Below are positions 1-64,000 of a stretch of 64,000 nucleotides of DNA, piece by piece. The translations under genes were made by a program, and so were the position numbers. Source of the DNA: Cloeon dipterum (lineage: Eukaryota > Arthropoda > Insecta > Ephemeroptera > Baetidae); contig NC_088789.1 in assembly GCF_949628265.1 (NCBI RefSeq), positions 10,036,886 to 10,100,885 on the forward strand, read 5' to 3'. The notes under the pieces were generated by a model. That model was not told the origin of the DNA. It was given only the letters and a program-made list of their open reading frames with translations, and did no database searches. Within the stretch, counting starts at the first letter, position 1; every line of letters begins with the position of its first letter.

Positions 1-316
1 CAAAAATGCTCCGCCAACGTCGCATTACTCTGCAATTAAATTTCTGTAGCTGGTTGATGTAAAATTTGAGTGATTAAATGTGCACGTCAGCCAAATAAAA
101 ATTAGAGCACGCATGCGCTTGTGTGAAACAAAAAGCTTCTTCTCCTTTTAACCCTTTGCATCTCCAGAATTGAGAGATGCTCCAGTGAGGACCTGTTGTT
201 GGTTGGCTGCGGCATAGCATCATGGGCACGCTTTTGCAGTCTTGAAATTGCGCCACGCCGTATAGGAAGAGCAGGAGGCTGAATACGTACTTTGGGAGCG
301 CGTCTCACGGGCGAAA
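1..316. promoter_or_regulatory. Upstream flank and 5' UTR of the collagen gene
   Basis: No coding exon is visible here. The stretch precedes the initiator ATG at 317 and probably holds the promoter and 5' untranslated region of the collagen gene. The last 90 bases are richer in G and C than the flanks. I see no convincing TATA box at a standard distance from a known start, so the transcription start is not placed. Confidence 0.4.
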
Positions 317-11645
<11,329 letters not shown>

Positions 11646-11723
11646 CTGAGTTCTTGAAAATCAGCTACAAATTTGACCACTGCCATTTAAATTTATAATA
11701 AGTAGATTAATGATAAAATTAAG

Positions 11724-11729
11724 AATAAA
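11724..11729 (+). terminator. Poly(A) signal AATAAA of the collagen gene
   Basis: A canonical AATAAA lies 79 bases after the collagen stop codon. It is the first such hexamer downstream on this strand and is a plausible cleavage and polyadenylation signal. Confidence 0.55.
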
Positions 11730-13175
11730 CTTTTGATATCTGGCAAATAAGCCGACTAAATTGAGTGTAACTTAAAATAATAAAATGTAGGATAAGATCA
11801 CACTTACAATTTATTTCAATTTTCATTCCAGCAAAAATATCAAGCGTGCATAGAAACCAGGAAATCATATCAATTATCTAAGAAAATAAAATACAGACTA
11901 ACAAAATCATCTTTTAACATTATCAACGTTATATATTAATCTATGATGCGTTCAGCATGTTATGTTAAAAGATTTCAACATTTGAATATTGTTGTCTGCT
12001 TCGATTTGACAACTGTATACCATGGCGCGATTCTCACTGGATGCTTAAATTTAGCTCAATTCACAATGTAATATTGATTGATGATTTTTTTTACATTATC
12101 AAATTATTATCCTTTCGAAGTGAAAGGAAGATACACTCCAGAGAATTTAGCAGATTGATTATAGTCTCACTTGGTTGTTGACTAAGGTTTGCATAAAATT
12201 ATGCATTTTAAATCAAGTTATCAACACTGTGCTACTATGTATACCAAGCATGCAAATTCCCACCACCACAAAGCAATTTGGGGTTTCAGACTTTGTATAT
12301 CATGGGCAGTTCCTCAATTGAATTGTTGCTAATTCCACAAGCAAGGAGAAAAGTGAAAGCATTTAGATATTTTTTGAGCCCTCACACACACACAGGAACC
12401 AATTTGTTTCAGCAGTTGATTAAATTTTGAGTGAAAATATTCTGGGAACACGACTACTCAAAAAGGACACTTCCTTAAACTGTCATGATATCGATGAACT
12501 GATTCATACACATATCTGATATGTTTTTGCTCACTTTTCTCTCCTTCATATTATGTTCCCTTTCCTCCCTTGAAGCTTCAGAGTGCCTTGTCTCCCTTTC
12601 ACTTCACAGTCTGTTTAATTTTTTATAATTTATTCTGCGCGTTGTGACAGACAATAATTTAGCTGATTGGGAGTGGAGGATTAAAGCTGATCTTATAGTA
12701 GTATAGTAATATAAAAGGTGGCTTTGTTTTCAAAAATTTATATTTTTTATAGGTGTTTTCAAATTTTTTAAAACAAAATGGAATATTAAAATAATCATTT
12801 GATATTAGAATGCTGAGATGACTGTGCTATTCTAATACCTAATTTCTGAATAACTAGTAGTTTAAAAAAATTATCGCGAAAAAATTGGCATGTAAAAAGT
12901 TTTCCTGTTAAAAGTTACCAATAAGTATTTGCACTCCATTTATTGCTTTAGATAATAACTTCTTGTGTTGTATGATTTGAGGAAGTTTAAATTTATTTTA
13001 GATGGCATTTCAAATTGTATGCTGTACATTGCTGTGGTGGGGAAAGGTACGACTGTACTATTTCTCCCTGCTAAGGAAATTTTTTGGAAGGAAGGAGGAA
13101 AATCCCCTATTTGTAATTCATCCTTTGAAATGACACGGACCGCCAATGTTGTAAAATTAGTAGAAAGATTAAAAC
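11730..13175. other. Tail-to-tail spacer between collagen and Cut8 genes
   Basis: AT-rich DNA holding the 3' ends of two convergent genes. A reverse-strand AATAAA (12939-12944 read on the minus strand) lies 232 bases beyond the Cut8-like stop and suits that gene. No coding exon, RNA gene or long repeat is seen. Confidence 0.6.
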
Positions 13176-15055
13176 TCATCGCGTTTGAGTTGGTGACGAC
13201 GACGGCTTGAGGCGCATCCCAGCGATTTTCTTCAAGCAGCTCCGAATTTCGTCGCTATCAGACACCATTTTCTTGAAGCTAAAACGCACCCTATTAGATC
13301 AGACATCACACAAAATGCGGTGTGACAATACCTTTCTTCAATTCTTTGGTATTCATCCTGCGTGAAGTTTCCATATTTGATAGCCTTCATGCATTTTGAG
13401 GCCAGGTTTTTGAAACAGCATTTTTTGATGGTGTTGTGAGCAACACTCTGCCAGGTTGGGGTTAGTGACACGTATTTCCAAGCCATTTCAGCATATTCAA
13501 TCACCGCTCCGTAATTCTTGCTATCAACAAGCTCATTGCCATAGTCGATAACAGCTTTCTGTAAATCAAACCGGTTCACTTACGATGCACTGGCTTTAAG
13601 AAAAACAATATTTACCTTGAACATGTTAAGGTGAGTACAGACTCGCGCGAAACCAGAAGCGTCGTACCTCTCAATTTCGCTCGACATAGGAAAGGCCTTA
13701 GAAATATTCCCATTCAAAGTTCTCAGCTGCTCCTCCATCAGTTCTAAGTCGGGAAATGAAAGATTGTCGCGGACCATTTGTTCCACATCAGGTTGGCTTT
13801 GAGTCACTCCCAGCAGCAGATTTATCAGTTGCTGCTTGGACTGTCCCTTCAGCAGCAAGGAAAGAGGCACCTGAGGCAAATTTCGCGTTCCCAACCTCTC
13901 CACACTTTTTCTCTTGGAAGGTGACGGTGTCTGCAAATGAGTTTGGAACCTCAGATACAGAAACTAACAGCATAAAATTCATTTAACTCCAAACAATTTT
14001 TTTTAAATCCCATACCTCTCAAGCAAAAATTGAAACCTCAAAGAAGGAACAAGCTCAGAAAGAAAAGTCCCATCCAGGGTCGAAAAAATTATTTATGTAG
14101 AAAGCAGTGCTCTGGTAAGAGCCGTTTTTGTACCAATTTTTCTACCTAAAAAGCGATTTTTTGAGAATATTTTGGTGATTCTTCGGTTGCATGATAACCT
14201 TTCATCTCAGAAGACTGAATGTTGCTATTGCACAAAAACAAAATGCAACTAGTGTTAATTCAGATGACTGAGATAGTAAATTTAATGAAAACAAAAATAT
14301 TAACTCTCTCCCTTGTCTGTTAAAATAATATGCCTCTGGAACTTAAGATTAATAAATACAAAAACTCTTAGTTTCTTAAATATCATGCTATTTTAATTAG
14401 CCATGAAGTGGCTTATTGAGAAAACTTGATTTAAAGCAGTAAAATTTGAAATAGTCAGGTCAAAACGTTAAAATAATTTGTTAGTTAAGCCATTCTATCA
14501 AGATTTCTAATATTTCTGCCAAAATTATAATAAATTCATTTCGTGCAATTTCTTGCGCACACAATTGGGCAAAGTAGGGTGAAAAAAACGGTAAAAACCG
14601 GGTGGTAAGAAAAAACCAATCCTGAACTCATGCATAACTCTAACCTGGGAGGTGACAGATAAAAGCTCGAAGCTTCCTGCTATGCGGCTCACTTTCCTTG
14701 GCGACTTTTCTGGAGTCCGTTCATCATTGAGTAAGAGTCGCTTCCTTGGGGTGCTGCGCAGGACAATGCCGCTTTGGTTTGGACTTCCCGGTATCAGCTT
14801 AATAGGCGAGCGTTTTACGTCGGGACTCCAAGTTACTGGAAGTTTCCTGCGTCCTCTGAGTTGAATAAGGAGCTCGTCCGGGGATGGTGACGGTGTCGGG
14901 AAGCTGGACGTATTTAATTCTGGAGTCACCGGCGACGGAGTACTGGAGGGGACCTCCATCAGAGCTCGTCTGGTAAAACGTCTCATGTTGTACACTGGTT
15001 CGTCAGCGTCAGAGTCGTTGTTGATGCCACCAGGAGTGTGAAGCACCGAATCCAT
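13176..15055 (-). CDS. cut8: Cut8/STS1-family tethering factor for nuclear proteasome
   Basis: Four exons (15055-14645, 13930-13616, 13558-13332, 13278-13176) join in phase to give 351 residues. The N-terminal third is disordered, rich in Ser-Pro and Thr-Pro pairs and basic clusters, as expected of a phosphoregulated nuclear protein. From about residue 140 a helical domain begins with a short Leu-rich repeat-like segment. It continues through a conserved Tyr/Asp/Gly/Trp-containing bundle matching the Cut8 fold, including an Ala-Glu-Met-Ala-Trp motif. In yeast and fly this family anchors 26S proteasomes in the nucleus. The last exon was placed by splice signals (donor GTATTG, acceptor TTTTAG) and phase, and adds 33 C-terminal residues. 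The family call rests on recognition of the domain; a different nuclear helical protein is the alternative. Confidence 0.72.
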
Positions 15056-16635
15056 CTAAAAAGATCATATAATTTTTATCTAGTAAATGCAATAGTAATT
15101 ATTTTTGTTGAAGTAGAAAAGCTATCGATGATAAAGTTCAAGCCCCTAATTGGGATGTGTGCTTTATGCTAGTGAAATGACTTTATTTCTCTTGACTCAT
15201 CTGGGGCAATTTAAATACAGGAAATTTCATTGCTTTTCACCTAGGGTAAAAAATATTTAACAGTTTAATCGATTAACCTTTTACACTTTCAAAGTGTCAA
15301 CTATTTGACACTTTCGTACTCTAAAAACGATAAAAAATACAGTTTCATCATAACAATAATTTTGGTCATTTCTTCTAATAGCTTATATGTTGCAATCCTT
15401 GTCAGAACTGCTTACGTAATGATCATATGATTCTTCCCGCCTAAACTGAGGGTGGGTGTATTTTGGTTTTAACTTTCAAACCTGAAAACCACATTTAGGA
15501 CAGGTTCTAATTGTATTTTCCATGGAATTAAGGCACAAAACACTCAAAAATATATTTCTGACTTAAATCTAACAAGATTCTTTGCTCCAATCGGTAAAAA
15601 ATATGATTTTTTTAATACATACCATCCGAGCGCGTTTGCTATGGCGGCAGTACCGTGTAGCATTTTAAATTTATTATCCAGCCATTAAATATGAACCCAT
15701 TAATTCATCGTGGCCTAAGAAATCATAGGGTTTTCTTTTTAAAACCCATAAAAAATATCCACCTTTTGATATAAAATTTAGCTCAAGCACAAACATCATA
15801 CATTTATTCCATTTTTATTCAACCCTAAGAGACGCCATTATCTTGGCGGCCAAATAGTGGTTCAAGGATCGCACAATAATTATTTATGCAGCACATTTAT
15901 CCCCAAAATAAGTTGCAAATCTGAAAATCAAGATATTAATCTGCTAATCTCACCTTCTACAAGTCCTGGATTTATGCAGAAAAAAAACAAATTCTTCTCT
16001 CCAAGTGGACAGATACCAACGACGACTGGCAACACACCTGGGCCAAGCGTATGATGATGATGATCTCGACTCGAGCTTCGCGCTCGCGGGAAGTGTAGAG
16101 ACAGTGAGAGTGGTGGTGTGCTGAACGTAGTAAATATCTGATGTTTACAACTGAGATCAATGTTGTGATTGGAGGACTGTTTTATAACTTCACCAATAGC
16201 AAAGGCTGCTTCCCTGCTGCGTCCGTTTAATTTACTAGCGGGAAATTTAAAGGAAATTTCACTTTTATCAAGTCATTATAATTCACTATCATTAACATTG
16301 GTATCAAAACTACTAAGACAAAAATTAATCTTGTTATGTTTAAAATAAGCAAACTGTGCTCAAATTGAGAACATTAAACAAAAAATCACTCGCTTTTTGT
16401 GACAACTGAATATCACGCCCCCTCAGGTCTCTAACTAGCAGTGAGGCCTACCGGCGGCCATCATTAAGGTCAGCTGTTTATGGTATCACTCTCAAGCAGA
16501 AGCAGTTTCTTGGTCGACGGCTCACGGTTTAGTTCATGAATTTGGGGAATTGGCGTTAGTTTGTTGATGTTTGTGTGAGGCAGCTTGACACTTGAACATT
16601 GCTGTGTACGCTGCATTTTAATTTATTGCTTCACC
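15056..16635. promoter_or_regulatory. Head-to-head intergenic region of Cut8-like and ZC3H14 genes
   Basis: This 1.58 kb spacer separates two divergent start codons and should contain both promoters and 5' untranslated exons. ATGGC/GCCAT cores like those bound by YY1/Pho occur near 15641, 15834 and 16456. They sit in short GC-rich patches inside AT-rich DNA. No coding exon is supported. Confidence 0.5.
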
Positions 16636-19600
16636 ATGGAATTGGTATGTTCTGAGGTGGGCAAAAAAATACGCTCGGCCATCAAAGTTCGGCTGATGGA
16701 GCTTGGGAAAACAGTCGACGATGAATTGATCGACTACATAATGGTGATGGCGGCCAACAAAAAAGAAGAGACTCAGATGGCCAAAGATTTGCAACCCTTC
16801 CTGGAAGAAGACACGAATAAATTCACTAGTTGGTTACAGAAGGTTTTGAAGAAACTGGAGCAGATCACAGTCACTGTTACTGACAATGAATACAAAGTGG
16901 CAGCCACTGTGAACAAGAAATCAAAATCTGTCACTGCTGACTCTCTGAAAAAGAAAGTTAAGGATGGTGACAGCAAGGACAAGAAGAAGAAACTGAAGGT
17001 TGCCAAGGATTTAAATGACACTCCGAAGAAATTAAAGGTAGTCAAAGCGACTGGGAAGACTCCTTCTGAAGTCAGTCCAGATTCAAAATCTAAGGGTAAA
17101 GTTAAATCAGTTGTCAAACTGAAGAAGACTGTCAAAGAGGAACCAACAATTCCATTGGAATCGTTTCCTAGCACATCAGGACTTCAAAGTTCGGTAGTTG
17201 TTGTTAGATCTGAATCAGTCTCTGAGAGAAAGATGGAAGCTGCCACTGCTAAACCTAGAGAACCAGTCATGATGGTGAGATAATTAAATGGCTGCAAGTT
17301 TCTATGTTTTAAACTTTCACAATTTCCAGACAAGTGACGTTGATGAGGACGAGGATGACGATTTTATCAACATCAAAACTGACTTAATTGAAGAAGAAGA
17401 ACTGCTAGCTGAAGAGCAGCCAAATGGAAGCAAAGTTAGTCGCGTTGAGAAGATGAGCAGCGATCATGATGTAAGATGAACGCCAAAGTGATATTCATTT
17501 TAATTTATCCCATCATTTTTTAGAGTGAATCGTCAAGGTCCAGGCCGTCATACCGCAACAATCCGGCAATCACGACTGCAGAGCTCAGGGCACGGAGGTC
17601 CGTGGCTAACAGGTCTAGAAATGAATCTCCACCTGTGCAAGCTGTTATTCGATCACAAGTGATTGCGAAAAAACGCAAAAGCCCAAGTCCTCCACCGAGA
17701 GTGTCGGTAATGTCAAGAATTGGCGCTGTGCTGAAGCGCAAAGCCGAAGAAGAGGAGGAAGTGAAGCCAAAAAGTGTCGCCAGTGTTGTTAGGATCAAAC
17801 CAAGAACAACCTTGCCTCCGGAAGCGCGCCCTTCCAAATTTCTTCTGCTTAAGGCTATCAATGAGGCGCAAAAATCAATCACTACTGCTAGACAAAAAAG
17901 TGTTGAAGAGGAAGAAGAAGCTGACTCGAGACCAAAGGTATTGCTGATGATAATCTAAAAATTTAGTTACCCCTTGATGTTTTAGTCTGTGCATGCCTTT
18001 CTCAAAATTAAAAATAGGCAATTATTTCAACATATTTCAGAAAAGGAATCAGCCTGCTGGCTCGCATTGTTAGTGCATTCTCAGGAGTGTCAAAGCAGTG
18101 GGAGATATTTAAGCAGTTTGAGGATCTAATAGTGGCTGCCCAATGTCGGAGATGGCAAAAGGTGGTTAGTTTAGTGACTCAAAATGCTCAAATAGCCCAA
18201 AGGGCTGGGAGGCGCACCGGCGCCGACTCACCACACTTGCTGGTTTACGCACCTTTCCAGTGGGTATAGGGACAAATAAATGTCTGGCGTTTGAATTCAG
18301 GAAGGCGAAAAAAGATAGCTGCTCTGCGGCCACTTGGGCCACTTGTTTCATGTTATCCGCTCGGCCCATAGCCCACGGGAAATTCTGAGCAGAGGTTATA
18401 AAAAGAATCAAATTAACAAACTTTTATCCTTTATCAATAAAAAGGAAAATTTTTTGGTTAAATCATAATTAAATCAGGTTAGGAATATATTTCCTTTCGC
18501 TGGAATTGTGTATTTTACAGTAGTTGGAACATTTGCTAAAAGTTTAAAATTTTCCATCTTGAATACGATGAAACTTAAATTTAGAGATCAGACATCACTT
18601 AAGAATCAGGTGCAAAATTTTTGCGTTAGCTAGCTTACAATTAACACCATTTTGCCCCAGCAGCGGCAGGGTACGATTTCTGGCATCTAATTTTTTAATC
18701 ACATTTGATGAATTCCTTGGGGATTATTTTATGCATTTGTAGCAAATTTTGCAGTATCAATCCTCTTTAATTCTATGATCGGTATCTCAACACAATTTTT
18801 TTTAAAAAGAAAATATAAAATTTCCATTTATCATTTTTACATTGTACTGTCAGTCCAGGCATCATTCCTTAAATTCCCGTTTGAATAGTTAAAATTGTAA
18901 TTTTCTAGCTTCTTCAATTTTACATCTTCTAGCATAAATATGATTTAAAACTAACTCCATGACAAATAATATTCTTATTTTTAACTACCAGCTTTTCACC
19001 AAGAACCTGAAGAATAGACTTGGTCCTAGAGAAAAGATCCAAGTTACGTTGCGCAACTTGGCAGCAGAGAAGAAGTATGATCTTGAAGAAGACGATGATG
19101 AGATGAATGAAGGGGATGGTACGAATTAATATTCTGCGAAAAACCGTTCGCCTAATTTTTCTTTGTCTCAGCGTACGTGCCTGAGCTCACAACCAGCAAG
19201 AATCAACCATCGGTAACTTACAAGCCAAGTCCTATCATAAAACCTGATGTGAACCGAAATCCTACCCAGTTTTTAATTACGCTGGATGGATATGAGGAGT
19301 ACTCCAACAAATATCTGAGGGCTACTGCCGAAGACATTGAGATGCTGCAGGAAGAGGGCGTTGAGATGGAGTTCATTGACGAAGGGCAGCTGGCTGATGA
19401 GAATGCACCCAGCAAGCCAAAGCGTAAACGCATCGTTTTCACACCTGAACCAGGTAAAAATCTTTCACTGTACCTTTTTAAGTAGAATTTAAATTATGTA
19501 AGGAATTCTGAGAGCGCTGAAAAAGGATTGAATGAGGTGTGTTCTGATACACTATTTTAATTGATTGAAAGAAAAAATGAAGAAATACGCACACTGGCTA

Positions 19601-20812
19601 AATCTTAAAATATGAAAAAAACTGAATGGCTCTTAAAATTAACTCTGGACGATTAGCTATTAGAGAAAGTTCTAGGAGGAACAGGAAATTAAATAACACA
19701 TTCTTGTACAGTAGTTAGTTGTTGTTTTGGCCCTGCATGCCTCATCAGCAGTACAGTAAGAATTTTCTGCAGCAAAGTTATGAATTTAGCTTTTGAGGTA
19801 AAGAACTGCTGATGAGGCCTGCAAGGCCGAAACAGCTGCTGTCTATTACGAGAACGTATGCTATTTAATTTTTCCTCGTAGCATATTCACTATTAGCTAA
19901 CCGCGCAGAATTAATTAACCACACAGTGTAGAGCCAATGTATTTTATTTTAGTTGATGTTGTTTCCTAAGGCTTGAAAAACTAATTAATTTGACATCTGA
20001 GTATCTTTGAACCCCTCTGAAGTATGCCCTTATTAAACATTACACCAATTCTTGTTGTTAAACCTTGCAGAGTTATATTTTTGTAGTTTAACTTCTCTGT
20101 AAAATAGGAGAAATGCCACAGTAACTATCAATTTGAACTGAAATCGAAGAGAGTGAGTTAAAATTAAAAATATTTCAGAGGAACCAGTGGCCACTGAGCC
20201 TGTCAAAAAGACCATGGAGAGGTGCAAATTTTGGCCGGCGTGCCGACAAGGTGACAGCTGTGGTTTTCACCACCCCTCGACTACTTGCAAGTAAGTATCC
20301 TTAATATAATGAATGAAATATTTTATCTATGAATTCACCTATCCAGCAACTTCCCTAATTGCAACTTTGGTGACCGCTGCTTATATATACACCCTAACTG
20401 CAAATTTGATGCTGCTTGCACTCGAAAAGATTGTCCGTTCACTCACGCCAGTCCAAGAACCTTCACTGCTGTTGTTGCCATTCCTAAGTTTGTGCCAGGT
20501 ATGTCTACTTTTGGATTGTTTTAGGTTTTCTAACAAAACATAATTACAGCTCCAGTGGTTCGACCTGCAGCTCCGGTAAAGCCTGTCGGCCCTACGATTT
20601 GTCGCTTCTACCCTGGATGTACCAATATGAATTGCAGATTTTTCCATCCCAAGGTGAGCTCAACAAATAAAGAAAAAGGAGAAACCTAATTTTTATGTAT
20701 ATTATAGCCATGCCGGTTTGGAGCTAGCTGCAAAAGCTTTGGTTGTATTTTCTCTCACCCTGATGTTGCCCCCATCACAAAGCTGAAATGGGTCAATACA
20801 GCATCAGTCTAA
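16636..20812 (+). CDS. ZC3H14: ZC3H14/Nab2 nuclear poly(A)-RNA-binding zinc finger protein
   Basis: Nine exons (16636-17274, 17330-17470, 17524-17937, 18992-19118, 19172-19453, 20179-20290, 20347-20498, 20550-20653, 20708-20812) keep phase and encode 691 residues. The first ~90 residues form the PWI-like helical domain typical of Nab2. A long Lys/Ser/Glu-rich disordered region follows, with nuclear-localisation-like basic runs. The C-terminus holds five tandem CCCH fingers of spacing C-x5-C-x4/5-C-x3-H, the hallmark of this family, which binds adenosine tails and limits their length. Introns before exons 4 and 6 carry a SINE-like repeat and a hammerhead ribozyme pair respectively. The CCCH count and the N-terminal fold leave little doubt about the identity. 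Confidence 0.95.
18051..18412 (+). repeat. Dispersed SINE-like repeat, copy B, in a ZC3H14 intron
   Basis: This copy closely matches copy A over its first ~210 bases, then diverges, regaining similarity at a CATGTTATCC block near 18349. It lies in the 1.05 kb intron 17938-18991 in the sense orientation of ZC3H14. Within it a 60-codon frame (18087-18269) is open, but the same frame is broken in copies A and C, so it is not treated as a gene. Confidence 0.85.
19672..19767 (-). ncRNA. Degenerate hammerhead-like motif, inverted partner
   Basis: On the minus strand this arm contains the core heptamer CTGATGA (19748 to 19742), a GGC/GCC stem II and a long pairing arm. The required GAAA is AAAA and the stem III strand is mutated. 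It is an imperfect inverted repeat of the intact motif at 19791-19860, with similarity continuing into the flanks. It is probably an inactive relic. Confidence 0.6.
19791..19860 (+). ncRNA. Hammerhead ribozyme, type I, intact core
   Basis: All conserved core elements are in order on the plus strand. CTGATGA is at 19809-19815. A perfect four-pair stem II (GGCC with GGCC, loop TGCAA) is at 19816-19828, and GAAA at 19829-19832. Stem III runs A-C-A-G with C-T-G-T over a three-base loop (19832-19842), followed by the TC cleavage dinucleotide at 19842-19843. Stem I is open-ended: 19807-19808 pair with 19844-19845, a five-base bulge follows, and then GTAA (19798-19801) pairs with TTAC (19846-19849). 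It lies in the ZC3H14 intron 19454-20178, in the sense direction. Such short type I hammerheads are known in Penelope-like and other retroelements. Activity is predicted, not shown. Confidence 0.82.
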
Positions 20813-21860
20813 AATTTAAAGCTGTAGGTGTTGCTTTTTGTTTTCAGATACCTTGCAAATTTTGTAAGAATCAATAATTCTATTCACCTTATCAAGAACA
20901 AAAACTGTTTTTTCACTTTCAAAATTTCAATAGATTTTGGCGGAAATAGTTTTGTTAAAGTCAATTTTATGTGTGCTATGAAGACAGCTATATCAGTCAG
21001 TATTTCATCAGCTGCAGCAACATGATTGTTATTATGCTGTTCAGTTCTTGCTTTATGCATGTGGTACTGTTTAGAGAAAACCAGTTTTTCTATTCTGATG
21101 CCATTTGGAAAAATTATGCCTAGCATGAAAAATTTTGCATCAGCATGATGTATTATTGGATTTTGGATTACATGAACCTCTTTTCATTAAATATATATAT
21201 GAATTAAGATGAATAAATATGACATAATATTGGGACTGAATTAACAGAAATATCTTATAACAGTTTCAATCTGATCCCTACTCCTCTGCATCCGCAAAGA
21301 TAATTTTGATTGCAAATTATTTTATAACAAATAATAACATTGTATTTTCTAGTTGCGGAGAGTGTCAATATTTTTTATTTCTCCAACACTTGTTTCGGCT
21401 TTACTAGGCTTTACTAGAGTGACACCCTATTTCATGGATAAGTTACAAAATTATGATTTAAATAATAATTGTTTATTGCTATCATGACTGAAATATAAAA
21501 GCCGTACAAATGTTAATATTATATTACGAGTAACGGTCAAATTTAAATTATTGTCTTTACAGAACTATAATAATATCGCGCATTTTTATTTTCTCTACTC
21601 TGTGTGTGGGCGTGGCTTCAAGCTCCGCAACTAAAGCGAGGTTGCCAGTTGCCAGCTGGGTGTCATCAATGTTTTGTTGGTTATGTTTATTTTAAATTTA
21701 TAGAAACGCTTTAGGCACACACGGCCACACGTGTTTAGTTGGCTGTGGTGTTTCGACTGTTTCGAAAAGTTGCAATTTTACCAATTGAAAGCAGTGGTTT
21801 TGCTAAATTATTGCGATTTTCTCACTCTGCGGTTAAATAAGAAGTTTGTAAACATTCACA
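20813..21860. other. ZC3H14 3' UTR and PDCD2 promoter region
   Basis: This holds the 3' untranslated region of ZC3H14, with ATTAAA near 21186 and AATAAA at 21212-21217. The promoter of PDCD2, transcribed the same way, should follow. At 21397-21416 a ten-base unit is tandemly duplicated, and 21362-21367 pairs with 21420-21425 as an inverted repeat. A GC-richer patch near 21600-21740 may be the PDCD2 start region. No other gene is seen. Confidence 0.5.
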
Positions 21861-23166
21861 ATGGAGATGGACGACGAGTTTTTGGATTTGGACAACGCTG
21901 GGTCGGTGGACTTGGGATTTGCAGAAAAATGCGACCCGTGGAAACTGGAAAGTCATTTCTTCCCAAGCAAGATTGGTGGAAAGCCAGCCTGGCTGAACTT
22001 TTCACATGTACCAGCAGCAGACCGGGTCCTTTGCAAAACATGCAAAAATCCGTGCATTTTTCTTTGCCAAATTTATGCACCCATCATGAGCACAGACGAA
22101 TGTTTCCACCGGACTCTATTTTTATTCGTCTGCCGAAACGAAGACTGCTGCGAGCCGAATCGGTCTGACAACTTAGTAGTTCTTCGATGCCAGCTTAAGA
22201 GAGAAAACGAATATTTTTCATCCAGCCCACCAGTCGAATCGAAAAGTTTTTCGCCAAAATGTAAAGTGACCGATTTCACTAAAACATGCCGAGTCTGCAA
22301 TTTAAAGGGCACATCACACTGCGGCAAATGCCAATCAGTGAACTACTGCTGCCGTGAGCACCAGGTTGCTGACTGGAAAGCAGGACACAATTTGGAATGT
22401 AAATCTGGCAAAGGTAATTTTCTCTGTTGAAGAGAGTGCGATTTGTATCTCTGAACTGCTTCATTTTTTCCAGCTGACCCTCAAAGAAAGTGCCCACTGT
22501 TGCTCCCAGAGTGTGAAATAGAAATTGAAGCAGAGGAATTGACGGATGAAGCAAGAGAAGGAAAAAGGGAAAAGTCTGAGGAGGAAAAAATGAAGGAATA
22601 TGAAAATTTAATTAAGGAAGGCAAAGCTGGAACCATGCATGGTATGCAATTATATTTTATTATAAATGCTCTCAAGGCTCCTGCGCTCTTCTCATATTAT
22701 TCTGCTACTGTTATGGAATTAGAATTCATGTTAAAAAACATTATAGGGGACTCATCAGCAGATCCAGATTTTGATGCTATGAATGAGGACAAGGAAGATG
22801 TTGTCTTCAAGAAGTTCAAAAAAAGGATTGCTGCAACCGCTGCTCAAGTTTTGAGATACGAAAAAGATGGAGAACCACTGTGGGTGTCACAAGAACATCA
22901 ACCAAATGCTATCCCGCCATGTGAATATTGTGGAGGAGAGAGAACCTTTGAATTCCAGGTAATACAATATTGTTATCTCTTCTCTGATATAAAGCTAACT
23001 GATTTGTTTTCAGATTCTACCTCAAATGTTGAATCACCTAGCTCTGGATCAAATTGGCAAAAGTATTGATTGGGGCACCATAGCGATTTTTACTTGCAAA
23101 GAAAGCTGCGACAATGGTGACGCGTATAAATCAGAATTTGTGTACAAGCAAGATATTGTTCAATGA
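21861..23166 (+). CDS. PDCD2: PDCD2/Zfrp8, MYND zinc-finger ribosomal-protein chaperone
   Basis: Four exons (21861-22413, 22474-22641, 22747-22958, 23014-23166) join in phase to give 361 residues. The N-terminal PDCD2 half begins with a Gly-Phe/Gly-Gly-Lys-Pro-Ala-Trp-Leu signature and zinc-binding CxxC pairs. A MYND finger follows at about residues 135-180, with the C-x2-C, C-x2-C and H-x3-C-type ligands visible. After an acidic Glu/Lys linker, the PDCD2_C domain contains C-E-Y-C-G-G and ends with a conserved acidic-Trp-Gly-Thr-Ile strand and a final cysteine pair. PDCD2 proteins escort ribosomal protein uS5 (RPS2) into 40S assembly, and the fly homologue Zfrp8 is needed in stem cells. The ATG lies in a good context (CACAATGG). 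Confidence 0.95.
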
Positions 23167-23671
23167 ATATCTTTTGATTAAATTAATTTCATGTTTCAAT
23201 CGTGTGTGTTACTATGGAGGGTGGGGGCGAATGCAATTTTCAACCCGTAAGTCATTGTATTTAAAGAAATGAAATTTTATTATTCTATTCACGGTTGCAC
23301 AAGTTTAACAGATATAGCAGAACTAAAACAAAGAGGGCATGGTTTCCAGGTAGTCATATTTTTTAACAATTTGTAATTTTAACACTTAATCTTTGTCTCC
23401 TGGTCCTATACAAAAAGGCATTTTGTCACTTTCAAAGAAGCATGTTAGTTTAATGCGATGAAAATTTAATGATGACAGAAATTATTAGCAGACAAAACCA
23501 AACTGATGAGCTGATATTAACATTCAACAGCAGAACCAGCATCAACAATTGACAGAATTCATTCAGCCATTTCATACAACACGGCCAACGCAAATTCGAA
23601 CCACTCGTACGAGTAACAATCTGATCTGTAGTTAAGACATGGTAATGCTAATTTCAGAAGAGTTCATTGGT
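23167..23671. other. Tail-to-tail spacer between PDCD2 and NAA30
   Basis: The 3' untranslated ends of two convergent genes share about 500 bases. PDCD2 has ATTAAA at 23177-23182. NAA30 has a reverse-strand AATAAA at 23276-23281. Nothing else is recognised. Confidence 0.6.
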
Positions 23672-24932
23672 TTATCGTAGCCACAGTTTAAGTCGCAGAG
23701 CATCGACTCCGTTCAGATAATAGCGAAACAAGCGCTTGTCTCGGACGAACCCAAGGTTTTCGTACAGTCGCAGAGCGGGCTTGTTTGTTATCTCGGTTTC
23801 CAGAACAACCTGCATGTTAAAAAGGTTTATATCAGAATAAATGCTGGAGAATAATATGCTGGTGATGGTGTAAATTTACCTCATCGGCGTCATCTGCAAT
23901 CATAGCTCTGATTGCCTTTAGAACCAAGTTGGAACCTGTAAAAGAAGCACTTCTAGAAATTTCTGCGGTGATTTTTATTTTTAAGGAGATTCCAAGTAAA
24001 ACTTGTTTAATCAATTTAGCCGTGGGATAAATATAAACTTTTTAACACTAAAAAGATTGGTCAGGATCCTAAATATTTGCTAGATCAAAAATTGACACAA
24101 ATTAAAATTTATGGTTTATAATATTATTTACTGATTTCAGTAGAGCCCATGACTGCCACTAACAAATTTATCTAGATAAAATTCCTTTTAAGTACTACAA
24201 GTTAATTTATTGTTTCTTACCTATCCGCTTTTTTCGGTGTTTTTCATCCACTGCTAGCATAGCGATGTAACCCCTCTTCAAAATTTTTCGATGTAAATCT
24301 AACTTGCAGACAATCGCTCCCACGCATTCATCTCCACACATTGCCTAAAAATAAGGGTGTAATAATTAAATAATCGAGGAACGGCAATAATCATCTATTG
24401 AAATATTTTAACTGGTTTTGCTAGAAAAATAGTTCTACAAGAAAATTTAAAGTGTCATTATGTATTTAAATACCAAAAAGCAGAGCTTGGGCCAGTTGTG
24501 TATGAAGTATCGGTAGGTGTATATGGAGTAGGGCTCGGACAGATCTTTTTGTATGAGGCGCATGATGTCCGGCATCTGCAGCTCCGACCCGTAGGAGACA
24601 TAGCGGATGTCAGAGTCTGAGCTTTCTTCTTTGACAGACTTTTGACGACTCTCCTCGTGGCTTGAACTGTATCCACTTGACTCCTCACTATGGCATGGGA
24701 CAGGTTCATTAACACAGTCCGCACTTTGACTAGAGCATGGCTGGACGTCCGGACAGCAGTGTGACGCACCGTCCACGCCATTAACCACCACCCCGTTCAC
24801 TGCACTCTTAAGTCCTAGTCTGTTCTTAAATTGTGTTGCAATACATTCGTCCGTCTGCTGCCCCTTCCCAGCGTTCGGACTGTCCGAGGGTGCGGGACAT
24901 GGCCCGAGCTGCTCAGAATTTTTCGTGTCCAT
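23672..24932 (-). CDS. NAA30: N-alpha-acetyltransferase 30, NatC catalytic subunit
   Basis: Exons 24932-24474, 24344-24221, 23935-23880 and 23809-23672 give 258 residues. The first ~110 are a low-complexity Ser/Cys/Glu-rich tail. The GNAT domain then begins and includes [12 protein letters not shown], which is the NatC substrate-binding signature. It also contains the VVLETEITN strand and the C-terminal [19 protein letters not shown] block that is nearly invariant in NAA30. NatC acetylates Met-Leu, Met-Ile, Met-Phe and similar N-termini on nascent chains. The acetyl-CoA loop reads R-K-K-R-I-G where R-x-x-G-x-G is usual, so the fourth position is Arg instead of Gly. It is divergently arranged with COA6 (627 bp between start codons). 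Confidence 0.95.
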
Positions 24933-25559
24933 TTGATTGGCGAAGCCCTTGGAGGCCTAACGATGCTGGAAACGAAGCTTGCTGCGCAGAAGGGCACTGG
25001 TGGTTGCCGGCGCGTTCATTTTCTTGATCCTTGTGTCACCATTCGTCTTCTGTAGTCAGAGCAGCTCATGGAAAATAACAATAGTCTCGCAATTTTTCCA
25101 TGAACACCACCATATTGGCCGGACAAGCGAGCCACGGTGAGCGGCAAGCGCGGCAAATTCAAAACTGGTGGTGATCAGCTGGAATTGGAAACGAGAAGCA
25201 GCACGCTGTCTGGGCTGTTTTGTCCAGTTAATAATATAATTATATGTAAGTTCATTTTTTGAAACTGTCACTTCTACCGCTAAAAAGTTAACACCCAAAA
25301 GCTTCAGACAGCAGTGCGACGTTTTTATATATCTTCTAGAAGGTGCGGGCTAAACGTTTTCGATATTTTCAAAAATATCCCCTATCGAAAGGATGTGTTT
25401 ATAATTATTGTGGTATTATTTTCTTACGTAACCTGGTTATAATATTGCTTTTTTCTCGAATTTGATCATAATAATTAGCTTGGGTCACAAAATAAATTAA
25501 AATACATACCATCACAGTTTGTATACATACAATAATATTAACTTTTATTTTATAGCAAG
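24933..25559. promoter_or_regulatory. Bidirectional promoter region of NAA30 and COA6
   Basis: The two start codons diverge across 627 bases. The centre (25000-25220) is GC-richer than the AT-rich COA6 side. A splice-acceptor-like TTTTATAG directly precedes the COA6 ATG, so COA6 probably has a non-coding first exon in this interval. Confidence 0.5.
24957..25019 (-). other. Short upstream reading frame ahead of NAA30
   Basis: On the minus strand an ATG at 25019 opens a 20-codon frame ending in TAG 24 bases before the NAA30 ATG. A second ATG at 24997 in another frame reads past the NAA30 start. If the transcript begins upstream of 25019, these could lower NAA30 translation. The transcript start is unknown, so this is a possibility only. 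Confidence 0.3.
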
Positions 25560-25873
25560 ATGCCTCATCTCAACAAAGAGGAAAGATCAATATGCTGGAA
25601 ATCAAGAGATGATTACTGGAAGTGTTTAGACAAAGCTGAAGCAAGCAAGCAATTAGACCCAGAAAAAGCATGCCAAGATCTGTACCAGGTTTTTGCATCA
25701 AAATGCCCTGGTCAATGGGTAAAGAAATCCTTGAACTAGTTTAAGGTACAACCACATAATGACAATTTTCGGTTTTATAGGTTAAACACTTTGAGCGAAA
25801 ACGTAAATTTGAAGTGTTCAAGAAGAGAATAGTTGAAGAAGGATTCGAGCCTATTCCAGAAGAAAAAAAGTGA
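25560..25873 (+). CDS. COA6: Cytochrome c oxidase assembly factor 6
   Basis: Two exons (25560-25718, 25781-25873) encode 83 residues. This small intermembrane-space protein helps load copper into subunit COX2 of complex IV. The sequence shows the family's CX9C-CX10C pattern: a first Cys pair around W-K-S-R-D-D-Y-W-K, and a second pair ten residues apart ending in KCPGQWVKHFERKRK. The CHCH fold is expected to be oxidised by the MIA40 pathway, so no cleavable presequence is needed, and none is seen. The length is close to that of animal COA6. Confidence 0.93.
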
Positions 25874-26233
25874 GACTAGTTGATAAATTTACAGTGTTAA
25901 ATGTGCGGATGTGCGAATTTCAATGAATGAGTGACAAGTAGAATATTATTGTACAAACTTTGTTGTAAATTGAAACTATCCTGAAAATCTCACAGTTTGA
26001 AATCTTTAACACATCTTTGGCCTCACATCATAGATCTTAAAGAACATTAATTTACTAGATAAGTAATGTAACACATTCAATGAAGGTACTACTTAAAAAG
26101 GTACTCAAATAACTTAAAATTTCTCATATATCAGATCAGTCTTTGAAGCTTATCTTGCAATAAGGCAGCTTTTTGCTGGAATTTGTCATATCACGCGTAT
26201 CACACATAATTTGAGATATCTTGCCTGAAAAAA
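25874..26233. other. Tail-to-tail spacer between COA6 and SLC38A9
   Basis: A 360-base AT-rich gap between two convergent stop codons. It must hold both 3' untranslated regions. No canonical AATAAA is visible on either strand, so both genes probably use variant signals. Confidence 0.5.
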
Positions 26234-29200
26234 TTACAGCACAAAAAACTGAGCTAGTAAATTGATAGCACCAACAAGCGGAATAATTGTATGAATCAAA
26301 ACTTGGAGACAGGTTAGCCTATTTTCTTGGAACAACGACACCATATGCAGCAGACAGGGAAGAGTGAAAACGTAGACCATTCCAGATATTGAACCAGTGA
26401 ACCTGCAAATTAAAATTCAAATAATAAATTAGAATTGAAAGTTAAGTAGATAAATACCTTGCGATTGTTCCAATTTTTGGTAGAAAAATTGCAAACAAAA
26501 CGCAGAGACAGACAATAACGGTGTTAAGAGTAAGGATTGGCACTCTGGCCTCCAAGGCAGTTGCTGGGAGTTTCAAAGCTGCAAAAACTTGGACCCTGAT
26601 CATGTATGCCACTAGTGGAAATACAGTGACCAACTGAAAGAGCAAAAAGATCCTGGCAGTAACGGCCATCACATCCCACGCAGGGAAGTTGTTCAGGATG
26701 TTCTGAAAATAATATCATCAAACTTTCCACCAGCTCATCAAAACATTTCTTATCTTACGTCCTCAATGCAGGTTTTTGCCAAGGGGAAAGTCACATAGAA
26801 AACAAACCCGATGAGGATGTAAGTCATTGTCACAAGGCCATAAGCAATGGACAGATCACGGCCCTGAAAAAATATGTTCAATTCAATGCCATATCATTTG
26901 AAGCGATATCAACCTACATTGTTTTCTGGATTGCGGTTGTTCTTCATCACAGTTATGACAATATTGTGTATGAAAAATGAGAGAGCAAGGAGACCCGAGA
27001 GCGCAGGGAAGGACTGCTCAAATATTGGTGTAAAGGACGGACTAGTGGGTGTATGAATATCTGCATTTATACCCCACTGAGCGCCCTTCGTTGCTATAAA
27101 GCCCAATAGGTAAAAGACAGAGAGTGTGCCTGTCAGAAAGCATAAATAATCACTGCGGCTACAAAATAAGTTAATTCATATACCAATTGAATTAAATTTT
27201 GTGAAAAAAGTCGCGTTCCTGCAACTTATAAGCGGAGCAATGAAAGGAATCAAAACAAGAGGCACTGTCGAGTTCATATTCCACCACTTGTGATAATCGT
27301 CATCTTGTGATGCCAGTAGGAAGCCAAAGAAACTTGCGGTCTCGTTGTGAACTGGTGGTAGATTGGCACTTGGACACAGGACTATACATTTTAGTTAAAT
27401 TTAACAAATAAGTATTTTAAAAATTATGTATTTACCGCTAGATGCATTGGAGACATCAACATTTTTCGTATACTTTGCTAAAAATATCAATTAACAATTA
27501 GATAAAGCAATATTTAGGGAAAACAAGAATGCTCACTATAAAAATAATCCACAGAGTAGTAGAGGAAATTTGACATCAGAACCCAATAAACAATAGTGGC
27601 TCCCAAAAGCACGACAAGTGAAAAAACCTTAGCAGCTATTTCAGCAGGCCAACCTAGCAGCTTTCTTGAAATGTCAGGGACCTCGGTGTGTTCGCCTCCT
27701 GCACAAAAATTAGCATTATCATGACAGCTAAAAAAATCATAAAATACCATGCAACTGGTTGATCTTGAGCAAGCGCCAAGTGGTGTACAGACAAATAGTG
27801 CTCATGAAAACCATCAGAATAAGGCCTCCGCCAAGGCCAGCTTGTGACACTCCCCATGGCATCGAGAGCAAAGATGAACCCATGATTGTGTTCCATATTG
27901 CGAATCTAAAAACAAATCCAAGAACAGAATTTAAGTTATGCTGGAATGTTCTGATTTAACTATAACATAACAGGGTGCAAAGGTTATCAGCAACGCAGCA
28001 AAAGCGGCTAAAAATTGGCGGCACAAGAGATGCACGCATTGTAAATGGTGACTGTCTCGTTGTCATGGCAACAGAGGTCGATGACCCGCCGTGCAAGTGG
28101 CGAAAAACTTGAGCACTCGAAACGAATTGTAAGTCGCCGACCCTGCCCCAAGTGCGCAGTTCTATTTAAAATTCAAATTGATGTCGACCGATTGCCGAGG
28201 AAAGCTATTTGAAAAGAAGGATATGACTTTTTTAATTATTCGCAGATTAAAATGTGTCGGTTAAATTTTGATCATGTCTAGAATTGTTTGGACTTAAACG
28301 ATAGATAGATGTTTTTTAAAACAATTTCTTTAGTTGAATTTTGCAAGGTCTAAACAGGTTGCAAATTACGCGAGTCAAGGTCAGAGTTATATTGTACAAG
28401 CGTTGGCTGCACGCGAAAGGCAGAGAATTTTGATTATGCCAATGCCCAAGGTACGCGCATGCACTGGCGCTGAAATCACCCACCAGAGCCTTGCAATTTC
28501 CGAGCAGAGGCTCCAGTCGTCCGCGAAACCATGACCTAGGCTGACGCTCTGCTCAGTCAGGCAGGCCAGGTAAGAAGACACAAATACTAAATCATTGCTT
28601 TTTCTATTGCAAATTGCATGCGCACTTGTATGGACAATTCATAAGCACATTGATTCTATGCACGCGATCGTCACTACACTTTTTGGGTTCTCTTTATTGT
28701 GGCGGATATTACAAATTGTCAACAAAACTTTGAGAGGTTTCTTAATTTTTCTGTTAGAATTTTACATTGCTGCCGAGACGACCAATCTTTTTAATAATTC
28801 TTTAATTGGGGTACAGTAAATTTGACCACATATTAGCGTTTTTGCACACTGATGATAATTTCATGGCGTCTCGCAAGACTTTCAAGGTGAGGTTGTGAAA
28901 TTGCATGAGCGCAGGCCGAAAAATCGCAATGATTGAAGCTGTGCTCGCTGCGTTCAAGGACATGACTTTATATATGCTTTAAAAATGGTCACTCACTGCA
29001 TTATTTATCCCTTAGCCAATTCAGATTATTATAATTTGCTCAATGCATTCCTAAGATACGAAAAAACCGCATGACTTCAAATTGCAATAATTAAAATTTA
29101 ACTTGAATGACTTCAATGCCACAATTTTTAACTCTTTACAATTATATTAGTTTATTTTTAAACTTTTTAAAAGATAATTCAGAATTAAAAATTTGGGGAT

Positions 29201-31253
29201 TATTATATATTTAGCGAAAGACACCACAGTAGAATGAAAACCCCAATCAAAATAGAGCAAGAAAAGATTTTGTTGAATGGTAAGAGAACTCGAGCTGGCG
29301 GTGGCGAGCTTAGTGCAAGGGCTGCGGCAAACGAATCGGATTTATTTTGCCAAAATGTCTGGGATGCGTGCGCCCTGCAGACGACCTCAAATTGATCGAT
29401 CTCGGCTGCATGCGTCTGGTTGGGCTGTGAGTGCAGCGGCCGTCTAGACACGCGGATCATCTCTACGGGGCCAGCCACCCCCATTGCCAGAATTGTGCCT
29501 GTGATTCGCGGCGTCCCTCGCGAGGGGGCATTCAACCCTCTCACAGTCGCTGGAGTGGGAGAACGAGAACGCGGGCCGGAGCACCAAACTCAGTTTGCCG
29601 GCTGAGCCAGTGCAGTCAAAAGGGACGGCGACAGAAATGAGACTGACGCGCTATTCGATACGTTGAGCCCCTCGTCGGAAAAAATTTGATCCGAGTGAAG
29701 CACTTGTCACATTCAATTCACGTGTGCGAGGATGAAATGAAAAAAAAACGAGTATCGGGTAGCGAAAACTAGACGGTGTCGTGTTTCAAGTCACATCTTT
29801 TAAATAGAACACTGAATTTGTAATAATTTGATATTTCAATTACACACAGGAATCATTGAAACACTTAATTGACAAGACTATTTGATTGAAAACCAGTAAA
29901 CGCAAAACGATTAAACTAATTTAAGTGGAAACTCCCATAATTTAAAATGAAATTATGAATATAATACAAATTCAGTCGTAGTAGAGGGAGGAACTTATGA
30001 ATTAAACATGCAAATATCAAAAATTGAATTGCATGACCCTAACGCATGATTCACAATTGCCCCCTGCGTGACCGACGAGAAAAAAACGCACAATAAGAAG
30101 TGCGATCTCTCGTAATCTTTGCAATTCAGTCGATTCACGCTACTTTTAATTGGGTCAGTGTGTTGATTATTCGGTGACGGAAACTGGAAAGACGCAAAAA
30201 CATTGATCATGAGCAAGGAGTGCAAAAATAGTCATGGCCATATACTCGCAAGTGTCCGCCCCAAGATAACCCCCCATCCGCAAGGTCAGCGGACACAAAA
30301 TCACGTCAAGTTTTCCATTGACCGCGTGTATCGAAATTACACCCATAAGTGACGTAATTCTTATTTTTAAATGCAAGCCGTTAAAAAGGAGAGGTAAAAA
30401 ATTAAAATTTCACTCACATAGTGACGATGCTGCTTTGTTTGCCTGTCGGCCTCTCCGTGCCTGGGAAGTAAGGTAAAAAGAATGTTGGCGGGATCACATG
30501 ATCAGGTATAATCTGTGAAGCAAAATTTAGGAGAGCTTTTTACTTCTACATCTTCAAATGAAATTTGTCGCATTGATAGAAAAAATTGAAAGAAAGACAA
30601 GGTTATGACCAAACAAGAAAAAAATTGTAAAATATTATTTTAGTGAGCACTTAGTAACAGTTTTTAACGTTTAATTAAGACACTACATTGAACAGCTAAT
30701 TGCTTTTTAGAGACATTTCTTCATGTTGGTAAACAGAAATAAGGTTGACAAATTTATTGAATTGGTACTTATATTTTTAAAAATCTGACAAATTAAAATA
30801 AATAATGAATTGGAAATTTTTATTTTTCATTTCAAATTAAAATTTTAAGGTTAAACCTTCACATTTCTAATTGCTTTTCGCTTCAAATAAAATCAATAGT
30901 TACCAGGGCTGGTTCTTCCACTGTCACTGTGCTCCTCAACTTATTGTAGTACTGAAATCGATTGTATGTTGCTGAGGAGGATTCATCAATTTGTCCCGAT
31001 ATACGTCTGTGGGTGTGGTAATGGAATGGTCTGCGGCTGTTAAATTAATTTTTATTGCTAATGTGATCCAACGGCCTTTGAATTATTTAAATAACACAAG
31101 ACTATTTTAGAGAAGCAAATAGTTTAGAAAGAGATTATTAATATAGCTTTACTTGTTTGAGTAGGTTTTGCGTAATAGTTCTCTGGTCCTCTGGTAATTA
31201 GCAACATATTCCATATCACTTGTTTCAGAGTCAGGAAACATACAAACAGGCAT
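26234..31253 (-). CDS. SLC38A9: SLC38A9, lysosomal amino-acid transporter and mTORC1 sensor
   Basis: Eleven exons (31253-31153, 31036-30904, 30512-30418, 27905-27748, 27698-27537, 27477-27436, 27381-27184, 27129-26918, 26863-26759, 26702-26458, 26402-26234) sum to 539 residues in perfect phase; the human protein has 561. The cytosolic N-tail keeps the YY-x-x-L segment used by the human protein to engage Rag-Ragulator, then PDHV. Transmembrane helix 1 carries IWNTIMGSS. The YWVLMSN, FFIHN and RIFLLFQ-x-x-TV motifs follow, and about 11 membrane spans are evident. The luminal loop has N-glycosylation sites and a Cys-Pro-Ser. The transporter exports leucine and other essential amino acids and signals arginine to mTORC1. 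The first coding exon opens with an acceptor just before the ATG, implying a non-coding exon upstream. Confidence 0.95.
27906..30417 (-). other. 2.5 kb intron 3 of SLC38A9
   Basis: This is by far the gene's longest intron. Phase shows that exon 30512-30418 (ending ...IVT plus two bases) joins directly to 27905 (TT of Phe-Ala-Ile-Trp). It contains an RFX-type X-box at 28059-28072 and a GC-rich patch at 29400-29640 with a perfect 12-base palindrome CCCTCGCGAGGG (29515-29526). The patch could be an internal promoter or enhancer. No coding exon is supported inside. Confidence 0.7.
28059..28072. promoter_or_regulatory. RFX X-box-like inverted repeat
   Basis: GTTGTC-AT-GGCAAC is one base from a perfect palindrome and fits the RFX X-box (GTTGCC half-sites with a two-base spacer). 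It sits inside intron 3 of SLC38A9. RFX sites usually mark promoters of ciliary genes, but no such gene is visible beside it. Confidence 0.45.
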
Positions 31254-35827
<4,574 letters not shown>

Positions 35828-38101
35828 TTGGCGTAGTAAGTACTAAAATAACTTCGTGCCATGTTTTCTTGTCAAAATTTAGGGGTATGTGACAAGGTTG
35901 TATCGTTTTAACCATTTTAACACAATTCGCATTGCGGCTACATTCACCTTAATCTAAGCAAGGATAATAGTTTCACACAAACCTTAGCATAACCCAAGCA
36001 ATCCCTCTTCAACTCTACCTCTTGTTGTTAGTGTTTTCTCTTGAATATTGTGTTTTAATAGCAAAAACAGTAGCCTTTTATAAGGATTTGTAAATTGTAA
36101 GGACGAGTTAATTTTCTCCTGTAACTTAAGAGATATAATAATGGTGGTTGGGAGTATTCAATCTTAATGTCAGTTAGTTATAGGAATGTGGGATTCATGT
36201 ATTTCGGTCTAAGCAAATTCTTAAAAACTGTTATAAAACATTTTACTCTTTTTGGCTCAGAGATATATCTTTGGCGTGAATTTACTGTAATTTTTAACAC
36301 TAATTTTGATGAATATGAGCTGAAATCCATTTTAAAATATTTAAATCCTAGTCCCTAAATTTCTGCACAAAAATTGATGGAACGATTTACTATTTTTTCG
36401 CGTTTCACCTGCAAGTATTAGTTTTACCTTTGCATTCTAAATACAGCTAATGTAAATACTATGCATTTTAACAATGTCTGCGAAATTACAGCTTGCGCTA
36501 TGAAATATATCTTAAAATAATTGATAAGGAAGAGCAGCGGACATTGCTTAGCAAACTGCTGGATAAACTTCATTTTAACTTTACTTTTAACCAAATACTG
36601 ACTTTATACATTGGCCAAACACATCTTAAATAGTTTGTTAACACATTTTACGTAGCATACCAAACAATTAAATTCGAAAAAATAAGTGTAGGTGTCGCAC
36701 ACATAGCAACACTTTAAAATCCTCCAAGCACCTCACCGTAAACACACATTATAATACATATTATACCAAACAGGATAGGGAAGGGAGGAATGATAACTGC
36801 CAAGTAAAGCTGTGAAAAGGATATTTTTGTGAACTAGATTTTAAAGGTAATCATTTGATAAATAATGATTTAAAACAAAATTTTAAGCACGAGCACAATT
36901 TGCATTAGCGATTGTTGCTCAGTGTGCTCATTCAGCAGAGAATTGTTACAAATTAAAACTCAGTTTGATTCTGTGAAAATGGGCGCTAAAATTGTTTAAA
37001 ATCAGAACTTTTCTATTAGCTTTTACAACCATGAAAAGTGTAAATACTTTACCCAAAACTCTTTAATTTGTTATTGTTATGCAAAACTCAAAAGATCATC
37101 GTTTCAATTGGCCAATCTGACGTTGACATGCCCAGAAAGACTTAATATAATCAGTAGGAACGTATTGAAAATACTTTTAAACCGAAACTCTTGTAAAGGA
37201 GAGTGACATCTCCGGCGCTGACAGCCACGAGCAGCGCCGGGTCAGTGACCAGCCATGACTGCCTGTTGTTGTATGATAGACTGGACTTTCTCTACTCGGT
37301 ATCTATCTGCTTGATCCGTAGTTTGTAGAAGGGCACCTTTCGAAGGCGGTCCTGGTGACCGTTTCAAGGGGCTCTTGCTTTGTTTCCATTGTCCAATTTT
37401 TGTTTGCACCGTTTCAAACGAATCTGCTGCGACGCACCAAACACTCGCTATAGCTAGAAATATTGAGCTAAATGCCCTGACACGATTGATGGGTTCATTT
37501 TAGCTTTGCTTATTGTAAATATTTTGACGCACTCTTTCTCGGAAATATATATTTCGCCTCAACGCACTTATTATGAATCTAAGCTGGGAATTCAATGAAT
37601 TTTTGTGCAGTTAGAAAAAAAGACCACTCATCAGCTCTATATGAAAATGGATTTCAGTTTATATTGTCATTTTGTTCTAAAAATGTAAGCTACTTTAAAC
37701 ATGTTTGACAGGCTCTGGCTTGTTTTCTGAAATGCCCATGAACTGTATGAATTGGAATTAAATAATAATTAGGATAACCATAAAACGCCATTGTTTCATT
37801 TATTATATCATCTCTATTTAATTTTCTTCTTGTATGACTCATACATTTTTGTACAAAACTCTGATCACTCTGGATATCAACATTAAAATACATATTTACA
37901 ATGAACATTTATTCTAGTATACAAGTTCATCCAATGGACATAATAAATAGCTCTGATAATATCCACTTTTGATTATTTATAGTGTTATATTGTTTTTGGA
38001 CACCAACGCGACATGATTCATGCGCACTAATTCACATGATGATGACTTCAGTTTATCAAAGTTCTAAATCAAGTCTTTGAAGAGTCAATTAATTGATACG
38101 A
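35828..38101. other. Tail-to-tail spacer between Pgm1 and RYK
   Basis: This 2.3 kb AT-rich stretch contains the 3' untranslated regions of two convergent genes. A reverse-strand AATAAA at 37908-37913 suits RYK. A GC-richer patch at 37200-37400 is the only compositional change. I see no gene. Confidence 0.55.
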
Positions 38102-41100
38102 TCACACAAATAGGGTCAATTGATTGTACAGCTCTTGCAGACAATGTTCCATCTGGGTCGCAGATGGTCTTTCCTGTGGATCTATTAACCAACAAAATGC
38201 CATGGCATCAAACCTGAAAACATAAACAAGAATCAAAAATTGGTCAAGCAGTGCATTTAAAAGGGACTCACAGTTTATTTGGACAATTAAGAGGATGGGC
38301 GAGTCTGTAACCCTTCTCCAGGTATTCTGACATCTCAAAGGGATCAATATCTGAGTAAGGAGCTTGCGCCAGTGTGACGATTTCCCACAGGAGGACTCCA
38401 AATGCCCACTAAAAGATCACGATTCAACGCTAATCCGTATTTGATTCCAGCCATTCTCTTACCATATCAGACTTAGTTGTGAACTCGTGGCGGTTCAGGG
38501 CTTCGATTGCCATCCATTTAATTGGTCGGTTGTCGTTGTCGCCCAGACAGTGGTAGTCCATTGGGAAGAGATCTCTAGCTAAAGCATTGTCGGCAATTTG
38601 TATCCTAAAATTGCCATCAATCCTGGAATAAGTCAGACAAATTTTTTTTTAAAAGGTTGAAATTTAAAATTTATTTTAGGTGCACAATAAATCGATTTCT
38701 CAGAAAGAAGAAAATCGTTTTTTAGCCTATCCTCCTTAACCTCCTTTTTGTCCCTATCCGCTGGAAAGGTGCGAAAACCAGCAAGAGGTGAGCTGAAGCC
38801 GGTGCGCCTCAAAGCCCGTTGGGCTTTTAGAGCATTTCGAGTCACTCAACTAACCACCTTTTGCTATCTCTGACATTGGGCAGCCAGTATTAGATCCCCG
38901 AAATGCTCAAGTTAATATCTCCCATTGCTTTGACACTCCTGAGCGAGCCAAAGTTTAATGCAATCGTTTATTTTAAAGCTAACTTAAATTTTTTTTCTAG
39001 GGTAGCACTTACATGCAATTTCTGGCAGCAATATCTTTGTGAATGATTTGCTTCCTATGCAAATAACGCATGGCTGCGTTGACCTGAAGGCCCATGTCCA
39101 CAAATTTCTGCGTGGTTATCATGTGAGACATGCCTCCGTCGCTATTGTAATGGCGACAGTTTAAGAGGAACCTGCATCAGGAAATATACAATTTATTAAG
39201 GAAAAAAAATACGTGTGGATGAAACTTGCCTCTTGAGATTTATGTGGCCCTTGTAAGGGTAAATAAGAAGGGGTATATTTTCGTCGAGAGACACCCCTCT
39301 CACTGCGAGCAAGTTTTGGTGAGTGAGGGCGTACAGGTACGTGCCCTCCTGCAGCAGTAAGTTGATCTGCACTTGAGATGCTTGGTCCACCACCGTCTTC
39401 ACGAGGACATCTTCCTCCTTCATGGTGAGCGCTTCAGCATAGGAGCCGAGGTAGACTCTTCCAAAGGTTCCCTCCTGCACCACGCTTTTTAGCCGTACGC
39501 GGCATCTGGAAAAGGTTGAATTAATTTCTCGCTCAAAACTTTTGAAATAGATATCTACCTCTGAATGGTGAGTTCGTTGATCCGTTCTGTAATATCGTGT
39601 GTCCGGTCGTCCCTGCTAGTGACGACTGAGGGCACCTGGCAAACCGAAGCAGCTGAAGCCGTTCCTCCGAGGACAGAGTGAGCCGACTCGTGGTGCCGAG
39701 ATGGCTGCCTCCTTGAAGAGTAGCTGGCGTAGCTACTGGCACCAGACTTGGCAGAGCTGGAGCCTGCAGGGGCGATGATTGGTACACCGTGGTGGAAATT
39801 GTTTGGCGACGGAGTGGGCACCACAGGGGCTGGCAGCGTGTAGGCTTTGGGGTGCAGCAGCGGTCCAGTCAGTTGGGAATTCGCAATCATGCGCGAGTCA
39901 CTGCAAAGGGACCAACATTGGGATTCAATTGAGATTTCCAAAGTCAAAAGAAAAAATAAAACAATGAATTTTAAATTTTTACTCTTAAATTTGTGCACAT
40001 GTAAAGTAAAAAACGTGTAAAGTAAAAATTGAGTTGCCAAATTTTAATTATATGCACAGCAAAAATTTTGTTGTTTGATAAAAACGATATTATAAATTAA
40101 TGTTTAGAACTCTCAATAATAACTGTTTTTGGGTGTTTCTAGGAGAAATTTGATAGTACGGTCTGCAACTTTGAAATTTTTGGTCGTGGTATTTTTTTAT
40201 TTTTTGATAATATGTTGTTGGAGTCATACAGAGAAAAACTCGAGATATTCATGATTTTGTGAACTGGCTGGCTTCTGATTTCACCCTGTTTTTCCGGGAA
40301 TGGTAATGCATTTTTTACAAACATTTGTGATTACAGCACCTCTAAATTTCAGACCATATCAAATCTCTCCTGAAACCACTTTTTTCATTTTAACTCAACA
40401 AATATTACAAATGTTGAGAATTTTCAATGAAAATTAAAGTTGGGAGATACTTACTGGATGACATCCTGGCGCCTGGACTTGTTTCTGTTTCTAGCGCAGC
40501 AAATTGATAAGAATACCGCAACAAAGACCAACAGGCCGAAAGCACACGCCGCGGCTGCGATAAACGGGTTGTTGTTCTCTGGCCCTGACGCTTCTGGAGA
40601 AGTGTCCACAGAGACATGCCCCGAGGAGAATTGAGACAAATCGTTGCTCTCAGACAAAGTAGATTTTCCTAAAAACATTAATAAGAATTTTAGTTTCCGA
40701 GTGTATCTTCCGCATGACTTTATACGTGTGAATCTACTAGTTTTGAAATATAAATTATATCTTGTCTTGAAGAATAGCTTACTTTGGAGGCAAAACTTCT
40801 TTCTCATCAAAGTGATCGCAGTGACAGTTTTCTTTTCACTAGTAACGTTGATGGAAATGTTGACATCCACCTCAGCGTCGAGATTGCCAGTGCAGGGCAA
40901 CACCACTTTGAAGATCTCCTGCTCCGTTGGCACGAAACCCACCGTTGTGATGTTGGCAGTTGGCCGATCCAAGGCGTTTTGGTTGGAAACAACGTCTATT
41001 GAAAGAGAGTATGGCATCTGAAACAAAAATGCATGTTTGAGAAACATGATTGATTGAAATTGGATAATCAGGACTGGGTAATATTGAATTGCGCCGTAAA

Positions 41101-44100
41101 TCAGAGTAAATTGACTCTTTTGTTTTGGCAGAGCTCACGGGATAACAAAAGTCTAGCCATCCATTGACTCTTTGACCCGCTGCTTCAATTGGCGTGAACT
41201 CTCCCAGAGGAAGTAAATGATGCCAAAAAGGGGACCACCCTGGGATCCGTCACCGCGTCGAAATCATACGAATCGAGACGTCAAATAAAGCGTACTCGAT
41301 CAATCACAATAATTGCCACCCGCCGCACTCGAAAAAGGAATAATATATACAATCGAGTCTACATTTCACGCCTCGTCACCTCGAGCATGTAATTACTCGG
41401 GCGCATAAAGCACGCATGCAGAGGACCACGCTATAAAATTAATCACAAAGAAAAATCTCCTCGGCACACAACGGCGTGCACTGACGTCACGATTTAATTC
41501 GATTCAGTCGGATTTCGAGAAGCGCGCGGCCTCTCATCTCGATCGTGAAAAGATCCAGGTGCGCTAGTCGGATTTGAAAAAATAAGCGGAGGTGTGATGG
41601 AGACCCTCGTGGGGTGCGATGTTTGGACAGCCGCATTTATTTTGTGACTGCTGAATAAAAATACAGTCGCTGTTCTCTGCTGCTGTATATTTAAAATGCT
41701 CCGCTGGTCCACTTGGGCACTTTATTCACACGCGCGGGGTCTGCATTCATTTGAATATTGTGGGCTGACTCGAGTCCAGGACGGCGCGTTTGTTTGGACG
41801 CGCGCTGCTCGGGCCACAAACAGTCAACATCTGCACCATCGAGAAAATGGAAATGCGGCTGAGATGCATAATTATTCTGACGCTGTTCACGAAATTGAAT
41901 TTAGGCAGCAGAGGTCATCAATTAGCATTTCAAAATGCCGGTTATATAGAAGCAGGCAGCGTATTTTTTTATATTCAAAGAGAGAAGGAAAATGAAACAG
42001 GATCTAAAGTAGAAAATTTCTCACAACACTCGCTCCTCTCATATTTTTTCTTTTTTAACGCGAATTCTGAGGAAACCAATTCGTCTTTTTGTTGCGACTG
42101 TTTATGACTTGACTTTGGCGCCAAGCAAAAAGACGACAAATAATAGACGAGAACAAGGCAGTGCACGCGGTGCTTTGTCATTTTACTTAGCAAAAAGCCT
42201 CTCGCTAAAATTGAACAAAACGGAATGGCCGGCGGCGCTTCGCCGGAGACGCTTATTAGTATCAATTTTCCGTCTGCGCAAACTACTTTTTAACCATCTC
42301 CCGTGGCCATTATGTTGCCATTACGATTGTCAGTATGTTGTGTTGCTGATGTCGCAAAGCAGCGGATGATTTCTTGCGCTTTTCCATTCTCAAATAAATA
42401 ATAATGAATGCTCTTTTGTGTGCGCACAGCGTCAGGCACGGCCGCCTAGTGAAAATAAACACACGCTGCATAAAAAGCACCAACTCATTTGAGCGATCTG
42501 TCAGGTACGAATGCGTACGTGAACCATAAAATAAACATTAAGCGTCGTTTAATAACTCATCATTCACCAGTCATTATTACTCTGCTCCTCTTCCCCACTC
42601 GGCCCGTTTGGCCCGGCGAAAAGAAAAAAAACACCAGCCATCACTCAGTTAGCCATCATTAGCGGGAATAATTTATGAGTCTTGCGTGAACCGGTGTTCT
42701 CAGAGCAATGGAAAAATAATAACTTCTGACTCACGGTTTTACACCACAGGCACGAAATTCGCCATGTATGGTCGTGTTTTTAGGTTTTTCCACGAACCCG
42801 ATATTTCGGAATTATATCAACCTTCCCATTTTAATTTTAAAATTGTTAGAACGTAAACTACTGTCAAAAAATAATGAACCAAATGTATTTATTTGCTTCA
42901 TGTGAACTAGGATAGCTAAGGCAGCATTAGTAAATATAACGTATTCAAAATGATCCCCTGAAAATAATTCGCTATAACTGGATAACAATATTTTGAATTG
43001 AATTTATTTGAAGGAAATTTATTTTTTAAACTGATTCATGGATGAAAAAATTGTACTTGCGGAATTGGTAAACGCGAGCTATGTTGCAAAACTCACATTA
43101 GCATTTCGTCAAATCGTAGTATATTTAAATTAACTAATTTATTTTGTGTGTTGTCTAGCCAGGAACGGCAAAAAACTCAGAATTCTCAATAAGATTTCCT
43201 TAAGTTATTTTAAATCTTATACTTCTCCTTAGTTTATTTTCATTAACGATGCTGTTTGAAATTAATTTGCAGTAAACATCCGCACGACTTGCTTAAAAAA
43301 AAGCTGCCAAGACTCAGCAGTAGTATGTAAATCTGTCAAGAGAGACTGCTTTGACTTTATACTGACGCTGCTAAATGAGAAAAAAAATCCTCGACGGAGT
43401 GCAGCGAGTTGTGTGTTTGCGGAGGGCGAAGGACCAAAAGAGACAGACTTCTTGTCTTCTCGTGTGTGCACATGTAAAAAGCTCAGAGCAAGCCTATCGG
43501 ACTCCCACTATCTGACACAGACTGTGATGTATAGACGGTGGGTGACAAAAGTAACCGCACAACCACCTCTCTTTACATAAAAAGTAGTCTTGGGAGAGAG
43601 CGACAGAAACGTCCGTCCCGAAAGCGAGATGAGAGATAAAAAGACGCCTACTCGCGGTCGTGGCTGCTGCTGCTTCTTAACGAGAACACCACCGGGTGTT
43701 AACTCGTCTTGTAGGCAAATAAATTAAAAACTTATCGATTCCATCATTTCTGCCTCGAGAATAACACGGGGCCAGTTTTGTTCGGCGAAACGCACATTTA
43801 CATACGTAAGGCGGAGAGTCGAGCCAGTTCGGCTCGGCCGCAGCTGTCAATTAGCAGGGATCCGAGGCGCGCTCTTTTTTATTCAATTATTTAATCCTCG
43901 CCGGAATGCTAATCAGCCGGCTGGACGAGCTGGATGTAAAATATTTGTACGCGATACTTTATGGTGCCCGCTTGCCCTGCTGTCGGTCGTTCTTGGCTCA
44001 AAACACGGCACTTGCCAATAAATTATAATCGCAATCGGATAGCTGTTGCCTGCGCAAGAACTAATTTCGATTTTTGAGCATGAAAGGTGCTGACTTATGC

Positions 44101-47100
44101 GATTATGGATAAACTTTTACGTGTTTGACGAGAGAAAAATAATTAATTTTTGGACTCGGCTCTCGTCAATCTGCTTTTATAATTAAAAATGCAATTTTAA
44201 TTTACGAGAAAAGAATAGCAGAGAACGTGGTTTCTGGTTTAAGAATTTTCATCTTCTTCCATCTGCATTAGCATTAATACATTTTTTTAATAAATATTCA
44301 AACTGAGCAAAATTTAATTTAATTCAAACAAGTAGTTTATTTATTCAAAAGAAGTTATATTTAAAAGCGCGATTTTTCACGTGAGCTGCCCATTAAGAAA
44401 ACGGTTATCGAAAACCAGTGTCAAACACGGACACACCGCCCTGTCGCGCACTAGGCTTGTCGAATTAATTTATATTTGTGTATGTACATATTTACTCTGG
44501 AGGAAAACCGGCAGCTCGTCTCCAGCACGTGTGAAAGGCAACTCTCGGCGAAAAACTGTTTTTAAAAAAGGGCTTATCTTGAAGCGTTTATCAGTTGTGT
44601 TTGGCTCCGAATTATTTATATATTGACACATCACGAATGACAGCCCATTTCACACATAACAAGAGCGTGTCCCAGTAATTTTTAATACAGGAAGCTTTTG
44701 GATTTTTATCACCTCAAGGTGCTGAGAAATCGGAGAAGAGTGCGTCATTTTTGTCAGACTGGAAGAGATTAGAGCGCTTTATCATCTCACTCGCCAGTCT
44801 CGAGGTGTCAAACGTGTCAAAATGTTGAGCTTTATTTTCATTATCGCGCGCTCTCCACCGAGGCCCAGCTAGATGTTTGACTTTGGAATTATGAAACGGA
44901 CACGATTTTTTAGCTCGCTCGATTGATTTCTGGGAACTCTGAGCGCACCTTTCAAGTCAAAATGGTTTTGACGTCGTTTTATCAGTCACCTCGCATTCAT
45001 CTGCTCATTTAAATACGCTATTGACAGACTCTCTTTTTGAAAGACATCTGGCTTAATAGCTACTGGATTTATTTTCGTTATTTCACTCTTAGATAAAGTA
45101 AAATTTGAAAAGTTTCATGGATGTAGCAAATTTTCCCATCTATTATGGAGATCACAGAATCAAAAGAGCGCACGAAGGAAATTTTTTGTTTCAGCCGAAT
45201 CTGAATTTTAGTTAAATTTAGGACTCAAACTAATTTCACGTTTGCCAGTCTTTACATCTTACATCTGGCATTGTTTATTACTTGAGACGTCGAATGTTAA
45301 AAATATCAAATTTCAACAGCTATTTAAACATTATTAAATCTAATCTGTGATCATATTACATTACAGCAAAAATAAAAACGAGTAACGAAATATGGTGACA
45401 GAAAGCAACGAATTTTTCCCGTGGGTTTTGTTTGGTGCTCCAACCAACAGTGAGAATCAGCGGAACAATTCCGTGTGATATCAGTGCACCGGACGCTCTA
45501 TCCACCTGCACGTCAGAGAAATCGATCACTCCAGCAAACCCTTTCTTCCCACGGTGCACAAAAAAGCTTGGCTTCCAGTAATTAGATTAGCGTTTTTGTC
45601 GAGCAGCCATTGCGACAAGAGACAACAAGGCTCTTAACACCTTTTACACGACAGGATTAAAATGCGATTTATTAGAGAAAAACTGATATTTCTTGATGAA
45701 AAAGTTTTTAAAAATTGATATTTCTGTCTCAATATGGAATTTTGAATTCAATTTTTTTTCTCTAATAAATTTTTAATAAAATAGATGTCAAGGGGAAAAT
45801 CAAAACCGAAATTTTTTTGTTGTTTTTCAAAATTGACGTTAAGCTTGGTTCTATATAACATCATAATATAAATGAAAATCAACTAATTCTAGACTGAGTT
45901 TCAGCACTGTCATTTATTTTCAAGAATTGGTCAGTGAAAAGTTGAATTTTCGAATGTGCTTTCCTGGTAATTTGACTTGAAGACGCGGACACGCGAGAAT
46001 GCATCCGGGAAACTTTTCCTGCGCTGCAGCGTTAAAGTGCCACCTGGAGCCGGCCGGTGTCGCCCTGTCAGTTCCGCTGAGCGATTTTTCGGATGCCTTT
46101 CTCGTGCACAGCACAGTGATTGAGCTCGGCAGAAGCATGTTTAATTATCGGTGGTGGCGCAGCAACGCGCGCGGTGACGCTGCATCTTATCTGCGGCTCA
46201 ACAGAGCGGCACCGTCTCTTATCCACACACATTGTGCCGCTAACAACGTGCACTAAAAAGCGGCATCACGGAATGCTTTGAGAGACAACTCTTGCCCCTT
46301 CTCTTTTCTTTCCAATGAAACACAATTTATTTCAGTTTAAATTAGATTTTGATACATTTTTTCTCTCTCTCTCCCGCTCGCTCGCTCTGCTCCTTGGGCT
46401 ACAATATGCTGAATAGACAGACCTTCGCCGGCTGGACCACACTATGTGCACGCCTCGAGATCTCTTTTGACTCTTTCTCGTTTTCTCTGCGCCACATATA
46501 TATATATAGCTGGATGCCGCGGCATTCCTCCTCGCGTGTGTGTTAAATCGTAATGAGATTCCTCTCGCTGCCACGTCCATATGTACATGCTGTTGTGTTA
46601 ACCATTTTGGTGCACGCTTTTATTCAGCACATCTGCACATATGTACACCAGCAGTAATGAGATTTGAGTCCATTCTCGAAGAGGGGTGGACTTCATTCTC
46701 CCTCGAAACGCGAGTAAAATCAACAATTTCTGTTCAGAACTGGCATCATGTCAAATGTCACGACCCTACAAAAGTGCATTAAAGAAATATTTAACAGCAT
46801 AAATACTGCAAAAGCCATTTCTGTAGAGCAGCATCGATGCTAGATAAAGTTGAGAAACAACAAAGAACTTGAAATCTCTCTGCTGCTATGAAAACGGGCG
46901 TTTCTCTTCCGTCGACCCTCAGACAGGCGCGAAAAAAGGAAATAATTGGCATCAATCGTTTCTCTCTCGAGCAACAGGTCTAGGCTTCAGATGTGTCAGG
47001 CTTTTATTTATAAAAAGTGGGCGATTTTCATCGCAGCAGCGCGAGCGTGACAGTGAATTACTTACATCGCCGAGAGAATCTCGTGTATTTATTTTATTCA

Positions 47101-50100
47101 GGCAGGCAGGCAGGCAGAAAGATCACGAGGACTATGAGGACCTGAGGAGATGACCCTCGTAATTCGAGGTGACAAGATAAATGGGCGCAACAATCAATAC
47201 ACGCGGTGTGGGAGCGAGCGCTTTTTCTCCTGCTGCCTCCACAGTGTAAATAACAAAATATCTTGACTCAATATCGCGTTTTCCTTAAGGTAAACATCAC
47301 GACCGTGCGCGTTTTATTTTCGTTCACTGAAGAGGAGAAGAAGAGACTTCTTTCTGACACAGGTTTTCATTCTGGGCAGGCACGGGGACGAATGGAAATT
47401 ATGGTAGTTTGTTCTTTTGTGACAGAAACGCGTAGTGTAAATACGCACCAGCAGGGAAAGAGCGAGTGACTTCATTTTTAGATATTCCAAGCATGACTTT
47501 AAATAATCACACGGAACCATACCTGAGGAAAAAGTGCGCAGCCACGAGAGAATTACGTGCTCCTGTGGCAACGGCTGTGACACGAATAATTTTAAGCTTG
47601 CTCCGCCTTTGGATGCAGAAGGGTTGAGCCAAAAATGCATATTTGAGATGAAGGTGATGTCTCAATTCCGAAGTCAAAATTTCACTATTAAGGGTCTCAT
47701 TGTCAGTGGTCGGATAGGAATTTGACCCGTCTGTTGCGGCTTTTGTGTCAGTTTCAGCAGTGACGCTGGGCCCGAGATTTTTTTCACGGAAAAGCCACAA
47801 AAGAGCTGTGTGAGTGTTGTTGTTTCTCAGCCCCTTTTTTGTACTTTTGATTTGTGGTCGAGTCCGTGATATCGAAGATACGGGCCGGGAGAACGCGTAT
47901 GTTACTTGAGATTGCCCGCCCGCCAGCCTCAACGTTTCTCCGTTTTTATTCAGTATTTTTCTCCGTGCGCGCAGAGCCACAACCTTGAAGGCGCAGGCGA
48001 GTAACCCGAGATGCGCAGGTGAGGCTCTTGTTAGTCGCCAAGATCAGTGTTTCTGATCTTTTTGCAGCGAAATTTATGTCCGCCGCCGAGAAGTTCTGCT
48101 TGTAAAATTAATAAACGTCATTGCGTAAAAATGTCAAGTGTTGGGTTTCTATTTGAATAACCCGCGAAGCAGCCGCAAATGACGAGGGAATTTTCACTCG
48201 CTCGCAACTCGCAACCCTTTCCCAGCGCTAACAAAAGCGACGGCGGCCGCACAGCGTGTGGAATTATTTTTTATTTCATCGTGATGCACTCTTGGGTTCG
48301 TCAATTCCGTAGATTTTACGCCGGCCGCTGCTTTTTATGCGTCTGTTGCACCGATGGGAAAATTTATTTAACTTTTTTTTTAATATCTCGCTCGTGCGTC
48401 GTTTGACAGCACACTCCATGCAGCGCTGCGTACAATAAACAAAGGATGATTTTGGAATTAATGCTGGCGCGGTTTGCGTTTCTAATTAAATGAGCATACT
48501 CTGGCAGCTTGAATGAGGCATTAAACAAAGTGGAATTTGCTCTTTATTGCCGTGTAACATTTTTATCACCCCCCGTAGAACTGTTCTTTCCGAAGCTAAA
48601 TATTCATAAGCAGGGAAACAATTGCGCTCGTTTGTTTTTACAAATTTAAATCACCGCATATGGGAATACAAACCTCGAGTACTTCTATCTGCAAGTGAAA
48701 TTCTTTACATAAAATACGGCTTGAGAAACCTCCGATTAAAAAGTCAAATCACCAAATTTAAGAGTCGCGAATGCAATGTGGGAGACAAATTTCTCATATT
48801 AATGAATATTCATACACATTTTCACTATGTATTTGGAATAGCTTCACATGAATTTTTTGGGCTTGTGAACCGTTTATGAGGCAGTGTCCTCGCAACTGTT
48901 GCTTTTCCTTGTTTATCCTGCAGTTGAACGCAATCAATCGTTCTCAATGACCAGTTATGAGTCAAAAATCCCTACAGCTGCGTCATGGATTTCATTTTAC
49001 AGGTAGCCACTGCAGATGAGGCCCGAGGGACTGAATCAAAACCAAAAACAGCAGCGGCTGTTCTGTAGGAGAACGTGCTTCAATAGTTTCCTCTTTAAAT
49101 TTCCACTTGAACCTACCATTTTTTATGAGAGAAACAGAATAGAGCCATTTACAAATTTTTGGCTTCACAAGGCTATTTTACCAATATTACTAACTTTATT
49201 CCAAGTTGATTCCTTTGTTTCATGAACTGACGTATGAAATGTTCATTACAGAATAAAATTTTCCAACCCTCTATGTCCAAGTGGAGTTTGCTGCCAACAG
49301 GACTCGGGATAGAGCCGTCTAAGTCAGTGCAGCAATCGTCGGTGGCAATTAACGCTACGGCGATAACAAGAGGCGGCTCAATTTTCGCACAATTGCAATT
49401 CCGAGAAGGCCGAAAAGCCGCAGCGGCGCTCGGACAATCGGCCGGGCAGCCTGCTGGAACGGCCGCGCGGCGGAATTAGCATTTTCAGGCGGCGTGCGCA
49501 TTTTTTGAAAAATCATCCATCACAGCGATCACGAGTCGCCGGCTGACGCAGCACAAATTCGCCGACGCCCGCGGATCACACCGTATATATTTATCCGTAC
49601 GATATTTATTTGCCCAACAAAAGCGGCCGCTTCTCTCGCGTGATTACGGCGGTGAAGCGGCCGTAAAGTCGCCGCTTTTGTGCAAAGCGCCGATTCGATC
49701 GGAGACGCGGAGAGATGCGGCAGCGCCAGCATCGAGTTTGATTGTTGTTGCATCATTGAGCGTGGAATATTGTGTGATATTATTTATTTATGGAACACAG
49801 CGCACGACCTCCATTTCAGCACGCGGCGGGAACTTTTCTCATTAAACATACGCACTCGGAATGGGAGACGGCGAGAAGGAGAAGAAGAAACTCGAAGCTG
49901 CAGCTATTTCATATTTTATCATGACTCAGCAACAGGGAAAAAAATAAAAAGTGAGAGAAAACAAGCAACTCTTATTCCCTTTCGCCTGTGCTGTTTGAGT
50001 TGCTCGGGCTGAAAAGTACTTGAGGAAATTGTGGGATGAGTGACTTCCAGAGGTGACAGGCGTCTCGGACACCTGCTCTAGGGTCCTCGGCAGCAAAAGC

Positions 50101-53100
50101 AGCAGTAACAAAAAATGGTGAGAAAAGTAAATAATCTCGAGTTTGTGAAGCTCCAGGGATAAGTGGCGACGAGTTTATCTTGACATCTGCATGGATGAAA
50201 AAGCAAAATAATTGCACTTTTCGCTGATCATCCGTGCAAATGCGCGCGGCGACAAAAAAAAAGCAAGTTTTTTGTGACGTTGGATGGTTAAATAAACGAG
50301 ACGAGCCTGACTGTGCGTGTAGGATCCAAGCGTCGCAAACTCGACGCTACCCTCATGCGTTGGAGCGAGAAGGTTATCCAGCAGCCAGCCGCGACTGCTG
50401 GGTGTCAAGTATTCACGCCTCCGTTCCATTATTCGGCCATCCAGATCGGTTTCTCAACCCTTTTGTTCGAGTCTTCCTGCGTGCACGCTCAGCCCACACA
50501 AAAGGAAAGAACCCGCTTTTCGTGTCGCGCAATTTTTCCCTCGGCGGCGCGAAGGAGAATGCGAAAACTCGAGCCAGCCTGCTTGTTCGATTCGGCAGAC
50601 AATGGAACCGGCTCCAACGGTCCATTATTTTGCCAGAAACAACGTTTACAAATAGGCAAAATCAAGAGTGACAGACATTGATGGTCCTCCCTGCTGCGGC
50701 CACGCGTGTAAGTTTTCGCTGCTTTTCTCGAGCACAATATGAAACGTCTGCGCTCTGCACGTCGAATTCGGATCTCGACATTACATATATTTTAATGCGC
50801 CGCGAGAATGTACAGCTGACACGTTTCATTTTTATAAATCCGAAAGAGAACACGACACGAAAACTTCTTACAAGTGTCAAGATTGATTACTTTTCCAATC
50901 TAGCTAGCATCGCTATTTTTCTCTTTCTCTCTCTCTGATGTTCCCACGACGCAGGAATCGAGAAACAGACGCGTTGCATTGTCTAATTATACTCAGCCGA
51001 GCTAAAATTCATGAGAGTAAATATCAAAATGTTTATCAACAACGACAGGAAGTATTAATAACAGAAATAAACGCGTGTCACAGTCTCTTTCCCTCGATGC
51101 CTGCATTTTAATGAAAGATAATTACTTCATCTACATAATGTTGGTGCCCACTCCAATTGACTCTGTCACATTTATCAATAACAATCTGTCAAGCTAATAA
51201 ACACAGCACATGCCGCGCGCGCAGCTTTCACGGTAATTTAAGTTGACCAGCAAGCAGCGGGCGGAAAGACACATGCGAGCGACGCCGAGCATTGTTTTTA
51301 TTAAAACACTACATCAAGTTGTCATTGAGTCGGCCAAGTGCGTTGGCTGCCTGCTCGGTAAAAAATGGCCTGTCCCACTTTGATGGACAATGGCAGATAT
51401 GCAGCAGATAAATTGTCGAGCCGAGGCATTCATCAAAAGTGGTGCCCTTTGCCTTTGAGTTTTGCAATTGAAATGTTCCGGCAGAGAAATTGATATTTAT
51501 GACGGTGAATTTTTTCATTTTAATGAAATTCAGCAGCTGCTGCTATATATGACGAGTTTGATTATATTAAACGAATGACGTTTTTATGAATAGCATGCGG
51601 GATCGGCAATCGACCATTTCGTTATATCGAAGGATTGATCGCAATTTCATAACCAAATACTGTAGCTTTTTGTTGCCAAGTAAAATATGTTGCAAAAATT
51701 GTTTTTGGTGCCACCCTACGAGGCCCGTGCAGCAGTCGTTTGCGAATAAAAGCTTAGGCAGTATTTTATCTTCGTGTGGATGTTTTATTGTCACCCGACA
51801 GTAAGGCAGGATGAGTTATAACCACCTAATGCTTTCATTTTGCCATTCACTATCTCGTATTTTTGCAGTCGCTGCGAGTACTATTTAATCCTCACGCGGA
51901 GAGGAAATGCAATGCGAGAGAGGGTAACAGAATACCAGCCAGCGAATATTCATTTACGCCAAGGGGTGCCATTTTAGACTGGCTGCTGGCTTTTTGTGTC
52001 GTGTGCATGTGTGTCTGAGCAATATTCATTTGTTCGAGTGCGTGTGCGTGCAGACACTCGAAATACACACACAAAAAGCTGAAATATTGCACACACACGC
52101 GTCGTCTGCAGATCACACAGCGCGAATTATGATGATTTTGGGGGTAAAACCAGCACCCCTGCTTACCAATTAAATTTTAATCTTCGGCCTGAAAACGTCA
52201 CGTGAGGTGTGTTTAATTGAATAAAGCCACCCCTCGGTGAGCACAAAAAATTGAGCTCTAAATCATTATTAAAAATGAGCAGGAAAGAATCCCGTAAATT
52301 CCTGGATTTGCATTAAAAAAGGAATGCAACCCTCGTGAGCCAACACCCTGTTTTATGGCGGATATCAAACGCCGAAAATCTCCCCTTTTGGCGTTCTGGC
52401 GGGAAAGAAATTTGGAGGAATTTCGAAAGGGACGTGCAAATGACCACTCGAGGGTTGTTTTGCAGAACAGCAAAGGTTATTACTTTCCACTTATAGCATC
52501 GGCGTGGGGCCAGAATTTTGCGGTCATTCTCTACGCTCATTGCTATTCTAGCCACCGAAATCAGCAGACTATTGTCCGACGGAGGGATTAATTGCGCGAA
52601 TGAATGATTCATTTGCGGGCGGGGTGAATCAGGCGGCTGATGAGGGGTTGCCATCGGTCGTTACAAGCACCTGTTTTCGTAAAGCCACAGTCGCGTTTGC
52701 AGCAGCAGCAGTTGGAAACTTCGGGCGTGCGTTTCAACCGCTATGCAGCCGTCTCTGCTGTTTTTTATTAATCCTATAAAATTCGTTGAAAGAATTTATG
52801 GCTAATAAAGGGAGGGAATGAGCGAGCCTCGTTAAACGAGCAGGAATCCAGAGTGCCGCTTTTGTGAAAGGAGGAGACAGTCCTCAACTTTTTCCAACGT
52901 GCCTTTTAACCTCAAGCACGCGCTCTGAAAAGTGACTTTTTAAATTGTCGATATAAATTGTGCCTTTGTGGGGATAGAAACGAATTGCCCTTCTGCTAGA
53001 CATTTGGTTCAGTTTAAAATTGAAGGCTGAATAAGCGAGGAGGAAATAACAAATTTATTTTCTATTCCTGGACAGCTTTAATAGCCAGAACGAATATAAA

Positions 53101-56100
53101 AAATTGAACAGCCATGGAGCTTTTAACATGGAAATTCCTTCAAATCTGTTCCACAAGGATTTAATTGCTGAGAGAAATTAAAAATGGAAATTTAATTATC
53201 TCGCGTTTGCACCCTCGGTTTTCTCTCAAAGCAGCAGCACATTATTTCCTCCCAGAGGCGGTGCAATAATAATAATCCAGCAACACAAAGCAACAATGCT
53301 CGAATATAGTTTGGAATGAAGATAATAACAATAATAGCGGAGGTCTGCGCTACGCAAACAAGCATTCCCGACTCGCATGCACACAGCACTATTACGCTGA
53401 ACAAGAAGTAGGGTACGCACAGCATCTCTGTGACGCGCGACGAACAGAGTAACAGTTCGCGACGCCGGCGACGGAGGATTACTTTGGGCGGCAAGCACTT
53501 CTCACAAATGGTGTGTGTTTGGCAAATAGCGCTCGCACTTTATGCAAACAGAGACACGCGCCAGCCTCATCGTGCGTCTCTCGCATACATACTTTATTAA
53601 AACTGCGCGCCTTCAACGCTGTGCTCGCTTGCTCGCTCGGCTGAGTCAGTGGCGTGTGTATTTTGACAAGCACCCGCCGGGGGCCGAGGGGTGAAAATAT
53701 TAACAGAATCCATCAGCCGCCGACGGGAGATTTTGTTTTCATTTTTCATCCAACAGCGAAAAGCGACAGTTTTAAAAGGCTGACACGTCAGATTCAATTA
53801 GCCCGGCTAGAGAGATTTATTTGAGATGCTACGCTGTGACACTCTCGATTTAAAGTTTAAAACTATCCGTTGGCTTTGGGGTCGTTCAAGTTCCAAGAAA
53901 GTGAAATTTCGTGGGGGACCAAATGGGATTTTAAAATTTTCAGCGACGGGGGAGAAAAGTCGTCGTCTACGCGCACACGATCTTTGCGCCCTTAGCATTT
54001 TGAAATTGCCGTCTTCCCTTTCCGAGTGTGGGTGCGCAGAGCGATGGACACGCGTATACATTTAATACGTGCGCATTGTGCCGTGCTCCGAAAGTACGGG
54101 GCGGCGAGGGTGAAATGAGCCGGGCAGCATGCACTGCAAAATAAAGGGCTGCGTGCATGTTTTGTATAAAAGCTTAATGGCGCCTTAGCTGCGAGGGTGT
54201 CACGCTCCCGTGCCTCCGAATTATTGCCACCGGCAAAATTAGGCGAATAAATCTTTCAATTACAGGAAATCGCGTCTGCATGCTCGTGTGACGCGCCCAC
54301 ATCACCGCATCTTCTCGTGCGCGCATAAGAATATTATGATGTCGGCTCGGGGGATTATTTATGACGCAACGGGTTCTAAAAAGAAGATGAGCCTTTTTCA
54401 TCTCCCGTACGCAATTAAAGCACTCGGCTGTAAATCACAATATTTGAATGGAGTTGAAACGCACCCTCTTTCATTAAGGGAAGGCACTCTTACAAATTTT
54501 TCTTTTGTGTTCAAGGTAACATTCACGGAATTCTACTCAGTGAGCTTCGAGAGATTTATACGACGGAAATTTTTTTCTTTATTAGCACAATGGACACAAA
54601 ATGTTTTGTTTAAAACTCACAAATGGAAAGAGAACACCTTTTCAGTACTAAGGCGAAGTGTCATGAAGCACAATTACGTTCGTAGATTTGCATTTTTATC
54701 GCGCGTTAGTGGCAGTCAAAACGCGCAACTTCCTGTCAGCACTCGCGGTTTTCACGCCCATCTCGACGCAGCCGTGTCGAACAAAAGATTTGCCGTGCGA
54801 AATCCACCCCTCCTGCACCCCTATTTGCATTAGCTGATGAAGTCGTTGTGCGACCGGTCGGCACAAAAGGTGTTAAAAAGCCTGCCAGTATACACAACGC
54901 GCGCAGAGAGAGCGAGAGAAAGAGAGGTCTGAGGAGCACTTTCAACAAACAGCCGGGCGAATGCAAATGTAAAAAATACGCACGTTCGAACAGAGCGGTG
55001 CGGGGAGCTGCTGCTTAAATACATACAAAAGTATATTAATGTTTATCCCCCAGCAGAGCGTAATGAGTTCACTGCTTGCTCTCTATTCAATTGGAAGGAA
55101 AATGCCGCATGCGTACAATAGATGAGGCCGAACGAAATTTATATATGCCAGGGTGTCAGGCCGAAAGGATAAAGTAGCGCTGCAATTATTATGATTATTG
55201 TATACGCACAACAGCATCCCCTCTCCGCTACATTTTTAATTCAGACCAGGGGTGGCTGACTGGTTCTCTCGCGGCAAGAGGGGTGTGTCGAGGGGTGGTG
55301 TTAGATTGCGGCTTGATTGATGTGCGACCAACACCAAATTCTTCGCATTCGTGTTTTGTGCTGATAGTAATCAGCGAAAGACGCACGACATTTGCTGACG
55401 AGAAATACGGAAATACTTGTCTGTTGTGTGGTTTATGGGGGTGCATGTGATTTTGCACCGGAAGAGGAAAAAACCTACTGCTAGAGTGAGTCATTTGATA
55501 TTCTGCACACCCTATAGGCAATTTTGACTCTTCAAAGCGGCTTTTGTTAATTTTAAAAATTGGCATGCAAAGGAATGGCCGACAAAAGCAGCAGTCCTTT
55601 CAGCAGCCGCATTCACTTGGACTAATTAAATCACAAAGTCACACCTCGCAAATGCTTCATCATCAAAGGCGATGAGTCGGTCGCGGTATTCGCGAGAACT
55701 ATATGACGAGTTTATAAAACACGCGCCAGCGAGCGAGCAAAGCGGCCGCAAAAGTACTTCGCGCAAATTCCATTCTCGCTAAAGAGGCAGGCGCGCAATT
55801 TATTACACGGCTAATGAGGCTGAAAAATAAATATATATAAAAACTCATTACCACGCGGTCGAGATTTGAATAAAAGTGGCCCGCCGGGCGGAATCGAGTG
55901 TGTTTTGGGCCAAACCAGATTCCGTGCTGCCGCAGATAGTTTCCTTTTACCGACGAGCGTAAACTCTCGCCTCGCTTATCTCGCGCTTAATTGAAAGGAC
56001 GCAAAAGTGGCGTTGAACACAAGTGACAGCCGAGTGAAAATAATTGGCGAATGCAGTAGCTTCTGGTACGGTGCGAACGCGATAATGATTGATACAATGG

Positions 56101-59100
56101 CAGCCGCGGAGGCGATACACGTTTGCGTCGCCGTTGGGGGTCCTCGGTCCAGCCGCTCCACTCGATCGCGCGGCTTTAATTCGCGCCGGCCATTGTGCCA
56201 AAGACGAAACATTCGCACACCGGCCTCTTTCTCTCTATCTCGACTTGTAAGGCCGGCCGACAATCAAGTCATTATATGACCGAACCTGCTGGAGAGCCGA
56301 AATACCTCGCGCCAACACTGCTTTATCAGCTTGTTTATGCAAATTAGCGCCCAAAGATGAAAACTCTTTGATTACACGCATTCTTTTGTTTCACACTTTT
56401 GACTCTACAGCTTTTCATCAATGAAAGAATGCAACAAACAATTATTTATTTTCAATTTTAAGTCTTTAAGTTGTTTGTCTCCTTGAGAGTGATTTGAATT
56501 TTAATGAAGACGTTTACGCTCATTAGTACGAACAAGTTAAAAACGTTATTTCCCCAGTTTGTTTGGGTACCTTATCTGTAGCCTTACTTTACGAGGAACA
56601 AAGACAGGAAGTGATTAATTATAATATGTTTCACCACTGTGATAAATGAAACATAATTTAACGCTTGGAAGTCTTTACAAGAAAAAAACGTTCCATTTTT
56701 TATCAAATGAAATTATCTGTTTTCTTTCACATTGAAAGCAATTTGCATAAATAAGTTTTTCTCTTGTGTATGCAATGTGATTTCATCCATCTGCCACAGT
56801 TCATCATCATTCTCGCTGTATTGTTCGTTAAAAATACGGAATAAACGATGGTCCAAACTAATATTGCAATATGCCAACAGGCGGGGGTATATCTCATCAA
56901 TTTGGCCATTTTTTGCCGGATCTCGGTGCGACGCCAAATAAGCATCGCGCCAACAATGAACTGCATGATGGAAAGCTGTCAAACAGGAACATGTTTCATA
57001 CGCGGCCTTTTAATGAATAAAATTATCGAACACGGCAGCGAGTCAAAATAAAGAAGGCACTCGCAGGTCCGTTTTTCATTTTCATACCGCGGTCGAGATA
57101 CGAGCGCCGATAATGGCACTCATAATAATAATTCAATATATTTTTTGCCTTCGCACCGCTACTTGCATGGGCGTGAAAATAAATTAGAAAAATGATTCAT
57201 CCTCTCCGCGGGCCGGCCAGCCGGCGCTTGTTAGAGAGGCAAAAACTAGAATCACGGTCAGAGTGAAGTCATGATAAGATGTGCTGTGTTTTGATGGCTG
57301 ACAATGAAAACAGGCGACAGTAATTTATTCCTGCCGCGTCCAGAGGTTTTATGGACGTCGATTTTACGGCTTCATCCAGGAAAATAATCGTCATTATTGC
57401 TGTCGAGGGACGTGAACGCACTACTGACAATGCCCGAAAAGATGAGCGGACAGCGTATAAAGAAGTGCCGCGGGATCAAATATGTTGATTATCCGCGCAG
57501 CCATCCCCTGAAATTCAGGGCCCACCCCATGGGAAATTGCAGCCGGGCCATTAGAATTTCCACCCCCTGCGCGCTGAAAACGGGCAACTTTTCGGAAAAT
57601 GAACTGCTTGTGCGTCATTTAGTGCTGTGTTGAATCTCAAGAGAACTGATGTCGAATTAATGGATTCACTGCTCTGTGAAGTGTCTTCGGGGTGTCGTTG
57701 TGAGGCAGTGGAGTGGCACAGCGCGCTGCATGTGTGACCAATTTGCTTAGTGCGTTCCGCGAATGAACATTTACCAAAAGTGAAAATTGTTTATTAACTG
57801 AGATGCATCGCGTAGCAAGGGTGCAATTTTACCATTTCTTTCAAACCGAACGAAGCAAATTAAATTCGTGACTCATGCCCGTTGTGAGTTTCCACGAGTC
57901 GCGGGAGCGTTCCGAACTGAAAAATTGTGCTTTACTCATAAAAAGCGGAATGAATGGAGTCTAATTTTCACAGGCGGCTTCTGCCAAAGCAATTATCGAG
58001 GCAAAAAATGCATTGAAAAGAAGCGTCTGCAGAGCATCAAACATTGCTCCTTGATGCATCAACTTTTTCCACCAACTTGAGCCGCGAGGCGGGCAACTCG
58101 CGCGGAACTAATTCAATTCAGAATTTGACGCGATAAGGTGACTCTCGCTGTAATCCGCGCTGCACCTTGTTAGAATAAGGGGAGGCGGCAATTTATTTGC
58201 TGGAATGGAAATTCCGTAAAACTGGCAACAAATTTTCCGCGTCGGAAAGGAGCTGGGGAGCGGGGCGGTATCTTTTCCAGCCAGCGCTTGAAAGCACTTT
58301 TCGTGCAATTAGAATGCAGCCGCCTCGCCCCCGAGGGTGCAAACGTGCACACTTTCCAATAAACCGGCATCATTTGCCTCGCCCCGCTGCTCGATCAAAC
58401 AGAAGAGAGCGCTCACGTTTAAGTGCAGAAGAATCGGCTCGTTTGTCGCGCCTGCACCCACATGCACCCCCGGCCATATTTTTTGGACGCGACGGTTACT
58501 AACGAGCGACGCTGATGTCATCGGACGAGATTAATTCCCGAATCGCTCAGAGACAATGTTGCAGAATTGAATGTGCCAACGGATTTAGAGATTCATCAGT
58601 TTTAATGAGAGTCGGTTTCTAGCCGGCTTGCTGAGGGTGGTGTCACTTTCATTAATTAAAACGTCGACGCGCCGCGTATTCAAATTTTAACGCCGGAGGC
58701 TTCAAATTTTCATTTTGATTTCCTCCGAGGACGCGAGTTTCAGCCTTTCAATACTCCCTGTGCTGCATGTCTAATGCTAACGGAAAAGTGCATTTTTCTC
58801 TAGGGATACTGTCGTAAATATCCACGTTTTCTATGAGAATTCCGCAGGGGTGGCGCCGAGTGAAATGAGGACCCGAAGTCGTTCCCTCAAGATAATATGA
58901 GTCGAAACCAAACACACTTTGTGATAAGTTCGTTCGAACAAGTACATAATAGGAAGAATTTCTCCGCACTTGCAAAGCAACCCCTATACTTGACGTCGCC
59001 GCTTATAAATCTCTCAGCCATGGTAGCTTCTGGAATAACAAAAGCGCGATGCATTGCCTCTCGTTATCTGTTGAAAAATAGCTGCGCATTGTGTGATAAG

Positions 59101-59307
59101 CAGTATGACAGGCCCGCAGATGGGGGACCGGGGAGGTTTAATGAATAAATTTCTAGATAAGAGCGTGCGAGGAACTCACCTTCTTTGAGGAATTGCTTCG
59201 CCATGTGAAGTAGATCTCGGTGAAGTTGGCAGGAACAGGAACGTTGAATTTCAAGGCGTACTGATTGACAACTCCGTCTCGAATGTAGTACAACTCAGAA
59301 GCGAGTC
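38102..59307 (-). CDS. RYK: RYK/derailed Wnt receptor tyrosine pseudokinase, 5' partial
   Basis: Nine exons (59307-59180, 41017-40783, 40668-40455, 39900-39559, 39505-39230, 39171-39013, 38622-38463, 38408-38272, 38213-38102) encode 587 residues in phase; the signal-peptide exon is missing. The WIF domain opens with ELYYIRDGVVNQYAL and spans the first two exons, followed by a single transmembrane helix and a Ser/Pro-rich juxtamembrane part. The kinase domain shows the typical RYK changes: QEGTFG glycine loop, HKDIAARN catalytic loop and D-N-A in place of D-F-G, then RDLFPMDYHCLGDN and DVWAFG-like motifs. It ends in hydrophobic Leu-Phe-Val, a possible PDZ ligand. RYK binds Wnt5-type ligands and guides axons. 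The 39172-39229 intron uses a GC donor. Confidence 0.95.
38725..38950 (-). repeat. Dispersed SINE-like repeat, copy C, in a RYK intron
   Basis: Read on the minus strand it follows copies A and B from TGGCTCG to the CACCTTTCCAGC block and ends near GGATAGGGACAAA, as copy B does. About 15 bases of the A-box-like head are missing relative to copy B. It fills over half of the 390 bp intron 38623-39012 and is in the sense orientation of RYK. Confidence 0.85.
42115..42124. promoter_or_regulatory. E2F-like palindrome TTGGCGCCAA
   Basis: A perfect ten-base palindrome with the TTTGGCGC E2F half-site on the plus strand, inside the large RYK intron. It is a single site; function is not shown. Confidence 0.3.
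46359..46392. promoter_or_regulatory. GAGA/CTCT tract
   Basis: A pyrimidine-rich run of TCTC units followed by CTCG tetramers, read as GAGA and GAGCGAGC on the minus (RYK sense) strand. GAGA factor (Trl) binds such runs in insects. Similar short CTCG clusters recur near 48197 and 53626. Confidence 0.4.
47099..47118 (+). repeat. CAGG microsatellite
   Basis: About four and a half perfect CAGG tetramers in the RYK intron. It is a short simple repeat with no other sign of function. Confidence 0.8.
49009..49095 (+). repeat. Relic of the hammerhead-bearing repeat
   Basis: The segment starts ACTGCAGATGAGGCC and ends GAGAACGTGCTT followed by TTTCCTC. It matches the order of the motif at 19806-19878 (ACTGCTGATGAGGCC, GAGAACGTATGCT, TTTTTCCTC). 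The heptamer is CAGATGA and GAAAC is GAATC, so the ribozyme core is lost. Extra bases separate the two conserved ends. Confidence 0.5.
52009..52096. other. Long imperfect hairpin in the RYK intron
   Basis: Nested inverted repeats: GTGTGT/ACACAC, GCAATATT (52019-52026) with AATATTGC (52083-52090), TTTG/CAAA, and TTCGAGTG (52033-52040) with CACTCGAA (52055-52062). About 26 pairs form, with a terminal loop of 14 bases and asymmetric bulges. It is not a standard miRNA precursor because no 20-pair duplex is continuous. Confidence 0.55.
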
Positions 59308-62300
59308 CTGGAAAAATATAAAAATCGATTGAAATTTCGTGCACAAAGAGGTTCATTTTAAAACCCAAGGAGCCCAATTTCAGGATTAAATTGTCGCTGA
59401 TCGTAATAATTGATTTCCCAACAGCTATTTCCCTGCTTATCGCCCTTCCGAACAAACAACACGAATCCAATCCTTCTTAAAATCCTCTTGTCTTCCTGAA
59501 GAATTAATAGGACGACTAAATCTATTCCACTTTCCCGTGTAAAACAAAAAAAAATTCCACCCGTTGGTCACACCCTGCAGCCTCTTCCCATTAATCTGCA
59601 GCTCCATCTCGAGAAATAAAAATAAATCCACGCGCGCGAGCGCGAGAATAAATAAAGAGCAACCCTCTGGGATGAAGAAACAACCTGAGAGATGCTGCGC
59701 TGCGATATAAATTGTGGCCGGCCGGCGTACTTAAAATTCATTCCACAACAGGTATGTGAACGTCAGGCAGTGGGCACCACGCTGCGCATGAGGCTGCGAC
59801 TTGGTGATCAATCAGGCCCTTGCTGGACCGCCAGCCAGCACAAGCAGAAGTCGAGCGATCTGTCACTCGGCCCGACAGACTTGTCGCTGTCACTCGACTC
59901 GCACATTTTATTTCTCGTCTCCATTTGAATGGGAAAAATTCCGCCGCCAGAAACAAACCGCCGCGCGCGCTTATTATGAAGAGTGTGTGTTTTGACTTGA
60001 CGCCCGCCGATTCCTTTACGACTTGTCTGCTCGCATTTCCCTTGCCTGGATTAGTTCATAATGCGAGCCCCTCCTTGAGCGCTTGACACCTTGAGCGAGT
60101 CTGTATTCAAATTCGGTCGTATCTACGCATTCCATCTGCGCCGCAAATTAAATTTTAACCTTTCCATTCCGGGTGGATTCGCAAAGCTCCTGTTTGGAGC
60201 CTTCAGGCAGTGTGGTCTCGTTTTCATTTCCACTGCAACAAGCTTAAAGTGGCGTTTAACAACGTCCAGAAAAATCAGATTAGTTTGAATAGCCACTGCG
60301 GAGGACAAAATTATTATAAATGGACCACCTTTTTACTCTGCTATTTCTGCGTGGCCAGTTTCAGTCTCTCATCCAGCACATATTATTGATTCCAGCTCCC
60401 ATAGTCATTGAGCTCAAATTGAGAGACAAGTGCTCTCGGACCGCAAACTAAAAATACTCGAAATTTCCTTGCTGTTGCGGGCGTTCTATTTCTGAATAGA
60501 GAAGGATCACCAGCCCGTCGGTGCCACACTTCAATTTCTCATCGCCCGTCTTCAAAACAGATGTTTCCCATCAGATATGATTAAAATATTTGACTGCGTT
60601 TACGACAACGCGGCCGAAAATTTGTCGCTTTATTCTTTTGATGTTCCCTGCTGATTTATTCGTGTAACGGAGGCGACAGCGACACCGAGGAAATTATTAT
60701 CAAAACATTTAAAACAGCGGCTCGTGCCACGAGGATGAGTCGACCCGGGTGAAATTTTTGTGTAGCGACTTCCTGATTTCCACGAAATTTCAGCTCCGTT
60801 AACTCGCTAATTGGGAGCTTGCGTTTTAATTGGAGGATAATTGCAGTCATCGAGCTGGGAAAGCAGCCACATGCTTCACATAGAATTTAATAATATTATA
60901 ATAATAAGGCGCAGGCATTAGACGAATAAATCACACGCACGCACACATGTGTTATAAATTAGAGTGCCAAAACGGCAATGATGCAGGCTGACACAAAAAT
61001 AAAGACCCGCTCTTTTTATTTATATCACTTCCTTCTGCCTCATCAGATCGCCGGGTAATTATGGCTGCCGAGGGCACAAAAAATTAAATAAACGCTACTG
61101 CAGCGCTTATTTAATAAAATATATGGGCCATATGAATTTTTATCACCCAATTTAGCCCAGCCATTGGATAATATTTCATCCGGCCGCGACTAGTAACTTG
61201 CAAGAGATATTTTTTACACATGTGATTTTATTGGGCAATAAAAAGCGCCCGGAGATTACACATAATGGGCGAGGGCTTTTTGTGCCACGCTGCTTAGCAT
61301 TTTGGGCAGGCAGCTGGTCTCGCACCCGAAAATCAACTCTCACTTGCTTCGATTTGCACAGATTGCCCCGCGAGGCCTATTGTGTAGGAAAAGACCGAGA
61401 CTAGCGACGGCTAGAACCGGTGGCAGCGAAATTCAGCAAATTGGAAGACGATTTTCGGGAAATCTGACCGAGAGTTTTGTGCAGAGAGCGGAAGATCAGT
61501 TTTCGCGATAAAGGGTTCGGTTCCTCGAACGGAATAAAATGTGGATGATGAGGGAGTCGAGATTAGGAGAGCGAGGCTCGTTACACTGGACTGCTCGTTA
61601 TATGGAAAAGGAAAGGATGTGTTCTCTCTCGCTCTCTCAGGTATGTTTTCTTCTTCTCCTCCTCACTGGCGAGATCGACCCGCAAGACAAGCAGAAGAGG
61701 AGAGAATAAAAAAGGCCAGCTAGGGAGTAAATTATTGCAGGCGGGAATATAAAACGGCGAGTCGCGGCCATAAATACATTTACTCGCTCGTAGCGCGCAG
61801 TGTGTGTGTATAGACTTGGCCGAATGTATAAATTTATACCTAACTTTTTCACAACAACAAACCTGCATCGTTAATTCAGTGATTTATGACTGTTTATTTT
61901 TCACCTCCTTTGTCACACATTCTCCCAGACAGAGACGATTTTACTGCGGCTCTGGCGCGCCGAGACGCCGTTTAGTCTTTAATTAAGCTCTTCTACAAGC
62001 CTAATTGATAAAAAAACGTATTTCGGTTTTTAATTCATGTATAATCCTCTTTATCGATGTCCTTGGGATTAAATCCATTATTTCGATCAATAGGTTCATA
62101 TTTCCCAGAGAATTCTGGCAATAACCGCATCCAGCTGCTTTAAGTGCCTGTCAAAAGTGCATTTTCTCTTTCTTCCCGAGTGCATCATCTTCTCTTTCAT
62201 CGCTGCCATCAATCACTCTTTTCCCCATTCTTTCAACCGATAAATATATCAGTATGAATTATTCCTCTCGACGATAGTGTGTGTAGGTACTCCACTGGCA

Positions 62301-64000
62301 TACATTTATTTTGAATATCATTATTTCATACACGGCCAGCCAGCCAGGCAAGCGGCTCAGCATCTCTTTGTGTATTCAGAATAATCCAGTGTCGGCGGCG
62401 AAATCAAAGGAATCGAAACGCGGTGTTGCTTGGCCTGTAGTATGCTCGTGTGGTGCTGTCCTACGCAGCATGAAAATTTCACTAGCCGAAACAAGAGCGC
62501 CTCCTGCCTGGAATGCAGCCGCGTAAGCAGATTAAATTATTTGGGAGCAAGGATAGTGCGAGACACATTCATATAGTGTAATTTTTTTAAGCTAATATTA
62601 TAATCTGCTTGCCCACGAGCAATGCTTGAAAATGCTCTGCCTCTCGCACTCGACTGATTTGCATTCCCGACTGACCTGATGCAACGAGAGACCAGAGCCG
62701 GCTTTGGAAAGGTTGTTTGATCTCGTTATCGCTTGTTGTTGTCCAGTTTTTGATAAAGTTGAACACGCGAAAGGATTTACTGCGCTTGGAAAATTGCTAT
62801 ATCATAAAGAAAATTGAATTGTTAAGTGATTAAGTTTATTAATATTAATATTATTTGATTAAAATCACTCAAATAATGTGATGCAAATATTAAATTACTG
62901 CTTTTTTCAGGATTAAAATGATCTGAAATGATCAAAAATGCACTGATACAATGTAAACATGCCTTTGATTCACTCAAAGTTAACGAACAATTACACCGTT
63001 AATGAGTTTAGTCTTGTTTGGGAGAAAATAAACGGATGTTAATGACGGTGGTCGAAGAATGCGTCTGCTTTGCAGATGAGTCGCACTCAATTAAATGATA
63101 CACAAAAACGACGGATCGCGAGTGTGCTGCCGCGCGAATTCAGCACTGTTTTTTGCGCTGCCTTGATTGTTTGGCGTGAAAAGCGGAGCGGCGGCACTGC
63201 CGTTTGATATGTCACTGGAGAACGCTTTTGTGTGATTGCATTTTCTAGGATAAAGAGAGCAGAGCGGAAAATAATAGGAAAAGGGGTGGAATGTGACAAT
63301 GGAGCCGAGGTGAGATGCCGCATGCTGTGTTTTGAGTCGTGAGAGCGAATATCCTGGCGAATAATTCACTCTCCGGCACAAAACCTGCTTGTTCTCCGCG
63401 TAAATTATTCTCTTGACGTTGGCAGAGAGAAGAAAAGCAGCCACGAGGTGTGAAAATATCGACTGGAATCTTAATCGGACTAGATTTTCTTTTTGCTCGC
63501 GGTTTTGTACAAGCGTAATGAAAAAACAACTGCGTGCTGTCAACTCGAGAGTTCACTCGCACGGTGGGCAGTTGAAAAATTATCAACAGCTGGCCAAAAT
63601 ATATATTCGCCTCGCGTGAATATATATGTGTACGTGATTGATGTCTTATGTGATCAAGATGTTGTTGTTGCTGCTCGGTCTGGCCAGCGCGTTTCGCGAT
63701 TGTAAATTGAAATGACAGTGTTGTGGAGCGGAGACACGTTTCACGTTTGATGTCGTCTCTCATGCGGGCAGATTCAAATAATGGTCCTTTAGGTGTCAAA
63801 ATCCGTTTGGCTGACGTGAGAGACGCTCTAGAAAAGCGTCAAAGCTCATTTCGGTTTGTTAGTCGAGAAAAAGTGCACGAAATAGAAGGTGGAACTCTTT
63901 TGTGTTGGTTGACTCGGGATGTAGGTTGTTTTTGCTTGTATAAGAAATGCTCGAAATTTGTGTACACTTCTAAAGCTCCAGTTGCATAAATATATAATAA
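59308..64000. other. Upstream RYK intron or promoter region, no exon found
   Basis: The WIF exon at 59180-59307 begins with an acceptor and split Gly codon, so transcription starts further up. I looked for a signal-peptide exon ending in a phase-1 Gly after a Leu-rich helix on the minus strand and found none. The region resembles the big intron in composition (GC-rich patches at 59630-59960 and 58200-58500). An AT hairpin lies at 63599-63627. The first exon is probably beyond 64000. Confidence 0.5.

Follow-up and report, generated by a model that had tools for sequence, protein, structure and literature searches.

In an intron of a ZC3H14-like gene of the mayfly Cloeon dipterum there lies a hammerhead-like motif which we read, with a probability of roughly three in four, as the decayed copy of a type-I hammerhead that belonged to an old, multi-copy, non-coding mobile element with inverted-repeat arms. 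We infer that the ancestral motif cleaved itself and that the copy described here has since lost this activity. The window referred to throughout is the whole stretch of 64,000 nucleotides that was analysed, and positions are counted from its first letter.

The motif extends from the 5' strand to the 3' strand of stem I at 19803-19849 on the forward strand, as seen in the sequence, in the family alignment and in a descriptor scan, which returned this one site on the forward strand of the window and none on the reverse strand. Every core base of a hammerhead stands in its correct order and stems II and III are paired, as a first-pass annotation of the DNA had read directly from the letters. On the forward strand, the core CTGATGA (C3-A9) at 19809-19815 is followed by stem II (GGCC-TGCAA-GGCC, 19816-19828), by the core GAA (G12-A14) at 19829-19831, and by stem III (ACAG-CTG-CTGT, 19832-19842), which includes the A15.1-U16.1 pair; both stems were also recovered by the descriptor scan. 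The triplet is GUC, and since C17 falls at 19843 the cleavage site was placed correctly, 3' of that base, were the motif active. To call the hammerhead intact was nevertheless too strong, because stem I of the window copy is broken: in the register of the alignment four of its six pairs form and the mismatches interrupt them, and in an alternative form two base pairs and four base pairs flank a 5-nt bulge. A degenerate second motif, identified from the inverted repeat and its row in the alignment, occupies the opposite arm on the reverse strand (19712-19752); here CTGATGA is kept, GAAA has become AAAA, and the stretch pairs with 19805-19845 in an inverted repeat that is 80% complementary.

The surrounding gene, which is probably a ZC3H14/Nab2-like gene, bears out the intronic location proposed for the motif. 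The exons on either side, one ending with 19453 and the other starting with 20179, are in frame, with a donor GT at 19454, an acceptor AG at 20177-20178 and a reading frame that runs on across the gap; the motif therefore sits inside a 725-nt intron (19454-20178, forward strand). Upstream on the same strand, the N-terminal coding region (16627-17280) contains a PWI domain (Pfam PF01480, E 7.7e-05), and the exon region at 20179-20761 contains four CCCH fingers, located by a regular-expression scan at 20223, 20399, 20600 and 20711. The best PDB match of the finger pair is Nab2 (E 0.00035), its closest solved relative; a PDB search with the N-terminus gave only two chance matches, and a genome search with zf-CCCH_2 matched nowhere, controls included. 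Elsewhere in the window we observed a MYND-finger protein (21861-22427, forward strand) that resembles PDCD2, a tyrosine/serine-threonine kinase domain (39196-39612, reverse strand), a Cut8 domain (13232-13576, reverse strand) and, at 5318-10196, numerous short reading frames with collagen-like Gly-X-Y repeats.

A mobile-element origin had been suggested together with a check of copy number, and the genome (190,111,064 bases in 10 contigs) bore the suggestion out, as DNA related to the segment is dispersed in at least 64 matching pieces (40 of 191 candidates scored), and the 81-nt core alone has at least 41 matches (40 of 381 candidates scored). A profile built from 61 sequences defines a repeat family with a consensus of 786 bp, within which arms at 34-271 and 481-732 are inverted with 93% identity over 252 columns; the arms are alike in part because the profile accepted matches from both strands and so homogenised them to a degree. 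Both outward-facing ends are present within 1.2 kb at 23 of the 61 loci, and the family thus has inverted arms at both ends, as a MITE-like inverted-repeat DNA element does. The copy in the window spans 19575-19951, with approximate ends taken from the profile matches. Copy ends in general are too divergent to place exactly, and an informal inspection by eye of the profile match table gave no pile-up of ends at the cleavage site. An 8-bp repeat, ATTAGCTA, was considered as a target-site duplication and rejected, as it belongs to the inverted arms. CTGATGA is retained in both arms of a single copy only in the window and at loci L056 and L090; elsewhere it is partly or wholly gone from the second arm. 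A second repeat family (36 rows), with an outer end ...GGGAGTAGCCATTGTAAAAT, occurs at L061:4943-5082 and L100-L134; it has the same motif block, 95.8% identical to that of the first family over 118 columns, and differs farther out.

The element had been linked tentatively, and more specifically, to the Penelope-like elements or retrozymes, and this part of the suggestion was not borne out in the way that the mobile origin was. We regard it as unlikely that the family is a remnant of such an element whose inverted arms formed secondarily. Published animal hammerheads do ride on retrozymes and Penelope-like elements, according to the accessible portions of two reports (PMC7229834, PMC7761336), and the same genome contains a direct-repeat hammerhead element, so that some link between retrozymes and the family is conceivable. 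At L171:1679-2756, two direct repeats of 468 bp (99.4% identical) stand 610 bp apart and include the motif loci L151 and L152; each repeat has a full minimal hammerhead fold with a 2-bp stem III and a GTC site, in the manner of a retrozyme or a Penelope-type terminal repeat. Further copies of this type are among the listed matches to the core pattern described below, and two of those on contig C2 are again 610 bp apart. Against such an origin of the intronic family, neighbouring motifs in it are inverted in eight of nine pairs and not in tandem, and no reading frame in its 786-bp consensus exceeds 72 codons.

Reading frames were observed at other loci near motifs of this kind. At L172:800-2489, inverted repeats of about 349 nt with 93% identity flank a BTB/BACK-like frame (BACK E 0.009, below cut-off), and related frames occur at L173, where Pfam gave no match, and at L175. 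A CTGAYGA-hairpin-GAAAC motif stands at the homology breakpoint between these three loci, and the L172-type locus is possibly a cargo-bearing element. At L178:1760-1807 we saw a short stretch, some 48 bases long, that is self-palindromic (92%).

The family consensus, as opposed to the window copy, carries a complete type-I hammerhead layout. It reads GTACTG, CTGATGA, GGCC-TGCGG-GGCC, GAA, ACAG-CTG-CTGT, A and CAGTAC, with 6 + 4 + 4 = 14 Watson–Crick pairs, and the invariant core CUGANGA and GAAA is in order both here and in the window; the consensus triplet is GUA, whereas the window and locus L169 have GUC. That chance is an improbable source of the motif, as argued at the outset, agrees with the recurrence of related DNA across the genome, with the full motif in the consensus and with how rarely shuffled sequences match it. 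All 14 Watson–Crick pairs were reached in 0 of 2,879,745 dinucleotide shuffles of the consensus (three reached 12), and a looser test that allowed G-U pairs was less extreme, with five strands reaching at least 14 pairs in 445,978 shuffles; both nulls leave out the hairpin-rich make-up of such elements.

Single copies are more worn. Among the 97 arms scored, which are those with at most four gaps in the motif from 120 distinct arms (23 dropped), the nine core bases are kept in 50 and, together with A15.1-U16.1 and H17, in 34; all of these plus all 14 pairs, with G-U allowed, are found in three (L128, L117 and L017). Mean identity to the consensus is 0.917 in the core, 0.871 in the stems, 0.836 in the loops and 0.875 in the flanks, a small gap which base composition could explain. 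There is no covariation among the 97 arms: 1127 of 1344 cells are paired against a shuffle mean of 1130.8, and paired double changes number 8 against 11.4 in shuffles. This is as expected of dead copies, but it is of no help to the case for a ribozyme.

Other sequences in the genome bear on whether the motif descends from a real hammerhead. The pattern CTGANGAGN{7,16}CGAAAC has 202 matches in the genome (95 forward, 107 reverse) where a reversed control has 43, and in the 100 of these matches that were listed stem II has at least three pairs in 65 and fewer in 35, most commonly GGC/GCC (32) and GGG/CCC (16). We examined 20 pattern loci with a complementary stem II (L151-L170); five of them have a full hammerhead fold and the other 15 have none. 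L151-L153 are of one type, with stem I ggctag/ctagtc, stem II GGGT/ACCC, a 2-bp stem III and GTC; L159 has stem I ggtttg/caaacc and a stem III of 1 bp; and L169, also with GTC, has stem I ttgtgttg/tagcacgg and 8 + 4 + 4 pairs. L169, L151 and L159 were found by the core pattern and then screened for folds. The sequence of stem I varies among these three and locus L094 and yet stays complementary, so that the three other sequence types, each with a full fold and unlike stems, support a probable descent of the motif from real hammerheads. A shuffle control for the pattern loci gave 0 matches in 20 mononucleotide shuffles and is biased, because many of the loci had been picked by motif. Pairs were not counted on the mixed-family MAFFT alignment because the 3' strands are misplaced there. 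We also observed CTGACGAGGCTTTGATAGCCGAAAC five times at C2:10103732-10141894, always on the same strand and at a spacing of about 8-11 kb, resembling a tandem array.

The same comparisons weigh on a further alternative, namely that the motif is a conserved DNA or RNA hairpin which merely resembles a hammerhead and was never active as a ribozyme, with GCTG/CAGC and stem II enclosing an AYGA/GAAA internal loop, kept by descent or for transposition. The plain hairpin is indeed the predicted minimum-energy fold of the consensus (-16.2 versus -12.6 kcal/mol for the hammerhead), of L094 (-16.4 versus -10.0 kcal/mol) and of the window copy (-13.8 versus +0.6 kcal/mol for the hammerhead in register), all energies being of secondary structure only, with tertiary contacts ignored. 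When the core of the consensus is held free the best fold is the hammerhead, and such folds make up 2e-3 of the ensemble. The missing covariation fits a plain hairpin too, as do L155, L160, L161, L163 and L164, which share the order GTACTG-CTGAYGA-hairpin-GAAAC-AG without a matching 3' strand of stem I. A plain hairpin, however, leaves unexplained why the family consensus has full partners for stems I and III, why L169, L151 and L159 have differing but complementary stem I pairs, and why none of the nearly three million strict shuffles reached the consensus pairing; we therefore consider it quite improbable.

Covariance models had been proposed as a check on the window. At gathering score (34 bits for Hammerhead_1, RF00163; 48.5 bits for Hammerhead_3) the 64-kb window has no hammerhead match in Rfam, as would speak against the motif, but better-preserved relatives fall below threshold as well, and because the models under-score these too, the missing match is not decisive. 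With relaxed settings, the only hammerhead model to match 401 bases of the window was Hammerhead_3 (17.9 bits against a threshold of 48.5, E 0.39), which ranks below several miRNA models; the miRNA matches, led by MIR6140 with 40.1 bits against 140, were discounted, since it is the long inverted repeat that these models respond to. L094 scored 18.5 bits with Hammerhead_1, aligned over 1-45 of 45 with all pairs standard; L128 scored 21.2 bits in a different register that includes two non-standard pairs; and L169 scored 24.3 bits with Hammerhead_1 (E 0.00023), again aligned over 1-45 of 45 and with no non-standard pair marked. This last value is the best among the window and the loci scored singly, and none reached the gathering score. 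L117 and L046 had no Rfam hammerhead match, 12 loci scanned with E values of up to 10 allowed likewise gave none, and L169 and L171 had none in a mixed-locus scan. Genome-wide, RF00163 gave five matches, all below cut-off (best 21.5 bits; 73 of 28,838 candidates scored) and none at a locus resembling the inverted-repeat family, and RF00008 gave one match of 24.9 bits, also below cut-off; these results say little, because both models match below cut-off in bacterial and archaeal controls.

The window copy itself is very probably inactive, to judge from predicted folding, again at the level of secondary structure with tertiary contacts ignored. Its hammerhead fold, in the bulged form, has -3.5 kcal/mol against a local minimum of -17.4 kcal/mol, and thus lies 13 kcal/mol or more above what the local alternatives reach. 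In a transcript of 19600-19960 (-129.2 kcal/mol), 19805-19850 is predicted to pair with 19705-19752 save for a few bases, and the core-free fraction falls from 1.6e-5 locally to 1.6e-22. The proposal that the motif cuts the ZC3H14 pre-mRNA and alters splicing, for which the core, stems II and III and a GUC triplet on the transcribed strand of the intron could speak, is thus most improbable, given the broken stem I, the unfavourable fold and scarcely free core just described, the second arm that pairs with the whole motif, and the fact that a neutral repeat inserted in an intron requires no function.

The reading we prefer, a decayed hammerhead of an inverted-repeat element, may be pictured as follows. 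A non-coding mobile element with inverted arms would have landed in the ZC3H14 intron. Its ancestral motif could have folded around the invariant core by pairing GTACTG with CAGTAC in stem I, GGCC with GGCC in stem II and ACAG with CTGT in stem III, and cleavage would have followed the A of the GUA triplet, some 130 nt from the arm's outer end. Because the window copy has a decayed stem I and an opposite arm that complements the motif, the pre-mRNA most likely forms a long hairpin there without cleavage. It is hence possible for an intronic hammerhead core to be a dead passenger, and for a second, inverted arm to mask such a core.

If the ancestral ribozyme did cleave, hammerheads would reach beyond retrozymes, Penelope-like elements and satellites into an inverted-repeat element, and the question would be of what use a self-cutting RNA is to an element that may move as DNA. 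More tentatively still, as a possibility we consider less likely than not, this animal genome may harbour several hammerhead-bearing mobile elements, one family of which had a complete hammerhead in long, inverted arms, pointing outward, such that transcripts of each strand were cut near the 3' arm while the element was active. If so, cutting would compete with double-stranded RNA folding and could have curbed silencing or defined the ends of the RNA, and such an architecture would be new among ribozyme-bearing transposons. With several hammerhead types in one genome, comparison of stems across families offers a direct test.

Among known systems, Hammerhead_1 (RF00163) has the core order and the three stems in common with L094 and L169, and differs in that both score below its 34 bits and that the family consensus has GUA, not GUC. 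Conserved intronic hammerheads were reportedly described in amniotes by de la Pena and Garcia-Robles in 2010; the intronic location is common to both, whereas those are said to be conserved single loci and ours is a decayed repeat copy. As for mobile carriers, the accessible parts of the literature place hammerheads in retrozymes, Penelope-like elements, Terminons, SINE-like elements and satellites (PMC7229834, PMC7761336, PMC6431247, PMC4918200, PMC8490949, PMC12477314, PMC6515669, PMC3409120, PMC3653858). Within those parts we found no description of hammerheads inside inverted terminal arms, and the inverted-arm carrier is therefore only provisionally new among known animal carriers. The W-elements of Schistosoma mansoni are, like the family, non-coding repeats of which some have functional hammerheads; MITE Tracker was used there to look for inverted repeats and target-site duplications, and intra-element inverted repeats lie beside predicted miRNA and snoRNA units. 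They differ in forming satellite-like arrays on the W chromosome, and in the portion of the report accessible to us their inverted repeats are not described as hammerhead-bearing (PMC8490949). Penelope-like elements and Terminons are, as far as the available text of two reports goes, likewise mobile carriers of type-I hammerheads, but these are minimal, some with a reduced stem III, and sit in pseudo-LTRs or at the 3' ends of reverse-transcriptase elements, whereas the family has a 4-bp stem III in the inverted arms of a non-coding element (PMC7761336, PMC6431247). Metazoan non-LTR retrozymes, in what we could consult of their description, are small, non-coding, dispersed animal repeats with type-I hammerheads, as is the family described here, yet they are built of tandem repeats of 150-450 bp where the family is built of inverted arms (PMC7229834).
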